64,000 bases of DNA, from assembly GCF_900095825.1 (NCBI RefSeq), contig NZ_LT608315.1, positions 691,465 through 755,464 of the forward strand, read 5' to 3'. How positions within the stretch are numbered: position 1 is the first letter of the stretch; each line of letters begins with the position of its first letter. The translations under genes and the position numbers were made by a program. The DNA is from Acidaminococcus massiliensis (GTDB lineage Bacteria > Bacillota > Negativicutes > Acidaminococcales > Acidaminococcaceae). Shown here piece after piece: positions 1 through 64,000 of this stretch. The notes under the pieces were generated by a model that saw only the letters and a program-made list of their open reading frames with translations, searched no databases and was not told the DNA's origin.

Positions 1-1
1 C

Positions 2-1444
2 GCCACCGCCAATATGGATTCCATCCCTCTGGTGATCATCAGCGGCCAGGTGGCTACTTCCCTGATCGGCCAGGATGCCTTCCAGGAAGCGGACACGGCG
101 GGGATCACCACCCCCATCACCAAATACAATTATCTGGTCCGGAAGGTGGAGAACCTGCCCCAGGTATTGAAAGAAGCTTTTTATATCGCCCGGACAGGAA
201 GGCCCGGTCCGGTGCTTATCGATATCGTCACAGATGTGTTCGATGCCCGGCTGGATTTCCACTACCCCAAAGAAGTCCATCTATTGGGCTACCAGGGCAG
301 CCAGCATCCCCGCCGGGCCGATGTGCAGCGGGCTGCGGAAGCCTTGCGCCGGGCCCGCAGACCGGTGATCATGGCCGGAGGCGGGGTGGTCCTGTCGGAT
401 ACGGGAGGGGAACTGACCCGGCTGGCGGAAAAGACCGGGATCCCGGTGGTCACCACCTTGATGGGAAAAGGCGCCGTGCCGGATACTCTGCCCCAGCATC
501 TGGGCATGCTGGGGATGCACGGCAGCTATGCGGCCAATATGGCGGTTTCCGGCTGTGATCTGCTGCTGGCTTTCGGGGTCCGGTTCGATGAAAGGTCTAC
601 TGCTAAGGCCAGCCTATTTGCACCGGCTGCTCGGATCGTCCACTTCAATGTGGAACCGGGGGAAATCAACAAGATCATCCCCGTCCAGGTGGCCGTTCCT
701 GGAGATCTGCGGGAATCCCTGCCCCTGTTTGCCCAGCTGGCGGAACCTCTGGCTGCCGCCTGCAAAGAACAGACAGCGCCCTGGCGGGAACAGGGTGAAG
801 CCATGAAGGAAGAAGTCCCCTGTACGGCCCATGCCTGCAGGGGAGGGATCTCGCCGGAAACGGCTTTGAAAAAAGCGGCGGCCCGGGCTCCCCAAGACAC
901 TATTGTGGTCACCGATGTGGGCCAGCATCAGATGTGGGCAGCCCAATTCTTTCCCACCCGGGAAGCCCGCCATTTCATCACTTCCGGCGGGCTGGGCACC
1001 ATGGGCTTCGGCCTGCCGGCCGCCCTGGGAGCCAAAGTGGGAGAACCGGACAAAACGGTCCTGCTGATCACCGGCGACGGCAGTGTCCTGATGAACTGCC
1101 AGGAATTCACCACCCTGCCCACCTATGGCATCCACGTGAAGACCATTGTCCTGAAGAACGGCCAACTGGGTCTGGTCCGGCAGCTCCAGGGCCTGTTCCG
1201 GGGCGGCCGATATTCCCAGACGGAACTGATCCGGAAACCCTCCATGGCAAAAATTGCAGAAGCCATGGGGATCCCTTCCCGGAGCATCTCCCGTCCGGAA
1301 GAACTGGAAGCAGGACTGGATTTCCTGTTCGGCGGAGACGATTCAGCTCTTTTAGAAATCGCCATCCCGGAAGACGAACGGGTCTATCCTGTGGTCCCGG
1401 GCAGCAAGGGGCTGGACCAGATGATCCTGGGACGGGAAGGATGA
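2..1444 (+). CDS. ilvB: Acetolactate synthase large subunit, 5' truncated by window edge
   Basis: Catalyses the thiamine-diphosphate-dependent condensation of two pyruvates to acetolactate, or of pyruvate with 2-oxobutyrate, the first common step of branched-chain amino acid synthesis. The frame is open from base 2 and begins in the middle of the TPP-binding N-terminal domain (ATANMDSIPLVIISGQ); roughly 80-90 residues lie upstream of the window, so the ATG at 14 is an internal Met. The central domain covers about residues 95-230 of the visible part, and the C-terminal TPP domain carries GDGSVLMNCQEF. The usual Asn-Asn of the metal/TPP motif reads KNGQLG, a mild deviation. The small-subunit gene follows 43 bp downstream, so the two form an operon. 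Confident family call. Confidence 0.95.
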   Translation, partial: ATANMDSIPLVIISGQVATSLIGQDAFQEADTAGITTPITKYNYLVRKVENLPQVLKEAFYIARTGRPGPVLIDIVTDVFDARLDFHYPKEVHLLGYQGSQHPRRADVQRAAEALRRARRPVIMAGGGVVLSDTGGELTRLAEKTGIPVVTTLMGKGAVPDTLPQHLGMLGMHGSYAANMAVSGCDLLLAFGVRFDERSTAKASLFAPAARIVHFNVEPGEINKIIPVQVAVPGDLRESLPLFAQLAEPLAAACKEQTAPWREQGEAMKEEVPCTAHACRGGISPETALKKAAARAPQDTIVVTDVGQHQMWAAQFFPTREARHFITSGGLGTMGFGLPAALGAKVGEPDKTVLLITGDGSVLMNCQEFTTLPTYGIHVKTIVLKNGQLGLVRQLQGLFRGGRYSQTELIRKPSMAKIAEAMGIPSRSISRPEELEAGLDFLFGGDDSALLEIAIPEDERVYPVVPGSKGLDQMILGREG

Positions 1445-1487
1445 ACAAAACGAAGAACGTGCAAAACAAGGATAAAGGAGAAAAACT

Positions 1488-2048
1488 ATGAAATGGCAGC
1501 ATATGGCACTCCTGGTCAACAATCGGCCGGGGGTCCTGTCCCATGTGGCTGGGCTTATCGCCCGCCGGAACATCAACATCGAATGCCTGAATGTGGGGTA
1601 TACGGAAATCCCGGAGATCAGCCGGATCAATCTGGTGGTAGGGGTGGAAAGCCGGTTCCAGCTGGACCAGGCCATCCATCAGCTGAGCCATCTGATCGAT
1701 GTGATCAAGGTGGTGAACCTGGATGATGCCCCGTTGGTCAGCTGTGAACTGACCATGATCAAGGTCAGCGCGCCCACTCCCCAGATCCGAGAGGAACTGA
1801 CCAATATCGCCAGCCTCTTCCATGCCAAGATCGTGGATGTACATCCGGAATCCCTGATCCTGCGTCTGACGGGCCGGCAGGATCATATCCAGGCTCTGCA
1901 GCAGATGCTCCAGAATTACACCATCTTGGAAATCGCCACCACCGGGCAGATTGCGCTGGGGAGAGGCCCCCAGACCGTCAAAGACAGCCTGCTGGAACCC
2001 CAGGAGCCGGCTGCTGAGGCACCGGAAACAGAGGGAGGACAGCCATGA
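1488..2048 (+). CDS. ilvN: Acetolactate synthase small (regulatory) subunit
   Basis: Regulatory subunit that binds the large subunit and usually confers valine feedback inhibition. The 186-residue protein starts with an ACT domain (MKWQHMALLVNNRPGVLSHV, about residues 1-75) and continues with the second ACT-like half typical of IlvN/IlvH; an acidic, proline-rich tail follows residue 165. The start ATG is preceded by a clear AAAGGAGAA box. It lies just after ilvB, and its 3' end overlaps the next gene by four bases (ATGA), suggesting translational coupling to the DUF815 ATPase. No leader peptide or T-box can be assessed because the ilvB promoter is outside the window. Confidence 0.93.
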   Translation: MKWQHMALLVNNRPGVLSHVAGLIARRNINIECLNVGYTEIPEISRINLVVGVESRFQLDQAIHQLSHLIDVIKVVNLDDAPLVSCELTMIKVSAPTPQIREELTNIASLFHAKIVDVHPESLILRLTGRQDHIQALQQMLQNYTILEIATTGQIALGRGPQTVKDSLLEPQEPAAEAPETEGGQP

Positions 2049-3307
2049 AACAGGCCTTTCCGGAAACGGTAGCAGATTTCCAGGTCTTTTCCACCCTGAC
2101 GGTGCTCCGGTCCCTCCATCGGGATCCGGTGATCAAAAACCTGAGCCGGGCCCAGCAGCATCCGGAACGGGAGAAGTATCTGGCCCGGGCCCGAGAGGCT
2201 CTGCTGGAACAGGCGGAAGAGCTGGGACTTTCCGGCAACCTGTGGCAGGGCTATTTCTTCCATCTCCTGTGTGAAGGGAACAACCTGGCTGGGCAGATGG
2301 TGGAAGCCCGGGGAAATGTGGGAAGCGGGATCCTGTCTGCCCTGACCCGGGACTTGGAGAAAATCCGTCCCTTCCTGACCCTTTCCGGCCGTTCTGTCCT
2401 GGGAGACGGGTTCTACGATCATTATGAACCTATTTCCCCGGCCCCTCGGGACGGTCTGGAAAAACAGCTGGCCCAGCAGCTGCTGGCGGCGCCCGAAGCG
2501 GCCCGGCAGGCGGAAATCCTGCTCCAGCATTACAAACGGTACGGCCGGGGGAAGATGGCCCGGTATGAAGCTTTTTGCCTGGATGCCAGGGGACATTTCC
2601 AGGGAATCGCCGATTTTCCCCACACGGCCTGGGAGGATATCCTGGGCTATGAGGAACAGAAGGAGAAGCTCCTGGCCAATACCCGGCAGTTCATGGCAGG
2701 GCGGGGCTGCAACAATGTCCTTTCTACTGGGAGCCGGGGCACGGGGAAATCCACTTCCATCAAGGCCCTGATCCCTCTTTTCAGTGCCCAAGGGCTGCGG
2801 CTGGTCCAGATCAAACGGGATCAGCTCCATCTGCTGGCGGCTGCCATGGAACGGGCCGGGCGGATCCGCAGCCACCGGTTCCTGTTTTTCTTCGACGATC
2901 TGTCCTTTGATGAGAACGAAAAGGAATACAAATACCTGAAATCCGCCATTGACGGCGGAGCTGCTCCCCAGCCGGACAATGTGATGCTGTGCGCCACCAG
3001 CAACCGGCGCCATCTGCTGAAGGAAACCTGGGCGGACCGGAGTGACGAGCTGGAAGCGGAAGTGTACCGGGAGGATGCCACCAATGAATCCATCTCCCTG
3101 TCAGACCGGTTCGGACTGATCCTCCATTTCGGGGCTCCCACCCAGCAGGAATACCTGGCCATCATCGACCATGAGCTCCAGAAAGAAGGTATCAAACTGT
3201 CTCCGGAGGAGCTGCGGATCCAGGGCGTCCGCTGGGAAATGGAACATTCCGGCCGGAATGGACGGATCGCCAAACAGTTCGTCCAGTGGTATTTGGGGAG
3301 TCATTGA
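2045..3307 (+). CDS. DUF815-family AAA ATPase
   Basis: 420-residue ATPase of the DUF815 group, whose cellular role is not established. Walker A is GSRGTGKST near residue 229 and Walker B is FLFFFDDLSF near residue 280; the N-terminal 190 residues are alpha-helical and match only this family. Downstream motifs include a sensor-like CATSNRRHLL and a conserved SLSDRFGL segment, as in AAA+ proteins. It overlaps ilvN by 4 bp and ends at a strong terminator, so it is probably co-transcribed with ilvBN, although nothing in the protein connects it to amino acid synthesis. Family assignment is firm; function is unknown. Confidence 0.85.
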   Translation: MKQAFPETVADFQVFSTLTVLRSLHRDPVIKNLSRAQQHPEREKYLARAREALLEQAEELGLSGNLWQGYFFHLLCEGNNLAGQMVEARGNVGSGILSALTRDLEKIRPFLTLSGRSVLGDGFYDHYEPISPAPRDGLEKQLAQQLLAAPEAARQAEILLQHYKRYGRGKMARYEAFCLDARGHFQGIADFPHTAWEDILGYEEQKEKLLANTRQFMAGRGCNNVLSTGSRGTGKSTSIKALIPLFSAQGLRLVQIKRDQLHLLAAAMERAGRIRSHRFLFFFDDLSFDENEKEYKYLKSAIDGGAAPQPDNVMLCATSNRRHLLKETWADRSDELEAEVYREDATNESISLSDRFGLILHFGAPTQQEYLAIIDHELQKEGIKLSPEELRIQGVRWEMEHSGRNGRIAKQFVQWYLGSH

Positions 3308-3310
3308 CGG

Positions 3311-3338
3311 GGCTGTTGCGCCTGCAACAGCCTCTTTT
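3311..3338 (+). terminator. Rho-independent terminator after ilvBN-DUF815
   Basis: A perfect 9-bp stem (GGCTGTTGC / GCAACAGCC) with a GCCT loop is followed by TCTTTT. It lies 3 bp after the stop codon. The stem core recurs in several other terminators of this window. Confidence 0.85.
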
Positions 3339-3374
3339 CCATGTCCGAAAACCGCCGGTTTTTTCTTTGTTTTC

Positions 3375-3383
3375 TGGTACAAT
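3375..3383 (+). promoter_or_regulatory. Extended -10 promoter for the Ada/AlkA gene
   Basis: TGGTACAAT is an extended -10 element 25 bp before the start codon. No good -35 is present 17 bp upstream, which would suit a promoter that needs an activator. The downstream protein is itself an Ada-type activator, so autoregulation is plausible but not shown. Confidence 0.45.
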
Positions 3384-3407
3384 AGAAGTAGAAAAGGAGG
3401 GAAAACC

Positions 3408-4919
3408 ATGGACGATACGGACAGAGAACGGCTGTACCGGGCTTTTTGTGCCCGGGACTCCCGGTTTGACGGAAAATATTTTATAGGGGTGCGTTCCACC
3501 GGAATCTACTGCCGTCCAGTTTGCCACGCCCGGAAGCCGAAACTGGAGAACTGTGAATTCTTTGCCAGCGCGGCGGAAGCGGAAAAGGCAGGCTACCGGC
3601 CCTGCCTCCAGTGCCGGCCGGAACTGGCCCCTGGCTGTGCTCCGGTAGATGCTTGTGATTTTCTGGCCCAGCAGGCAGCCCGCTGTCTCCGGGAAACCTG
3701 CGGCAGCGGGATCAGCCTGGCCGCCCTGGCAGAAAGCCTGGGATGCAGCCCCCGCCACTTGCGGAGGACCTTTGAAGAAGCTTACCAGGTGCGGCCGGTG
3801 GAATATCTGACTACCTGCCGGCTGCTGCTGGCTAAGAGCCTGCTCACGGATACCCGGCTGCCGGTGACGGAAATCGCTTTTGCTTCCGGCTTCCGCAGTC
3901 TCCGGCGGTTCAATGAGGCTTTTCGGGAAAGATACCGGCTGGCTCCCACGGCTCTGCGGAAACAGCTGGAAGGGAAAGAAATCAGTCAGGAGGAGGACAG
4001 TTTTGTGATGGCGCTGGGCTATCGTCCTCCCTTCCGGTATGACCTGCTGCTGGAATTCTGGAAACCTCGGCTTCTTCCAGGAATCGAAACGATCCAAAAG
4101 GGGATCTACAGCCGGGGCATCCAACTGGCTGCGGGAACAGGAAAACGAGTCAAAGGCTGGTTCCAGGTCAGGGATCTGCCGTCTCGGAACCGTTTGGAAC
4201 TGCGGCTCAGTGCTTCCCTTCTGCCCGTGCTGCCCCAAGTCCTGGGCCGGGTCCATCGTCTCTTTGACTTGGATTGTGAGCCCCAGAGCATCCTCCAGGG
4301 CTTTGAAGGGTTCCGGGACACCACAGGACGGGATTTCATTCCAGGTATCCGGATCCCCGGCTGTTCGGAACTTTTCGAAATGGGGGTCCGGGCCATCTTG
4401 GGGCAGCAGATCAGTACAGAGGCGGCTTCCCGGCTGGCCGGGCGTCTGGCTGACCGGTACGGAGCCGAAATCGAAGGGGCCCCGGAAGGGATCCGGCGGG
4501 CTTTTCCTCTAGCAGAAGATTTCCTTTGGGAGGAAGCAGAGGGGGAACAGCAGCTGGGGCCGCTGGGCATCATCCGCCAAAGGTCCCGGGCCATTGTCCG
4601 GCTGGCCGCTTTCCTGGCGGAGCGGCAGGATACCCATTGGCTGGCTGGACAGCCGGAACAGGTGGCGGAAGAATTGCAGGAAATTCCAGGAATCGGACCC
4701 TGGACCGCGCACTATACGGTGATGCGGGCCCTGGGCTGGTCAGATGCCTTTCCGGTGACGGATCTGGCCATCCGGAAAGTCCTGGCGCCTCGGACGGAAA
4801 AGGAGCGCAGGGTATTGGCAGAAGCCTGGAGGCCCTGGCGGAGTTATGCCACCCTCTGCCTCTGGCAGGGAAAACAGGAAGGAGTCGAAAAAAATGCTGT
4901 ACATCACAAAAGTAGATAG
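3408..4919 (+). CDS. Ada N-terminal/AraC/AlkA fusion: alkylation-responsive regulator and 3-methyladenine glycosylase
   Basis: 503-residue bifunctional DNA-repair protein. Residues 1-75 form the Ada zinc domain with four Cys (GIYCRPVCHARKP and PCLQC) that senses methyl-phosphotriesters. Residues about 85-185 are an AraC-type double helix-turn-helix. From about residue 195 to the end it is an AlkA-like glycosylase, with an HhH motif (IPGIGPWTAHYTVMRAL) and the catalytic Asp in FPVTDLAI. The start at 3408 follows AAGGAGGGAAAACC; the same frame is open back to 3171 but there it overlaps the previous gene and the terminator. The methyltransferase domain of E. coli Ada is missing and is supplied by the overlapping ogt gene downstream. 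Domain assignments are confident; regulation is inferred. Confidence 0.9.
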   Translation: MDDTDRERLYRAFCARDSRFDGKYFIGVRSTGIYCRPVCHARKPKLENCEFFASAAEAEKAGYRPCLQCRPELAPGCAPVDACDFLAQQAARCLRETCGSGISLAALAESLGCSPRHLRRTFEEAYQVRPVEYLTTCRLLLAKSLLTDTRLPVTEIAFASGFRSLRRFNEAFRERYRLAPTALRKQLEGKEISQEEDSFVMALGYRPPFRYDLLLEFWKPRLLPGIETIQKGIYSRGIQLAAGTGKRVKGWFQVRDLPSRNRLELRLSASLLPVLPQVLGRVHRLFDLDCEPQSILQGFEGFRDTTGRDFIPGIRIPGCSELFEMGVRAILGQQISTEAASRLAGRLADRYGAEIEGAPEGIRRAFPLAEDFLWEEAEGEQQLGPLGIIRQRSRAIVRLAAFLAERQDTHWLAGQPEQVAEELQEIPGIGPWTAHYTVMRALGWSDAFPVTDLAIRKVLAPRTEKERRVLAEAWRPWRSYATLCLWQGKQEGVEKNAVHHKSR

Positions 4920-5442
4920 TCCTCTGGGAACGATCCTCCTGAGCAGCCATGGAGAAAAGCTGAACGGGCTGTGGTTCCAGGGAGAGAAGTATGAAGAAAT
5001 CCGGATGAAAAACGAAGACGGTGTGGAAGAACGGCCGGATCTCCCTGTATTCCAGGAAACCCGGCGTTGGCTGGACCTGTATTTCCAGGGGAAAGATCCA
5101 GGCTTCACGCCTCCCCTTGAACTGTCCGGCAGTGATTTCCGGCAGCAGGTAGGGCGGATCATGCTGACCATTCCTTACGGAAAGACCATGACCTATGGCG
5201 CCATTGCCCGGGAAATGGCCCGGAGGGAGGGAAAGGAGCGGATGTCGGCACAGGCCGTGGGAGGAGCGGTGGGCCACAATCCCATCAGCTTGATCATTCC
5301 CTGCCATCGGGTGGTGGGGACCAGCGGAAGCCTGACCGGATACGGCGGCGGTATGCCCCGGAAAGTGTGGCTGCTGGAACATGAAGGCATCGATCTGAAA
5401 GCCTCCGGTTTCACCATACCGAAAAAAGGGACTGCCCTGTAA
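4894..5442 (+). CDS. ogt: Methylated-DNA--protein-cysteine S-methyltransferase
   Basis: Suicide repair enzyme that moves the methyl group from O6-methylguanine to its own cysteine. The 182-residue protein has the active-site motif IIPCHRVVG near residue 132 and the helix-turn-helix that flips the base (YGAIAREMARREG). The start ATG at 4894 sits within the last 26 bp of the Ada/AlkA gene behind AGGAAGGA, so the two are translationally linked. The stop codon lies in the loop region of the terminator hairpin. Together the pair reconstitutes the adaptive alkylation response in two polypeptides. Confidence 0.93.
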   Translation: MLYITKVDSPLGTILLSSHGEKLNGLWFQGEKYEEIRMKNEDGVEERPDLPVFQETRRWLDLYFQGKDPGFTPPLELSGSDFRQQVGRIMLTIPYGKTMTYGAIAREMARREGKERMSAQAVGGAVGHNPISLIIPCHRVVGTSGSLTGYGGGMPRKVWLLEHEGIDLKASGFTIPKKGTAL

Positions 5443-5459
5443 CAGGGACAGTCCTTTTT
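5427..5459. terminator. Bidirectional terminator between ogt and the ArnT-like gene
   Basis: The hairpin GGGACTGcCCTG / CAGGGACAGTCC is flanked by an A-run on the left and a T-run on the right, so it can stop transcription from both converging genes. The ogt stop codon is in its loop. Confidence 0.8.
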
Positions 5460-5472
5460 GCTTCCAGGAGAT

Positions 5473-6978
5473 TCAGTTTCTTCCCCACACGGTCCAGCGG
5501 CCTCCTTCTCCCAGTTTTTCCCAGTTTCCTGGGACGGTCTGGAGAAAGTCCTTCTGGCTGCTCTGGTCTACCAGGACGATGATCCTTCCCGTATCTGGCA
5601 GGTCTTCCAGGGCTTCGAAGGGCATCATATTCTTGGCGTTCCAGCTGATCCCTGCCGGCCGCATTTCCTGCAGCCGTTCCCGGGTCACCAGACGGGGAGC
5701 GGGGATACCGCTGTAATAGGTGAAGGAAACCGGATAGCGGCCTCCATACACGTACACCGGGACACCGGATACATGGTGGGAGGTGACCATCTGGGCCACA
5801 TCCCAGGCAGAAGCCTGCCGGCACAGGGGGATGGCCAAGGCATAGGACAGGACCGTAAAGAGCAGGGCCATGGCCAGGGCGGCCCGCTTGATCCAATACT
5901 GCAGGTCCAGCCGGCCGGCGGCACAGGCCAGACCGATGGCCAAAGGCGGCAGATAGGGGAAGGTGTAAGTGGGGTATTTGGTGGCCATGCATTCAAAGAA
6001 AAACCAAGTGAGGAAAACCCACAGGAACAGGAACCGCTGCCGGTCATCCAAGCTTTGCCAGAGGGTCCGGTTTTTGATCCGGGCGATCAGGGTCTTGCCG
6101 TATTTTTTCCAGAGCCAGGGCAGGCTCAGGCTCCAGGGGAAGCAGCCGATGAGGAAAATCAGGAAATAATACCACCAGGTATTGTTCCGAGGATGTTCGG
6201 AGACTGTAGCCCGGAGCACATTGTGGACCCCGATGAACCCATCCAGGAAGGCGCTGCCGTGGAGGACTGTCATAGGGACGTACCAAAGGGCAGCGATGGC
6301 CAGGGTCAGGATGAGGCCACGGAACAGCTTCATATGGGCCAGGGTCCGGAAATCTCGGTTGCCGGCCAGATAGGCCAGGATGATCAGCCCCGGCAGCACC
6401 AACCCCAGGGGCCCTTTGGTCAGGATGGCCAGGCCGGCCAGGGCATAGGCTCCGTAATAAAGAAGGGGCCGGTTTTCCCTTTTGGCCAGGTAGAACAGCA
6501 TCAGGGCTCCATCCATGGCCACGAACAGGGTCATATCGGTGATCACGGCTTTGGCCAGGTAGAAATATTCCACACTGGTGGCCATGATCAGCCCGCTGAG
6601 GAATCCGATGTTCCGGTTGTACAATTTCTGGGCGAACCAATAAGTCTGGAGGACCCCGATGGTGCCAAAGACTGCAGGGAAGAAACGGGCTGCGAAGGAA
6701 GTCTCCCCGAAGAGCTGGAAGGCCACCAGCAGCTCGCCGTAGAACATCCAAGGTTTATCGTACCAGTAATTCCCGTAGATCCGGGGAGAGAGCCAGTCTC
6801 CGGAAGCCAGCATTTCTTTGGCGGTCAAGGCGTAATTGGATTCTACCGGGTCCGTGATCAGCAGCTGGCAGTTGGCTGCAAAGAACAGGAGCAGGCAAAG
6901 CACGAACAGCAAAAAAGCCGGCCAGTGCCTGTGGTAGACCCGCAGCAGCGGGGTCCTGTCATTTTCCCAGTATTCCAT
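5473..6978 (-). CDS. ArnT/PMT-family membrane glycosyltransferase
   Basis: 501-residue integral membrane protein of the dolichyl-phosphate-mannose/ArnT superfamily (GT-C fold), which transfers sugars from polyprenyl-phosphate carriers to lipid A or other envelope acceptors. The first membrane helix is followed by the periplasmic loop motif DPVESNYALTAKEML, with the acidic catalytic position, then NYWYDKPWMFY; about 10-12 hydrophobic segments follow. The C-terminal 90 residues are soluble, as in ArnT. The start follows AGGAGGAGG. It is monocistronic and divergent from a dehydrogenase gene. No arn biosynthesis genes are nearby, so the sugar and acceptor are unknown. Confidence 0.85.
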   Translation of the reverse strand: MEYWENDRTPLLRVYHRHWPAFLLFVLCLLLFFAANCQLLITDPVESNYALTAKEMLASGDWLSPRIYGNYWYDKPWMFYGELLVAFQLFGETSFAARFFPAVFGTIGVLQTYWFAQKLYNRNIGFLSGLIMATSVEYFYLAKAVITDMTLFVAMDGALMLFYLAKRENRPLLYYGAYALAGLAILTKGPLGLVLPGLIILAYLAGNRDFRTLAHMKLFRGLILTLAIAALWYVPMTVLHGSAFLDGFIGVHNVLRATVSEHPRNNTWWYYFLIFLIGCFPWSLSLPWLWKKYGKTLIARIKNRTLWQSLDDRQRFLFLWVFLTWFFFECMATKYPTYTFPYLPPLAIGLACAAGRLDLQYWIKRAALAMALLFTVLSYALAIPLCRQASAWDVAQMVTSHHVSGVPVYVYGGRYPVSFTYYSGIPAPRLVTRERLQEMRPAGISWNAKNMMPFEALEDLPDTGRIIVLVDQSSQKDFLQTVPGNWEKLGEGGRWTVWGRN

Positions 6979-7092
6979 GGAACATTCCTCCTCCTGTTTG
7001 GTGGTTCCAGTATAGGAGGAGAAAATAAAGGAACCTTAAACAAAGGAAAAGGAATGCATAAAAAATCCTGCAAAAGAGGGAAAAGAAAGGTG

Positions 7093-7098
7093 TATAAT
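7093..7098 (+). promoter_or_regulatory. -10 element for the hydroxyacid dehydrogenase gene
   Basis: TATAAT 56 bp upstream of the start codon in the 175-bp divergent intergenic region. The best -35 candidate, TGCAAA at 7069-7074, has an 18-bp spacer and is weak. Confidence 0.5.
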
Positions 7099-7153
7099 GG
7101 ATTTCCAAGCTTGCAGAGTTGAAGGATAAGGGAAAACGGAATGGAGGGAAGCT

Positions 7154-8050
7154 ATGGAAATCAGCTTTATCGGTGTGGGCGTCATGGGCGGCGGCATGTG
7201 CCGGAATCTGCTGAAAAAGGGGCTGAAGGTCCGGGCCATTGCTAGGAAGAAAGAACATCTGCTGGCTTTCCAGCAGGCCGGGGCGGCCATCAGTACTCGG
7301 AACCGGGACGCGGCGGACAGTTCGGTCATTTTCCTCTGTCTGCCGGATGGAGCGGCGGTCAGACAGGTCCTTTTGGGAGAAGAAGGGCTGCTGGAATGCC
7401 TGGAGCCGGGTACGGTCTTGGTGGACTGCAGTACCTTGGGCTATCTGGAAGCCCGGGAACTGGCAGGCCTTTGCAGCAAACGGGGTGTGGTGTACCTGGA
7501 CGCACCGGTTTCCGGGCACCAAGCCAAAGCAGAGGACGGGACACTGACCATCATGGTGGGAGGACGGGAAGATGCCTTCCGGCAGGTGAAACCCCTCCTG
7601 GAAGCGGTGGGAAGCACCATCCTGTATATGGGAGAAAGCGGCAGCGGGCAGCTGACCAAAATGATCAACAACTGTGCCCTGAATATCTGTACGGCCGCTT
7701 TTTGTGAACTGATGCCCTTGGGGGTGAAAATGGGGCTGTCTCCGGAGAAACTGGGAAAGGTCCTGATGACGGCTTCTGGGTCCAGCTATGCCTCCTGCCA
7801 TCTGATCCCCAAGGTGCTGGAAGGGGATTTTGCCTACGGCTTTTCTCTGGAGCGGGCCTATAAGGACATGGCCCATATGGCGGAACTGACCACCCGGTTC
7901 CAGGTGCCGCTGCCCACCCTCCAGGGAACCATGCAGACTTACCAGCTGGCCCTTCGGCATGGGGAAGGGGAATTGTACAAAGGAGCTATGATCCGGTTTT
8001 ACGAAGATCTGCTGGGAGTGGAATGCCGTCGGGAGAAAAAGGAACCCTGA
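7154..8050 (+). CDS. NAD(P)-dependent beta-hydroxyacid dehydrogenase (3-hydroxyisobutyrate dehydrogenase family)
   Basis: 298-residue soluble oxidoreductase of the GarR/MmsB/YihU family, which reduces or oxidises small 3-hydroxy acids. Residues 5-12 carry the Rossmann motif GVGVMGGGM; the substrate motif DAPVSGHQAKAEDGTLTIM is near residue 115, and the catalytic Lys lies in GSGQLTKMINN near residue 165. The start ATG follows GGAGGGA with good spacing. It is a single-gene unit between a divergent promoter region and a hairpin. The family is clear; the substrate (tartronate semialdehyde, 3-hydroxyisobutyrate or another) cannot be told from sequence. Confidence 0.88.
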   Translation: MEISFIGVGVMGGGMCRNLLKKGLKVRAIARKKEHLLAFQQAGAAISTRNRDAADSSVIFLCLPDGAAVRQVLLGEEGLLECLEPGTVLVDCSTLGYLEARELAGLCSKRGVVYLDAPVSGHQAKAEDGTLTIMVGGREDAFRQVKPLLEAVGSTILYMGESGSGQLTKMINNCALNICTAAFCELMPLGVKMGLSPEKLGKVLMTASGSSYASCHLIPKVLEGDFAYGFSLERAYKDMAHMAELTTRFQVPLPTLQGTMQTYQLALRHGEGELYKGAMIRFYEDLLGVECRREKKEP

Positions 8051-8070
8051 GGCTTCCGACTCCTGACGAA

Positions 8071-8101
8071 GGGGGTGTTGCACGTAACGTGCAACACCCC
8101 C
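8071..8101 (+). terminator. Strong hairpin after the dehydrogenase gene
   Basis: A perfect 14-bp stem (GGGGGTGTTGCACG and its complement) with a TAA loop lies 20 bp after the stop. No T-run follows, so it may act as a transcript-end hairpin rather than a classical terminator. Confidence 0.6.
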
Positions 8102-8128
8102 CGGTCTCATGAGCCGCATAGCAGCTCG

Positions 8129-8322
8129 GTCTCGGGTCTCGAGTCTCGAGCCGAATGAGAAATTTGCAAGCAAATTTTTTGAATGTACAAACCCTAATCT
8201 GCTAACGATAAGATATTCGTTTCTATATCCAGCACGATACTGGTCCTACACCTTCAAAAAAACCTGGCCATGGGGACAGGTTCTATCCAACGGCTCGAGA
8301 CTCACGACTCGAGACCCGAGAC
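8129..8322. repeat. Intergenic element with long inverted arms (8051-8362 has no gene)
   Basis: The left arm (8129-8153) and right arm (8291-8322) are inverted copies built from CTCGAG/GTCTC units; the right arm carries a few extra bases in the middle. They flank about 137 bp of AT-rich sequence containing the block 8161-8194, which resembles 20510-20541. Nothing coding is convincing here. It could be a small non-autonomous mobile element or a structured RNA. Confidence 0.6.
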
Positions 8323-8325
8323 CTC

Positions 8326-8356
8326 AAAAAGGGACTGTTGCGCATGCAACAGCCCC
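8326..8356 (-). terminator. Terminator of the MetE-like gene
   Basis: On the minus strand GGGGCTGTTGC, a short loop and GCAACAGTCCC are followed by TTTTT, directly after the stop codon at 8363. Confidence 0.85.
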
Positions 8357-8362
8357 TTGTTT

Positions 8363-9484
8363 TCATGCATCTTCCCAGACTTTTTCCGCAATGGACCGGA
8401 TCAGCCGGAGCTTGGCCCACTGTTCTTTTTCCGTCAGTAGGTTCCCTTCTTCTGTGGAGGAGAAACCGCATTGGGGACTCAGGCACAGCTGGTCCAGGGG
8501 AACATATCTTTCCGCTTCCCGGATCCGGGCGATGATGTCTTCTTCTTTTTCCAGTTCCGGAGTCTTAGAGGTCACCAGGCCCAGGACTACCTGCTGGTCT
8601 TTGATGTACTGCAGAGGTTCGAAGCCGCCGGCCCGGTCGCTGTCGTATTCCAGGAAGAATCCGTCCACATGGCAGCGACCGAAGAGGGTTTCTGCTACAG
8701 GTCCATAGCCGCCGCTGGAGAACCAGGTGGAACGGAAGTTCCCCCGGCAGATGTGCATGGTGATGGTCATGTCATCGGGTTTGGCTTCCAGGGCTCGGTT
8801 GATCATATCCACATAATGGCTGGCCAGTTCATCCAGGTCGAAACCCCGTTCTGCATAAGCCTGCCGTTTGTCGGCGTCGCAGAATTCTCCCCAGCTGGTG
8901 TCATCCAGCTGCAGATACCGGCAGCCGGCGGCGTAGAAAGAGCGGATGGCCTGCTGGTAGGCCAAGGCGATGTCCGTGAACAGCCGGTTCTGGTCCTGGT
9001 ACTGGGGAATGGGTTCGTAGTGTTTTTCCCGGACGCAGCAGATCAGGTGGAGCATGCTGGGGGAGGGAATGGTCATCTTGGCCAGGGTATCTCCCGCCGT
9101 CTCTTTCAGGAAACGGAAATGATCCAGGAAAGGATGGTTCCCGAAGCTGATGGGACCGGTGATCTTTGCCGTGCGGGCCTTGGGCTGAGCCCCTTTGAAA
9201 TGGACGGACCAATTTTCCGCAGAGATTTCCGTGACCCCTTCCAGTTCTGTCAGGAAATCCAAATGCCAGTACCGGCGGCGGAATTCTCCATCAGTGACGG
9301 CATGGAGGCCTACTTCTTTTTCTTTGGCTACCAGATCCTGGATGGCAGCATCTTCCGCCTCTTTCAGATCAGCAGCGGAGATTTTCCCGGCGGCAAACGC
9401 CTCTCGTTTTTCTTTCAGGGCAGCTGGACGCAGGAAGCTGCCAACGATATCATACCGGAATGGCGGTCTATTTTTTACACTCAT
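8363..9484 (-). CDS. Cobalamin-independent methionine synthase-like methyltransferase (YxjG/YxjH type)
   Basis: 373-residue homologue of the C-terminal catalytic half of MetE, as in Bacillus YxjG. Such proteins transfer a methyl group to a thiol such as homocysteine using zinc. Candidate zinc ligands are His in MHICRGN, Glu in FFLEYDS and Cys in LSPQCGF; the phosphate/substrate loop ITGPISF is present. The N-terminal half of full MetE is absent, which is normal for this subgroup. The gene starts behind GGGAGGAAAAG. An extended -10 (TGGTATACT, minus strand, 9528-9536) lies upstream. I see no SAM (S-box) riboswitch in the leader. The methyl donor is uncertain. Confidence 0.87.
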   Translation of the reverse strand: MSVKNRPPFRYDIVGSFLRPAALKEKREAFAAGKISAADLKEAEDAAIQDLVAKEKEVGLHAVTDGEFRRRYWHLDFLTELEGVTEISAENWSVHFKGAQPKARTAKITGPISFGNHPFLDHFRFLKETAGDTLAKMTIPSPSMLHLICCVREKHYEPIPQYQDQNRLFTDIALAYQQAIRSFYAAGCRYLQLDDTSWGEFCDADKRQAYAERGFDLDELASHYVDMINRALEAKPDDMTITMHICRGNFRSTWFSSGGYGPVAETLFGRCHVDGFFLEYDSDRAGGFEPLQYIKDQQVVLGLVTSKTPELEKEEDIIARIREAERYVPLDQLCLSPQCGFSSTEEGNLLTEKEQWAKLRLIRSIAEKVWEDA

Positions 9485-9598
9485 GTCACTTTTCCTCCCG
9501 TAGCATTCATGGATTGTTCATGGGAAAAGTATACCATGGGTGTAGGGATTTGGATAATACCGAAAAACAACCGAGTGCCATAGCCTGAGGGAATAGCA

Positions 9599-9634
9599 GA
9601 AGGGACTGCTGCCTGCGCAGGCAGCAGTCCCTTC
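9599..9634 (-). terminator. Hairpin after the activase-like gene
   Basis: A perfect 18-bp palindromic stem (GAAGGGACTGCTGCCTGC and complement) immediately follows the stop codon of the minus-strand gene. The T-tract after it is poor. Confidence 0.7.
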
Positions 9635-9636
9635 TT

Positions 9637-12600
9637 TCAAATCATGATTTCCCGTCTTGCCAGGTTCTCATCAAAGAAGCTTTCCTTCTTCTTTTCTTTT
9701 TCAGCTGGTGCAGGAGCCGCTGCGGTGCGGATGTTTTCCACAAACAGCAGCAGCCGGTTGGTCACGTTCACATCACTGACCCCGCTGTCAAAATCCAGGC
9801 TCAGCAGGTTCATATGAGGATAGAGGGATTTGATCTTCTTTTCGATTCCCTTGGAGATGATGTGGTTGGCAATGCAGCCGAAGGGCTGGAGGCTGATCAC
9901 GTTCTCGATGCCGTGCTTGGCGAAGTTCACCACTTCCGCCGGCAGCAGCCAGCCTTCCCCGAACTGGGCGGCCATGTTGATGATGCCCTTGCCGTCATTG
10001 GCCAGTTCGAAGATGTCTTCGATGGGGGTGAAGTACCGGAACTGTTCTCCGATTTCGTTGAATTTCCGGATCTGTTTGGTGACCCACATATAGAGTACAT
10101 CTACGATCAGGCTGGGCATATGATGCCGTTCCAGGCCGAATTTCCGGTTGGTGATCCGGTTGACGAAAGCCTGCATGAAGAAAGGCGTCAGGAGCGGCGG
10201 CATCACTTCGATGGAATGGTCCATGAGCCAGCCGGTGATGTTTTTGTGGGCGAAGGCGTTGAACTTCAAGTAGATTTCACCTACGATCCCCACCTGGGGC
10301 AGCCGCACATCCGGCTTGGCCAGGTCGTTGAATTCAGCGGCGGCCTCTTTCAGGAGCTTCAGCAGCCCGTTGGAATTGTTGGCCTCGATTTCCTTTTTGG
10401 CCAGTTCCAGGTATTTGTCCTTCAGTTCTACGGCTTTGCCCTTCACGGTTTCCCGGACCACAGAGGCATTGAAGAACTTGGAGAGACAATCGGAGAACAG
10501 CACCGTGGAAATGGTGATCCTGGCGATCTTCAGCCAGTTCAGTTCAAAGCCCGGCTGGTCGTTCTGGATGTTCTTGCTGGTGGCCAGGGAGATGACCGGG
10601 GTATCTTTGAACCCGGCTGCAATCAGGGCATGCTTGATCAGGCCAAAATAGTTGGAAGCACGGCACTGCCCCCCGGTCTGGGTAATGGCTACCGCTGTCT
10701 TTTTGGGGTCATACTTTCCAGACTGGAGAGCCCGGATAAAGTCCCCCACCACCAACGTAGCCGGGTAGCACACCTCATTGTTGGCGAATTTCAGCCCCAG
10801 ATCTGCACTTTGGACAGTGCTTTCCGGCAGGGTCTCTACATGGAACCCTACGTTTTTCAGGACCGAGGGGATCAGGGGAGAAATGAACGGCGTAAAGTAA
10901 GGCGCTAGGATGGTGTAGTCCCGCATGCTCTTTTCAAAGCGGGGAGGCTGTTCGAACGGTGTGGGCTCGAATTTGGCATCCCGGTTGTACCGGATACTTT
11001 CCACTACGGAACGGACCCGCAGCTTCAGAGAGCCGATATTGGACACATCATCGATCTTCAGCAGGGTCAGGGCTTTGCCGTGGCGCTGGAGAATGCCCCG
11101 GACTTCGTCCTGGAGGAAGGCATCCGGGCCGCAGCCGAAGGAAGTCATTTCCATGAAGTGGACGCTGTTGTCCTGCCGGGCCACCCAGTCGGTGGCCTTG
11201 GAAATCCGGTTGATGTAGGCCCACTGGCGGACCAGATAGGAATCATCGATGGTGATGGTGCTGTCGTCCCGGACCAGATCCTCGTTGATCACATTGATGC
11301 CCATGGCCGCAATGGATTCACTGAGCTTGTGCTGGATGAGAGGGTCCGTATGGTAGGGCCGGCCCGCCAGCAGGATGGTCAGCTGTTTATGGGCACGGCT
11401 CTTCTGGAGGATCTCTTCATTCTTTGCCTTGATGGCAAGGCCGTATTCTTCCTGGGCTTTGACCGCTGCTTTCAGGGCCTTGTCCGCCGTGAAACGGTCG
11501 AACCCGATGTAGCTCAGGTATTTCCGGATCTGCTGCTTCAGGAGTTTGGCATCCTGGAAGTTGATGGGCGGGGAATCGATGGGGATCTCTGTATTGGTGA
11601 CGCTTTTGATCACGTCGGAATAGCCGGAGACCACCGGGCAGTTGTAGCTGTTCAGCTGCCGTTTGTCGTCCTGATGTTCGTAGATCACATAGGGCATGAA
11701 GATCCGGTTCACCCGTTTCCGGATCAGGTTGTTGATGTGCCCGTGGACCAGCTTGGCCGGGAAGCAGATGTTGTCGCTCATTACATCATGGATGCCGCCC
11801 TCATAGTTCTTGAAGGTGGAGGGGTCGGACAGCTGGACCTTCAGGCCGCAGGCGGTGAAGAGGGCATGCCAGAAGGGATAGTCCTCATAGATGTTCAGGC
11901 AGCGGGGAATCCCGATCACCCGCTGGGCATCTTCTTTTACCGGACGGTCGAAGAGCAGCTTGTATTTGTAGTCGTAGATATTTTCTCCCGGTTTGCAGTC
12001 TTCGCCGTTGTTGGTGAAGAACTTTTCACACTTGTTCCCAGAGAAATAGATGCTGCCGTTGCTGAAATTGTATTTTTTGATCAGGCAGTTGTTTTCACAG
12101 CCATGGCACTGGAGCTGGCTGTCGGTGTAATTGGCCACATGGATCATTTCGTCCAGGGTCACGGAACCTTCCGCCCGGCTCCGGGCAAAGAGGGCACAGC
12201 CGTAGGCTCCCATGATTTCCGGGATGTTGCTCCGGTGGACCGTGGTGCCGGTGAGCCGTTCAAAGGCCCGGACCACTGCATCGTTTTTCATGGTGCCTCC
12301 CTGGAGGACGATGTCAGTCCCCAAGTCATGGGTGTTCTGGAGCTTCAGCACCTTGTACAGGCAGTTCTTGATGACGGAATAGGCCAGCCCAGCGGAAATA
12401 TCCCCGATGGTGACCCCTTCCCGGAGGCTCTGCTTCACTTTGGAGTTCATGAATACGGTGCACCGGGTGCCCAGGTCACAGGGTTCCTTGGCTTCGCAGG
12501 CCAGTTTGGCAAAGTCGCTGACAGAGTAGTTGAGCCCTTTGGCAAAGGTTTCCAAGAAGGTGCCGCAGCCGGAAGAACAGGATTCGTTCAGTTCCATCCG

Positions 12601-13923
12601 GTTCAGGACCCCATGATCCACGAAAATGGCTTTCATATCCTGGCCCCCGATGTCCAGGATAAAGGAAACATCCTTATTGATCTTACGGGCTGCCAGATAA
12701 TGGGCGATGGTTTCAATGATGCCAGTCTTCAGATCGAAGGCCGCTTTGATCAGATCTTCCCCATAACCGGTGGAGCAGCTGCCCAGGATCCGGGGATTGG
12801 CTCCCACTTTCAGGCATTCCGCATAGAAAGCTTCAAAAGCATTTTGGACGGCTCCGATGGGATTGCCGTTATTGGGCGCATAATGGGTAAACAGGATCCG
12901 GTCTTCCGGATCCGTGACTACCAGTTTGGTGGTGGTGGAACCGGAATCGATGCCCACGTAGACCGCATCTGTTTTCGCCGTCAGGGGCGTCAGCTGGATG
13001 GTATCGGCTTCCTTGGCTTTTTTCCAGGCGGCATAGTCCTCCGGAGAAGTAAAGATCGGCGGCAGCACATCGTCGGAACGGACGGTGACTTTGGGGGCGT
13101 TTTCCAGCTTTTCCACCAATTTGTCGAAGGAAATGGCAGGGGCGTCCGCCGCACTGAGGGCCGTCCCATAAGCGGGGATCAGATTGGCGTTTTCCGGGAC
13201 GATGAAGTTCACATAGGGAATCTGGAGACAGTCCATCAGGGCCTTCCGCAGGGCGGGCATGAAGGTCAAAGGCCCTCCGCAGAGCAGGATCTTGGGCTCG
13301 ATGGTGCAGCCATGGCTCAGGGTGGAAATCACCTGGACCGCCACTGCATGGAAAATGGAAATGGCAATATCTTCCCGGCTGACATTTTTGGCCAGCAGGT
13401 TCTGGATATCCGTTTTGGCGAAAACACCGCAGCGAGAGGCGATATAGTGGACATGCTGGGCTTTTTCAGCCAGGCCGTTCAGCTGTTCGATGGGGATCCC
13501 CAGAAGTACAGCCATCTGGTCCAGAAAAGCTCCGGTGCCCCCGGCGCAGTTGCCGTTCATGCGCAGATCGCAGCTTCCATCGGCTTTGATGTACACGATT
13601 TTTGCGTCTTCTCCACCGATGTCGATCAGCGTAGCCACTTCTGGATATTTGGCTTTGACGAATTTGGTGGCAGCGATCACTTCCTGTTCAAACGGAAGCT
13701 GGAATTTTTCCGCTACCCCCATGCCCACGGAACCGGTGATCTTCAGCTTCAGGCTGGCGGCTCCGATCTGGGAACGCAAAGTCTGCAGCTCTTCCCGCAA
13801 AACGCCAGCTACATTGGCCTGGTGGCGCTTGTAGCGGGAAAAAACCACATGGGAATGATTGTCCAGCACGACGATCTTGCACGTGGTGGACCCGATGTCT
13901 AAACCTACACGATACGTACTCAT
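9637..13923 (-). CDS. Large 2-hydroxyacyl-CoA dehydratase activase-like protein (two BadF/HgdC domains plus COG3580/COG3581 regions)
   Basis: 1428-residue protein related to HgdC, the ATP-dependent activator that injects electrons into 2-hydroxyacyl-CoA dehydratases. Domain 1 (about 1-260) has the ATPase signature GLDIGSTTCK and Cys126 and Cys165 (NGNCAGGTG, ASRCGVF), matching in spacing the two Cys that bind the bridging 4Fe-4S cluster in HgdC. Domain 2 (about 320-590) repeats this with GIDSGSTTTK, NESCSSGCG and GTRCTVF. The remaining 800 residues resemble dehydratase-component-like regions (DUF2229-type) rich in Cys and ending in an acidic/basic tail. The start at 13923 is preferred because GAGGTG is correctly spaced; an in-frame ATG 12 bp upstream overlaps that box. 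It is monocistronic. The substrate is unknown. Confidence 0.9.
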   Translation of the reverse strand: MSTYRVGLDIGSTTCKIVVLDNHSHVVFSRYKRHQANVAGVLREELQTLRSQIGAASLKLKITGSVGMGVAEKFQLPFEQEVIAATKFVKAKYPEVATLIDIGGEDAKIVYIKADGSCDLRMNGNCAGGTGAFLDQMAVLLGIPIEQLNGLAEKAQHVHYIASRCGVFAKTDIQNLLAKNVSREDIAISIFHAVAVQVISTLSHGCTIEPKILLCGGPLTFMPALRKALMDCLQIPYVNFIVPENANLIPAYGTALSAADAPAISFDKLVEKLENAPKVTVRSDDVLPPIFTSPEDYAAWKKAKEADTIQLTPLTAKTDAVYVGIDSGSTTTKLVVTDPEDRILFTHYAPNNGNPIGAVQNAFEAFYAECLKVGANPRILGSCSTGYGEDLIKAAFDLKTGIIETIAHYLAARKINKDVSFILDIGGQDMKAIFVDHGVLNRMELNESCSSGCGTFLETFAKGLNYSVSDFAKLACEAKEPCDLGTRCTVFMNSKVKQSLREGVTIGDISAGLAYSVIKNCLYKVLKLQNTHDLGTDIVLQGGTMKNDAVVRAFERLTGTTVHRSNIPEIMGAYGCALFARSRAEGSVTLDEMIHVANYTDSQLQCHGCENNCLIKKYNFSNGSIYFSGNKCEKFFTNNGEDCKPGENIYDYKYKLLFDRPVKEDAQRVIGIPRCLNIYEDYPFWHALFTACGLKVQLSDPSTFKNYEGGIHDVMSDNICFPAKLVHGHINNLIRKRVNRIFMPYVIYEHQDDKRQLNSYNCPVVSGYSDVIKSVTNTEIPIDSPPINFQDAKLLKQQIRKYLSYIGFDRFTADKALKAAVKAQEEYGLAIKAKNEEILQKSRAHKQLTILLAGRPYHTDPLIQHKLSESIAAMGINVINEDLVRDDSTITIDDSYLVRQWAYINRISKATDWVARQDNSVHFMEMTSFGCGPDAFLQDEVRGILQRHGKALTLLKIDDVSNIGSLKLRVRSVVESIRYNRDAKFEPTPFEQPPRFEKSMRDYTILAPYFTPFISPLIPSVLKNVGFHVETLPESTVQSADLGLKFANNEVCYPATLVVGDFIRALQSGKYDPKKTAVAITQTGGQCRASNYFGLIKHALIAAGFKDTPVISLATSKNIQNDQPGFELNWLKIARITISTVLFSDCLSKFFNASVVRETVKGKAVELKDKYLELAKKEIEANNSNGLLKLLKEAAAEFNDLAKPDVRLPQVGIVGEIYLKFNAFAHKNITGWLMDHSIEVMPPLLTPFFMQAFVNRITNRKFGLERHHMPSLIVDVLYMWVTKQIRKFNEIGEQFRYFTPIEDIFELANDGKGIINMAAQFGEGWLLPAEVVNFAKHGIENVISLQPFGCIANHIISKGIEKKIKSLYPHMNLLSLDFDSGVSDVNVTNRLLLFVENIRTAAAPAPAEKEKKKESFFDENLARREIMI

Positions 13924-13950
13924 AATGCACCTCATCTTAAAGTGTATTTA

Positions 13951-13959
13951 ATTATAGCA
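13951..13959 (-). promoter_or_regulatory. Extended -10 promoter of the activase-like gene
   Basis: On the minus strand TGCTATAAT lies 28 bp before the start codon. No strong -35 is seen. The 287 bp between the two divergent genes (13924-14210) holds nothing else I recognise. Confidence 0.6.
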
Positions 13960-14210
13960 CATTGCCCAAGAAATACCAGATGGAAGTATATAAACAGCTG
14001 TAGAAGTCCGTCCCATGCGTGTTTCGGACGCTTCTTACAAAGACGCGGCGTGGCGGAGATTCACTGCAGGAGGGCAGGAGGACGCAGATTTCGGTACACT
14101 TTTTTTAACGGTGTTTGAAGGGTCTGGGCATCCGGAATGGGACTTTCAGTAGGCAGCTTGGAGACCCTGTGGTACAATGGCGGAAGAAACTAGGGAGGGA
14201 AGGGATAAAG

Positions 14211-15059
14211 GTGCATCTTTTCAGCAGAAGGATCCTTCCGGTCTGCCTGGCCATCTGGCTCCCGGCTGCTGCTGCCTGGGGCTGTACCCTGTTCGGCGCC
14301 CAGGGCAGCCGGGTCTTGGGAGGGGGAAGCCTGATTGTCAAAAATCGGGACTGGCGGCCGGAATACCAGGAAATGCGGATGGTCCAGGGACCCCTTTACC
14401 GGTATTACGGGATCTATGGGGGATCGGAAAATAAAATGGCCCTGAAAGGCGGAGTGAATGAAGCAGGCCTGGCGGTGTTCTCGGCTGCAGCCAGCAGCAT
14501 CCCCCGGAAGGAACGGCTGGCCATGGGAGGTGGGAGTAAGGGAGCCTTGAAAAAACTCCTGGGCAGCTGTGCCACCGTAGAGGAAGCTTTGGCCAGCGGT
14601 ACGGATTTGGGAGGACCCAAATTCCTGCTGCTGGCAGATGCTTCTGAACTGGCTTGGGTGGAAGTGGGAGACAGGGACCAGGTGGCCGTCCGCCGGGTCA
14701 GCAATGGGAGCCTTTCCCATACCAATTTCTATCTGAGCCCGGGCTTCCAGCGGCTGAATTTGAAAGAGAACGTATCGGCCCGGCATCGGTACCGGCGGAT
14801 CGAAGAACTGCTGGAAAGCCAGCAGACGCCATATATATTGAAAGATTTGATGCGCTTCAGCCAGGACAGGACAGAAGGACCGGACAACAGCATCTGGCGG
14901 CTGGGCAGCCGGCCGGATGGGCCTCAGACCCTTGCCTCCTTTGGGGTATGGCTGCATCCAGGCACCCGGCCGGATGTTTTCATCAAGATCCGTTACAGTC
15001 CAGAAGACCAGGGACAGGAAGATGTGTACCAGCTGGACAGTGCCCATTTATTTCCCTGA
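14211..15059 (+). CDS. Exported Ntn hydrolase of the C45/choloylglycine-like (linear amide C-N hydrolase) superfamily
   Basis: About 282 residues starting at a GTG behind GGAGGGAAGGG. The N-terminus has basic residues (RR) and a hydrophobic stretch ending AAAWG, directly followed by CTLFGAQG, the N-terminal nucleophile Cys of this superfamily; the matching VKNRDW motif lies about 20 residues later. Enzymes of this group hydrolyse amide bonds in penicillin V, bile-acid conjugates, acyl-homoserine lactones or N-acyl amino acids. Here signal-peptide cleavage could itself expose the Cys. A nearby SHTNFYLSP segment agrees with the family. The same frame is open back to 14115 without a ribosome binding site. 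Substrate unknown. Confidence 0.72.
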   Translation: MHLFSRRILPVCLAIWLPAAAAWGCTLFGAQGSRVLGGGSLIVKNRDWRPEYQEMRMVQGPLYRYYGIYGGSENKMALKGGVNEAGLAVFSAAASSIPRKERLAMGGGSKGALKKLLGSCATVEEALASGTDLGGPKFLLLADASELAWVEVGDRDQVAVRRVSNGSLSHTNFYLSPGFQRLNLKENVSARHRYRRIEELLESQQTPYILKDLMRFSQDRTEGPDNSIWRLGSRPDGPQTLASFGVWLHPGTRPDVFIKIRYSPEDQGQEDVYQLDSAHLFP

Positions 15060-15186
15060 GCCTGAGGGAGAAATGCGCATAAGCTGCCAAAATATGATAA
15101 AATAATAAAATTACAGTAAAAAACGCAGTTGGGGAGGAAGGATATATGGACCGGCCTTCCCACTGGCGGCATAAAGGATGGATAGC

Positions 15187-16800
15187 ATGGAGCAGCAAGG
15201 ACAAACTCCCGCAAACAGCAAAACCAAAAAATTCCTGAAAGGGACCCTGATCCTGACCATTTCCAGTATCGTGGTAAAGGTCATCGGAGCTCTGAACTGG
15301 GTCATCCTCTCCCGGGTCATGGGCGGAGAAGGCATCGGCCTGTACCAGATGGGGTTCCCCATCTATCTCATGGCCATCACCGTTTCTTCTGCTGGGATCC
15401 CGGTGGCCATTTCCATCATTACAGCGGAAAAGGTGGCCAAGGAAGACTATACCGGAGCCCAGCGGGTGTTCCGGGTCTCCCTGCGGATGCTGTTCTGCAC
15501 CGGGCTGTTTTTTTCCCTGTGCCTCCTGGTGATGGCCAAATGGCTGGTCACTTCCGGGATCATCCCGGATCCCCGGGCTTATTATTCCATCATTGCCCTG
15601 GCTCCGGCAGTGTTCTTCGTCACCTTCCTGTCCAGCTTCCGGGGATACTTCCAGGGCTGGCAGATCATGACGCCCACCGCCTGTTCAGAAATCACGGAAC
15701 AGCTGGTACGGGTGGTCACCATGATCGCATTTTCCTATCTGCTGATGCCCTACGGATTGACTTATGCGGCAGCCGGGGCCAGCATGGGGGCAGGGGCTGG
15801 TGCGCTTTGCGGGCTGCTGCTCCTCCAGGTGTTCTATTTCCGGCTGAAGCATAAATTCTTTCCCCAGGGGGAAGGAACTGTGGCGGAAAAGGAACAGGAA
15901 CCTGCTGGGAAGATCATCCGCCGGCTCATTGCCCTGGCCCTGCCCGTATCCATGTCCAGTCTGATGCTGCCCATCGTTTCCAATCTGGATATGATGATCG
16001 TACCTCGGCGGCTCATGGTGGGGGGCTGGTCCATGTCCGAAGCCACCACCCTGTTCGGATATCTCACCGGCATGGCGGTGCCTCTCATCAATATGTCCAC
16101 CATTTTGACGGCGGCCCTTTCCATCAGTTTGGTGCCGGCCATCAGTGAATCCCGGGTGTTGGAAGATACGGAAGGGATCCGGGAAAAAGTGGCCACGGCT
16201 TTTTCGGTGGCGGCCGTGATCACCATCCCCTGCAGCATCGGTCTCCATGTGCTGGGAGGCCGGGTGGCAGCCCTCATCTATAACGCTCCCAAAGCCGGAT
16301 CTTCCATCGAGACCATGAGCTGGGCCATTTTTCTCCTGGGTCTCCATCAGGTAAGTACCGGCATCCTCCAGGGGCTGGGGAAGACCAAGATCCCGGTGAT
16401 CAACATGATCATTGCGGCAGCTTCCAAGGTGTTCCTGAACTGGAACCTGACTCCTACCCTGGGCATCGTGGGATCCTCCTGGGCCACCGTGGCAGATATC
16501 GGAATCGCTGCCATCTTGAACCTTTTCTTCATTAAAAAATATACCGGTTTCTCCTTGGAGCTGAAACAGCTGGGGAAGACTGCCTTGGCTGCTGCGGCCA
16601 TGGGGGCTGCGGTCCAGGGCTTCCTGGCTCTGGTGCCCAATTGGGGTGCCTGGAGCATCCTGGGAGGCATGGCGGTGGCCGTACCGGTTTACGGGATCCT
16701 GCTGCTGGTGCTGAAGACCATGCCGGAAGAAGAACTGAACCAGATCCCCTTCCTGGGAAGGAGAATGGTGAGGGTGGGGAAGAAACTGAAGTTATTATAA
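15187..16800 (+). CDS. Polysaccharide/lipid II flippase-like membrane protein (MOP superfamily, SpoVB/MurJ type)
   Basis: 537-residue polytopic protein with about 14 hydrophobic segments, typical of the MATE-like MOP exporters that flip undecaprenyl-linked precursors. The N-terminus (FLKGTLILTISSIVVKVIGAL) and the RVMGGEGIGLYQMGFPIY motif match the stage V sporulation protein B/YtgP group; SpoVB-type proteins are common in non-sporulating firmicutes. The ATG at 15187 follows AAAGGATGG; the in-frame ATG at 15178 overlaps that box. It ends at a strong bidirectional terminator. It probably serves cell-wall precursor export, but the lipid substrate is not provable here. Confidence 0.85.
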   Translation: MEQQGQTPANSKTKKFLKGTLILTISSIVVKVIGALNWVILSRVMGGEGIGLYQMGFPIYLMAITVSSAGIPVAISIITAEKVAKEDYTGAQRVFRVSLRMLFCTGLFFSLCLLVMAKWLVTSGIIPDPRAYYSIIALAPAVFFVTFLSSFRGYFQGWQIMTPTACSEITEQLVRVVTMIAFSYLLMPYGLTYAAAGASMGAGAGALCGLLLLQVFYFRLKHKFFPQGEGTVAEKEQEPAGKIIRRLIALALPVSMSSLMLPIVSNLDMMIVPRRLMVGGWSMSEATTLFGYLTGMAVPLINMSTILTAALSISLVPAISESRVLEDTEGIREKVATAFSVAAVITIPCSIGLHVLGGRVAALIYNAPKAGSSIETMSWAIFLLGLHQVSTGILQGLGKTKIPVINMIIAAASKVFLNWNLTPTLGIVGSSWATVADIGIAAILNLFFIKKYTGFSLELKQLGKTALAAAAMGAAVQGFLALVPNWGAWSILGGMAVAVPVYGILLLVLKTMPEEELNQIPFLGRRMVRVGKKLKLL

Positions 16801-16848
16801 AAAAGCTGTGAAAAAATGAGAAATCATTTTTTCACAGCTTTTTTTATC
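16801..16848. terminator. Bidirectional terminator
   Basis: A 19-bp stem (AAAAGCTGTGAAAAAATGA and complement) with a GAAA loop is bordered by A-rich and T-rich sequence on both sides, serving the flippase gene and the opposing peptidase gene. Confidence 0.9.
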
Positions 16849-17800
16849 CTATCGGTCTTGCGAAATTCAACGGGTTCACCGGACTCCCGTTCTGGCGCAC
16901 TTCGAAATGCACGTGGGGACCGGTGCTGTAGCCGCTGCTGCCGGCGTAGCCGATTACATCTCCCCGGCGGACGGTCTGCCCTGGTTGGACGGCGATGGCG
17001 CTCATGTGGCCGTAGCAGGTGGTGAGTCCGTTGCCGTGGTCGATGCTGACGAATCGGCCATAGCCTCCGTTCCACTGGGCTTCTTCCACCGTTCCGGCTG
17101 CCGAAGCCTTGATGGGAGTCCCATAGTCCACGGCAATGTCGATGCCGGGATGGTAATCGCTTCCGCCTCCAAAAGGATCTGCCCGGAGCCCAAAGAAAGA
17201 ACTGATTTCTCCGCCGCTCACCGGCCAGCCATAGGTGCCATCGCCAGTATCGGAGAGGGCCAGCAGCATGTTGGTGAGGTTTTCTTTTTTATAGGCCAGT
17301 TTCTTCCAGTTGATTTCATCCTGGACTTCCAGTACGGTCAGCTGGTCCGCAGTGGTGGAGCCCCCTTGGCCTTTTTTGTCCAGTTCCTTGGATTTTTGGT
17401 CTACGGTCTGTTCCCCAATCTTCACGCCGTCCTTGGCTAGTTTTTGCCGGACAGCGTTTTCCACTTGGACCACCTGGGCCAGTTCCCGCTGGAGTTTTTC
17501 GTTGTCGTCCATCAATTTGGCCAGCCGTTCCGTATAGACCCCATAGTCTGCCCGATAGTTGGCCAGTTCCGTCTGCTCGTCCCAGGCCTTGAACAGCAGC
17601 CCGGCACAGACAGCCAGGCCCATGAGGCTGGCTAGGAAGGCACCGCCAAAGCCGATCAGCAGCTTGGGACCGGCGTGGAACTCCTGGATATGGCCTTCTT
17701 CATCCTTCCACTGGAAAGAGAAGCCGGCTCCCACCAGGCGTCCGGAAGGCAGCAGCCCCTTCAGTCCTTTGAGTTTCTCCGTCAGTTCTTTCTTTTCCAT
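16844..17800 (-). CDS. M23 family metallopeptidase with cytoplasmic N-terminus
   Basis: 318-residue membrane-anchored peptidoglycan endopeptidase or its regulator. One transmembrane helix lies near residues 47-67 (LLIGFGGAFLASLMGLAV), then a coiled coil (about 70-110), then a C-terminal LytM domain. Zinc ligands are visible as HPGIDIA and HVHFEVR, and YGHM supplies the further catalytic His, so the enzyme appears active. The N-terminal cytoplasmic part is charged and about 45 residues long. The start codon follows AAGGAGCAAGT, only 10 bp after a hairpin with a T-run. Such proteins cut peptide cross-links during growth or division. Confidence 0.87.
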   Translation of the reverse strand: MEKKELTEKLKGLKGLLPSGRLVGAGFSFQWKDEEGHIQEFHAGPKLLIGFGGAFLASLMGLAVCAGLLFKAWDEQTELANYRADYGVYTERLAKLMDDNEKLQRELAQVVQVENAVRQKLAKDGVKIGEQTVDQKSKELDKKGQGGSTTADQLTVLEVQDEINWKKLAYKKENLTNMLLALSDTGDGTYGWPVSGGEISSFFGLRADPFGGGSDYHPGIDIAVDYGTPIKASAAGTVEEAQWNGGYGRFVSIDHGNGLTTCYGHMSAIAVQPGQTVRRGDVIGYAGSSGYSTGPHVHFEVRQNGSPVNPLNFARPIG

Positions 17801-17823
17801 ACTTGCTCCTTACAAAAAGGACG

Positions 17824-17914
17824 TGCCGGCGGCACGTCCTGTACAACTCTTCGATTGTTCTGCACATCTTGACTACCGAGTCAATATTTTAACGCGAAAA
17901 TCCGGGGTATTCAA
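17824..17914 (-). promoter_or_regulatory. Promoter and attenuator-like leader of the M23 gene
   Basis: Minus strand: TTGAAT (17909-17914), 17-bp spacer, TAAAAT (17886-17891). The leader contains a small hairpin (TTGACT/AGTCAA) and then a perfect 10-bp stem AGGACGTGCC / GGCACGTCCT followed by TTTTTG, right before the ribosome binding site. It may be the terminator of padR, or an attenuator inside the M23 leader. Confidence 0.55.
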
Positions 17915-17941
17915 CCGTTTACCAAAAAAATTTACAAATTG

Positions 17942-18481
17942 TTAAATCTCTGCCAACTGCTTCTTTTCCCATTCCAGTTTCCGGGTTTCCCGCTGGATGG
18001 CTTCCTGGAGGATCAGGGCATGCCCCCAGTCTTTTTCCTGGGCTTTTTGGGTGGGGAAAAGCAGCTGCCAACGGAGCCGGAGGTGGGCCAGGTGTTCTTC
18101 GTGACGGCGGATGTCTTCCTGGAACAGCTGACGGAGCTGGGGATCCTTCCGGCTGCGGATCAGGTACAGTTTCATGGTGAATTCATCCCGGGTGGGCATC
18201 ATGTCTCCCAAGGGCTGGGCCAGCCAGTCCCGAAGCCGCTGGCGGCCGGAAGGGGCCAGGCGGTAGTATTTTTTCTGGAGCTTGGTGCCCACGGTGCCGG
18301 TATAGCTGGTGATCTGTCCGCTTTCTTCCAGCTTCCGGAGTTCCGGATAGACCTGGCTGTGCCGGGCACACCAGAAATCCCCTACTTCCTGTGCAAAGAG
18401 TTTTTTGATATCGTAGCCTGTCAGATCCTGTTTGGCCAGAAGGCCCAGCAGCACATACTGGAGATTGTTTCCTTTTGCCAT
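17942..18481 (-). CDS. PadR-family transcriptional regulator
   Basis: 179-residue repressor of the PadR family, typified by the phenolic-acid-responsive PadR of Bacillus and Lactobacillus. The winged helix occupies residues 8-80 (LQYVLLGLLAKQDLTGYDIKKLF, HSQVYPELRKLEESGQI) and the C-terminal helical dimerisation domain, PadR_C, follows. The start is behind GAAAGGAGCGG. A minus-strand -10 (TATAAT) with TTTACA 19 bp further up lies in the shared region with the divergent esterase gene. A matching PadR-type operator stands in that region, so control of the esterase/dioxygenase pair and itself is likely. The ligand is unknown. Confidence 0.87.
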   Translation of the reverse strand: MAKGNNLQYVLLGLLAKQDLTGYDIKKLFAQEVGDFWCARHSQVYPELRKLEESGQITSYTGTVGTKLQKKYYRLAPSGRQRLRDWLAQPLGDMMPTRDEFTMKLYLIRSRKDPQLRQLFQEDIRRHEEHLAHLRLRWQLLFPTQKAQEKDWGHALILQEAIQRETRKLEWEKKQLAEI

Positions 18482-18537
18482 GGAATCCGCTCCTTTCTTT
18501 TGTGATTATACCATATTGGAAAGAAAACGTGTAAAGA

Positions 18538-18566
18538 TTGACATGATTCAATAAACATGCTACACT
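18538..18566 (+). promoter_or_regulatory. Sigma-70 promoter of the esterase-dioxygenase operon
   Basis: A consensus -35 TTGACA (18538-18543) and -10 TACACT (18561-18566) are separated by exactly 17 bp. Such a strong promoter is suited to control by a repressor. Confidence 0.85.
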
Positions 18567-18582
18567 CGTTGCAATGATAAGT

Positions 18583-18598
18583 ATGTAAATAATTACAT
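18583..18598. promoter_or_regulatory. Candidate PadR operator
   Basis: The dyad ATGTAA-N4-TTACAT fits the ATGT-N8-ACAT pattern known for PadR. It begins about 10 bp after the predicted transcription start of the esterase gene, a position where bound repressor would block elongation. Confidence 0.7.
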
Positions 18599-18645
18599 TT
18601 TTCAGTCTGCTTCGCAGACGGCTGTCTAAAAAGGAGAAAAAATCT

Positions 18646-19629
18646 ATGAAAATCGAGGGAGGACTGAGGTGGCTGGTGCTGTCCAGCCTGTTGCTGCTGG
18701 GCATGACGGGAGTTTCCGGAGCAGAGGCGGCGGAGCATTACGCCAGTAAGACCCTGGAGGTGACTCCGGTGAAAACGGAAGTGAAGCAGATTTCCGGCGT
18801 GGTCTATGAACAGGTGCCCACCCGGGGCTATCCCAATGTGCCCATGGCCATGGATCTGCTCCAGCCCCAGAAAAAAGAAAAAATGCCCGCCATCGTCTAT
18901 GTGACCGGAGGCGGTTTCATCAACGCCAACCGGGACAACGGGGTCCAGTTGCGGAACTATCTGGCGGAAAAAGGCTATGTGGTGGCCAGCATCACTTATC
19001 GGGTGGCTCCTACCGCCCGGTTCCCGGAACCTCTGGAAGACGTGAAGGCTTCCATCCGGTATCTCCGGGCCCATGCGGACAAGTGGAACATCGACAAAAC
19101 CCGGATCGGCATCGTAGGGGGCAGTGCCGGGGGCTATCTGTCCGCTTTTGCAGGGACCACCAGCGGTACAAGAACCTTTGACAAGGGAGAGAACCTCCAG
19201 GAGTCCAGCCAGGTGAACTGTGCCGTGGATCTCTATGGTCTGTCGGACCTGAGCCGGGTGGGCATGGACTACAGCCCGGAAAACCAGAAACTCCATCAGT
19301 CTGCCGGTGCCACAGAAGCCCTGTGGATCAACGGCAGCCCGGTATTCGGCGGGAAAGACGGCGGGGTCGGCGCCGATCCCAAAGCCACGGAAGCAGCCAA
19401 CCCCATTGCCTATATCGGGAAAAACAGTGCGCCCATGCTGCTGATGCACGGGACAGCGGACAAAGTGGTATCCCCGGGCCAGACGGACCTGCTGTATCAG
19501 GCCCTGAAAGCCAAAGGAGTGCCGGCGGAACGGTACGAAATTCCCGGAGCCGCCCATGGAGGCGTGTATTGGGTCCAGGATAAGGTGCTCCAGGTCATCG
19601 GAGATTTCTTTGATCAGTATCTGAAATAA
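18646..19629 (+). CDS. Exported alpha/beta hydrolase (esterase/carboxylesterase)
   Basis: 327-residue hydrolase with an N-terminal signal peptide (hydrophobic core about residues 9-22, cleavage near GAEAA). The nucleophile elbow is GGSAGG near residue 160, the acid in HGTADKV near residue 275, and the catalytic His in AAHGG near residue 303; the oxyanion motif appears as TGGGFI. The family includes acetyl-xylan, feruloyl and tannase-like esterases. It follows a consensus promoter and a PadR operator and is 13 bp upstream of an extradiol dioxygenase gene. A role in releasing phenolic acids from esters is inferred from context, not proven. Confidence 0.82.
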   Translation: MKIEGGLRWLVLSSLLLLGMTGVSGAEAAEHYASKTLEVTPVKTEVKQISGVVYEQVPTRGYPNVPMAMDLLQPQKKEKMPAIVYVTGGGFINANRDNGVQLRNYLAEKGYVVASITYRVAPTARFPEPLEDVKASIRYLRAHADKWNIDKTRIGIVGGSAGGYLSAFAGTTSGTRTFDKGENLQESSQVNCAVDLYGLSDLSRVGMDYSPENQKLHQSAGATEALWINGSPVFGGKDGGVGADPKATEAANPIAYIGKNSAPMLLMHGTADKVVSPGQTDLLYQALKAKGVPAERYEIPGAAHGGVYWVQDKVLQVIGDFFDQYLK

Positions 19630-19642
19630 AAGGAGATAAACT

Positions 19643-20434
19643 ATGGGAGAACAGAAAATCATGCCGGTGGTGTTTTCCGGCCATGGCAGTCCCATGATTG
19701 CCTTGGAACACAATGAGATCACGGAAGGGATGGATCGGATCGGCCGGGCGGTGGAAAAGCAGTTCGGCAGACCCAAGGCCATCCTCATGGTATCCGCCCA
19801 CTGGTACACCCACGGGACTTTCGTCCAGAGCGCCCAGGAACCTCGGCAGGTCTATGACATGTACGGATTCCCCAAGGAACTGTACCAGGTGAAGTATCCT
19901 GCTAAAGGGGATCGGGAACTGACCCGGCAGGTGGAAGGACTGCTGGGCTCTGTCGTAGCCGTCAATGACGACTGGGGCATCGACCACGGGGCCTGGACGG
20001 TGCTGGTGCATATGTTCCCCAAGGCGGACATCCCTGTGGTCCAGCTGTCCGTGGACGGGGATCTTTCCTATCAGGAAGAATTCGAACTGGGCCGGAAGCT
20101 GGCACAGCTCCGGGAACAGGGGTACCTGATCCTGGGCAGCGGCAATGTGGTCCACAACCTCCGGGAAGTGGAATGGGACAATGAAGGCGGTTCTGACGCC
20201 ACCCTCCGGTTCAACGACTATATCACCGAAGCGGTGCTCCAGGGAGAAACGGACAAGGTGATCGGCTTCGCCTCCCATCCGGATGCAGGGTATGCCGTAC
20301 CCACCCCGGACCATTACCTGCCTCTTCTGGTGTGCCTGGGTGCCGCCGGTACCGACCAATCCCAGGTGTTCAACAAAGTCTGCAACCTGGGATCCATGGC
20401 CATGACCGGGTATGCCTGGGGGATGGAGGAGTAA
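19643..20434 (+). CDS. Class III extradiol dioxygenase (4,5-DOPA dioxygenase/YgiD family)
   Basis: 263-residue protein of the LigB superfamily, which opens catechol-type rings or acts on related substrates. Metal-binding histidines are visible in FSGHGSP (residue about 15), VSAHWYT (about 50), and DWGIDHGAWT (about 115), with GSGNVVHNLR completing the active-site signature. The ATG follows AAAGGAGATAAACT. It is the second gene of the PadR-controlled operon. An oxygen-dependent ring cleavage is odd for an obligate anaerobe, so it may use a different chemistry, work in microaerobic niches, or detoxify catechols. Confidence 0.85.
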   Translation: MGEQKIMPVVFSGHGSPMIALEHNEITEGMDRIGRAVEKQFGRPKAILMVSAHWYTHGTFVQSAQEPRQVYDMYGFPKELYQVKYPAKGDRELTRQVEGLLGSVVAVNDDWGIDHGAWTVLVHMFPKADIPVVQLSVDGDLSYQEEFELGRKLAQLREQGYLILGSGNVVHNLREVEWDNEGGSDATLRFNDYITEAVLQGETDKVIGFASHPDAGYAVPTPDHYLPLLVCLGAAGTDQSQVFNKVCNLGSMAMTGYAWGMEE

Positions 20435-20438
20435 AAAG

Positions 20439-20468
20439 GGGCTGCTGCCTGGGCAGCGGCTCCCCTTT
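20439..20468 (+). terminator. Terminator after the dioxygenase gene
   Basis: GGGGCTGCTGCC pairs, with a bulge, with GGCAGCGGCTCCCC, followed by TTT. It lies 4 bp after the stop. Confidence 0.7.
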
Positions 20469-20470
20469 AG

Positions 20471-20631
20471 TCGGGAGCCAGGAGCCTGAAGTCGGAAACC
20501 AAAGGATAAAATTGCAGACAATTTTTATGAATGTGTAAACCGGGACCGTTGGAACTGCCGTAGGGGCGAATCAAAGGTTACGGAGGAATCCCGCCAGGTT
20601 CGCCCGCCGCGTCCCCTTTGGTTTTACACAA
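20471..20631. repeat. Structured intergenic repeat element (20435-20841 has no gene)
   Basis: Two parts. First, 20471-20541 resembles 8129-8194: GTCGG/GGAGCC-type units, then an AATTGC...GAATGTGTAAACC block. Second, 20532-20631 forms nested inverted repeats: TGTGTAAACC with GGTTTTACACA, GGGAC with GTCCC, and GGGGCGAA (20563-20570) with TTCGCCC (20599-20605). No coding sense is seen. It could be a miniature mobile element or a structured RNA. Confidence 0.6.
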
Positions 20632-20775
20632 TCAGGAAGGAAATGGCCCATTAAGGCGGGGCTCAATGCTGAAGCTGGAGTTATATTGAATAAAAATGTA
20701 AAAATAAAAAGTTTTTAAAGTATAAGTAGTAAATGAAAAGCATTCAAGAGAACCTGTTCACTGCAGGTCCTTTCC

Positions 20776-20809
20776 ATTGGCCGTTGACCGCTGACCATTG
20801 ACAGCTGAC
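20776..20809. repeat. Short degenerate GTTGAC/CTGAC repeat
   Basis: Tandem near-repeats of the form NTTGAC-CGCTGAC lie just before the terminator of the M29 peptidase gene. The reverse complement resembles 30450-30478. Confidence 0.55.
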
Positions 20810-20810
20810 A

Positions 20811-20846
20811 AAAAAGACCGCTGCGTAAGCAGCGGCTTTTTTTACG
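20811..20846 (-). terminator. Terminator of the M29 aminopeptidase gene
   Basis: On the minus strand CCGCTGC, a TTAC loop and GCAGCGG are followed by TCTTTTTT. The stem overlaps the end of the coding frame. Confidence 0.85.
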
Positions 20847-22083
20847 CCCAATCCCCGTCCACGAACACCGGCACCCGTGTACCGTCTTTTCGGATCCCGG
20901 TGATGGTAAGGTCCGGGCTGCCCACCATGAAGTCCACGTGGATCATGGAATCGTTGAGGCCGGCTTTTTTCTGTTCTTCCTCGCTCATGTCCGCCCCTTT
21001 TTCCACACAGGTGGGATAGGCATCTCCCAGGGCCAGGTGGCAGGAGGCATTTTCATCCAGCAAGGTTTCGTAGAAGACTTTGTCCATGAGAGAAATGGGG
21101 GAGTGGTAGGGGATGAGGGCCACTTCTCCCAGCCGGCAGGCTCCTTCGTCCATTTTCAGCAGGTCTTTCAGGATTTCTTCTCCTTTTTCTGCAGTGGCTT
21201 CCACTACTTTTCCGTTTTTAAAGGTCAACCGGAATTTTTCGATGAGATTTCCACTGTACACCAGAGGCCGGGTGCTGTACACCACCCCGTCCACCCGGTC
21301 CGCCTGGGGAGCGGAATACACTTCTTCCGTGGGGATGTTGGCGTTGAACCAAAAGCCCCGGGCCGTATTTTCGGCGCCTCCCTGCCAGAGGTGATGGTCC
21401 GGCAAGCCCACGGTGAGATGGGTACCCAGGTTGTTTTCATATTCCAGGGCGGCGAACTGCTGGGCGGTCAGCCATTCCCGCCGCTGTTTCAGCTCTGCCA
21501 AGTGCTGGTCCCAGTCGGCCAGGGGGTCTTTTCCCAGGCACCGGGCTGCATCCAGCAGCTGGATCCACAGGCGGGCCATTCCTTCCTGTTCCGGCAGCTC
21601 CGGATACAGCAACTTGGCCCACACAGTACTGGGGACGGCAGCCACCAGCCAGTTGGTCTTGGAAGCCATCATCCCGTCGGAATACTCCTTTACCGCCTGG
21701 TGGAAAGCCTTCTGCCAGGCCATGATCTTGTTCCGGTCGATGCCTTTCATGGCATAGGGATCGGCGGAGATCAGGCTCAGGAAGGCCGCACCCTTCCGGT
21801 AGTGGTACAGGTTGAATTCACTGCGCCAGTGGGGAACGGATTCGAACTTGTCCTGGGTCTCATATTCGTACCGGAGCCGGGTGGTCCCATTGCAGTACCA
21901 GTTGAACACCACCTGGGAAGCACCGGCCTGGTAGGCTTCTTTCGTAAGCAAGGTGGCGAAGGAGCTGGCTTCCACCGGGGCGTTGATCACCAGGATCTGG
22001 TCCTTCTGGAGGCAGATCCCTTTTTTCACCAGCACCCGGGCATACAAAGGCAGCTGCCGGTTCAGGGTTTCTTGTATATCCAT
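20842..22083 (-). CDS. M29 family metallo-aminopeptidase (AmpS/PepS type)
   Basis: 413-residue cytoplasmic exopeptidase of the thermophilic aminopeptidase T family, which removes N-terminal residues from short peptides with two divalent metals. Expected metal-binding residues appear in the C-terminal half: the Glu of TAEKGEE-type segments, His and Asp in NDSMIHVDFMVGS near residue 385, and the LGEVALIPYHSPIS stretch near residue 317 carries the catalytic Glu region. The length matches the family. The start follows AAAGGAGAGATTTTCC. It is monocistronic with its own terminator and is divergent from the MatC-type transporter gene. Confidence 0.87.
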   Translation of the reverse strand: MDIQETLNRQLPLYARVLVKKGICLQKDQILVINAPVEASSFATLLTKEAYQAGASQVVFNWYCNGTTRLRYEYETQDKFESVPHWRSEFNLYHYRKGAAFLSLISADPYAMKGIDRNKIMAWQKAFHQAVKEYSDGMMASKTNWLVAAVPSTVWAKLLYPELPEQEGMARLWIQLLDAARCLGKDPLADWDQHLAELKQRREWLTAQQFAALEYENNLGTHLTVGLPDHHLWQGGAENTARGFWFNANIPTEEVYSAPQADRVDGVVYSTRPLVYSGNLIEKFRLTFKNGKVVEATAEKGEEILKDLLKMDEGACRLGEVALIPYHSPISLMDKVFYETLLDENASCHLALGDAYPTCVEKGADMSEEEQKKAGLNDSMIHVDFMVGSPDLTITGIRKDGTRVPVFVDGDWA

Positions 22084-22140
22084 GGAAAATCTCTCCTTTA
22101 CTGTGTCAGTATGAATCTATTATAGCGGAAAAACAGGAAT

Positions 22141-22180
22141 AGAGCCATGATTCCCCAAGGGAATGGGAAATGGCTCTTTT
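22141..22180 (+). other. Terminator-like hairpin in a divergent intergenic region
   Basis: AGAGCCAT pairs with ATGGCTCT around an inner ATTCCC/GGGAAT stem, followed by TTTTTA. No plus-strand gene ends upstream, so its role is unclear; it may insulate the transporter promoter just downstream from antisense read-through. Confidence 0.45.
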
Positions 22181-22183
22181 TAT

Positions 22184-22216
22184 TCATTTTTCAGAATGAT
22201 TTGTCTTTCTTATAAT
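22184..22216 (+). promoter_or_regulatory. Promoter of the transporter-lactonase operon with a dyad operator
   Basis: The -35 TTTTCA (22188-22193) and -10 TATAAT (22211-22216) are spaced by 17 bp. The 16-bp dyad TCATT-N6-AATGA (22184-22199) covers the -35. The same dyad with one base change occurs at 25491-25506, at the same distance from that promoter, suggesting control by the LysR protein encoded between them. Confidence 0.7.
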
Positions 22217-22291
22217 GGAATCAGCAATAGACTCGGAATAATCTGAAAGAAAAGACGCCCGGAGCCTTTTCTGATCCAAAGGGGGAGTATC

Positions 22292-23542
22292 ATGTCCATG
22301 TCATTTGTTGCACTGGTGTTTCTGTTCGGAGCCATTGCCCTGGGGTTCGTGAAAAAATCCAATGTGGGGCTGATCAGCCTGGGGACCGTGCTGGTCCTGG
22401 GGAAACTGGGGAACCTGCCGGTGGGGAAACTGTACGGGGGTTTTCCTGGAAAACTGTTCCTGACCCTGCTGGGGACCATGTTCTTCTTTGCCCTGCTCCA
22501 GGAAAATGGGACCCTGGACAAGGCATCCAAAAAGCTGACCCGGCTTTGCGGCACCAAAGTGTTCTTGGTGCCCATTGTAATCTATCTGGTGAGCTTCGTC
22601 CTGTCCGCCATCGGCCCTGGGGCCATCAGCGTCCAGACGGTGATGGTACTGTTTGCGGTGCCCCTGGCCTTCCATCTGGATGCCAGTCCCATCCTCATGG
22701 GCGCCATGGCCATCCTGGGGGCCGTGGGAGGAACCGCCTCTCCCATTGCCCTCACCGGGATCATTGTGGGGGACCTGCTGGGCCAGATGAAGATCCCCAT
22801 GCCGGGGATGGCCATTTTTGCCGGGGTCACTGCCGCCAATGCCCTATGCGCCCTGGTGACCTATCTAGTGTTCAAAGGGTGGAAACTTCGGGGTCAGCCG
22901 GTCCAGAGTGATCCGGAACCTATTGTCTTTGACGGGCAGCAGAAACTGAGCCTGGCACTGATCGCAGCCCTGTTCGTTTCCGTGGTGGGCTTTTCCCAGG
23001 ATGTGGGATTTGTATGCTTCCTGTTGGCCCTGATCCTGCTGTTTACCGGGAAAGTGGACGAAAAGAAAGCGGTGAAAAGCCTGCCCTGGAACACACTGAT
23101 CCTGATCTGCGGCATCAGTGTGCTGATGAACGCGGTGAAGCTGCTGGGAGGCATCGATCTTCTGGCCCGGGGTTTGGCCTCCTTCATGAGTCCGGCCACC
23201 GCCCCGGCCCTTATGGGCCTTACAGGAGGCATCATGTCCTGGTTCTCCAGCGCCAACGGGGTGGTGTTCCCCACCCTGATCCCCACCGTGCCCCAAGTGG
23301 CGGCCAACGTGGGGGGCGCCTCCCTGATCCAGATGGTGGCGGCCATTGTGTGTTCGGCCACGGTGGCAGGGATCAGTCCCATGTCCACCGGGGGTTCCCT
23401 GGTGATGGCCGGCTGCGCCCAGGAAAAAAACGGGAAGGAAAACGATTCATCCCTGTTTGCCAAACTGTTCGGTGTGTCCGCCATGTGTGTGGCCATTATT
23501 TTCCTGTTCACCCTGGCCGGCGGTTTGTCTTTTTTACAATGA
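22292..23542 (+). CDS. MatC/SLC13-like di- or tricarboxylate transporter
   Basis: 416-residue membrane protein with 10-12 helices, resembling the MatC (malonate/dicarboxylate carrier) N-terminal domain family within the ion-transporter superfamily. Conserved features include the re-entrant-like segment SAIGPGAISVQT near residue 110 and GAVGGTASPIALTG near residue 148, with the symmetrical counterpart SSANGVVFPTLIPTVP near residue 330. It stands first in an operon with a lactonase, and close to isomerase, hydratase and isocitrate dehydrogenase genes. A tricarboxylate such as aconitate or citrate is therefore the likely cargo, by context only. It fills the position of ybhI in the similar E. coli cluster, though from another carrier family. 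Confidence 0.8.
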   Translation: MSMSFVALVFLFGAIALGFVKKSNVGLISLGTVLVLGKLGNLPVGKLYGGFPGKLFLTLLGTMFFFALLQENGTLDKASKKLTRLCGTKVFLVPIVIYLVSFVLSAIGPGAISVQTVMVLFAVPLAFHLDASPILMGAMAILGAVGGTASPIALTGIIVGDLLGQMKIPMPGMAIFAGVTAANALCALVTYLVFKGWKLRGQPVQSDPEPIVFDGQQKLSLALIAALFVSVVGFSQDVGFVCFLLALILLFTGKVDEKKAVKSLPWNTLILICGISVLMNAVKLLGGIDLLARGLASFMSPATAPALMGLTGGIMSWFSSANGVVFPTLIPTVPQVAANVGGASLIQMVAAIVCSATVAGISPMSTGGSLVMAGCAQEKNGKENDSSLFAKLFGVSAMCVAIIFLFTLAGGLSFLQ

Positions 23543-23558
23543 ATGAGGAGGAATGCTC

Positions 23559-24599
23559 ATGTTTGCCTATATCGGATCCAGAACCACCAAAGAAAGAAAA
23601 GCCCTGGGAGAAGGAATCACCGTGTACCGCCGGGAGGGGGCAGTCTGGGAAAAAATCCAGATCCTGTCCTGCGGTCCCAATCCTTCTTACCTGTGCCTGA
23701 ATGAAAAACAGGACCGGCTTTATGCGGTCCATGGAGATTACAGTGAAGTCACCGCTTTCCAGATAGGAAAAGAGGGGAACCTGACGGAGCTGGATTCTGT
23801 TTCCACCTATGGTACCAACCCGGTCCACCTGGTGGCAAGCCCCAACGGCCAAAGCCTGTATGTGGCCAACCTGGAAACGGGCAGCCTCACCCAACTGGCC
23901 CTGGAACAGGACGGGAGCCTGGGCCAGGTCCGGCAGGTACTGTTCGTTCCCGGTGAGCCCGGCCACGGGTACATTTCCCATCCCCACCAGGTATGTCTCC
24001 ATCCGGACGGAAAGTGGCTGCTGGTACCCTGCCAGGGCCGGGATCATGGAGTGGGGAAGGTGGAAGTCTACGCCATCGACACTGAGGACAACCACTTGTC
24101 GGAAGCCTTTGTGTGGACAGCCCGGAAAGGGGCGGAACCCCGGCATGTGGCCATCCATCCCAACGGGAAATGGGTGTATCTGGTGAACGAAAAGGACAGC
24201 ACTGCCCTTTTCTTCCATTTCGATGAAGCCACCGGGACCCTGGAACCCCGGCAGATGGTCACCACTCTGCCCGATGACTATTTCGGGCCTGGCTGGGCCA
24301 GCGGCATCGTCATGGGCCCGGAAGGGAAGGCCGTGTATGTGTCCAACCGGACCCATGATTCGGTGACGGTGCTTGCCATCGATCCGGAAACAGGCCGGCT
24401 GGCCTTCCGGCAGAACCTGCCCACGGAAGGGGAACAGCCCCGGTTCCTGGAACTGGAACCGGGAGGAAAATACCTGGTGGCTGCCAACGAACTGACCCAC
24501 ACCCTTACGGTTTTCGATATCCAGGAAGACGGGACCCTGGAACGGGAAGAAAAACAGATCCAGGAAGGATCGCCGGTGTGTGTGGTGTGGAAGAAATAA
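23559..24599 (+). CDS. Lactonase-family beta-propeller protein (Pgl/YbhE-like)
   Basis: 346-residue seven-bladed propeller of the 6-phosphogluconolactonase (YbhE) family. Repeated blade motifs with NPVHLVASPNGQSLYVAN, HPHQVCLHPDGKWLLVP and EPRHVAIHPNGKWVY are visible. The start at 23559 is chosen because GGAGG is 7 bp upstream; an ATG 6 bp earlier sits against that box. The family also contains cyclo-isomerases acting on muconate-type acids, which would fit the organic-acid context. Its 3' end overlaps the convergent LysR gene by 95 bp. No other pentose-phosphate gene is nearby, so a gluconolactone role is not required. Confidence 0.82.
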   Translation: MFAYIGSRTTKERKALGEGITVYRREGAVWEKIQILSCGPNPSYLCLNEKQDRLYAVHGDYSEVTAFQIGKEGNLTELDSVSTYGTNPVHLVASPNGQSLYVANLETGSLTQLALEQDGSLGQVRQVLFVPGEPGHGYISHPHQVCLHPDGKWLLVPCQGRDHGVGKVEVYAIDTEDNHLSEAFVWTARKGAEPRHVAIHPNGKWVYLVNEKDSTALFFHFDEATGTLEPRQMVTTLPDDYFGPGWASGIVMGPEGKAVYVSNRTHDSVTVLAIDPETGRLAFRQNLPTEGEQPRFLELEPGGKYLVAANELTHTLTVFDIQEDGTLEREEKQIQEGSPVCVVWKK

Positions 24600-25440
24600 G
24601 GTCCAAAAAAATCTTCACCTGGGGCAGCTGGGCGTATTCTTCCCGGTACAGGGCGAAGGTGGAACGGGTGAAGGGGGTACCGTCCTGGAAGGTGAGGGGC
24701 TGGCGCACCAGGTCTTCCCGGTCCTTCAGGCAGATTTCCGGCAGCACGGACCACCCGATACCGCTGGTGATCATGGAAAGACAAGTGGAAATGTCGTTGA
24801 CCTGGATGGAGGAGGCGGCTTCTGTAATGTGCTGTTCCAGTTTCCACCGCTGGATCCGGGACATGAAGGGCTTGTCGGACTGCCGGTGGATGTAGGGGAG
24901 CTGGGACAGGGACATGCCCTCGTTGGCCCGGCTGGTCACCGCATAGACCCGTTCCTGGGACAGCAGCAGGCTTTCCCCCGCCCAGGGAAAATGGCCCCGG
25001 AGCACGGCCATGGACAGCCGGTTTTCCTGGAGCTTGGTGAACAGGTCCAGGCTCTGGCCGGTGGTCACGTCGATGCGGACTTCCGGATAGTCGGTCATGT
25101 ACTGCTTCAGCAAAGGGGGCAGGGTATACCGGGCATAGTTTACGGAAACACCGAACTTTAGGCGGCCGGCAATCCGGCCCTGAGCATACTGGGACAGGGT
25201 CTTCAGCCGCTGAAGGGATGCCTGGAGCCGGCCCATTTCTTCCCCGATGGCATCGGCGGAAGGAGCCGGGATCAGTCCCTTGACGGAGCGGAGGAAAAGA
25301 GGGGCTCCCAGTTCCTCTTCCAGTTTGTGGAGCCGCTTGGTAATGGCACTCTGGGTCATATACAGGGCCTGGGCGGTTTTGGTCACATTCCGGGTTTCCA
25401 TAAGGCTCTGGAAAATCTGGATATCCCGTTCATCCATCAA
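24505..25440 (-). CDS. LysR-family transcriptional regulator of the tricarboxylate cluster
   Basis: 311-residue LysR protein. The N-terminal winged HTH (RDIQIFQSLMETRNVTKTAQALYMTQSAITKRLHKLEEELGA region, residues 5-47) is followed by the periplasmic-binding-like effector domain from about residue 90 (GRLKFGVSVNYARYTLPPLL). The last 25 residues are Pro-rich and run into the 3' end of the lactonase gene on the other strand. It is divergent from the PrpF gene. A 16-bp dyad that occurs at both neighbouring operon promoters is the best candidate for its binding site. The position matches ybhD in E. coli. Effector is probably a pathway acid. Confidence 0.87.
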   Translation of the reverse strand: MMDERDIQIFQSLMETRNVTKTAQALYMTQSAITKRLHKLEEELGAPLFLRSVKGLIPAPSADAIGEEMGRLQASLQRLKTLSQYAQGRIAGRLKFGVSVNYARYTLPPLLKQYMTDYPEVRIDVTTGQSLDLFTKLQENRLSMAVLRGHFPWAGESLLLSQERVYAVTSRANEGMSLSQLPYIHRQSDKPFMSRIQRWKLEQHITEAASSIQVNDISTCLSMITSGIGWSVLPEICLKDREDLVRQPLTFQDGTPFTRSTFALYREEYAQLPQVKIFLDLISSTPHTPAILPGSVFLPVPGSRLPGYRKP

Positions 25441-25490
25441 AAAGACTCCCTTCTATATTCCAAATAGGAATGAATTTTAAACATATTCTA

Positions 25491-25523
25491 TCATTTTTCA
25501 TAATGAATAGAAAGAATTATACT
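25491..25523 (+). promoter_or_regulatory. Promoter of the prpF-hydratase operon with a dyad operator
   Basis: The -35 TTTTCA (25495-25500) and -10 TATACT (25518-25523) are 17 bp apart. The dyad TCATT-N6-AATGA (25491-25506) overlaps the -35, and its centre lies 19.5 bp before the -10, exactly as at 22184-22199. Confidence 0.7.
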
Positions 25524-25574
25524 GGAGACAACAAGAACAGACAGTGGAACAAGGATAAAAAAGGAGGAAATACC

Positions 25575-26699
25575 ATGAATCAGAAACAGCGGAAATTCCC
25601 CTGTGTATATATGCGGGGCGGCACCAGCAAGGCGGTCTTTTTCCACAAGGAGGATCTGCCGGCGGATGAAAAACAGTGGCCGGAAATCTTCCTGAAGGTG
25701 ATGGGGACCCCGGATGTGAAGCAGATCGACGGCATGGGAGGCACGGTAAGCTCCACTTCCAAAGTGGCGGTGATCAGCAGGTCCGACCGTCCCGGCATCG
25801 ACGTGGACTACCACTTCTACCAGGTGGATATCGTAATTCCCCGGGTGGATGATTCCGCCAACTGTGGGAACATTTCCTCCGCGGTGGGGCCTTATGCCAT
25901 TGACGAAGGGCTGGTGGAACCGGTGGAAGGGATCACCCAGGTCCGAGTCTACAATGTAAACACAAATAAGGTCATTGAAGAACACGTCCGGGTCCAGGAC
26001 GGGAAAGCCTGTGTCAACGGGGATGCCCAGATCCAGGGGGTACCGGGCACTGGGTCCCGGATCGACATGTATTTCGAAGACCCCGCCGGGGCCAAGACCG
26101 GGAAACTGTTCCCCACCGGCCTGAAAAAGGAAACCATCGACGTGCCCGGGTACGGACCGGCGGAAGTGACCATGATCGACTGCTCCAACCCGGTGGTCTT
26201 CATCAAGGCCAAAGACCTGGGCATCACCGGCACGGAACTGACGGAGCTGAACCAGAACCGGGACGTGATGGAACACATCGAGCGGATCCGGGGCATCACT
26301 GCCCAGAAGTTCGGTTTCGTGGATGACTTCATGAAAGCCCGGACGGAATCCACTTCCGCCCCCAAGGTGGCCATCGTCAGCCCGGCCCAGGATTACAAAA
26401 ACATGGACGGAAATGTGGTGAAGGCCAGTGAAATGGATCTGTGCGTCCGGGCCATTTCCGTGGGAGCCCTCCACAAGGCCTATCCCATGACCGTAGCTGT
26501 GGCCACCGGGGCGGCTGCCAAGATCCCTGGGACCATTGTCAGCGACATCCTGGGGGAGCATAAGAGTGACTGTGTCCGGCTGGGCCACTCCAGCGGGGTC
26601 ACCGATGTGCTGATGAAAATGGACGGAGAAAAAGTGCTCCAGGGCGGCGTGGTCCGTACGGCCCGCCGGATCATGGATGGATTTGTATATATCCGCTGA
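25575..26699 (+). CDS. prpF: PrpF-family isomerase (2-methylaconitate/aconitate/oxalomesaconate isomerase type)
   Basis: 374-residue protein of the PrpF family, diaminopimelate-epimerase fold, that moves double bonds or interconverts cis and trans forms of tri-carboxylic alkenes. Motifs include MRGGTSKAVFF at residues 13-23, where the Lys is the proposed base, DDSANCGNISSAVGPYAID near residue 96 with the Cys/Ser position, and GHSSGV near the C-terminus. The ATG follows AAGGAGGAAATACC. It is first in an operon with an aconitase-family hydratase 23 bp downstream. Trans- to cis-aconitate isomerisation is the attractive role here, but the exact substrate is not determined by sequence. It parallels E. 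coli ybhH. Confidence 0.85.
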   Translation: MNQKQRKFPCVYMRGGTSKAVFFHKEDLPADEKQWPEIFLKVMGTPDVKQIDGMGGTVSSTSKVAVISRSDRPGIDVDYHFYQVDIVIPRVDDSANCGNISSAVGPYAIDEGLVEPVEGITQVRVYNVNTNKVIEEHVRVQDGKACVNGDAQIQGVPGTGSRIDMYFEDPAGAKTGKLFPTGLKKETIDVPGYGPAEVTMIDCSNPVVFIKAKDLGITGTELTELNQNRDVMEHIERIRGITAQKFGFVDDFMKARTESTSAPKVAIVSPAQDYKNMDGNVVKASEMDLCVRAISVGALHKAYPMTVAVATGAAAKIPGTIVSDILGEHKSDCVRLGHSSGVTDVLMKMDGEKVLQGGVVRTARRIMDGFVYIR

Positions 26700-26722
26700 G
26701 GGAAAAGAAAAGGAGAAGAATC

Positions 26723-29011
26723 ATGATTCAGTGTGTGAATGAAGCCTATTATGCCCTGGACGGGGGCAAAACCTTTGTGCCGGCCAAGGACCATCCGGAA
26801 TGGGACCGGGAAGCCGGCCGGAAGAATACCATTGCGTACCAGATCATCGCAGACCATAACACCAGCGGAGATCCGGCCAACCTGCAGCTGAAGTTCGATG
26901 CCATCGGGGTCTATGACAACACCTATGTGGGCATCATGCAGACCGCCTGCGCTTCCGGGCTGAAAAAGTTCCCGGTGCCCACGGTGTTCACCAACTGCCA
27001 CAACTGCCTGTGCGCCGTAGGGGGCACCATCAACTCCGATGTGCACAAATATGCGGAAACCATCTGCAAGAAATACGGGGGCATCTTCGTACCGCCCCAT
27101 GAAGCGGTGATCCATTCCTATATGCGGGAAATGATCGTCAAAGGCGGCAGTATGGCCATCGTTTCCGATTCCCACACCCGGTACGGCAGCCAGGGCTGTC
27201 TGGCCATCGGGGAAGGGGGGCCGGAAGTGGCCAAAGCCATGCTGGACAAGACCTATGAACTGAAATATCCCCAGGTGGTGGGGGTGTATCTCACCGGGGC
27301 ACCCAAAGCCTGGGTGGGGCCCATGGATGTGGCCCTGACCCTCATCGGTGCCGTATTCAAGAACGGCTTTGTAAAGAACAAGGTCCTGGAATTCGTGGGC
27401 CCCGGGGTCCATTCTCTGTCCATGGATTTCCGGAACGGTATCGACACCATGACCACGGAATCTGCCTGCCTGACTTCCATCTGGGAAACCGACGATACGG
27501 TCCGGGAAGATTACCGGATCCATGACCGGGAAGGGGACTACAAGCATCTGGCTCCCAAAGACAAGGCTCTTTACGACAGCTTCATCCACATCGACCTGGA
27601 TACGGTGGAGCCCATGATCGCTCTGCCCTACCATCCTTCCAACGCATTCCCTCTGAAAGAAGTAATCGCCAATCCGAGAAAATACATGAAGTATGTGGAA
27701 GACAATGCCAAGACCGTCTTCGAAAACAACACGGACATCCATCCGGATATGATGAGCAAAATCCAGAAGAACGGCCGGATCCTGGTGGATCAGGCAGCCA
27801 TTGCCGGCTGCGCCGCCGGTTCTTTCGAGAACATCGCCTATGTGGACCAGGTGGCTAAGGCGGAAAAACGGGGCCTGGGCATGTTCCCTCTGAATATCTA
27901 TCCTGCTTCCCAGCCGGTGCTGACGGAACTGAACCGGGCTGGTATCAGCAACGACTTGATGACCGAAGGGGTCCGGATCAAGACTGCCTTCTGCGGCCCC
28001 TGCTTCGGCGCCAGCGACTGCCCGGAAAACAACGCTTTCGTCCTGCGCCATTCCACCCGGAACTATCCCAACCGGGAAGGGTCCAAACCGAACATGGGCC
28101 AGGTGGCTTCCGCTGCCCTCATGGACTCTAAGTCCATTGCTGCCACGGCTTTCAATGGCGGGTATCTGACTTCCGCGGAAGAAATCAAGGACGTGTTCCA
28201 ACCGGAAGCCCTGCCGGCCTTCACTTTCAACAAAAAGATCTATGACAATGTGGTGTACAACGGATTCGGCAAAGCCCAGCCGGATGTGGAAATCGTCTAT
28301 GGCCCCTTCATCAAGGACTGGCCGGCTATGGAACATCTCACCGACAACCTGCTGCTCCAGGTAGCTTCGGTGATCCGGGACGAAGTGACCACAACTGACG
28401 AATTGATCCCTTCCGGGGAAACCGCTTCCTATCGGTCCAACCCTTATAAAATTTCCGAATTCACCCTGCTGCGGAAGGATCCGAAATATGTGGGGCGGGC
28501 CAAGGCCGCCCAGGCTTACGAAAAAGCCCGTCTGGCTGGGGATAAAAAGACGGCAGAAGCTTTCTACGCTCCTTTGAAAAATGCCGGAGTGGATGTGGAA
28601 AAAGACCTGGATACCTTGATGGAGACCACCGGCATCGGTTCCGTGCTCTATGCCAAACGGCCCGGGGACGGGTCCGCCCGTGAATATGCCGCTTCCTGTC
28701 AGAAGGTGCTGGGGGGACTGGCCAACATCTGCATCGAATATGCCACCAAACGGTACCGGAGCAACTGTGTGAACTGGGGGATGCTGCCTTTCACCCATCC
28801 GGATCCGGAAGTCGACCTGAAAGTGGGAGAATTCCTCTGGCTGCCCAACATCCGTCAGGTGGTGGCGGAAAACAAGGGAGGGATCGATGCCACGGTGATC
28901 GGCATTGACGGCAGTACCCGGACCCTCCATCTGGATCTGAAGATCCTCAACGATACGGAACGGAAGACCCTGCTGGCCGGTTCCATGATCAATCTGTTCA
29001 AAGAAAGCTGA
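26723..29011 (+). CDS. Aconitase-family hydratase (YbhJ-like)
   Basis: 762-residue hydratase of the aconitase superfamily, closest in arrangement to E. coli YbhJ. The 4Fe-4S ligands are visible: Cys363 (GCAAGSFEN, in place of the usual SCTNS), and Cys424 and Cys427 (CGPCFG). The SDSHTRYG segment near residue 150 matches the substrate-binding DSHT of aconitases. The C-terminal swivel domain begins near residue 640, ending with GSTRTLHLDL and TLLAGSMINL. The start follows AAAGGAGAAGAATC. It stands between the PrpF isomerase and the MmgE/PrpD gene. Expected reaction: hydration of an unsaturated tricarboxylate such as cis-aconitate to isocitrate. Confidence 0.85.
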   Translation: MIQCVNEAYYALDGGKTFVPAKDHPEWDREAGRKNTIAYQIIADHNTSGDPANLQLKFDAIGVYDNTYVGIMQTACASGLKKFPVPTVFTNCHNCLCAVGGTINSDVHKYAETICKKYGGIFVPPHEAVIHSYMREMIVKGGSMAIVSDSHTRYGSQGCLAIGEGGPEVAKAMLDKTYELKYPQVVGVYLTGAPKAWVGPMDVALTLIGAVFKNGFVKNKVLEFVGPGVHSLSMDFRNGIDTMTTESACLTSIWETDDTVREDYRIHDREGDYKHLAPKDKALYDSFIHIDLDTVEPMIALPYHPSNAFPLKEVIANPRKYMKYVEDNAKTVFENNTDIHPDMMSKIQKNGRILVDQAAIAGCAAGSFENIAYVDQVAKAEKRGLGMFPLNIYPASQPVLTELNRAGISNDLMTEGVRIKTAFCGPCFGASDCPENNAFVLRHSTRNYPNREGSKPNMGQVASAALMDSKSIAATAFNGGYLTSAEEIKDVFQPEALPAFTFNKKIYDNVVYNGFGKAQPDVEIVYGPFIKDWPAMEHLTDNLLLQVASVIRDEVTTTDELIPSGETASYRSNPYKISEFTLLRKDPKYVGRAKAAQAYEKARLAGDKKTAEAFYAPLKNAGVDVEKDLDTLMETTGIGSVLYAKRPGDGSAREYAASCQKVLGGLANICIEYATKRYRSNCVNWGMLPFTHPDPEVDLKVGEFLWLPNIRQVVAENKGGIDATVIGIDGSTRTLHLDLKILNDTERKTLLAGSMINLFKES

Positions 29012-29020
29012 GGCAGGAAA

Positions 29021-30442
29021 ATGGAAAACAAGGTGCTGGCAGCACCTTTGGGGAGGCTGGCCCGCTTTGCGGCCGGCCTTTCCTGGGATACGCTGCCGGA
29101 AGCGGTCCAAAGAGCAGCGGTCTGCCGGGCCCTGGATTTGATCAGCGCTGCCATGGGGGCAGTGGGGAATCCGCTGGTGGAACAGATGAAACAGGCCCTC
29201 CAGGCACTGGATCCCCAGAACCGGACCCAGGGAGTGACTCTATGGGGACAGCCTCTGGAACAAAAATGGCCCGTGACCGACGGGGCCATGCTCAATGCCA
29301 TGCTGGCCCATACCTTGGAACTGGATGATGTGCATCCGGCCTCCAAGACCCATATTTCCGCCAGCATGATCCCGGCGGCCTGGTGCCTGGGACAGCAGCT
29401 GGGCAGCACGGGAAAAGAGTTCCTGACGGCCCTGGTGGCTGGATATGAAGTGGCTCATCGGGTGGGCATGGCCATGGACGTGGCAGCTCACCGGAAGCGG
29501 GGCTGGCATGCCACGGCCACCTGCGGGACCTTCGGGGCGGCCACCGCCTGCAGCCATCTTTTGGGCCTCAACGGAGAAGGCACCGCCAGTGCCCTGGGTC
29601 TGGCCGGGTCCCAGACCACCGGGGTGTGGGCCTTCCTGGGAGATGGGACCAATTCCAAGGTACTGAATCCCGGACAGGCGGCCATGACCGGGATCCGCTG
29701 CACTTTTTTGGCCCGGTACGGTATGAGGGGCCCCATCCATATCCTGGAAGCAGAAGACGGTGGTCTGTTCCGGGCCATGAGCGACGGGGGCCATGTGGAA
29801 AAGCTCACGGAAGGGCTGGGGACCCGCTGGGAAATCCTCAATATGGACATGAAGCCCTATCCCTGCTGCCGCAGTGCCCACGCCGGTATCGACGGGGCCC
29901 TGTCCCTGCGGAAGGCCATCCTGGGAGAAGGAGTGCTGCCTTTCGAAGATGCGGCGGAACGGATCCTGGGACAGGTGGAAAGCCTGGAGGCGGGAACCTA
30001 TAAGATCGGCTACCAGCAATGCGCCGTCAGCGAAGGGTGCCTCCATCCCCGGACGCCCCTGGACGCCAAATTTTCTCTGCCCTACGGTCTGGCCTGCAGC
30101 CTGCTGTACGGCAAAGTGGATCAAAGCATGTTTACGCCGGAAAAAGTGCAGGAGCCGGCCATCCGGGCCCTGATCCAGCGGATCACCGTCCGGGAAGATC
30201 CGGAATTGACCGCAGCTTATCCCGGCCACTGGAGCTGCCGGGTGAAGATCCGTCTGCAGGACGGGCGGGAGCTGGAACAGTTCATCCAAGATCCCACCGG
30301 GTCCTATCGGAAGCCTCTGCCCCAGGAAGCTCTGCTGAACAAGGCGGAGGGCCTGCTGGAACATGTTTATCCCGGACGGGGACGGCAGGTGGCCATCAAA
30401 CTGCTCCATCTGGGAGAAATGGAACGGCTGCCGGAGATATAA
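29021..30442 (+). CDS. MmgE/PrpD-family dehydratase or decarboxylase
   Basis: 473-residue protein of the PrpD/MmgE/cis-aconitate decarboxylase family, which act on 2-methylcitrate, citrate, aconitate or iminodisuccinate. Characteristic motifs are HTLELDDVHPASKTHISASMIPAA around residues 95-118, the RRGWHATATCGTFGAA-type segment (KRGWHATATCGTFGAAT) near residue 160, GDGTNSKVLNPGQAAMTG near residue 207 and KPYPCCRSAHAGID near residue 284. The gene begins 9 bp after the hydratase stop. In this cluster it may dehydrate citrate to cis-aconitate or decarboxylate aconitate; the sequence alone does not separate these. The 3' end is followed by a degenerate repeat. Confidence 0.85.
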   Translation: MENKVLAAPLGRLARFAAGLSWDTLPEAVQRAAVCRALDLISAAMGAVGNPLVEQMKQALQALDPQNRTQGVTLWGQPLEQKWPVTDGAMLNAMLAHTLELDDVHPASKTHISASMIPAAWCLGQQLGSTGKEFLTALVAGYEVAHRVGMAMDVAAHRKRGWHATATCGTFGAATACSHLLGLNGEGTASALGLAGSQTTGVWAFLGDGTNSKVLNPGQAAMTGIRCTFLARYGMRGPIHILEAEDGGLFRAMSDGGHVEKLTEGLGTRWEILNMDMKPYPCCRSAHAGIDGALSLRKAILGEGVLPFEDAAERILGQVESLEAGTYKIGYQQCAVSEGCLHPRTPLDAKFSLPYGLACSLLYGKVDQSMFTPEKVQEPAIRALIQRITVREDPELTAAYPGHWSCRVKIRLQDGRELEQFIQDPTGSYRKPLPQEALLNKAEGLLEHVYPGRGRQVAIKLLHLGEMERLPEI

Positions 30443-30449
30443 AAAGCGT

Positions 30450-30478
30450 GTCAGCGGTCAGCTGTCAACGGCCAACTG
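30450..30478. repeat. Short degenerate GTCAGC/GTCAAC repeat inside the operon
   Basis: A run of near-repeats (GTCAGCG-GTCAGCT-GTCAACG-GCCAACT) in the 82-bp gap before the isocitrate dehydrogenase gene. Its reverse complement resembles 20776-20809. Confidence 0.55.
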
Positions 30479-30524
30479 CCGAAGGATGCCAGCACAGCTG
30501 GCTTTGATTAAAGGAGGAACCAGT

Positions 30525-31727
30525 ATGGAACATATGGACGAAATGGGTTACGAAGAACAGGTCCGGGAAGAAACCATCCGGAAGGCCATGGAGAGATTCG
30601 GGGCTCTGATCCGGGAGGATTTCAAGCGGATCGACGGTATGAAACAGGCCCCCGGCCGGAAGGACTTCAAAAAGCTGGCTCACATCACCGTAGGGATCCT
30701 GCCCGGGGACGGGATCGGGCCTTACATCATGGAACAGGCCCTGCGGGTGGCAAAATATCTGCTGCAAGAAGAAGTGGCTTCCGGGAAGGTGGAATTCCGG
30801 ACCATTCCAGGCATGACCATCGAAGAGCGGGCCCAAAAGAACGAGAGCCTGCCGGCGGAAGTGCTGGAAGCCTGCAAAGCCTGCGATGTGCTGGTGAAAG
30901 GACCCTTTGTGACGCCCCGGGCGGGAGATCCCTGGCCCAACCTGGTCAGCGCCAACAGCCTGCTCCGCCGGGCCCTCCAGCTGTATGCGGCGGTACGGCC
31001 GGTACGGATCCCGGAAAAGGGGATCGACTGGACCTTCTTCCGGGAAAACATCGAAGGGGAATACATCTGGGGGAACAAGGGCATCCAGGTGAATGAGGAC
31101 CTGGCGGTGGACTTCAAGGTACTGACCCGTCCCGGGGCGGAACGGATCTGCCGGGCTGCCTTCGAATTCGCCAAGAACAATGGGAAGACCAACGTGACCG
31201 TGGTCACCAAGGCCAATATCGTGAAACTGGTGGACGGGAACTTCTTGAAGACCGCCCATGCCCTGGAAAAGGAATATCCCGGGATCACCGTCCGGGAAGA
31301 ACTGGTGGATGCCATGGCCGCCAAGATCACGGATCCGGAATTCACCAAAGGGATGGAGGTGTTCCTGCTACCCAACCTGTACGGGGATATCGTGACGGAT
31401 GTAGCGGCGGAATACCAGGGAGGCCTGGGCACTGCCAGTTCTTCCAACATCGGGGACCAGTACGCCCTGTTCGAAGCCATCCACGGGGTGGGGAACTTCC
31501 TGGTCCAGCACCACCGGGCCCAGTATGCGGACCCCTGCAGCCTGATCCGGGCCATGGGAGAAATGATCAGCCACATCGGGTATGCGGAGAAGAAGGAAAA
31601 GCTGGTGAAGGCTCTGGATATCTGCACCCGGACAGAACGGAAAGTGGTGATCACCACCGACAAGGACGGAGCCACGGCGGAAGAGTTCACGGATTATCTG
31701 CTGGAGACTTTGAAGAGGGCAGAGTGA
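30525..31727 (+). CDS. Isocitrate dehydrogenase-type decarboxylating dehydrogenase
   Basis: 400-residue member of the isocitrate/isopropylmalate dehydrogenase family. Residues 140-148 (LVSANSLLR) reproduce the Ser-Asn-Arg triad of isocitrate dehydrogenases (Ser142, Asn144, Arg148), and VRPVR then FFRENIEGEYIWG follow as in that enzyme. The coenzyme-binding region near residue 325 reads IHGVGNFLVQHHRAQYADP, unlike the usual IHG(S/T)APDIAGK-type loop, so NAD/NADP preference is not clear. The first 50 residues form a helical extension. The ATG follows AAAGGAGGAACCAGT. Product would be 2-oxoglutarate, linking the cluster to glutamate metabolism. Confidence 0.85.
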   Translation: MEHMDEMGYEEQVREETIRKAMERFGALIREDFKRIDGMKQAPGRKDFKKLAHITVGILPGDGIGPYIMEQALRVAKYLLQEEVASGKVEFRTIPGMTIEERAQKNESLPAEVLEACKACDVLVKGPFVTPRAGDPWPNLVSANSLLRRALQLYAAVRPVRIPEKGIDWTFFRENIEGEYIWGNKGIQVNEDLAVDFKVLTRPGAERICRAAFEFAKNNGKTNVTVVTKANIVKLVDGNFLKTAHALEKEYPGITVREELVDAMAAKITDPEFTKGMEVFLLPNLYGDIVTDVAAEYQGGLGTASSSNIGDQYALFEAIHGVGNFLVQHHRAQYADPCSLIRAMGEMISHIGYAEKKEKLVKALDICTRTERKVVITTDKDGATAEEFTDYLLETLKRAE

Positions 31728-31749
31728 AGAGAAAACCGGAAAGAGTGAA

Positions 31750-31782
31750 GAGATGCTGACTGAACAGTCAGCATCTCTTTTT
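31750..31782 (+). terminator. Terminator of the tricarboxylate operon
   Basis: A 13-bp stem (GAGATGCTGACTG / CAGTCAGCATCTC) with an AA loop, followed by TTTTT. Confidence 0.92.
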
Positions 31783-31871
31783 AATTTTCGGTTAAATGTA
31801 TCAAATGCAACAAAACTTTCCAATAATGGAACAAAGTCAAGAAAAATTCTTAAAATCATCCAAAGAATTTG

Positions 31872-31900
31872 TTACAAAAACAGAAACAGTATAGTATAAT
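31872..31900 (+). promoter_or_regulatory. Promoter of the V-ATPase operon
   Basis: TTACAA (31872-31877), 17-bp spacer, TATAAT (31895-31900). The leader of about 115 nt is AT-rich with no recognised structure. The 31783-31871 stretch is AT-rich and empty of genes. Confidence 0.7.
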
Positions 31901-32022
31901 GGGGCTATAGTATACAGCAGGGATTTTTTTGTCTTTGTTGAAATACTATATTGTTACTGCATTTTATTCTTTTCATTGAAATTTGGAAGGCAAAACCTTC
32001 CCTGAGCAAAGGTGGTGAAAAC

Positions 32023-32327
32023 ATGTCCATGCTGGAAGATATCAAGGCTGCCGAGCAGAAAGCCGATGACCTGAAGAAACAGGCCACCCTGGAAGCCAGG
32101 AACACCGTCCGGGATGCCCAGGCGGAAGCCCACAAGGAAGCAGACGCCCTGATTGCGGAAGCTCGGAAACAGGCGGCGGCAGCCATTGCCCAGGCAGAAG
32201 CCCAGGCAAAACAGGAAGCGGACGCTCTGGTGGAAGAAAACCGGAAACGGGATGAAGCCCAGGCGGCGGAAGCCCGGAAAAATCTGGATGCGGCAGTCCA
32301 GTATATTATGAAGAAGGTCGTGATCGA

Positions 32328-32334
<7 letters not shown>
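32023..32334 (+). CDS. ntpF: V-type ATP synthase peripheral-stalk subunit (G/H type)
   Basis: 103-residue coiled-coil protein that pairs with subunit E to form the peripheral stalk of the V/A-type ATPase. The sequence is almost entirely helical with a heptad-like pattern rich in Ala, Glu and Lys (AEQKADDLKKQATLEAR). The start at 32023 follows AAAGGTGGTGAAAAC; a Met two codons later is an alternative. It is the first gene of an operon in the order known from Enterococcus hirae (ntpFIKECGABD). It overlaps the next gene by 7 bp. Confidence 0.83.
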
Positions 32335-34675
<2,341 letters not shown>

Positions 34676-34691
34676 GAAAGGGTGACCCGTC

Positions 34692-35300
34692 GTGTCTGGC
34701 GATAAAATCATTCAGAAAATAGAAGAAGAAGCGAAGCAGGACGCGGCAGCCATCGGAGCAGCAGCCCAGGAAAAGGCCCGGAAGGAAAAGGAACAGATCC
34801 TGGCCAAAGCCCAGGAACAGGTCCGGGAGATCCAGGCCAAATCCCAAGTGGATGCCAAAGAGGCTGCAGGCCGTCTGCAGCTGATTGCCGAACTGCAGAG
34901 CCGGAAAGAGAACCTGGCCAGCAAGCGGAAAGTGCTCCAGGAAGCCTTTGACCGGGCAGCGGAGCAGCTGGAAGCCCTGCCCCAGGAACAGTGGGAGAAA
35001 CTGATCGGGCGGATCGTCCTGGGATCGGATCTCATCGGCCATGAAAAGCTGGTGGTCCCGGCCAAGGACCGTCCTCGGTATGAACAGGGGCTGCTGGCCC
35101 AGCTCAACAAAGAGCTGAAGGACCAGGGCCGGGAAGGGTCTTTGACCTTGTCGGATCGAACTGCTGGGTTCACCGATGGTGTACTCATCGAAGGAGAAAC
35201 CTGCGATTATGACGGCTCCTTCGCAACCCTGCTGGAAGATGTACGGACCGAGGAGGAATACCGCGTGGCAGAGCTCCTGTTTGGCGCGGAGGTGAAGTGA
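34692..35300 (+). CDS. ntpE: V-type ATP synthase subunit E (peripheral stalk)
   Basis: 202-residue peripheral-stalk subunit. The N-terminal 105 residues are one long charged helix (KIEEEAKQDAAAIGAAAQEKARKEKEQ), and the C-terminal half is the globular head that contacts subunit B (SDRTAGFTDGVLIEGETCDYDGSF). The start is a GTG at 34692 behind AAAGGGTGA. It pairs with NtpF. The stop is followed directly by the start of ntpC, 1 bp away. Confidence 0.9.
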   Translation: MSGDKIIQKIEEEAKQDAAAIGAAAQEKARKEKEQILAKAQEQVREIQAKSQVDAKEAAGRLQLIAELQSRKENLASKRKVLQEAFDRAAEQLEALPQEQWEKLIGRIVLGSDLIGHEKLVVPAKDRPRYEQGLLAQLNKELKDQGREGSLTLSDRTAGFTDGVLIEGETCDYDGSFATLLEDVRTEEEYRVAELLFGAEVK

Positions 35301-35301
35301 T

Positions 35302-36297
35302 ATGCCCCAGCCCAGTTATGAATATGCCCTGGGCCGGATCAGCGTCCTGTCCACCCATCTGCTGACCGCCGCCCAGCTGCGGCGGATCGCAGAAGCGGAC
35401 AGTACCAAGACAGCCATGAAGCTGCTGCTGGAAACCGGCTATGGGGAAAATGTGGCTACGGAACAGGAACTGGCCCAGGGAGAAATCGATTTGATCATCC
35501 GGGCCCAGATGCAGCTGACCCGGAAACGGATCCAGGAACTGACCCCAGATCCGGAACTTACCGGCCTGTTCCTGCTGCCGGTGGATACCCACAACCTGAA
35601 ATGCCTGCTGAAGGCCCGGCTGCTGGGAATCCAGGCCGATGACATCCTTCGGGAGGGAGGCAATTTCGACCTGAACCTGCTGAAGGATATGGTCCATACC
35701 AAGTATTATGAGGACCTGCCGCCCATCTACTGCCAGGTACTCAACGAAATCGAAGGGGAACTGGCCCGGGAAGCGGATCCCTTCCGGCTCAGCGCACTTT
35801 TGGACGGAGCCTTGTTCCGCCAGGCCAAAGAGGTGCTGGACCGGAAAAAGGAAAAAGGCTTCATCCGGGAGTATTTCTCCCTGTGGGCGGATTGCCAGAA
35901 CACCATCAGCCTGATCCGGGCCCAGAACCTCCACTGGGAACTGGCTCAGCTGCGTTTGGTACTGGTGGACTGCGGGGACATCTCCAAAGAGGTGTTCGAA
36001 GAAAGCCTGGATGTGCCTCCGGAACAGCTGGGAGCCCGGCTGAACCAGGGGAGCCATGGAGCTGAACTGGTCCAGGCCATCAACGAATTTGCACAGACCA
36101 ATGAACTGGGGGTCATTTCCCGTCGGATGGAAGAGGGTCTGAGCCTGATCCTCCGCCGGGCCAGATGGGATACCCATTCCCTGGGACCCATCATAGGGTA
36201 TCTGGAAGCCCGGGAAACCGAGGCAGAAGCCCTGCGGATGATCTTCGGAGCCATCCAGGGCGGGTTTGAACCCCAGCTGCCCAGCGTCTATGCATAA
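35302..36297 (+). CDS. ntpC: V-type ATP synthase subunit C (central-stalk socket)
   Basis: 331-residue subunit that connects the V1 central stalk to the membrane ring (the d/AC39-like subunit). Expected helical features are seen, including the start YEYALGRISVLSTHLLTAAQL and the conserved C-terminal GPIIGYLEARETEAEALRMIF, in which the RxxExxxLR(M) pattern is family-typical. The ATG follows GAGGTGAAGTGAT. Co-transcribed with the surrounding ntp genes. Confidence 0.9.
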   Translation: MPQPSYEYALGRISVLSTHLLTAAQLRRIAEADSTKTAMKLLLETGYGENVATEQELAQGEIDLIIRAQMQLTRKRIQELTPDPELTGLFLLPVDTHNLKCLLKARLLGIQADDILREGGNFDLNLLKDMVHTKYYEDLPPIYCQVLNEIEGELAREADPFRLSALLDGALFRQAKEVLDRKKEKGFIREYFSLWADCQNTISLIRAQNLHWELAQLRLVLVDCGDISKEVFEESLDVPPEQLGARLNQGSHGAELVQAINEFAQTNELGVISRRMEEGLSLILRRARWDTHSLGPIIGYLEARETEAEALRMIFGAIQGGFEPQLPSVYA

Positions 36298-36323
36298 TCA
36301 CAGGAAGCATGGGAGGCAGCAAG

Positions 36324-36650
36324 ATGGATAAAAAGAAAATCGCAGTGATCGGTGATCCCAGCTCCGTGATGATCTTCAAAGCCGTAGGGTTCGATGTATT
36401 CTACGAAGAAGAACAGGAACAGATTGAGCGCAGGATCCACCACCTGGCCGATGAGGGCTATGCCGTGATCTACATTACGGAAACCGCTGCCCAGAAGGCC
36501 CAGGCCGTGATCGCAGAATATGCTACCGCTACCTTTCCCGCTATCATCCCCATCCCTGCCGGGAACAGATCCCTGGGTCTGGGCATGAAGCGTGTCCGGG
36601 AAAACGTGGAAAAAGCAGTGGGCGCCGATATTCTATTCAAGGAAGGGTAG
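36324..36650 (+). CDS. ntpG: V-type ATP synthase subunit F
   Basis: 108-residue central-stalk subunit with a Rossmann-like fold (KKIAVIGDPSSVMIFKAVGFDVF, then AVIYITETAAQKAQAVI). The start at 36324 is favoured because GGGAGG lies 7 bp before it; an in-frame ATG at 36309 would place that box inside the gene. It corresponds to NtpG of E. hirae, which binds the D subunit in the rotor. The catalytic subunit gene starts 9 bp after its stop. Confidence 0.88.
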   Translation: MDKKKIAVIGDPSSVMIFKAVGFDVFYEEEQEQIERRIHHLADEGYAVIYITETAAQKAQAVIAEYATATFPAIIPIPAGNRSLGLGMKRVRENVEKAVGADILFKEG

Positions 36651-36659
36651 GGAACAATC

Positions 36660-38432
36660 GTGAGTGGAAAGATCGTGAAAGTATCCGGCCCGCTGATTGT
36701 CGCCGAAGGTATGAAAGACGTGCAGCTCCATGATATGGTCCGCGTCAGTGACAAACGCCTGATCGGTGAAGTCATCGAGCTTCGTGATGATAAAGCTTCT
36801 ATCCAGGTGTACGAAGAGACTGCTGGCCTGGGGCCGGGGGAACCGGTGGAATCCACTGGGTCTCCCATGAGCGTGGAACTGGCTCCCGGGCTGATCGAAA
36901 GCATCTTCGACGGGATCCAGCGTCCCCTGGAAAAAATCTATGAACTGGCTGGCGACCGGATCAGCCGTGGCATCGAAGTCCCCCGTCTGGATCGGGAAAA
37001 GAAATGGCAGTTCGTACCGGTGGCCAAAGTGGGAGATCAGGTATCCGGCGGCGACGTAATCGGCACCGTCCAGGAAACTCCTGCTGTACTCCATAAAATC
37101 ATGGTGCCGCCTGGCAAAAGCGGAACTGTGGAATGGGTCTATGCAGGAGAAGCTACCATCTTGGATCCGGTATACAAACTGAAAGACAGCAAGGGGGAGG
37201 TAGAGTCCTATCCCATGCTCCAGCAGTGGCCGGTCCGTGTGGCCCGTCCTTACAAGACCAAGCTGCCTCCGGAAGAACCCATGGTTACCGGCCAGCGGGT
37301 CATCGATACCCTGTTCCCCATTGCCAAAGGCGGTGTGGCGGCCGTGCCCGGACCCTTTGGCAGCGGCAAGACCGTCATCCAGCACCAGCTGGCCAAATGG
37401 GCGGACGCGGATATCATCGTGTATGTAGGCTGTGGAGAACGTGGGAATGAAATGACCGACGTACTGAATGAATTCCCGGCCCTGAATGACCCCCGCACTG
37501 GCCTGCCTCTGATGAAGCGGACGGTGCTGATCGCCAATACCTCCGATATGCCGGTGGCGGCCCGGGAAGCTTCTATCTATACGGGCATCACCATTGCAGA
37601 ATATTACCGGGATATGGGGTATAAGGTGGCCATTATGGCTGACTCCACTTCCCGCTGGGCAGAAGCCCTCCGGGAAATGTCCTCCCGTCTCGAAGAAATG
37701 CCCGGTGAAGAAGGATACCCGGCATACTTGTCCTCCCGTTTGGCGGAATACTATGAACGGGCCGGGGAAGTGGAATGCCTGGGCCAGGACGACCGGATCG
37801 GCGCTGTTTCCGCCATCGGGGCTGTGTCCCCTCCTGGCGGGGATATTTCCGAACCGGTCTCCCAGGCTACCCTGCGGATCGTCAAGGTGTTCTGGTGTCT
37901 GTCTTCGGCGCTGGCTTATGCCCGCCATTTCCCGGCCATCGACTGGCTCCAGAGCTATTCCTTGTATTCCGATCGGCTCCGTGCCTACTATGATGCCAAA
38001 GTGGCTCCCGACTGGTCCAAACTGGTGGGGACGGCCATGGAAATCCTCCAGGAAGAATCCAACCTGAACGAAATCGTCCGTCTGGTCGGAATCGATGCCC
38101 TGGGCTTCAAGGACCGGATCACCATGGAATGTGCCCGGTCCATCCGGGAAGACTTCCTGCACCAGAACTCCTTCCATGAAGTGGATACCTACACTTCTTT
38201 GGAAAAACAGTACGATATGTTGAAATTGATCATCACCTGGTATGAAAAGGCCTTGGATGCCATGACCAAACATGTGAAGCTGGATAAGCTGATCGAAATG
38301 CCCATCCGGGAACAGATCGGCCGTGCCAAATACATTCCGGAAAAAGACCGGAAGGAAAAGTTCGGCCAGCTGAACCGGGATCTGGAGCAGGCCTTTGCAG
38401 AACTGACGGAAGAGGGTGAAGAAAATGCGTAA
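36660..38432 (+). CDS. ntpA: V-type ATP synthase catalytic subunit A
   Basis: 590-residue catalytic subunit. The P-loop is [11 protein letters not shown] near residue 235, the catalytic Glu lies in GCGERGNEM near residue 260, and the extra non-homologous region typical of A subunits lies between residues 110 and 200. [25 protein letters not shown] matches the DELSEED-like region precursor motifs. Translation starts at a GTG at 36660; GGGTAGGG provides the ribosome site. Together with three B subunits it forms the ATP-driven hexamer. Confidence 0.95.
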
Positions 38433-39816
38433 GGACTACAAAACCATCCGAGAAGTGGTGGGCCCTCTGATGCTGGTGGACCAGGTAAAAGGTGCAACCT
38501 ATGACGAACTGGTGGAAATCCACCAGCAGAATGGGGAAATCCGGAACGGCAAGGTACTCACCGTGGACGGGGACAAAGCCCTGGTCCAGCTGTTCGAAGA
38601 TTCCCAGGGGCTGCAGCCGGCTACGGCCAAAGCCCGGTTCCTGGGCCATGGGATCCAGCTGGGGGTATCCCCTGCCATGCTGGGCCGTGTATTCGACGGT
38701 ATGGGCAGCCCCATTGACGGCGGGCCGGCCATCATCCCGGAAGAATACAAGGACATCAACGGGGAACCCATGAATCCGGCAGCCCGTGAATATCCTTCCG
38801 AATTCATCCAGACCGGGGTCAGCGCCATCGACGGTCTGAACACCCTGGTCCGGGGACAGAAACTGCCGGTGTTCTCCGGTTCCGGTCTGCCCCATGCCCA
38901 GCTGGCCGCCCAGATCGCCCGGCAGGCCAGAGTCCGGGGCACCGATGAAAAATTCGCCGTGGTGTTCGCTGCGGTCGGAATCACCTTTGAAGAAGCCAAC
39001 TTCTTCATGCAGGACTTCAACCGGACCGGGGCGCTGAGCCGGGCGGTGATGTTCATCAACCTGGCCAACGATCCGGCAGTAGAACGGATCGCCACCCCCC
39101 GTATGGCCATTACGGCGGCAGAATATCTGGCCTTTGAACTGGATATGCATGTGCTGGTCATCATCACGGATATCACCAACTATGCCGATGCCCTCCGGGA
39201 AGTATCTGCTGCCCGGAAGGAAGTCCCCGGACGCCGGGGCTATCCTGGATATCTGTATACGGACTTGGCTACCATGTACGAACGGGCTGGCCGGATCCGG
39301 GGGAAGAAGGGATCCATCACCATGATCCCCATCCTGTCCATGCCCGAAGACGACAAGACCCATCCCATCCCCGACCTGACTGGGTACATCACCGAGGGGC
39401 AGATCATCCTCTCCCGGGAACTGTACCGGAAGGGGCTGACGCCGCCCATCGATGTGCTGCCTTCCCTGTCCCGTCTGAAAGATAAAGGGGTGGGCAAGGG
39501 CAAGACCCGGGAAGACCATGCAGACACCATGAACCAGCTGTTCGCGGCTTATTCCCGAGGGAAACAGGCCAAAGAACTGGCCACCATCCTGGGGGATTCG
39601 GCTCTCAGCAAGGTGGACAAGCTGTATGCCCGATTTGCCGATGCCTTTGAAAAGGAATATGTCTCCCAGGGGTACCGGACCAACCGGTCCATCGAGGAGA
39701 CCCTGGATCTGGGCTGGAAGCTGCTGGGGATCCTGCCCCGCAGCGAGCTGAAGCGGATCCGGGATGAATACCTGGACAAATACTACAAACCGGCGGACGG
39801 CAGCGAGGGGGAATAA
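38425..39816 (+). CDS. ntpB: V-type ATP synthase subunit B
   Basis: 463-residue non-catalytic hexamer subunit. It has the degenerate nucleotide site, with [17 protein letters not shown] near residue 150 in place of a P-loop, and [26 protein letters not shown] near residue 255. The ATG at 38425 overlaps the last 8 bp of ntpA and follows GAGGGTGAAGAAA; a GTG nine bases earlier is less likely because it is inside that box. Order and overlap indicate tight translational coupling with ntpA. Confidence 0.94.
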
Positions 39817-39819
39817 CCC

Positions 39820-40455
39820 ATGGCTACGAACGTAAACCCTACCCGGATGGAGCTGACCCGGCTGAAACGTCGGCTTGCCACTGCTGTCCGGGGGCATAAA
39901 CTGCTGAAAGACAAACGGGACGAAATGGTCCGGCAGTTCATGATCTACATCCGCCGGAACCACGAACTGCGGCTGAAAATGGAAAAGGCCCTCCAGAATG
40001 TGTCCCATCATTTCGTGGTGGCCCGGGCCCATATGGGATACTTGACCATGAACGAAGCCCTGCTGTATCCGGCCCGGAGTGCCGAGTTCGAAGTGGGGAG
40101 CAAGAATGTGATGAGCGTGGATGTGCCCACCCTGACCTACACCGGGGCTACGGCGGATGATGCGGCCCAGGTGCCCTATTCCTTCGTGTTCACCACCGGG
40201 GAACTGGATACAGCGGTGACCGAACTGACCACCTGCCTGCCGGATCTTTTGGAATTGGCGGAAGTGGAAAAGACCTGCAACATGCTGGCGGATGAAATCG
40301 AAAAGACCCGCCGGCGGGGCCACGCGTTGGAATATGTGATGATCCCGGAAATGCAGGAAAGCATCAAGTACATCACCATGAAGCTCAGCGAAAACGAAAG
40401 AGCCAGTACGGTGCGCCTGATGAAAGCCAAGGAAATCATGGCGAAACAGGCGTGA
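39820..40455 (+). CDS. ntpD: V-type ATP synthase subunit D (central rotor shaft)
   Basis: 211-residue central-shaft subunit forming a long antiparallel coiled coil. The N-terminal NVNPTRMELTRLKRRLATAVRGHKLLKDKRDEM stretch and the C-terminal RRRGHALEYVMIPEMQESIKYI region (residues about 165-190) are the family signatures. The start ATG follows GAGGGGGAATAACCC, 3 bp after ntpB. It is the last gene of the operon before a strong terminator; E. hirae ntpH and ntpJ have no counterpart here. Confidence 0.93.
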   Translation: MATNVNPTRMELTRLKRRLATAVRGHKLLKDKRDEMVRQFMIYIRRNHELRLKMEKALQNVSHHFVVARAHMGYLTMNEALLYPARSAEFEVGSKNVMSVDVPTLTYTGATADDAAQVPYSFVFTTGELDTAVTELTTCLPDLLELAEVEKTCNMLADEIEKTRRRGHALEYVMIPEMQESIKYITMKLSENERASTVRLMKAKEIMAKQA

Positions 40456-40461
40456 AAAATA

Positions 40462-40511
40462 GGGGCTGTGAAGAAATGAGAATTTCATTTCTTCACAGCC
40501 CCGGTTTTTTT
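40462..40511 (+). terminator. Terminator of the V-ATPase operon
   Basis: An 18-bp stem (GGGGCTGTGAAGAAATGA and complement) with a 5-nt loop is followed by GGTTTTTTT. Confidence 0.93.
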
Positions 40512-40513
40512 AT

Positions 40514-40521
40514 GCTACAAT
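40514..40521 (+). promoter_or_regulatory. Extended -10 promoter of the MocR-type gene
   Basis: TGCTACAAT (from 40513) is an extended -10 element just after the V-ATPase terminator, 53 bp before the start codon. The -35 would fall in the terminator stem. Confidence 0.45.
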
Positions 40522-40573
40522 ATCCGTGACCATAAATCTTGCTGAAAAACGGTACTGAAAGGAGCACAGTTCT

Positions 40574-41926
40574 GTGCTGACTACTTTTAATTTTCGAGCA
40601 CAGCCGGGGAGGGAACCGCTTTACCGGCAGCTGGCCGATTACTTCCGGGAAGAGATCCGGCTGCAGCATCTGGCCGCTCCGGATTTCCTTCCTTCCATCC
40701 GCAAGCTGACCCGGGATCTGAAACTGAGCCGGACCACGGTGGAGGCCGCCTATCAGATCCTCATCGATCAAGGGTATGTAGACAACCTGCCCAACCGGGG
40801 CTACCAGGTGGCGGCCTATGTTCCCCAGGAAGCCAGGGCAGAGACCGTCCCTGCGAATGGAAAGGCCAAACCGGCTGTGCGTTATAATTTTTCCAATAAT
40901 TACATCGATACCTCCACTTTCGACACCGTACTCTGGCGGCGCTGTCTCAATGCCGTGCTCCGGGATCCGCCTTCCATTGCAGGGTATGGGGATCCCCAGG
41001 GAGAGCCGGAACTGCGGCAGGTCCTGGCCCGGTACAGTTATGCTTCCCGGGGGGTGGTTTGCCGACCGGAACAGATCCTGGTGGGGGCCGGTCTCCAGAC
41101 CCTTTTGCTGGTGCTGCTGCCCTTGCTGCCTCTGGAACAGAAGGTGGTGGGATTGGAACCTCCTGGATTCCCTCAGGCGGAACAGATCTTCCGGCTGATG
41201 GGATGGGCTGTCCGCACCTTTGATCCGGCAGATCCCAAGGCGGATTGGCCAGGGCTCCTGATGATTTCTCCTGCCAATCCGTATAAAGGAAGAGCCCTGA
41301 CGGAAAAAGAACGGAACAATCTGATCGTGGCCACCCAGCTGGAACGGGTATATCTGTTGGAAGATGACTACAACGGAGAATTCCGCTATCTCCATCGGCC
41401 CACTCCGGCCCTCCACAGTTTCGGGAACCGGGAACAGATCATCTATCTGGGATCTTTCTCCCGCACTATGCTCCCGTCCCTGCGGATTAGCTATCTGGTC
41501 CTGCCGGAAAAGCTGCTGCCCGCCTATCGGGCAATCGCCGACCGGTACAATCAGACTTCTTCCACGGTGGAGCAGCTGGCCCTGGCGGCTTACATCGAGG
41601 AAGGCCATCTGACAAGGCACATCCGCAAACTGCGGAGCCTGTACCGGACCAAGAGCCAGAAGCTCCAGGAAGCTCTCCTGACGGTATTTGGGAACCAGGT
41701 GCAGCTCTTGAGCTACGGATCCGGACTCCATCTCCACATTGCTTTGGATCTGCCTGGGACGGCAGGTGATCTGGCGGAGAAGGCTATGGATCAGGGCGTA
41801 AAAATCATCCCTGTCCAGGGAACGGATGCCGGCAGGCCGCCGGAATTCCTCCTTTCCTTTGCCGGGATCGCCGAAGAAAAAATCCAGGAAGGGGTGGAAG
41901 CTCTGCGGGAGGCGTTGGTGGGGTGA
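40574..41926 (+). CDS. MocR-family transcriptional regulator (GntR HTH plus aminotransferase domain)
   Basis: 450-residue regulator of the MocR/PdxR group. Residues 10-75 form a GntR-type winged HTH (LYRQLADYFREEIR, LPSIRKLTRDLKLSRTTVEAAYQILIDQGY). Residues about 115-450 form a fold-type I aminotransferase domain that binds PLP as effector; the Schiff-base Lys region is expected around the LGSFSRTMLPSLRISYLV segment, where the usual Lys position of SKTL-type motifs reads SRTM. If the Lys is truly replaced by Arg, PLP could not form the internal aldimine. The start is a GTG behind AAAGGAGCACAG. The regulated gene is unknown; the neighbours are unrelated. Confidence 0.85.
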   Translation: MLTTFNFRAQPGREPLYRQLADYFREEIRLQHLAAPDFLPSIRKLTRDLKLSRTTVEAAYQILIDQGYVDNLPNRGYQVAAYVPQEARAETVPANGKAKPAVRYNFSNNYIDTSTFDTVLWRRCLNAVLRDPPSIAGYGDPQGEPELRQVLARYSYASRGVVCRPEQILVGAGLQTLLLVLLPLLPLEQKVVGLEPPGFPQAEQIFRLMGWAVRTFDPADPKADWPGLLMISPANPYKGRALTEKERNNLIVATQLERVYLLEDDYNGEFRYLHRPTPALHSFGNREQIIYLGSFSRTMLPSLRISYLVLPEKLLPAYRAIADRYNQTSSTVEQLALAAYIEEGHLTRHIRKLRSLYRTKSQKLQEALLTVFGNQVQLLSYGSGLHLHIALDLPGTAGDLAEKAMDQGVKIIPVQGTDAGRPPEFLLSFAGIAEEKIQEGVEALREALVG

Positions 41927-41937
41927 AGAAAAGACAA

Positions 41938-41967
41938 TTGTTTTCTTCCTTCTGGGTAGGGTATAAT
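41938..41967 (+). promoter_or_regulatory. Promoter before the frameshifted secreted-protein gene
   Basis: TTGTTT (41938-41943), 18-bp spacer, TATAAT (41962-41967), 50 bp before the start codon. Confidence 0.65.
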
Positions 41968-42017
41968 AAAAAGGATACAGAAATGCCTGCAGAGCAGGGA
42001 AAACAGGGGGTGGATGT

Positions 42018-42573
42018 ATGAAAAATGCCTGGGAGATCGCTCTTTTGGCCGTATTCCTGGGAATGGGCGGGCCGGCAGTGGAAGCAGCCCAGTATTTTGC
42101 CCCCCCGGTACAGCCTCAGCGCCAACGGACAGCTGCAGCCTCCCCTGACGGTAGAATTCCGCAAAGGGATGCCCCAGAAGATCAGTGCCAGCCTGACTGG
42201 TGCTGCCGGCTCGGAAAAAGTCCTGGTCCTGGGCTGGCAGGTGGGGGACGGAGTAGGGCTGTGTACCCTTCAGAAAGGAGTGGAATATGCCCTGTACCGG
42301 CTGGATTTCCGGCCGGGAAAACAGGATATCCTGATACTCAGTTACGGCCACAGGGGGACCGGGAAAACTCACTTGAATGAGGTGTCTGTAATCGGAGAGG
42401 ATTCCCTGGGCGTCATCCGGCAGCTGCCGGTGGTGGGCTTTTCCCCGGTGGATGTATTCAACAGCCCACTCCAGATCCGGCAGCAGGAGGCGGTCCTTTT
42501 CCTGGAACAGGCCCCCCATGTACTGGTACTACAGGCAGATGGGGAAAACGGATATGCTGCCTCAGTGCAATGA
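42018..42573 (+). pseudogene. Small secreted protein split by a frameshift at a C7 tract
   Basis: The first 29 codons from ATG 42018 encode a signal peptide (MKNAWEIALLAVFLGMGGP...) but this frame then loses sense. Sense resumes in the +1 frame after the C7 run at 42100-42106 and continues to the stop at 42573 (RYSLSANGQLQPPLTVEFRKG...). Deleting one C would join them into an exported protein of about 184 residues. I do not recognise the domain; the tail VVGFSPVDVFNSPLQIRQQEAV has a beta-rich pattern. The start follows GGGGGTGG. Causes could be phase variation by slippage, a real inactivation, or a sequencing error. Confidence 0.65.
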
Positions 42574-42592
42574 TCGATAAGGAGTGATTACG

Positions 42593-43171
42593 ATGGATTT
42601 ACCTGTATTATATGATTCCTGCCGGACCTACCGGCGCTTCTTGCAAAAACCACTGGAACCCGGTCTGCTGCGGACTTTGGTGGACGTGGCACGGAAGCGG
42701 AGCTGCGGACGGAACAGCCAGTGGCTGCGCTTTGTGGCTGTGGAGCAGCCGGAAAATGTCAAAGCCATGCAGCCTCTGCTCCATTGGGCTGCAGCATTGC
42801 CGAAAGAAATCGGGACCCCGAAGGAAGGGGAACAGCCAGTGGCTTTTGTGGTGGTGGCCAAATCCCGGAATGCCTCGCCCATGATCAGCGACATCGATCT
42901 GGGGATCGCCCTGGATGCCATGGCCATCACGGCCTGGCAGAAGGGGGTAGGGAGCGCCATCCTGGCTGCTGTGGACCGGAAAAAAATAGCTGCTCTGCTG
43001 GAAATCCCGGAAGAACTGGAGGTCAATATCGTCCTGGCACTGGGTTATCCGGCCCATAAAAGCAACCTGGTCTCCGGAGAAAAAGAAAAATCCCTGGACT
43101 ATTATGTGGATAAAAACCGTGATTATTATGTACCCAAACTGCCTCTGGAGAAAGTAGCAGAATTCAAATAA
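42593..43171 (+). CDS. Nitroreductase-family flavoprotein
   Basis: 192-residue FMN-dependent oxidoreductase. The N-terminal SCRTYRRFLQKPLEPGLLRTLVDVARKRSCGRNSQ carries the phosphate-binding SxRxF/R(x)N-S-Q pattern, and the C-terminal half has the LGIALDAMAITAWQKGVGSAILAAVDRKKI region with the flavin-binding GVGS. The length is short but typical for this subgroup. The ATG follows AAGGAG with 9-bp spacing; a GTG nine bases upstream overlaps the box. It is placed directly before a thioredoxin-reductase homologue, so the two may share a redox partner. Confidence 0.85.
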   Translation: MDLPVLYDSCRTYRRFLQKPLEPGLLRTLVDVARKRSCGRNSQWLRFVAVEQPENVKAMQPLLHWAAALPKEIGTPKEGEQPVAFVVVAKSRNASPMISDIDLGIALDAMAITAWQKGVGSAILAAVDRKKIAALLEIPEELEVNIVLALGYPAHKSNLVSGEKEKSLDYYVDKNRDYYVPKLPLEKVAEFK

Positions 43172-43198
43172 TCCTGGCAGAAAAAAAGGAGATCCGAT

Positions 43199-44056
43199 AT
43201 GCTGTATGATATTGCTATTGTGGGAGGCGGACCGGCGGGCTGCAGTGCGGCGGTGACGGCTGCCAACCGGTCTCTTTCTGCGGTGCTGTTCGACACAGGA
43301 GATTTTGGGCTGGCCCTGCGGAAAAGCCCGTTGGTGAAGAATTACCTGGGACTGCCGGACCAGTCCGGTGCTGCCCTGATGGATGCCTTTACTGCCCATA
43401 TGAGGGCTGCCGGGACGGCTGTAGTGTCTCACAAGGTCTTGAGCATCATGCCTGGGAAGGCCAGCTTTTATCTGGCAACGCCTGGAGATGTGTACCAGGC
43501 CCGGAGCATCCTCCTGTGTCCGGGAGCGGCCCACGGCAAAGCCCTGGACGGAGAAGAGGCGTATCTGGGACGGGGCGTCAGTTACTGTGCCACTTGTGAT
43601 GGATACCTGTACAAAGGCAGGACCATCGGGGTGGTGACCAATTTGCCATCGGCTTGGGAAGAAGTGGAATTCCTGGCCGGACTGGCGAAAGAAGTCAAGC
43701 TTTGGGCTGATTTTCCCCTGCCGGAAAAGAAACCGGGGAATCTCCGGATCATGGAAGGCAGACCTCTTAAAATCCTGGGGGAAGAAAAAACGGAAGCCTT
43801 GGAGACTACAGCAGGAACGGTTGATATGGACGGACTTTTCCTGCTGCGGGAAACCGATCCCCTGGAGAAGCTTTTGCCGGGTCTGGCGCTGAAGGGCCGG
43901 TTCATCCAGGTGGATGAGAAAATGGCAACCTCGGTGCCTGGGGTCTTTGCGGCCGGTGATGCAGCCGGTTATCCCTGGCAGATCAACAAGGCGGCCGGAG
44001 AAGGCCAGAAGGCTCTGCTTTCTGCGGCTTCTTGGCTGCGGGAGAATCCGGTATGA
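43199..44056 (+). CDS. Thioredoxin reductase-like flavoprotein lacking the NADPH-binding motif
   Basis: 285-residue FAD protein. The FAD site is IVGGGPAGCSAA (residues 7-18), the redox-active pair is Cys130/Cys133 in SYCATCDGY, and the C-terminal FAD motif is GVFAAGDAAG. In classical TrxB the segment after the Cys pair has GGGxSA and HRRxxxR; here it reads VVTNLPSAWEEVEFL and LWADFPLPEKK. This loss is as in ferredoxin-dependent flavin thioredoxin reductases of clostridia. The gene follows AAGGAGATCCGAT and overlaps the lipoprotein gene by 4 bp. The electron donor is inferred, not shown. Confidence 0.83.
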   Translation: MLYDIAIVGGGPAGCSAAVTAANRSLSAVLFDTGDFGLALRKSPLVKNYLGLPDQSGAALMDAFTAHMRAAGTAVVSHKVLSIMPGKASFYLATPGDVYQARSILLCPGAAHGKALDGEEAYLGRGVSYCATCDGYLYKGRTIGVVTNLPSAWEEVEFLAGLAKEVKLWADFPLPEKKPGNLRIMEGRPLKILGEEKTEALETTAGTVDMDGLFLLRETDPLEKLLPGLALKGRFIQVDEKMATSVPGVFAAGDAAGYPWQINKAAGEGQKALLSAASWLRENPV

Positions 44057-45060
44057 CGGGTTGGAAGCCTGTCTGTCTGGTCCTTTTCCTGACAGTTTCC
44101 CTGGCCTTGGGCGGCTGTCAGAATCCAAAACATCAGGAGAATCCCGGGGCACTGCCGGTACAGGAACCGGCGGCTCCCCAGGAGACTAAGGCCATTGCTC
44201 CGGGAGAAGGGGAACAGGGTGCCCGGGTGGAATTTGTGACCCGGGAGCATAAGATGGAACGGGTCCTGTTCAGCGGCGGCTATCTGCGCAGCCTGCCGGA
44301 AGAAAAACCAGAAACCATCCTGCGTCCGGCTCCTGCCGGCGCTTTGGGCATGATCTTCGGCAAACGGGAAATCAATGGACTGGAATGGGCCAAGGTGGCT
44401 ACCCGGGATGGTGTCACTGGCTGGTATACCGTGCCTGCAAGACCCGGGGTTCCCCGGGGAGAGAAACGGGAAGCCCTGAAGATTACCCATGATGGATACC
44501 AGAATACCTATCCCCAAGTGACCGGAGGCGTGACGCCCCAGGTCCAAGACCGGATCAATCAGGAACTGGGGAATTATATTTCCGTGTACCGGCATATCAC
44601 CGGACCGGTGGAAAGCGAACTCCAGTGCCGGGTGACCTACAACCGGAACCATCTCCTGAGTTTGGTATTCCAGGGGAAACCGGTCCTGTACCGGAATTAT
44701 CCGGTGACAGAGGTGAACAATCTGGCGTCCTGGACCCGGCTGAAGAACTATGCCTGGGTGTCTCCCCTGATGGGAGGGGCGGACAGCAGCCTGCTCCTGG
44801 CCCGGAAGACGGATTTCCAGTATGCCATGGTATTCGATCTCAATACGGGGAACCGGCTGACCCTGGACCATTTCCTGGGCAGCAGCCAGCAGGAAGCCAT
44901 CCAGGAAAAATTGGGATCCCTGGAAGCTTGGGCTCGGCTCCAAAAGGACAACTTCTACATCGAGCCCCAAGGGAAGCTGGTAGCTCTGGCTTCCGTATCC
45001 CAGGGAGAAGGCGGCCGGGTCCCACTGGATCTGTCAGATTTGGTGATCAGGGAGTTTTGA
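44053..45060 (+). CDS. Lipoprotein with SH3-like and DUF3298/PdaC-like domains
   Basis: 335-residue exported lipoprotein. The signal peptide ends in the lipobox LALGGC with Cys at residue 23. Residues about 65-130 look like a bacterial SH3 domain ([39 protein letters not shown]). The C-terminal part (about 140-335) resembles the DUF4163/DUF3298 pair seen in PdaC-like and RsiV-like proteins ([32 protein letters not shown]). It starts with an ATGA overlap on the reductase gene. Probably periplasmic or outer-membrane facing; the function is not known. Confidence 0.72.
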
Positions 45061-45061
45061 A

Positions 45062-45095
45062 AGGATGTTGCACAGAATGTACAACACTCCCCCTT
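45062..45095 (+). terminator. Imperfect hairpin after the lipoprotein gene
   Basis: TGTTGcACA and TGTaCAACA pair with one mismatch, followed by a C-rich stretch and TTT. It resembles the other TGTTGC-type stems but is weak. Confidence 0.4.
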
Positions 45096-45119
45096 TATAA
45101 CAACAACGAGGTGAACAAC

Positions 45120-45587
45120 ATGAACAGAAAAGTGCATTTCCACACGAATTTAGGAGATTTTACAGCGGAACTCTTTGAGGACAAAGCCCCCAAGACTGCA
45201 GGGAACTTCCTGGAACTGGTGGAGAAGGGATTCTATGACGGGGTCATCTTCCACCGGGTCATCGACGATTTCATGATCCAGGGCGGCGATCCCACCGGCA
45301 CCGGCATGGGCGGTCCCGGTTACACCATCGACGATGAATTCGGGCCTGGACTGGCTCACAGCAGCGAAGGGATCCTCTCCATGGCCAATGCCGGCCCCAA
45401 TACCGGGGGCAGCCAGTTCTTCATCACCTTGGTGCCCACCCCCTGGCTGGACGGCCATCATGCCATCTTCGGGAAAATCACCGAAGGGATGGATGTGGTC
45501 CATAAGATCGGTTCCACCCCTACGGATTTCGCCGACCGTCCCCTGGAAGATGTGGTGATGGAAAAGGTAGAAATCGTAAAGGAATGA
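45120..45587 (+). CDS. Cyclophilin-type peptidyl-prolyl cis-trans isomerase
   Basis: 155-residue cytoplasmic cyclophilin that speeds proline isomerisation during folding. The active-site pattern is complete: [19 protein letters not shown] with the catalytic Arg, then [10 protein letters not shown] and the conserved [12 protein letters not shown]. In the common Trp position the sequence has the tolerant bacterial form. The start follows ACGAGGTGAACAAC. No signal peptide is present. The stop overlaps the next gene by ATGA. Confidence 0.93.
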
Positions 45588-45853
45588 CCGCTTACGTCTA
45601 TATGGTGCGCTGTGCCAATGGAGCCCTCTATACCGGCTGGACCAATGATCTAGCCCATCGTCTGGCCATGCACCGCAGCGGGTCCGGGGCGAAATACACC
45701 CGGGCTTTCGGGGCGGTGGAACTGGCTTATTACGAGGAACTGCCGGACAAAAAGGCGGCTCTTCGCCGGGAATATGCCCTGAAACAGTTGGCAAAAAAAC
45801 AAAAGGAAGAGCTGGTTTGTCAATTTTCTCGAAAATCTTTGAAAATACCCTGA
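45584..45853 (+). CDS. GIY-YIG domain protein (UPF0213/YhbQ type)
   Basis: 89-residue GIY-YIG nuclease-like protein. The motif appears as [20 protein letters not shown], with Tyr and Gly positions in place, followed by the Arg of [17 protein letters not shown] and the Glu in RREYALKQL. Small proteins of this family are standalone and may process branched or damaged DNA; their roles are little known. It is translationally coupled to the cyclophilin gene. Confidence 0.88.
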
Positions 45854-45881
45854 GTTATCTGTACTGTTGCAATTCTTTTGC

Positions 45882-45910
45882 TTGTAAAAGTCCAGGGGTT
45901 ATGCTAGAAT
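45882..45910 (+). promoter_or_regulatory. Promoter and long leader of the cold-shock gene
   Basis: TTGTAA (45882-45887), 17-bp spacer, TAGAAT (45905-45910) with TGC before the -10. The leader is about 93 nt, long for a 65-codon gene, as is usual for cold-shock mRNAs whose leader structure changes with temperature. Confidence 0.75.
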
Positions 45911-46009
45911 GGAACACAGAAACAACGGACTTACTGAATGTTGAACTCACGCAGGTATCACATATAGTTGGATCGTTTTTCGCAATAATTTTTAGGAGGC
46001 CAAGTAAAG

Positions 46010-46207
46010 ATGACTGGCAAAGTTAAATGGTTTAATGCTGAAAAGGGTTATGGTTTCATTGAACGGGAAGATGGCGGCGATGTATTCGTTCATTTCTCCG
46101 CAATCCAGGGTGAAGGCTTCAAGACTCTGGAAGAAGGCCAGGCTGTAGAATTCGACGTTGTCGAAGGCAACCGTGGTGAACAGGCTGCTAACGTTGTGAA
46201 ACTGTAA
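46010..46207 (+). CDS. Cold-shock domain protein
   Basis: 65-residue OB-fold RNA chaperone. Both RNA-binding motifs are intact: KGYGFIE (RNP1) and VFVHFS (RNP2). The sequence [17 protein letters not shown] is typical of CspA/CspB-type proteins. It has a strong TAGGAGG ribosome site and its own promoter and terminator. Codon choice is narrow, consistent with high expression. Confidence 0.96.
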
Positions 46208-46246
46208 GATAGATATCTGCACAGAAACAACAAACGCAAACAAAGA

Positions 46247-46278
46247 GGGGATATCGTGGAAACGGTATCTCCTTTTTT
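46247..46278 (+). terminator. Terminator of the cold-shock gene
   Basis: GGGGATATCG and CGGTATCTCC pair (with two G-U pairs) around TGGAAA, followed by TTTTTT. Confidence 0.85.
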
Positions 46279-46318
46279 CTTGTGTGGTAACCAGAGCTGC
46301 AGGAAGGGAGTCGGGAGT

Positions 46319-47074
46319 ATGATTGGATACGGAATGGAGAAGAAAAGGGGTATCATCAGCGGGGGAACTTCGGGCATCGGTCTGGCGGCAGCCAGGCTGC
46401 TGGCTCAGGACGGAGCCACGGTGTGGCTGGTGGGCCGGGATCTGGAACGGGGCCAAAAGGCGGTGGAGAGCCTGGCCGGGCTGCCGGGGGAGGCCCGGTA
46501 TCTTCAGGGAGATGTAAGTACTGTGGAAGGCTGCCGGAAAATCGCCGCAGAGCTCCAGGCCCAGCATCAGGAACTGGATTTCCTGGTGAATAGCGCCGGG
46601 ATCTACCAGGAAAAGCCCTTCCAGGATGTGACGGAAGAGGAGTATCAGCAGCTGATGGACGTGAATGTGAAGGGGACCATTTTCCTTACCCAGGCTCTGC
46701 TGGATCTTTTTGCCCAGGATGGGCCTTCCATCGTGAACATCGCTTCTGACGCGGCTCTGGAAGGAAATTACGGCTGCTGTCTCTATGCGGCTTCCAAGGG
46801 GGCCGTGGTGGCCTTCACCAGATCTTTGGCCCTGGATCTGGCTCCCTGGATCCGGGTGAACTGCCTGTGCCCGGGAGATGTGGACACTCCCCTGGTGGAA
46901 AAACAGCTGGCGGAGGGAGGCTATTCCCGGGAATCCATGGCTTCTGTGTATCCCATGGGCCGGATCGGGAAGCCGGAAGAAGCAGCGCACATGATTTGTG
47001 CCATCCTATCCCCCCTCAATGGGTTCATGACCGGTGCCGTGGTCTCTGTGGACGGCGGCCTAACGGCTAAATAA
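46319..47074 (+). CDS. Short-chain dehydrogenase/reductase
   Basis: 251-residue classical SDR. The coenzyme motif is SGGTSGIGLAAARLL, then NSAGIYQ; the catalytic set is Asn in DVNVKGT, Ser in NIASDAAL, and Tyr/Lys in YAASKGAVV. The C-terminal VVSVDGGLTAK is the typical family ending. Start at 46319 behind GGGAGTCGGGAGT; an internal Met at 46334 is possible. Substrate is not identifiable. It is directly upstream of brnQ, 9 bp apart, likely one transcript. Confidence 0.88.
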   Translation: MIGYGMEKKRGIISGGTSGIGLAAARLLAQDGATVWLVGRDLERGQKAVESLAGLPGEARYLQGDVSTVEGCRKIAAELQAQHQELDFLVNSAGIYQEKPFQDVTEEEYQQLMDVNVKGTIFLTQALLDLFAQDGPSIVNIASDAALEGNYGCCLYAASKGAVVAFTRSLALDLAPWIRVNCLCPGDVDTPLVEKQLAEGGYSRESMASVYPMGRIGKPEEAAHMICAILSPLNGFMTGAVVSVDGGLTAK

Positions 47075-47083
47075 GGAGGGACC

Positions 47084-48427
47084 ATGGATCACAAACTTAC
47101 TTCTGCAGAATATCTTTTTGTGGGTTCCATGCTGTTCGGGATGCTCTTTGGAGCGGGGAACCTGATTTTTCCAGTGCACATGGGCCAATTGGCCGGCGCC
47201 CATTTCTGGAGTGCCAACATTGGCTTCATTTCCACCGGGGTGCTGATGCCCTTCCTGGCCTTGATTGCCTTCGGCCTTTCCGGCAGCGGCAGCCTGGAAG
47301 AACTGGCGGGGAATGTGCATCCCGTCTTTGCCCGGATCTTTACGGTGCTGCTGTATCTGACCATCGGGCCGGCCTTTGCCCTGCCCCGGACGGCCACCGT
47401 CTCTTACCAAATCGGGATCGTACCCTTTGTGGGGGAGAATCAGACTCTTTTCCTGGCTGGGTTCACCTTCTTGTTCATGGCCGCGGCTCTATTGTTTTCC
47501 CTGAAGCCTTCCAAGCTGGTGGTGTACATCGGGAAGTTCCTGAACCCGATTTTCCTGGCTTTCCTGGCCATCCTGGTGGCGGTGGCTCTGGTCCATCCCA
47601 TGGGCTCCATTGCCGGAAGCTTTCCCCAGGGCGCCTATGTGGAACACGCCTTCCTCACCGGGTTCAAGGAAGGGTATAACACCATGGACGTGCTGGCCAT
47701 GCTGGCCTTTTCCGTGGTGGTGATCAACACCCTGAAGGACCTGGGGGTCCGGGACGTGGAGAATATTTCCGTGGATCTGCTGAAGGTGGGGGTCATTGTG
47801 GTGTTCCTCATGTCCCTGATTTACACCCTGATCACCTGGCTGGGTACGTCCAGCCTGGGGCAGCTGGCGGTATCCGCCAACGGGGGGATTGCCCTGGCCC
47901 AGATCGCCCATGCTTATTTTGGTCCGGTGGGGGGCATGCTGCTGGCAGCCATCGTGACTTTTGCCTGTCTGAAAACGGCCATCGGCTTGATCACCGCCTG
48001 CGCCAATACCTTCCGGGAACTGTTCCCCGGCAGCCTGGGCTATAAAGCCTACTGTGTACTGTTCGCCGGGATCTCTTTCCTGATCGGGAATGTGGGGCTG
48101 ACCCAGATCATCGTGCTGGCCGTGCCCATCCTCATGTTCCTGTATCCCATGGCTATCACCCTGATCCTAGCTTCTTTTGCGTCCGCTCTCTTGGGGAAGG
48201 ACAGGAGGCTGTACCGGTGGCCCATGCTTCTGGCGGGGCTGGCGGCTTTTGGGGATGCTCTCAGTGTCCTGCCCAAGGGGCTGCAGGAGACCGGTCCGGT
48301 CCAGGCTTTGCTGGGCTGCTACCACCAGCTGCCCCTGTTTGCTCTGGGGATGAGCTGGCTGCTGCCCACCCTGGCGGCCGTGGCTGCTGCTGACGCTGCG
48401 GTGAAGCTCACTGGCACAAACCGGTGA
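47084..48427 (+). CDS. brnQ: Branched-chain amino acid transport protein (LIVCS family)
   Basis: 447-residue, 12-helix carrier of the branched-chain amino acid:cation symporter family, using Na+ or H+ to import Leu, Ile and Val. Motifs SMLFGMLFGAGNLIFPVHMG near residue 15 and ALPRTATVSYQIG near residue 100 are characteristic of BrnQ/BraB. The ATG follows AAGGAGGGACC. It has no T-box leader, unlike the BASS transporter gene at 59301. It may provide isoleucine and valine to the cell when ilv synthesis is off. Confidence 0.92.
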   Translation: MDHKLTSAEYLFVGSMLFGMLFGAGNLIFPVHMGQLAGAHFWSANIGFISTGVLMPFLALIAFGLSGSGSLEELAGNVHPVFARIFTVLLYLTIGPAFALPRTATVSYQIGIVPFVGENQTLFLAGFTFLFMAAALLFSLKPSKLVVYIGKFLNPIFLAFLAILVAVALVHPMGSIAGSFPQGAYVEHAFLTGFKEGYNTMDVLAMLAFSVVVINTLKDLGVRDVENISVDLLKVGVIVVFLMSLIYTLITWLGTSSLGQLAVSANGGIALAQIAHAYFGPVGGMLLAAIVTFACLKTAIGLITACANTFRELFPGSLGYKAYCVLFAGISFLIGNVGLTQIIVLAVPILMFLYPMAITLILASFASALLGKDRRLYRWPMLLAGLAAFGDALSVLPKGLQETGPVQALLGCYHQLPLFALGMSWLLPTLAAVAAADAAVKLTGTNR

Positions 48428-48431
48428 ATTT

Positions 48432-48460
48432 TTGCGAAAATGAAAGAAAAAGTGTATAAT
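48432..48460 (+). promoter_or_regulatory. Promoter of the outer-membrane protein gene
   Basis: TTGCGA (48432-48437), 17-bp spacer, TATAAT (48455-48460). Confidence 0.75.
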
Positions 48461-48504
48461 GAAAGAATGATGAATGTTTGAATCCATTGAAGGAGGGATT
48501 TCCC

Positions 48505-49113
48505 ATGAAAAAAATGATGATGGCCACTGCAGTGCTGAGCCTGCTGCCTTTGACCGTGGCCTGTGCTTCTCCCCTGGCCAAGATTGCTCCTGGCGCTGCA
48601 AAGATCGATGCCAACGTCACGGTGGGCAATACTCTCAAATGGAAACAGCACGGAGAAACCAAGGACTTCGGCGGGGATACCCGGTACCGGGTGGGCGGCA
48701 CCATCGGGATTGCCGACAACCTGGGTTTGGATTATCGGTATGCAGCCCATGAAGGGGACCATGATGCGTCTGCCCAATCCCATCAGGTAAGCCTGGTCTA
48801 CCAGTTCAATCCCTATCTCTATGGTTTTGGAGGCTATGTGCGGAACCGGCTGAAACAGCATGGCTACCATGACAACAACAGTGGGTATCAGGTAGGGGCC
48901 ATCGGCCGGCTGCCCATTACGGAAAAGACCACCGGCTGGGCCAAGTTCGGCGCTGGCAACAACATCACCCAGTACGAACTGGGGGTTGGCTACGCCTTCA
49001 CTGACAACTGGGAAGCCAACGTATCTTACAATGACAGCAAGTACAAAGATTTCAAGGGAGACATCGATGCCAAGACCCATGAAGTGAATGTGGGGGTATC
49101 GTACAAGTTTTAA
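48505..49113 (+). CDS. Small outer-membrane beta-barrel protein
   Basis: 202-residue protein with a signal peptide (MKKMMMATAVLSLLPLTVACA, cleavage probably after ACA) and alternating beta-strand pattern consistent with an 8-stranded OmpA/OmpW-like barrel. The final residues VGVSYKF end in Phe, the usual signal for the BAM complex. Asn-, Tyr- and Gly-rich strands such as NLGLDYRYAAH and QYELGVGYAF support this. It shows that the organism has an outer membrane. Start at 48505 behind GAAGGAGGG; an in-frame codon at 48478 precedes the box. Its terminator is interrupted by an IS. Confidence 0.82.
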   Translation: MKKMMMATAVLSLLPLTVACASPLAKIAPGAAKIDANVTVGNTLKWKQHGETKDFGGDTRYRVGGTIGIADNLGLDYRYAAHEGDHDASAQSHQVSLVYQFNPYLYGFGGYVRNRLKQHGYHDNNSGYQVGAIGRLPITEKTTGWAKFGAGNNITQYELGVGYAFTDNWEANVSYNDSKYKDFKGDIDAKTHEVNVGVSYKF

Positions 49114-49134
49114 AAAAAGGGGGGGCGTATGAGC
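49114..49134 (+). terminator. Left half of a terminator split by the IS
   Basis: A7-G7 here and GCCCCC-TTTTTT at 50674-50685 would form a typical hairpin if joined. The stop codon of the barrel gene directly precedes it, and the LuxR gene ends at the other half. Confidence 0.6.
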
Positions 49135-49184
49135 TGACCCCCAATTGTTAGACCAAAAATCTAACAATTGGGGGTCAGTTTTTT
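49134..49184 (+). terminator. Terminator hairpin built from the IS left end
   Basis: A perfect inverted repeat of about 19 bp (49134-49152 with 49160-49178) includes the IS terminal repeat and is followed by TTTTTT. The orfA start codon comes directly after the T-run. It should block read-through from outside promoters. Confidence 0.75.
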
Positions 49185-49763
49185 ATGGCAAAACACAGCT
49201 ATGAATTTAAGAAAAAAATAGTACTGGAATATTTGAACAGTGACGAAGGGTGTATTTCTATTTCACGTAAATATGGGATGGCGAGTAGCAGCCAGCTGCT
49301 AAAGTGGGTTGCTGCTTACAAGGCATTTGGTGATGATGGACTGAAAAGATCCCGCTCTCAAAAAATATACTCTTTCAAAGAAAAACTTTCTGTGGTAGAG
49401 TCTTACTTAACAAATGAAATCTCATATCAGGAACTAGCAATTCAAGTAGGGATCAACAACCCATCAATGATTGCCAGATGGGTCAATGAATTTAGAATTG
49501 CGGGACCAGATGCTTTACGGTCACATAAAAAAGGCAGGAAGAGAACTTTGAACAAATCTCAAACCAAAAAAACAGATACCCAGGTTCAGCAGCCGATGGT
49601 CGACATCAGTGTGGAACATGTCAAGGAGTTAGAGGATGAAAATCTTAAACTCCGTATAGAGAATGCTTTTTTAAAAGAACTGAGGAGACTGCGTTTAGAG
49701 GACGAAGCAAAAATGAGAGAGTTGCGAAAATCATCTCCAGTCTCCGAAGATCATTCAAATTGA
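49185..49763 (+). CDS. IS3-family OrfA
   Basis: 192-residue DNA-binding protein of the transposase pair. It has two helix-turn-helix segments (SYEFKKKIVLEYLNSDEGCISI... and YSFKEKLSVVESYLTNEISYQELAIQVGI...), then a linker and a coiled coil (VKELEDENLKLRIENAFLKELRRLR) that serves dimerisation. The start at 49185 lacks a visible ribosome site because it follows a terminator T-run. The slippery heptamer T TTA AAA at 49670-49676 lies inside its coiled-coil codons and would give OrfAB by -1 frameshifting. AT-rich relative to neighbours. Confidence 0.92.
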   Translation: MAKHSYEFKKKIVLEYLNSDEGCISISRKYGMASSSQLLKWVAAYKAFGDDGLKRSRSQKIYSFKEKLSVVESYLTNEISYQELAIQVGINNPSMIARWVNEFRIAGPDALRSHKKGRKRTLNKSQTKKTDTQVQQPMVDISVEHVKELEDENLKLRIENAFLKELRRLRLEDEAKMRELRKSSPVSEDHSN

Positions 49764-50605
49764 AAGACCTTCTCTCCTATACTCAAATGCCCAAAGCGAC
49801 CTATATGTACTGGCAGAAACGGTTTGACCGCGTGAATCCAGACCAGGAAGTAGAGGACAAAATACAGGAAATCCGCAGCCAGCATAAAGATTATGGATAT
49901 CGGCGCATGACCGGTGAGCTGAAGAATCAAGGGATTTGCGTGAACAAGAAGAAAGTTCAACGTATCATGCAGAAACTGAGCCTTCAGGTAACATCCTTTA
50001 CCCGGAAAAGCCGTAAATACAGTTCCTATAAGGGTAAGGTAGGGACCATTGCTCCGAATAGAATACATCGTCGTTTTGAGACGAATATCCCACATCAGAA
50101 GATTACGACCGATACTTCAGAATTCAAATATTATGAAGTAGATACACAGGGACATCTGACCCTGCACAAGCTTTATCTGGATCCTTTCCTGGACATGTTC
50201 GATGATGAAATCATCAGCTATGGAATAGCCAAACGTCCTTCGGCTGAAAGCATACTGGAAGCTCAAGCTGAAGCAATCGAAATTACTGCTGATTGTCCAT
50301 ATCGAAGAACGTTTCACTCCGATCAGGGCTGGGCATACCAAATGAAGGCCTATACCAGGAAACTAAAAAAAGAACGAATTTTTCAGAGCATGTCTCGAAA
50401 GGGTAACTGTCATGATAACGCTGTAATGGAAAACTTTTTCGGCTTAATGAAACAGGAAATGTATTATGGAGTGATCTACTACAGCTACGAAGAACTAAAA
50501 GCCGCTATCGAACGATACATCAAATACTATAACGAACAAAGGATCAAGGAAAAACTGGGCTGGAAAAGTCCTGTTCAATACAGGCTTTCTTTGCTGGCAG
50601 CATAA
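49760..50605 (+). CDS. IS3-family OrfB (DDE transposase), normally made as OrfAB
   Basis: 281 residues from a TTG at 49760; the frame is in fact open from about 49640, so the real product is the frameshift fusion. The HTH_21-type N-terminus and rve integrase core are visible. The DDE residues are Asp in TTDTSEF, Asp in HSDQGWAYQ and Glu in AVMENFFG, all intact, so the element may still transpose. The end NEQRIKEKLGWKSPVQYR is the family signature. OrfA overlaps by only a few codons as listed but by more than 100 nt in the open frame. Confidence 0.92.
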   Translation: MKDLLSYTQMPKATYMYWQKRFDRVNPDQEVEDKIQEIRSQHKDYGYRRMTGELKNQGICVNKKKVQRIMQKLSLQVTSFTRKSRKYSSYKGKVGTIAPNRIHRRFETNIPHQKITTDTSEFKYYEVDTQGHLTLHKLYLDPFLDMFDDEIISYGIAKRPSAESILEAQAEAIEITADCPYRRTFHSDQGWAYQMKAYTRKLKKERIFQSMSRKGNCHDNAVMENFFGLMKQEMYYGVIYYSYEELKAAIERYIKYYNEQRIKEKLGWKSPVQYRLSLLAA

Positions 50606-50613
50606 AAAAGTAA

Positions 50614-50640
50614 CGAGACAGTAAAAACCATCTCGTTACT
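50614..50640 (-). terminator. Hairpin near the IS right end
   Basis: AGTAACGAGA and TCTCGTTACT are inverted repeats just inside the right end. On the minus strand they are followed by TTTTTTATG, so the hairpin may stop antisense transcription from the LuxR side. Confidence 0.55.
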
Positions 50641-50684
50641 AAGGTCTAACTTTTTGGGGTCACATCACGTAATGCCCCCTTTTT

Positions 50685-52943
50685 TCACATTTTCTCCACT
50701 GCGTGGAGCAGCTGGGTCCTGTTCTTCACCTGGAAACGGTGATAGAGCAGGCTCAGCTGTTTTTTTATGGTGATTTCTGCCACATTCAGCTCCTGGGCGA
50801 TTTCCTTGTTGGTCCGGCCTTCTTTCACCCGTTGGATCACCAGTTTTTCCCGGGCACTGAAGACTTCTTCCTTCAAAGGACGGCCTTTTGCAGGGGTGAG
50901 GGAATAGGACTGGACCACCTGCAGGAAATCGGCGAATTCCGGCTGTTGGACGGCTTTCACCAGCATGGGACCCAGCAGGGACTGGTGCTCCACAAAGGGC
51001 AGGTACAGTTTGTCTTCCAGGGCTTCTGCTAGGGTGGACCGGAGCAGGGCGGCCGCTTCTTCGCCAAGGCCCGTATGTTCCAGGGCCGCAATCTGGACAA
51101 TGGCGTCGTAGCACCGGCACATCTGGGAAGAAGTGGGAGATGGGACGGCATCCTGGGGACGGGTGGACAGGAGCAGTAGCTGGTATCTGCCCATGGTCAG
51201 CTGGAGACGGTGCCGGGTGGACTGGCGCATCCCTTGGAGGGAAGGATAATCCGGCAGGCTGTTCATCCGTTCCAGATGTTTTTCCAGGCTGGGAGAAGGC
51301 TGTTCCAACAGGCTTTGGACGAAAATCCCTACCAGGTCCAGGTCTGTCCGGGTCAGAGGGTCTGTAATCAGCTGGGACAGCTTCCGGTAATGCTTTTTCC
51401 AGCCCAGGAACTGTTCCTGGTCCTGCCGGATCAGGGCGATCCGAGGCACCAGGAACAGGGCGATGATGGCCCGCTGCTGTTCATCCAGGGTCTGGCAGGG
51501 AGCATCCAGAAAAGCTTGGAGCACTTCTTCGGCAGTGGAAAGCTCCCCCTGGAGATAGGCCAGCTCTGCCGCCACGGCGGAACGCCACAGGGGACCGCTG
51601 ACGCCCTGGAGGGTTTCTCCGCAGCCGTCATAGAGGGCCTGGAGCTGGCGGGTGTTCCGGGCCAGGCTGCCGGCCCGGCGGTAGTACAGCACCAGTTGTC
51701 CGGAGACACCCCGGTGGATGCCCTGGAAATAATCCCGGGGCAGCCGGATATGGTGCTGCCGGCAATAGGCGAAGAACTGCCGGAAGGCCGGCTCCAGGGC
51801 GTCCAGGTCCGGCAGGCTGTCCAGGGCTGTGAGGAAAAGGATCCTGGCTTGGTCTTCCGGGGTATAGGCCCAGTCATCGGGCAGGGAAGCCAGCAGGATT
51901 TCCCGTTCTTCCCGGGCGGTCTGGGGAGACTGGAGCAGGTTCAAGGCCAGGAGGATCAGGGCGCAGCCGGCAAAATGTCGGGCCTTCTCTTCCGGAGGGC
52001 ATTTTCGGAGCAGCTGGATCAGCAGGGAGGAGGGCTGCTGGTATAAAATGGCAAGGCCCGCCCGTTCCACTGCCTGGAGGGCCTGGGGCCAGGCTTTTCC
52101 CTTGAGGGCCAGGGCAAAGGCCTGGGCAAAATCCCCGCTGTGGAGCTGCCACCGGGTGGCTCGGATATAGGCTTTTTTCTGCCAGCTCCAGGATTCTTCC
52201 TGGAATTGGCCCTGGAGATATTCCTGGAACACCGGATGGAAGGCAAAGGTCCCTTGGGAAGGCTCATAGGCCAGGAAGGGGCTGCGCTTCCAGTGTTCTT
52301 CCAGCCGGGCCAGAGTGTCTGGGTGAGGGCAGATGAATTCCGCCTGGGCCCGGGAAAAACGGGGGAACAGGGAAAGGGTCAGGCATACCTGCTGTTCTTC
52401 CCGGGAAAGGGGCTGGAACAGCTTACGGATCAGCTGGTACATCAGCTCCTTGTCCTGGGGCGTGAACAGGACTGGATCGGCGGTCTTCAGCTTCCGGAAA
52501 TTCCGGATGCCCTGGCTGATGGCAAACAGTTCATTTTCCCGGACGGCTTCGTAAGCCATGGAATGGTTCAGATAAGCGATCTCCCAATCTCCCGCCTGGT
52601 TTTTCCGGAAACAGAAGGCACAGCGCTGGTAAGCCTGGAGATACATCTTGTAAGAGGGATCTGTTTCTACCAAGGAACAGATTTGGACCAGCCACAGTCC
52701 GTCTCCCAGGGACCGGACTAGCGTCCGCTCCTGGCTTTGCCGGCAGGGAATCAGCTGGTCTTGTCCTTTCTCAAAGATGGCTGTCACCGCAGTCCGGCCT
52801 TTTGCCCGCATTTCTTGGCCGACACCCAGCCAAATCACATCTGGAGCCAGATGTGCCAGGAGAGGACCTAGGTTTGTTTCTTCAAAATAGGCGTGGAGGA
52901 TGGTACGGCCCAAATGGAGCAGTTCGTCTTTCACAGCTGCCAT
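50685..52943 (-). CDS. LuxR-family regulator with NTF2-like N-terminal domain
   Basis: 752-residue transcription factor. Residues 1-145 look like a SnoaL/NTF2-like fold (LLAHLAPDVIWLGVGQEMRAKGRTAV, DWEIAYLNHSMAY), a domain often used to bind small molecules. Residues about 165-270 match the winged helix that follows the ATPase in MalT-type proteins, and about 280-640 are TPR-like helical repeats. The C-terminal LuxR HTH is at about 685-745 (FSAREKLVIQRVKEGRTNKEIAQELNVAEITIKKQLSLLYHRFQV). The P-loop ATPase of MalT is absent. The start follows AAAAAGGAGGAAATTCC. Ligand and target genes are unknown. Confidence 0.8.
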   Translation of the reverse strand: MAAVKDELLHLGRTILHAYFEETNLGPLLAHLAPDVIWLGVGQEMRAKGRTAVTAIFEKGQDQLIPCRQSQERTLVRSLGDGLWLVQICSLVETDPSYKMYLQAYQRCAFCFRKNQAGDWEIAYLNHSMAYEAVRENELFAISQGIRNFRKLKTADPVLFTPQDKELMYQLIRKLFQPLSREEQQVCLTLSLFPRFSRAQAEFICPHPDTLARLEEHWKRSPFLAYEPSQGTFAFHPVFQEYLQGQFQEESWSWQKKAYIRATRWQLHSGDFAQAFALALKGKAWPQALQAVERAGLAILYQQPSSLLIQLLRKCPPEEKARHFAGCALILLALNLLQSPQTAREEREILLASLPDDWAYTPEDQARILFLTALDSLPDLDALEPAFRQFFAYCRQHHIRLPRDYFQGIHRGVSGQLVLYYRRAGSLARNTRQLQALYDGCGETLQGVSGPLWRSAVAAELAYLQGELSTAEEVLQAFLDAPCQTLDEQQRAIIALFLVPRIALIRQDQEQFLGWKKHYRKLSQLITDPLTRTDLDLVGIFVQSLLEQPSPSLEKHLERMNSLPDYPSLQGMRQSTRHRLQLTMGRYQLLLLSTRPQDAVPSPTSSQMCRCYDAIVQIAALEHTGLGEEAAALLRSTLAEALEDKLYLPFVEHQSLLGPMLVKAVQQPEFADFLQVVQSYSLTPAKGRPLKEEVFSAREKLVIQRVKEGRTNKEIAQELNVAEITIKKQLSLLYHRFQVKNRTQLLHAVEKM

Positions 52944-53015
52944 GGAATTTCCTCCTTTTTGATGGATATAGAGAAAAGTCCCTGGAGTACAGGGACAGAA
53001 AAAATGTTATTGATT

Positions 53016-53045
53016 ATTATAAGCGAAAAAAATTGGGGTTGTCCA
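53016..53045 (-). promoter_or_regulatory. Promoter of the LuxR-type gene
   Basis: Minus strand: TGGACA (53040-53045), 18-bp spacer, TATAAT (53016-53021). The leader has a short hairpin GTCCCTG/CAGGGAC at 52978-52996. Confidence 0.6.
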
Positions 53046-53075
53046 GATTCCTTGTGGGGAAAAAGAGTCTCTATC

Positions 53076-53104
53076 TTGCTTCCTTTCCCTTCAGTTGTTA
53101 TAAT
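53076..53104 (+). promoter_or_regulatory. Promoter of the tRNA gene
   Basis: TTGCTT (53076-53081), 17-bp spacer, TATAAT (53099-53104), 11 bp before the tRNA. Confidence 0.75.
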
Positions 53105-53115
53105 AATCTTGTTAT

Positions 53116-53192
53116 GCGGTTGTAGCTCAGTTGGATAGAGCATCTGCCTCCTAAGCAGAGGGTCGCGCGTTCGACTCGCGCCAATCGCACCA
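53116..53192 (+). tRNA. tRNA-Arg (anticodon CCT)
   Basis: A complete 77-nt cloverleaf with encoded CCA. The acceptor stem is GCGGTTG with CAATCGC (one G-U pair), the anticodon stem TCTGC/GCAGA frames the loop CTCCTAA with anticodon CCT, and the T-arm is GCGCG-TTCGACT-CGCGC. It reads AGG codons. Confidence 0.97.
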
Positions 53193-53199
53193 GAAAATC

Positions 53200-53237
53200 A
53201 AAGGGACTGTTGCTTGGGCAACAGTCCCTTTTTTTGG
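53200..53237 (+). terminator. Terminator after tRNA-Arg
   Basis: AAAGGGACTGTTGC and GCAACAGTCCCTTT pair around a short loop, followed by a T-run. The core sequence is the same as in several other terminators of the window. Confidence 0.92.
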
Positions 53238-53260
53238 GTCGCGGGCTTGTTGGTATAACC

Positions 53261-53367
53261 TCAAAATCCGATTTTGCGGATTCCAACCGATTTTGTCTTA
53301 CCGTCCTATAGAAAAAGAACAAAGGACTTAAACGTCCAGGCCCGTGACTCTAGGTCCGTGACCTGGC
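53261..53367. repeat. Intergenic palindrome and degenerate GTGAC repeats
   Basis: An AATCCG/CGGATT hairpin (53265-53282) is followed at 53339-53367 by near-repeats CCCGTGACTCTAGGTCCGTGACC. The latter resembles the short repeats at 20776 and 30450 in style. No gene is seen between the tRNA and aspA. Confidence 0.45.
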
Positions 53368-53384
53368 TGCCAGAGGCAGCCTTC

Positions 53385-54788
53385 TTATCTCGCCACCGGC
53401 GTGGTCATCTTGTAGGGATCCAGGACCTGTTCCAGCTGCTTGTCAGAGAGATAGTGCTGCTGCCGGGCCAGTTCCACCACCGGGATGTTCTTGGCCAGGG
53501 ATTCCTTGGCCAGCTTGGCCGCCTTCACATATCCGATGTAGGGGCTCAGGGCCGTGACGATCCCGGCACTCATCTTCAGCAGATGCTGGCAGTGTTCTTT
53601 GTTGGCAGTGATGCCTTCCACACAGTTGATCCGCAGGGTATCCGCTGCTTCCCGGAGGATATCGATGCTCTGGAACAGGGAATAGAAGATCACCGGCTCA
53701 AAGGCGTTCAGTTCCAGCTGGCCGGCTTCTACCGCCATGGCCACACAGGTGTCATTGCCGACGATCCGGAATGCCACCTGGCTGACTACTTCCGGGATCA
53801 CCGGGTTGACTTTGCCGGGCATGATGGAAGAGCCATTCTGTTTGGCCGGGAGGGTGATCTCTTCCAGCCCGGTCCGAGGGCCGGAAGACATGAGCCGCAG
53901 GTCATTGGAAATCTTGGAAAGGGCGATGGCACAGTCTTTCAGGCTGCCGGAAACCGAGGCGAAGCTGTCGATGTTCTGGGTGGCGTCGATCAAGTCCGCT
54001 GCCTGGGTAAAAGAAAAGCCGGTCAGCTGAGAAAGATCTGCTGCAATATGGTGGGAATAGGAGGGGTCTGCATTGACTCCGGTGCCGATGGCTGTACCGC
54101 CCATATTGATTTCTGTCATTTCTCTGGCTGCCGACTGGATCCGTCTGAGCCCCCGGTCCATGGCCGTGGCATAGGCTTTGAATTCCTGGCCCAAACGGAT
54201 GGGGACTGCATCCTGGAGCTGGGTCCGGCCCATTTTCAGGATGGAATCGAATTCTACGCCTTTCCGGGCAAAAGCCTCTTTCAGGGCTTTCAAGCTTTTG
54301 TAAAGATCTTCCAACAGGAAAAGTACCGTCAGTTTTCCGGCGGTAGGGATCACATCGTTGGTGGATTGGCCCCGGTTCACATCATCATTGGGATGGATCA
54401 GGGTATAATCGCCTTTTTTGCCTCCCAAAATCTCGATGGCGATGTTAGCAATCACTTCATTGGCATTCATGTTGAGAGAGGTACCGGCTCCGCCTTGGAT
54501 GGGGTCCAGGATGAACTGGTCCAAGTGTTTCCCTTCCAGGAGCTGATCGCAGGCTGCCATGATGGCGTCTGCTGCAGCAGGCTGCAATGTGCCAGCCCGC
54601 CGATTGGCCATCGCACAGGCTTTCTTGATGTAAGCCAGGCTTCTGATCATGGTCGGATGAGTGGATTGCCCGGTAATATGGAAATTTTCATGAGCACGCA
54701 GAGACTGCACTCCATAATAGGCGTCCCCGGGGACGTATTTCTTACCGATGGAATCACTTTCCAAACGTTCGAATTTTTGCTGACTCAT
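53385..54788 (-). CDS. aspA: Aspartate ammonia-lyase
   Basis: 467-residue homotetrameric enzyme that splits L-aspartate to fumarate and ammonia. The catalytic flexible loop GSSIMPGKVNP is complete (Ser as general base) with the substrate motif GGAGTSLNMNANEVIAN and GRTQLQDAVP. Arg and Lys near the N-terminus (SIGKKYVPGDAYYG) are in the AspA rather than the fumarase version. The start lies behind GGAGGAAATAGGC. Monocistronic. In a fermenting anaerobe this supplies fumarate as an electron acceptor, or nitrogen from aspartate. Confidence 0.93.
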   Translation of the reverse strand: MSQQKFERLESDSIGKKYVPGDAYYGVQSLRAHENFHITGQSTHPTMIRSLAYIKKACAMANRRAGTLQPAAADAIMAACDQLLEGKHLDQFILDPIQGGAGTSLNMNANEVIANIAIEILGGKKGDYTLIHPNDDVNRGQSTNDVIPTAGKLTVLFLLEDLYKSLKALKEAFARKGVEFDSILKMGRTQLQDAVPIRLGQEFKAYATAMDRGLRRIQSAAREMTEINMGGTAIGTGVNADPSYSHHIAADLSQLTGFSFTQAADLIDATQNIDSFASVSGSLKDCAIALSKISNDLRLMSSGPRTGLEEITLPAKQNGSSIMPGKVNPVIPEVVSQVAFRIVGNDTCVAMAVEAGQLELNAFEPVIFYSLFQSIDILREAADTLRINCVEGITANKEHCQHLLKMSAGIVTALSPYIGYVKAAKLAKESLAKNIPVVELARQQHYLSDKQLEQVLDPYKMTTPVAR

Positions 54789-54824
54789 TGCCTATTTCCT
54801 CCTTGGAAATCATTTTATGGTCCT

Positions 54825-54852
54825 ATTATAAACCTTTTTACCGAACAATCAA
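54825..54852 (-). promoter_or_regulatory. Promoter of aspA
   Basis: Minus strand: TTGATT (54847-54852), 16-bp spacer, TATAAT (54825-54830). The remaining sequence up to 55074 is AT-rich and has no confident gene. Confidence 0.75.
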
Positions 54853-55074
54853 GTACTATTTTTTAATAGCGTTCTAAATTATAAAAACGCAGATGGCTTG
54901 TTAAATGATTGGCGTTCGAAAAATTCAAGAGAATCATCAATGAGATATCAGTCAATTCAGCAGAAGATGTCAGATTTACCTGTTTATCTCTTTTCTTCTC
55001 TGCCAGGATACTATATACTTATATTATTGTATTTTGTGAAAAGTCTTTACGGACAAGTTGTTTTAGGGGGAGTC

Positions 55075-55443
55075 ATGAATATTGTTACGGAATTGGCGCT
55101 GATTTTCGGTGTCTGTCTGATCGGCATCGGAATCGCATCTTTGCTGCCTTTTATGGTGCCTTACAGTGTGATCAGCCTGCTGGTGCTGACGCTGCTGCTG
55201 TACCGGAAAATCCTGCGGCCGGAACAGATCAAGGATGCGGGAGTTTTTTTCATCCGGAATATGGGGATCTTCTTTGTACCGGCGGTGGTGGGAACCATGG
55301 AATATGTAGAGACCTTGACGAATTACCTGGTTCCCTTTTTGGTGATCACCCTGGTGACCACGCCGCTGGTGTATTTCATTGCCGGCTGGAGTGTCCAGCT
55401 TTGCTTGAAACTCCGCCGGAAGAAAGGAGCCGCCCATGCCTGA
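55075..55443 (+). CDS. lrgA: LrgA/CidA-family membrane protein
   Basis: 122-residue holin-like membrane protein with four helices. The segment IFGVCLIGIGIASLLPFMVPYSVISLLVLTLLL and the loop LRPEQIKDAGVFFIRNMGIFFVPAVVGTMEY are characteristic. The start at 55075 follows AGGGGGAGTC; the frame is open farther upstream but that part is AT-rich with no membrane or family pattern. It overlaps lrgB by 8 bp. LrgAB-type pairs affect murein hydrolase release or transport small acids such as pyruvate. Confidence 0.87.
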   Translation: MNIVTELALIFGVCLIGIGIASLLPFMVPYSVISLLVLTLLLYRKILRPEQIKDAGVFFIRNMGIFFVPAVVGTMEYVETLTNYLVPFLVITLVTTPLVYFIAGWSVQLCLKLRRKKGAAHA

Positions 55444-56119
55444 AGCCTTTACCCGTACCCCTTTCTTTGCCCTGACCCTGATCTTTATCTGTTGGGTGCT
55501 GGGGGTGAAGCTCCAGAAAAAAACAGGCTGGCTGCTGTGCAATCCGGTGCTGACTTCTTCTCTGATGATCGTGGTGATCCTGACGGTCACCGGTATCCCG
55601 CTGAAACATTTCAATGTGGGAGGCTCCATGATCACCATGCTCCTGGGTCCGGCTACGGCAGTACTGGCCCTCAATATCTACCAGCAGCGGAAAGTGCTCC
55701 AGGAGAACTTCCTGCCGGTCCTGGTGGGGTGTACAGCAGGGAGCCTGGGGAGTATCGCGGCGGCTCTGGCACTGTGCCACCTGTTCCAGACCAATTCCGT
55801 GTTTTCTGCCTCCATGCTGCCCAAAAGCGTTACCACGGCCATTGCCCTGGGGATTTCGGAAAACGGCGGGGGGATTCCCGGCATTACGGCTGGGGCGGTG
55901 GTGATCACTGGCATCGAGGGGGCTGTGCTGGCACCGTTCCTCAGCAAACTGTTCCACATCACGGATCCGGTAGCAGAAGGAGTGGCCATTGGAGCTTGCA
56001 GTCATGCGGTAGGGACCAGCAAAGCCTTGGAAATCGGCAAGATCCAAGGGGCAATGAGTTCCATTTCCCTGTGTGTGTGCGGGATCATAACCACAGGGCT
56101 GGCGCTGTTTTTTATGTAA
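55436..56119 (+). CDS. lrgB: LrgB/CidB-family membrane protein
   Basis: 227-residue polytopic partner of LrgA. The conserved MLPKSVTTAIALGISENGGGIPGITAGAVVITGI block near residue 125 and the SHAVGTSKALEIGKIQGAMSS segment near residue 190 define the family. About seven helices are predicted. It is translated from an ATG that overlaps the end of lrgA. No LytTR regulator gene is nearby, and I see no clear operator; in other bacteria this pair is used for pyruvate uptake or cell-lysis control. Confidence 0.9.
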   Translation: MPEAFTRTPFFALTLIFICWVLGVKLQKKTGWLLCNPVLTSSLMIVVILTVTGIPLKHFNVGGSMITMLLGPATAVLALNIYQQRKVLQENFLPVLVGCTAGSLGSIAAALALCHLFQTNSVFSASMLPKSVTTAIALGISENGGGIPGITAGAVVITGIEGAVLAPFLSKLFHITDPVAEGVAIGACSHAVGTSKALEIGKIQGAMSSISLCVCGIITTGLALFFM

Positions 56120-56121
56120 GA

Positions 56122-56151
56122 AAGGGGGTGTTGCAGGAGCAGCCCCTTTTT
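56122..56151 (+). terminator. Weak terminator after lrgAB
   Basis: GGGGgtgttGC and GCagCCCC form an imperfect hairpin followed by TTTTT. Confidence 0.5.
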
Positions 56152-56155
56152 CCTA

Positions 56156-56184
56156 TTGCCAACACCGAAGATTTTCGATACAAT
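56156..56184 (+). promoter_or_regulatory. Promoter of the M20 peptidase-transporter operon
   Basis: TTGCCA (56156-56161), 17-bp spacer, TACAAT (56179-56184). The leader of about 65 nt is AT-rich. Confidence 0.75.
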
Positions 56185-56255
56185 TAAAAATAATATACAC
56201 TATCTATGTATAAATTATCGGTGTTACTTTACTGTATTGGACAAAGGAGAGATTC

Positions 56256-57410
56256 ATGGAGCAGCAAAACGAAAAAATCCGGGAAGCGGTGGAAAGTTTC
56301 CGGAAGGAGATGCTGGATTTTTGGAAGGATCTGATCAACTTCCAGGCCGGCAGCAAGGAAAAAGAACGGATGCAGACCCTGATGGGAAAGGTGTCTGTTT
56401 ATCTCCAGAAGCTGGGATTGGAAAGTGAATTGGTGGAATCCGGAGCGGTACCCTTGATCCGGGCCTGGTCCGGAAAGGGCCGGGCCGGTCAGCCCATCCT
56501 CCTCAGCGGCCATTTGGATACGGTGTTCCCCGACGGCAGCTACCCGGAAGACCCCTTTACCATCAAGGAAGGAAAGGCCTATGGCCCCGGGGTCTGTGAC
56601 ATGAAGGGGGGCATCGTCATGGCGGTCTATCTGGCCAAAGTGCTGGAAAAGATCGGTTATGACCAGCATCCCATCAAACTGCTCTTCGTCCCCGATGAAG
56701 AAATCACCCACCAGGGATCTCAGGCAGACCGGCTGCTGGCGGAAGAAGCCCAAGGCTGCCTGTGCGCCTTCAACCTGGAAACCGGCCGGATGGATGACTG
56801 TCTCACCGTTGGCCGGAAGGGCTGTATGGATGTGTGGATCACCGTCCATGGGAAGGCCGGCCATGTAGGCAACGCTTACGCCTCTTCTGCCAATGCTATT
56901 GAAGAGATGGCCCACAAGATCATTGCGCTCCGGGCCTTGACGGATCTGGAAAAAGGCCGGATCGTCAGTACGGACATCATTTCCGGTGGTACGGTTTCCA
57001 ATGCGGTGGCAGATACCTGCCGGATCGAAGTGGACTGCCGGTATGATTACAATGAAGACAAGGACGCATTGGAAAAGGCCATCCGGGCCATCTGTGCTGA
57101 GACCCACGTACCTGGGACCCGGACGGAAGTGGAATTCCCTGCTTTCATGCCCGTCTTCGAACGGACCGAAGGCAATGACCGGCTGCTGGACCTGGTGAAC
57201 CAAGCGGCGGCAGAGTTCGGCCTCCCGGCTTTCGGGGCGGCCCATCCCGGCGGCTGTTCCGATGCCTCCTTTATGGCCCAGGCGGGGATCCCCATCTTGG
57301 ATTCCGTAGGGGTCAAGGGGGATGGGGCCCACACCCTCCAGGAATATGCCATCGTCGAAACTATGTTTGAACGGACCATGCTGCTGGCTGCGGCCATCTG
57401 CCGTCTGTAA
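56256..57410 (+). CDS. M20-family metallopeptidase (carboxypeptidase G2-like)
   Basis: 384-residue dinuclear zinc hydrolase of the M20A/ArgE-CPG2 group. Metal ligands and catalytic residues are in SGHLDTVFPDGS (His and Asp), GPGVCDMKGG (bridging Asp), VPDEEITHQGS (catalytic Glu and ligand Glu) and AHPGGCSDASFMAQ. The dimerisation lid begins near residue 185 (RKGCMDVWITVHGKAGHVGNAYASSANAIEEM). It is 21 bp upstream of a YfcC-type carrier and probably acts on a peptide or acyl-amino acid that this carrier brings in. The substrate is not determined. Confidence 0.9.
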   Translation: MEQQNEKIREAVESFRKEMLDFWKDLINFQAGSKEKERMQTLMGKVSVYLQKLGLESELVESGAVPLIRAWSGKGRAGQPILLSGHLDTVFPDGSYPEDPFTIKEGKAYGPGVCDMKGGIVMAVYLAKVLEKIGYDQHPIKLLFVPDEEITHQGSQADRLLAEEAQGCLCAFNLETGRMDDCLTVGRKGCMDVWITVHGKAGHVGNAYASSANAIEEMAHKIIALRALTDLEKGRIVSTDIISGGTVSNAVADTCRIEVDCRYDYNEDKDALEKAIRAICAETHVPGTRTEVEFPAFMPVFERTEGNDRLLDLVNQAAAEFGLPAFGAAHPGGCSDASFMAQAGIPILDSVGVKGDGAHTLQEYAIVETMFERTMLLAAAICRL

Positions 57411-57431
57411 CTGCTGCAAAGGGGAGTTGTC

Positions 57432-58871
57432 ATGACAGAAAACAAACAGGAAACCGTTCAGAAACCTGTGAACAAAAAAGTATCAGTGCCCAGCCCGATC
57501 ATCATCATTTTCTTTATCTTGATCCTTACGGCCATTGCCACCTATCTGATCCCGGCCGGGACTTTTGATCGGGTGAAGGATGCGGCCAGCGGGCGGATGG
57601 TGGTAGATCCCAATACTTTCCATTTCATCGCCCGGCATCCTGCTGGATTCTTCGATGTGTTCAAGGCTGTGCCCCGGGGCGTCAAGGGAGCCAGCGGCAT
57701 TGTAGGCTTCCTGATGATCATCGGCGGAGCCCTGAATGTGATGGCTTCCACGGGAGCCATCAATGGGGCGCTGGGGCACGTGGTGACCAAAGTCAAAGGG
57801 CGGGAGATGCTGCTGATCCCGGTGCTGCTCACCATTATGACCTGCCTGAGCACCTTTGCCGGCTGCAGCGAGGAATACATCGCCTTTGTGCCTCTCATCA
57901 TGGCCGTATGCTATGCCTTGGGCTTTGATTCCATCGTGGCGGTGGCCATGCCTTTGGCCGCGGTCAGCGGGGGTTATGGGGCCGGGGTGACCAATGCCTT
58001 TACCGTAGGGGTGGCCCAGAGCATTTCCGGTCTGCCCATGTTTTCCGGCATTGAGATCCGGGTGGCCATGCTGGTCGCCCTGATTATCATCAATGTGTCC
58101 TACACCATGTGGTATGCCCGGAAGATCAAGAAGAATCCAGAAAGCAGCTACATGTACGACTACGATCAGATCTACCGTCCCCAGATGGATCTGAGTGCTT
58201 ATGAAGGGGACAATGTGCTGATGACCGGCCGGCAGAAGATCATCATGGCCGGCTTCGTGGTGACTGTAGGCGCCATCCTGGTGGGGGTCATCAAATTCGG
58301 CTTCTACATGGATGAACTGGCAGCCCTGTTCCTGATGATGGCTGTCTTTGCCGGTATCGTGGGCCGGCTCAGTGTCAATGATTTTGCCAACGCTTTCATC
58401 GGCGGGGTGAGAAACATGGCCATGCCCTGCATGATGGTTTCCCTGTGCAAAGGGGTGACCCTGCTCATGGGGGACAGCAAGATCCTGGATACCATCATCT
58501 ACTACCTGGCGGCGGGGCTGAATGTGTTCCCCCAGTCCCTCCTGGGCTTCGGCATGTTCATCGTCCAGGATGTATTCAACCTGGTGGTGCCCTCCGGCTC
58601 CGGCCAGGCTGCCATCACCATGCCCATCATGGCGCCTCTGGCGGACCTGGTGGGGCTCACCCGTCAGACTGCCGTCCTGGCCTTCCAGATGGGGGATGCC
58701 TTCACCAACATGATCACTCCGGCCAGCGGCACCACCATGACCGTACTTACCGTAGCCGGTGTACCTCTCCGGCGCTGGTGGAAGTTCGCCTTCCCTCTCT
58801 TGGGGCTGGAATGGATCTTTGCCTTTGTGGTCATGTGGTATGCATCCGCTGTCCATCTGGGACCTTTCTGA
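57432..58871 (+). CDS. YfcC-family membrane transporter
   Basis: 479-residue polytopic carrier of the YfcC/C4-dicarboxylate anaerobic carrier superfamily, which also contains arginine/ornithine exchangers. The N-terminal cytoplasmic tail is followed by PSPIIIIFFILILTAIATYLIPAGTFDR, a family hallmark. The conserved TFAGCSEEYIAFVPL segment and the C-terminal NLVVPSGSGQAAITMPIMAPLADLVG motif near residue 385 are present. RBS AAAGGGGAGTTGTC. It shares a transcript with the M20 peptidase. Cargo is probably a peptide, acyl-amino acid or amino acid. Confidence 0.88.
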   Translation: MTENKQETVQKPVNKKVSVPSPIIIIFFILILTAIATYLIPAGTFDRVKDAASGRMVVDPNTFHFIARHPAGFFDVFKAVPRGVKGASGIVGFLMIIGGALNVMASTGAINGALGHVVTKVKGREMLLIPVLLTIMTCLSTFAGCSEEYIAFVPLIMAVCYALGFDSIVAVAMPLAAVSGGYGAGVTNAFTVGVAQSISGLPMFSGIEIRVAMLVALIIINVSYTMWYARKIKKNPESSYMYDYDQIYRPQMDLSAYEGDNVLMTGRQKIIMAGFVVTVGAILVGVIKFGFYMDELAALFLMMAVFAGIVGRLSVNDFANAFIGGVRNMAMPCMMVSLCKGVTLLMGDSKILDTIIYYLAAGLNVFPQSLLGFGMFIVQDVFNLVVPSGSGQAAITMPIMAPLADLVGLTRQTAVLAFQMGDAFTNMITPASGTTMTVLTVAGVPLRRWWKFAFPLLGLEWIFAFVVMWYASAVHLGPF

Positions 58872-58883
58872 GAGTGTATTGAT

Positions 58884-58900
58884 GTCCTCGGATTGAGGAC
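58884..58900 (+). terminator. Small hairpin after the YfcC gene
   Basis: GTCCTC-GGATT-GAGGAC followed by a poor T-tract (TTAAG). Probably a weak terminator. Confidence 0.4.
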
Positions 58901-58914
58901 TTAAGAAAAACTTG

Positions 58915-58942
58915 TTGACAAATTTTCTTGAAAGCGTATAAT
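58915..58942 (+). promoter_or_regulatory. Promoter of the T-box leader
   Basis: A consensus TTGACA (58915-58920) and TATAAT (58937-58942) are separated by 16 bp. Transcription would start near 58949. Confidence 0.85.
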
Positions 58943-58948
58943 AAGGCC

Positions 58949-59240
58949 CATAACAAAACATCAGACAGTGTTGATTGGGAAAAGTACTTGTCCATCCTGA
59001 CATTCCAGAGAACCTGCCGTTTGGTGCGAGGCAGGATGTCCAGGGGAGAAGGAAAATCACCCAGGAGCTGCCCGCTGAAAGGATGCAAGTAAGTGGGGCC
59101 GGCTGACAGCCGTTATTCTGTCCGGCATTGGAAGGGAAATCCGGAGATGCTTGTGAAGAGGTCGCAGCCGCGACAACAAGAGTGGTACCGCAGAGCACAG
59201 CGCTTTGTCTCTTACAGGAGACAAAGCGCTTTTCTTTTTC
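58949..59240 (+). promoter_or_regulatory. T-box riboswitch, apparent isoleucine (ATC) specifier
   Basis: The T-box core AGAGTGGTACCGC is at 59180-59192; its TGGT can pair with the tRNA end ACCA. Stem I is seen in 58980-59080: AAAAGTACTTG gives the S-turn side, AGAGAACCTGCC/GGCAGG the distal stem. Alignment by eye to the glyQS leader puts the specifier at GGAAA-ATC-A, an Ile codon, in the middle of GGAAAATCACCC (59058-59069 region). A terminator hairpin follows the T-box. Confidence 0.88.
59199..59240 (+). terminator. Regulated terminator of the T-box leader
   Basis: A 13-bp stem AGCGCTTTGTCTC (59199-59211) with GAGACAAAGCGCT (59218-59230) and a T-rich tail. The 5' arm directly follows the T-box sequence, so the antiterminator can compete with it. 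Confidence 0.88.
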
Positions 59241-59300
59241 TCCCAGGGAAGCCATCAGCCGTTTGATTTTTGCAGAAAACATCTTTTGGAGGGGTAAACA

Positions 59301-60284
59301 ATGAATCTGTTGACAAAAGTAAGTGGTTTCGTAGGGAAAAATCTCACCTGGCTGGTGCTGGCCACCATCGTGGGAGGGTATTTCGTACCGGGGGCCTTTT
59401 CCTGGTCCGTCCATTACACTGTATGGCTCCTGGGAGTGGTGATGTTCGGCATGGGCATGACTCTCCATCTGTCCGATTTCAAACTGGTGCTCCAACGGCC
59501 CAAGGAAGTCCTGGCTGGCACGGTGTGCCATTATACCATCATGCCCTTGGTGGCTTTTGCCCTTACCAAGGTGTTCCACCTGAGTCCGGATCTGGCAGTG
59601 GGCATGGTGCTCCTGGGTTCCTGCCCCAGCGGCACAGCTTCCAATGTGATGAGCTTCCTGGCCAAAGGGGATGTGCCCCTGGCCGTATCTGTCACTACCG
59701 TTTCCACCCTCTTGGCCCCTGTGATGATGCCCTTCCTGGTATGGGCCCTGGCCGGTGAATATGTGGACGTCTCCTTTATTTCCATGGCTCTTACGGTCAT
59801 GAAAGTGATCCTGGTTCCCCTGGTGCTGGGGCTCCTGGTCCACAAAGCAGTGGGAGAAAAATTCCTGGCCCAGATCCAGAAAGTGCTGGTACTGCTGTCC
59901 GCTTTTGCTGTGCTGTCCATCCTGGGCGGCGTGGTGGCCGTGAACGGGGCCAAAATCGTGGCTCTGGGGACCTTTGTGGTGGTGCTGGTGCTGCTCCACA
60001 ACCTGGTGGGCTTTGGTATGGGGTATTTTATCACCGGGAAACTGGGCATGGGCAAACCCCAGCAGCATTCCGTAACCCTGGAAGTGGGGATGCAGAATGA
60101 CGCACTGGCCCTGTCTATCTGCGCTGTGTACTTCGCTCCTGCCATGGCCATCCCGGCCGCTGTAGGCGCCGCCGTCCATCAGATCACTGGTTCCTTCCTA
60201 GCCGGTCTCTTCGCCCGGAACATGGAACGGTATGAAGCAAAACAAAAAGCCACAGAAAAAGTTTCTGTGGCGGTAGGAGATTGA
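59301..60284 (+). CDS. Bile acid:sodium symporter (BASS) family transporter
   Basis: 327-residue, ten-helix secondary carrier of the BASS family. Motifs such as VMFGMGMTLHLSDFKLVLQRP near residue 47, GSCPSGTASNVMSFLAKGDVPLAVSVT near residue 109 and TLEVGMQNDALALSICAVYF near residue 255 fit the PanS/YocS branch, whose known cargos include ketopantoate and other 2-oxo acids. Control by an Ile-type T-box points to a substrate that serves isoleucine supply, such as a branched 2-oxo acid or 2-oxobutyrate. Start follows GGAGGGG. Sodium coupling is likely in this organism. The substrate is inferred only. Confidence 0.87.
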   Translation: MNLLTKVSGFVGKNLTWLVLATIVGGYFVPGAFSWSVHYTVWLLGVVMFGMGMTLHLSDFKLVLQRPKEVLAGTVCHYTIMPLVAFALTKVFHLSPDLAVGMVLLGSCPSGTASNVMSFLAKGDVPLAVSVTTVSTLLAPVMMPFLVWALAGEYVDVSFISMALTVMKVILVPLVLGLLVHKAVGEKFLAQIQKVLVLLSAFAVLSILGGVVAVNGAKIVALGTFVVVLVLLHNLVGFGMGYFITGKLGMGKPQQHSVTLEVGMQNDALALSICAVYFAPAMAIPAAVGAAVHQITGSFLAGLFARNMERYEAKQKATEKVSVAVGD

Positions 60285-60341
60285 AAAAGAGGGGGTGCTG
60301 TACATGTGCGGGCTTTCACACGTGCAGCACCCCCTCTTTTT
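60284..60341. terminator. Bidirectional terminator
   Basis: AAAAAGAGGGGGTGCTG (60284-60300) and CAGCACCCCCTCTTTTTT (60325-60341) form a long stem with flanking A and T runs, serving the BASS gene and the opposing PerR/Fur-type gene. Confidence 0.9.
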
Positions 60342-60763
60342 TATTTCTCCTGGCAATCTTTGCAGATCCCTAAGAAATAGGTTTGATGGCTGTGGATGAT
60401 GAAACCGGTCTTTTCAGCGGTTTCCTGGTCCAGCTGCTGATGGTAATCCAGCTCCAGGTTGAATACTTTTCCGCATTTTTCACAGCGGAAATGGGGATGG
60501 GGGCGGGGGTCCACGTCGTAGCGCATGATCCCGTCTCCCACATCCACTGTCTGGATCAGTTCCATCCGACAGAAAAAGCCCAGGGCCTGATAAATGGTGG
60601 CAAAGCTCAGGGTGGGCATCTGTTCCTTGACTCGTTCGTAAATCTCCGTTGCAGTAGGATGCTCCTCCGGTCCGGTAAAGGCACGGTAGACTTCCAAGCG
60701 CTGGGGGGTGATCTTCATGCCACCGGCTTTCAGGATTTCCGTCAGTTCCTTTGGACTCAGCAT
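60341..60763 (-). CDS. Fur-family regulator, PerR-like
   Basis: 140-residue metal-dependent repressor. The winged helix covers residues 15-85 (GMKITPQRLEVYRAFTGPEEHPTATEIYERV, FATIYQALGFF). The regulatory-site residues His in EEHPTA, Asp in MRYDVD and His-x-His in RPHPHFRC, with CGKVF and ICKDC as structural zinc Cys, resemble PerR more than Fur. The start is behind AAGGAGGCTGCC. No clear PerR box was found in the 226-bp upstream region. It is likely to sense peroxide or iron in this anaerobe. Confidence 0.85.
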   Translation of the reverse strand: MLSPKELTEILKAGGMKITPQRLEVYRAFTGPEEHPTATEIYERVKEQMPTLSFATIYQALGFFCRMELIQTVDVGDGIMRYDVDPRPHPHFRCEKCGKVFNLELDYHQQLDQETAEKTGFIIHSHQTYFLGICKDCQEK

Positions 60764-60940
60764 GGCAGCCTCCTTGTATAGATCTTGTGGGGAAAATGAT
60801 TAAAATCCAACTTTCTTTAATAATAACTTTTAATACATAGAAAGTCAAATAAAATATAGTTCTGGATAGAAAAAGCATCGTTTTGTCCGGCAGGAACTGT
60901 CTTTATAACCAAACAGCGCATCCAAAGCCGGTACAGCATG

Positions 60941-60949
60941 TGTTACAAT
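60941..60949 (+). promoter_or_regulatory. Extended -10 promoter of the CYTH gene
   Basis: TGTTACAAT at 60941-60949, 41 bp before the start codon, with no convincing -35. Confidence 0.5.
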
Positions 60950-60989
60950 AAAAGGAAAAAGATGAAACGATCAGGGAGTGTGGAACAAG

Positions 60990-62495
60990 ATGGCTTATGG
61001 ACAGGAAAAGGAAATCAAATTGCTATCGACCAAAGCTGGCCGCAGGAAGTTTTTCCAACTGCCGCTGGTCAAAGAGCGGATCATCCCCGGCAGTCATCAT
61101 ACCCTGAAGCTCTGGAACCAGTATCTGGATACCCGGGACCGGAAACTGACCCGGACCGGAATGGCTTACCGGATCCGCAGGATCAATGGAAAGACTTTTG
61201 AGGCGACGGTGAAAAGCCAAGGAAAAACGGTGAATGGCTTTTCCAGCCGGGAAGAATATACGGTGCCTCTGGAGAAACAGGAGGCTGTCCTGGCCGGATT
61301 TACTCCTCAGTTGGACCAAAAGCTCCAGACACTGCTCCAGGAAGATGAACTGCTTCCTTTATGTACGGTGGAGTTTACCCGGAAGACGGCACTGATCCAG
61401 CTTTCTGCCGTGACGGTGGTGGAAGCGGCCCTGGATCAAGGCACGCTGACGGCAGGAGAGAAAAAAGCTCCCATCGAGGAATTGGAACTGGAAATCAAAA
61501 GGGGGCAGGAACGGGATTTGCTGCGGTTCACGGCAGCACTGGCTCGGGAAATCCCTCTCTGGCCGGAAGAACGGAGTAAGTTCAAACGAGGATTGGATCT
61601 GACTGGCTGGAAGAGTGAACCAGCCAGGGCCGGAAAGGATCCGTCCTGGAACCGGCAGGACGATCCGTTAGAGGTGTGGCGATTTTTGGTCCAGCAGGGC
61701 CTGGGAGAAGGATTGGATCTTCTGGTGCCTGGAGAAAAACAGGAATTCCAGAGCCGCCGGCTTCTCCTTACCCTTCAGCAGTGTGCCGGCCTGTGGAATC
61801 TGGGAGCCGGATTTTTGTCCCGGACTTCCTGGAAGAAGGGGCGGGATCTCCTGGATGGACTCCTGACGGTGCTGGAACCGGTGGACTACTTAGAGACTTC
61901 TGACCGGCAGCGGGAAAAACCTTTCCCGGAGGAGCTCCTTTCCCTGGAACCAGCTTGGCAGTGGCTGGAAGATCGGTGGGTGGCAGCGGCCCAGCACTGT
62001 GCAGACTGCTGCGGCCGGGAAGCGGGAGCGGCCCTGTGGCAGCTGCTGTATCTGGTATCCTTGGCCCGGAAGGACGGAACCTGTCCCACTTTAGAAGGGC
62101 TGCTCCAGAAGCGCTGGAACCATTGGCAGCAGGCCCAGCAGCTCTTGGAAGACGCTGGGAATCCGGACCCCTGGGAATGGAAGGAACAGCTGGAAGACCT
62201 GGCGGGCCTGCTGATCCTGGAAAGGGGATTGGGAGAAAAACGCCTGGTGAAACGAGGAGAAACTTACTGGGAACAGTGGTGGAAGTACTGCCGCAGCTAT
62301 GCCCGGACCGGAGCACTGGCAGAAGGGGCAGAAGGCGCCCGGGAACGGGACATGACCCTGGCTCTGGCCGCTCTCTGCGGCCAGGAGGGGAACCGAACGG
62401 AAAAACGAGGGGAAAAGGCGGACGCGGCTGGCAAAGCCTTTTTCCGGGAAGTGGGACGTCATCCGGAATGGTCCTGTTTGGCCAAAGAAAAATAA
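60990..62495 (+). CDS. CYTH domain protein with a long C-terminal helical extension
   Basis: 501-residue protein. Residues 1-200 form a CYTH triphosphate tunnel domain: the signature EKEIKLL (ExExK) is at the start, then basic residues of the tunnel (YRIRRI, ATVKSQG) and acidic ones (EELELEIKRG) near residue 165, with SKFKRGLDL closing it. Such domains hydrolyse inorganic tri- or polyphosphate or make cyclic AMP. The remaining 300 residues are Trp- and Leu-rich helices that have the position of a CHAD domain but few of its His residues. ATG at 60990 behind AGGGAG; a GTG at 60978 is less likely. Polyphosphate-related role inferred. Confidence 0.82.
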   Translation: MAYGQEKEIKLLSTKAGRRKFFQLPLVKERIIPGSHHTLKLWNQYLDTRDRKLTRTGMAYRIRRINGKTFEATVKSQGKTVNGFSSREEYTVPLEKQEAVLAGFTPQLDQKLQTLLQEDELLPLCTVEFTRKTALIQLSAVTVVEAALDQGTLTAGEKKAPIEELELEIKRGQERDLLRFTAALAREIPLWPEERSKFKRGLDLTGWKSEPARAGKDPSWNRQDDPLEVWRFLVQQGLGEGLDLLVPGEKQEFQSRRLLLTLQQCAGLWNLGAGFLSRTSWKKGRDLLDGLLTVLEPVDYLETSDRQREKPFPEELLSLEPAWQWLEDRWVAAAQHCADCCGREAGAALWQLLYLVSLARKDGTCPTLEGLLQKRWNHWQQAQQLLEDAGNPDPWEWKEQLEDLAGLLILERGLGEKRLVKRGETYWEQWWKYCRSYARTGALAEGAEGARERDMTLALAALCGQEGNRTEKRGEKADAAGKAFFREVGRHPEWSCLAKEK

Positions 62496-62503
62496 AATCA
62501 AAA

Positions 62504-62557
62504 AAAGTCAAAAAATCGAAAATAATATTTGACTTTTTGACTTTTAAGAGGTACAAT
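62504..62557 (+). promoter_or_regulatory. clpB promoter with GTCAAA heptads (CtsR-like)
   Basis: TTGACT (62529-62534), 17-bp spacer, TACAAT (62552-62557). AGTCAAA occurs forward at 62506-62512 and reversed (TTTGACT) at 62528-62534 and 62536-62542, overlapping the -35. The heptad matches the CtsR half-site (A/G)GTCAAA, though spacing differs from the standard tandem. Confidence 0.6.
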
Positions 62558-62561
62558 AAGA

Positions 62562-62600
62562 CCCGGGAAGTGGGAAAAGACTTCCCGGGCCCTGTTTTTT
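62562..62600 (+). other. Hairpin at the 5' end of the clpB transcript
   Basis: CCCGGGAAGT and ACTTCCCGGG pair around GGGAAAAG immediately at the predicted transcription start, followed after 5 nt by TTTTTT. It resembles a terminator or a 5'-protective stem. The remaining leader to 62658 is about 60 nt. Confidence 0.6.
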
Positions 62601-62658
62601 CGGGCTCTGAAAACGAATATGACCCATTGATCCAATGGTTTTTTTGGAGGTGTTTGTT

Positions 62659-64000
62659 ATGCAGGCAGAACGCTTGAGTGATGAAGTGCGTGGATTGTTG
62701 GAAGCTGCCCAGCAGCAAGCCGTTATGAATTACAACCAGGAACTGACCACCGTCCATCTGCTGTCTGCCATGTGCAGCCAGCCGGACGGGTTCTTCAAGT
62801 TTGTGCTGAAGAGCCTGAACGTGGATGAAACCCAGTTCAGCCGAGAGGTGGACCGTCTGCTGAAGCAGATCCCTTCTGTGAAGGGGTCTGATCAGCTGGG
62901 TATGAGCACGGGCCTGGCCCGGGTGTTTGCCCTGGCAGAAAAGGCCGCAGGCCAGAACCAGGTGACCGCATCCCATCTGCTGGCCGCCCTTTGTGAGGAC
63001 GGGGATACGGAAGTGGTGAACCTGTGTAAGAAGTACGTGATCACCCGCAGTGCCATCCGTGGCTTGATCGACAAATATGAAAACAACGGGGATGCGGACG
63101 AAAACCGCAAGACCCTGGAGAAATTCGGCCAGGACCTGACCCAGAAAGCCCGGGATGGGAAGCTGGATCCGGTGATCGGCCGAGACGATGAGATCCGCCG
63201 GACCATCGAGATCCTCTCTCGGCGGAAAAAGAACAACCCGGTGCTGATCGGTGAACCGGGCGTGGGCAAAACTGCCATTGTGGAAGGACTGGCCCGCCGG
63301 ATCGTGGCTGGAGACGTGCCGGAATCCCTGAAGAACAAGACCCTGTATGCCCTGGACCTGGCGTCCCTGGTGGCCGGGGCCAAGTACAGAGGGGAATTTG
63401 AGGAACGGCTGAAGAAAGTCCTGAAGATCGTGTCCGATTCCGCCGGCCAGATCATCATGTTCATCGATGAACTGCACACGGTGGTGGGGGCCGGGGCTTC
63501 CGAAGGCTCCATGGATGCGGGGAATATCCTGAAACCCATGCTGGCCAGAGGGGAACTCCGGTGCATCGGTGCCACCACCCTGAAGGAATACCGGAAGTAT
63601 ATCGAAAAGGATTCCGCCCTGGAACGGCGTTTCCAGCCGGTGCCGGTGAAGGAACCCAGTGTGGAGGATACCATTTCCATCCTGAGAGGGCTGAAGGAAC
63701 GGTACGAAGTCCATCATGGGGTCCGGATCAAGGACTCTGCCCTGGTGGCTGCGGCAACCCTGAGCAACCGGTATATCAATGACCGGTTCCTGCCGGACAA
63801 GGCCATCGACCTGGTGGATGAGGCCGCTGCCCGGCTGCGGGTGGAAATCGATTCCATGCCTACAGAACTGGATGAAAGCCGTCGGCGGATGCTCCAGCTC
63901 CAAATCGAGGAACAGGCCCTGTCCAAGGAAGAGGATGATGCTTCCAAGGCCCGCCTGGAAAAGATCAAAGAAGAACTGGGCAAGCTGAAGGGCGAGAACG
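62659..64000 (+). CDS. clpB: ATP-dependent chaperone ClpB, 3' truncated by window edge
   Basis: Protein disaggregase of the Hsp100 family; the first 447 codons are in the window. The N-terminal ClpN domain (residues 1-145, two repeats) is followed by the first AAA+ module with Walker A GEPGVGKT near residue 200, Walker [12 protein letters not shown] near residue 268 and [22 protein letters not shown] near residue 305. The middle coiled-coil domain begins near residue 405 ([18 protein letters not shown]), which separates ClpB from ClpA/C. The ATG follows GGAGG by 8 bp. It is a heat-shock gene; the promoter carries CtsR-like heptads. Confidence 0.95.

Follow-up and report, generated by a model that had tools for sequence, protein, structure and literature searches.

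For many bacterial carriers of the BASS family, the substrate has never been tested, and no BASS protein is known to transport amino acids. Among the described members, PanS (equivalog model NF047939) is a ketopantoate/pantoate transporter, and ASBT_NM (PDB 3zuy, 8oyf) has been solved with pantoate. In the accessible part of the ASBT_NM report (PMC10645422), the carboxylate of pantoate contacts main-chain atoms of Thr112 and Ala113, the 2-hydroxyl contacts Gly267 and Asn265, and the far hydroxyl contacts His294 and Asn295. Additionally, Ile203 and Ile47 touch the tail of the ligand, and Ile207 is a possible contact during movement. T-box leaders of the RF00230 family have a Stem I specifier, a UGGN sequence that fits the tRNA discriminator, as set out in the available portion of the TBDB paper (PMC7778990), and a terminator that overlaps the antiterminator. 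According to the accessible portion of Wels 2008 (PMC2494555), transporters controlled by T-boxes fall in the MFS, APC, NSS, DAACS, LIVCS, NhaC and ABC families, with BASS absent, and BrnQ (LIVCS) is a secondary carrier under branched-chain T-boxes in other Firmicutes.

The window analyzed here, a stretch of 64,000 nucleotides (G000:C4:691465-755464) of a 2.67 Mb genome, contains what appears to be a single transcription unit composed of a promoter, a T-box leader, a terminator and a lone BASS gene, BASS1 (Table 1). Like BrnQ, BASS1 is a secondary carrier under a branched-chain T-box; in contrast, it belongs to another protein family, and no T-box match lies ahead of the BrnQ gene of this genome. 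A DcuC-type permease gene is located upstream of the unit, and a Fur/PerR-family gene is located downstream on the opposite strand. The upstream row on the + strand (window positions 54946-58871) comprises LrgA, LrgB, an M20-family peptidase and a DcuC/YfcC-type permease. For the promoter, the shuffled region yields 0.7 sites matching at least 9 of 12 consensus bases. The span 58949-60284 given in a preliminary description of this DNA agrees with a unit running from the transcript start to the stop codon.

Table 1. Features of the BASS1 transcription unit (window coordinates).
Feature	Position	Strand	Evidence
Sigma-70-type promoter, TTGACA-16 nt-TATAAT	58915..58942	+	12/12 consensus bases
T-box leader RNA, Stem I to antiterminator	58962..59215	+	RF00230, 116.6 bits, E 4e-25
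Specifier codon AUC (Ile), followed by A	59056..59058	+	Covariance alignment; frame calibrated on 12 own-genome T-boxes
T-box core sequence TGGTACCGC, UGGU able to pair with A73 of tRNA-Ile	59183..59191	+	Covariance match and letters
Intrinsic terminator hairpin and T tail, sharing sequence with the 3' arm of the antiterminator	59199..59240	+	Folding
BASS-family carrier BASS1, 327 aa	59301..60284	+	ORF and PF01758 profile

In the Rfam covariance search, the leader exceeds the gathering threshold of 93 bits and covers model positions 1-219 of 219. The terminator hairpin (59199-59230) has 14 pairs and a T tail, with a folding energy of -23.2 kcal/mol (z -7.9). The antiterminator fold (59176-59215, -10.5 kcal/mol, z -1.5) is by energy not clearly above shuffles, and Stem I by itself gives a z of -1.2 against shuffles. 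As the terminator and the antiterminator overlap, the two folds are mutually exclusive. Moreover, the specifier matches tRNA-Ile(GAU), the gene for which is present in the host genome, and UGGU fits the discriminator of this tRNA. Collectively, these features make a transcription-attenuating Ile T-box a well-supported prediction for the leader, and the difference from other RF00230 T-boxes lies in the controlled gene, a BASS carrier. The preliminary description had likewise placed a T-box with core and terminator ahead of a BASS-family carrier, and both parts of this claim hold.

The same description read the specifier as ATC by alignment to the glyQS leader. The RF00230 alignment places AUC at this site, and the Ile reading was upheld when T-boxes of the genome itself, instead of glyQS, served as the reference for the frame. 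The genome contains 18 RF00230 matches at E ≤0.001, 11 of them above gathering. Twelve matches, before ilvB, ilvC, valS, pheS, cysE, metA, serA, leuA, thrS, ileS, leuC and trpE, formed the calibration set; the six omitted were those of BASS1, BASS2 (the second BASS gene of the genome) and a MatC-like gene, these three being themselves the subject of the test, those of L010 and L016 (amino acid unclear from either gene) and that of L018 (glyQ). The calibration genes were named from their translations, and NCBIfam agrees for 11 of the 12, three of which score below their model cut-offs (metA, trpE and ileS, the last truncated by the edge of its locus). The ilvB fragment, which has a masked stretch, gave no NCBIfam match at threshold and shares 79% identity with a Megasphaera acetolactate synthase that does match. 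Frame 0 yields the fitting amino acid in all twelve T-boxes and frames -1 and +1 in none, any of Ile, Leu and Val being counted as fitting for ilvB and ilvC. Additionally, the UGGN base and the host tRNA discriminator form a Watson-Crick pair in 11 of the 12 and a G-U pair in one (Trp). An Ile specifier occurs in 4 of the 17 own-genome T-boxes for which a specifier was read, namely those of ileS, ilvC, BASS1 and BASS2.

BASS1 scores 151.9 bits against PF01758 (BASS/SBF; cut-off 24.3), which confirms the family, and 243.2 bits against the narrower NCBIfam model TIGR00841, below its cut-off of 326.3. Residues 1-310 align with the ASBT_NM structure 3zuy at an E value of 3.3e-74; solved BASS structures thus match BASS1, and the fold is clear. 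A carrier of Acidaminococcus fermentans (L028) is 97% identical to BASS1, so that Acidaminococcus is the most likely source of the window.

We searched for relatives of the carrier at two scales. A genome_contigs pattern scan of 84,980 species gave 79 loci with carrier relatives, drawn from the best 80 of 88 matches. Among these, the eight closest loci (68-97% identity) all have a T-box above gathering, and a core search of up to 900 bases upstream of the other 71 loci (≤47% identity) gave one doubtful match (L091); L056, L064, L077 and L089 have less than 750 bases upstream. In 380 Negativicutes genomes searched at E ≤1e-90, some of which coincide with the named loci, 27 close homologues were found in 23 genomes of four genera. 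A T-box core lies 118-153 bases ahead of the aligned start in each of the 27, and RF00230 matches precede all of them, 25 above gathering, with L139 at 90.9 bits and L149 at 66.9 bits. Further T-box-BASS pairs, a survey of which the preliminary description had suggested, are therefore a constant feature of these homologues. The Stem I of the L149 leader looks shortened, with the specifier region and the core retained, possibly by a distal deletion.

Specifiers in the clade were read by eye, with covariance alignments for the eight named loci, L139 and the window. They are AUC (Ile) in 18 homologues, GUC (Val) in eight and CUC (Leu) in one. N-UC codons can only stand for Ile, Val, Leu or Phe, so the restriction to branched-chain codons is by itself modest evidence. 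Four genomes have two BASS1 copies, and the specifiers always differ within the pair: Ile and Val in G334, G337 and G341 (the copies being 1-3 kb apart in G337 and G341), and Ile and Leu in G331. Since Val and Leu specifiers occur among the homologues, the group is connected with branched-chain amino acids as a whole, and the purely isoleucine meaning originally given to this connection was dropped. The type of regulation is known, and a T-box on a BASS carrier is apparently unreported in the literature searched; the full-text search found no report of such a link, and as central reviews and supplementary tables lay outside its scope, priority is uncertain. The accessible main text of an RNA-regulon survey (PMC3766115) contains no mention of 'bile acid'.

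To compare the binding pockets, residues were numbered as in ASBT_NM. The Na+ ligands S114 and N115 and the pantoate-site residues T112, A113, N265 and H294 are retained in all 27 BASS1 proteins. In contrast, N295Q, G267A, I203V and F15L distinguish all 27 from ASBT_NM, and 21 of them have D266. Gln295 occurs in none of the 105 other BASS proteins examined (34 BASS2 and 71 distant), in which this residue is Asn (101), Tyr (3) or unreadable (1), and Ala267 occurs in only two of them. These changes may reflect one event on the tree, so they do not represent 27 independent cases. Similarly, Asp266 is found in none of the 105 others, and the six g5 BASS1 proteins have Ser (5) or Ala (1) at this position. 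Of the positions that we take to be further Na+ ligands, E260, V261, M263, Q264 and T132 are kept in 27/27, S128 in 15/27 and Q77 in 7/27; the incomplete retention of the last two counts against a predicted Na+-coupled importer.

A maximum-likelihood tree of the 27 BASS1 proteins, four BASS2 proteins and ASBT_NM places the 27 in one clade (support 100/99). On the best tree, the specifier changed at least three times; one of these changes leads back from Val to Ile and concerns three nested rows. All nine Val/Leu types have Val at residue 207, where all 18 Ile types have either Leu (12) or Met (6); moreover, residue 75 fully splits the Ile types from the Val/Leu types, and residue 293 separates them apart from a single exception. 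Among other three-change partitions of the same tree, at least two perfect columns occur in 2/600 (the first 600 entries of a shuffled list), and when short branches are left out, in 26/3605, 24/1600 and 22/579. Comparable partitions with at least two perfect columns thus amount to 0.3% to 3.8%, depending on how short branches are treated. The set of 11 pocket sites in these tests was picked post hoc and is therefore not relied on, and an independent-pairs sign test had too few pairs to reach significance. The match between residue 207 and the specifier, which rests on three tree changes, is suggestive and not proof. We tentatively propose that the clade consists of tRNA-wired importers of branched-chain 2-oxo acids (or amino acids), in which the leader codon and the pocket (residue 207, together with 75 and nearly 293) may have switched together among Ile, Val and Leu types, with one return from Val to Ile, so that each copy would import the precursor of the amino acid that its leader senses.

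BASS2 (C4:1649977) shares 37% identity with BASS1 and is likewise preceded by an Ile T-box, as are three further loci of the same genus (L100-L102, Acidaminococcus). No nearby T-box core was found at the 26 other BASS2 loci among the best 30 of 67 matches. The BASS2 leader is most similar to the leaders of ilvB (74.6%) and ilvC (72.5%). Unlike BASS1, BASS2 retains N295, G267 and F15, and in some of its relatives ilvD or panC adjoins. Within 1.5 kb flanks, ilvD lies before BASS2 in 5 of the 29 loci L100-L128 (best 30 of 67 matches); in four of the five, 18-28 bases separate the two genes. In addition, BASS2 follows ilv genes in 4 of 18 regions (L185, L186, L187 and L198), all of genus g94, which we take as Megasphaera. 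The order ilvC-ilvB-ilvN-ilvD-BASS2 is plain in L185, where NCBIfam profiles were used for the ilv genes, and in L187; it is partly obscured by antisense ORFs in L186 and L198. Three of these four regions reach the ilvC leader, and its specifier is AUC in all three. Terminator-like hairpins are located between ilvD and BASS2 in L186, L187 and L198 and could separate transcription of the carrier from that of the ilv genes, so co-transcription in Megasphaera is not shown.

Among the 71 distant loci (best 80 of 88 matches), a BASS gene follows ilvD in three, all of Sporolactobacillus (L035, L042 and L069); in L035 and L042 a second BASS gene comes next. The gene panC adjoins 15 of these 71 loci and 4 of the 29 BASS2 loci (best 30 of 67 matches), with PanC and PanD profiles run on one representative and the remainder assigned by similarity. 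Through the panC and ilvD neighbors, the family of the carrier is connected both with ketopantoate/pantoate and with the final steps of branched-chain synthesis, in which branched 2-oxo or 2-hydroxy acids take part. PLP-dependent aminotransferase-like genes near BASS1 at some loci were too few and too related to be counted.

Based on these observations, the best overall explanation, to which we assign a probability of about 0.55, is that BASS1 is an Ile T-box-controlled BASS importer, most likely of branched-chain 2-oxo acids. The anticodon of uncharged tRNA-Ile(GAU) would pair with the AUC specifier, and the NCCA end of the tRNA would pair with UGGU. The bound tRNA would stabilize the antiterminator, and RNA polymerase would continue into the carrier gene; with charged tRNA-Ile, the terminator would form. 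The carrier is predicted to be an elevator-type importer of the BASS kind, probably coupled to sodium. Its pocket seems to retain the elements that hold the carboxylate and the C2 oxygen, with the partner of the far hydroxyl of pantoate changed. The likely cargo would be branched-chain 2-oxo acids; in this genome, 3-methyl-2-oxopentanoate would be taken up, and a transaminase could convert it to the missing amino acid. In relatives, gene copies appear to be wired to Val or Leu with a matching pocket change. Within this model, the leader, the specifier, the terminator, the protein family and the phylogenetic pattern are computational results, and the response to tRNA, the direction of transport, the Na+ coupling and the exact substrate are predictions. 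In this proposal, the leader indicates which amino acid is concerned, the kind of compound follows from the related genes, and the residues of interest are given by the pocket. If it is true, anaerobes that have neither ilvC nor ilvD might nevertheless make isoleucine by taking up 2-oxo acids. Searches for amino acid permeases would overlook such cross-feeding in gut and rumen. Collectively, the results suggest that the BASS1 group is a type of importer in branched-chain amino acid supply that has so far escaped notice.

The gene content of the 23 BASS1 genomes bears on the choice of substrate. IlvC is above cut-off in 15 of the 23, the eight without it being G007, G280 and the six g5 genomes (G013-G018); IlvD above cut-off was not found in the six g5 genomes, G280 and G343. 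Seven of the 23 genomes hence have neither ilvC nor ilvD above cut-off, and all seven keep the carrier with an Ile specifier; their completeness is 100% for G013, 98% for G018, 99% for G280 and 87-93% for the others. Since these genomes have no usual route from 2-oxobutyrate to isoleucine, 2-oxobutyrate, one of the two substrates named in the preliminary description, is disfavored. Its broader idea of a predicted importer of an isoleucine-related molecule is supported. The other substrate that it named, a branched 2-oxo acid, is still the best candidate, while amino acids and branched short-chain fatty acids also remain in consideration. We regard a role of the carrier in branched-chain amino acid supply as likely. 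Branched 2-oxo acids are, on balance, the best single guess for its substrate, with amino acids ranked second and branched fatty acids third.

Several observations count against 2-oxo acids. Aminotran_4 proteins are present in 16 of the 23 genomes and no match was found in the other seven, in which transamination would be left to other enzymes. The sole Aminotran_4 protein of G013, a g5 genome, resembles D-amino-acid transaminase and not IlvE. In contrast, the Aminotran_4 proteins of G280 and of the genome of the window reach branched-chain transaminase scores above cut-off, which in G280, one of the seven genomes with neither ilvC nor ilvD, speaks in favor of 2-oxo acids. Furthermore, in the accessible part of the structural report, ASBT_NM is stabilized by pantoate but not by ketopantoate, a 2-oxo acid (PMC10645422). 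A BrnQ-type amino acid carrier is present in all 23 genomes, so the need for a further importer is not obvious; a missing BrnQ as the motive for BASS1 was not found in any of the 23.

This ubiquity of BrnQ also weighs on the strongest alternative, that the carrier imports branched-chain amino acids themselves, with the BASS fold recruited for a zwitterion and Asp266 meeting the amino group. Asp266, present in 21/27 BASS1 proteins and 0/105 others, could suit an amino group, which also counts against 2-oxo acids. The T-box carriers in the accessible portion of Wels 2008 (PMC2494555) are assigned to amino acids, the loss of both ilvC and ilvD in seven genomes would suit this alternative, and so would G013, which has no IlvE above cut-off. 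However, the six g5 proteins have Ser or Ala in place of Asp266, so import based on this residue is kept only as a rival, and the panC and ilvD neighbors of related BASS genes indicate pantoate and 2-oxo acid steps. We consider import of the amino acids themselves rather unlikely.

Import of branched short-chain fatty acids (2-methylbutyrate, isobutyrate and isovalerate), which would be reductively carboxylated to 2-oxo acids and then transaminated, appears improbable. It would suit gut and rumen anaerobes and the genomes without ilvC and ilvD, and Megasphaera is said to make valine from isobutyrate, a finding ascribed to Allison and Peel in 1971. At L188, a CoA-transferase-like ORF, identified by reading, is located some 7 kb away from BASS1; gene context is a weak test here, as most BASS1 neighbors are unannotated. 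In contrast, the pocket keeps Asn265 and the main-chain positions, which, in the accessible part of the ASBT_NM report (PMC10645422), correspond to the C2 oxygen, and a plain fatty acid has no such oxygen.

Still less probable is a PanS-like importer of pantoate or ketopantoate with an incidental T-box link. BASS1 is related to PanS, matching NF047939 at 231.2 bits, and the panC neighbors of distant relatives and BASS2 loci described above fit such a role. However, this score does not reach the 400-bit cut-off, the pantoate hydroxyl contact N295 is altered in 27/27, and Ile, Val or Leu leaders precede all 27; a branched-chain T-box stands in place of pan genes. On score and pocket together, we reject a plain PanS identity. 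Finally, a specifier one base later, which would make all these leaders serine T-boxes, is hardly credible: UCN does stand in frame +1 of the BASS1 leaders and a G-U wobble between UGGU and G73 of tRNA-Ser is conceivable in principle, but the frame calibration (frame +1 right in 0/12, frame 0 in 12/12) and the discriminators reject it, with AUCA in the ileS leader and GUCA in the valS leader at the same place, and with serA reading UCC in frame 0 and having UGGC, which fits G73 of the four tRNA-Ser found, whereas BASS1 has UGGU.

Other leaders were also recorded. At L003 (G000:C4:1326403-1326661) and at L212, the gene for a MatC/CitMHS-like carboxylate carrier stands behind a Leu T-box (CUG). 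This carrier occurs in 2 of the 380 class genomes at E ≤1e-90, with a T-box above gathering in both, and its cargo may be a precursor of leucine, for instance 2-isopropylmalate. The T-box of L010 (G000:C4:1781073-1781323) reads UGC (Cys), yet its UGGU does not fit U73 of tRNA-Cys; behind it come the gene for a cysteine-rich protein, for which NCBIfam gave no match at E ≤1e-30, and a gene that reads as an ABC permease. In L012, positions 52-130 match the ZMP/ZTP riboswitch at 52.5 bits, approximately 1.4 kb before the leuA T-box.
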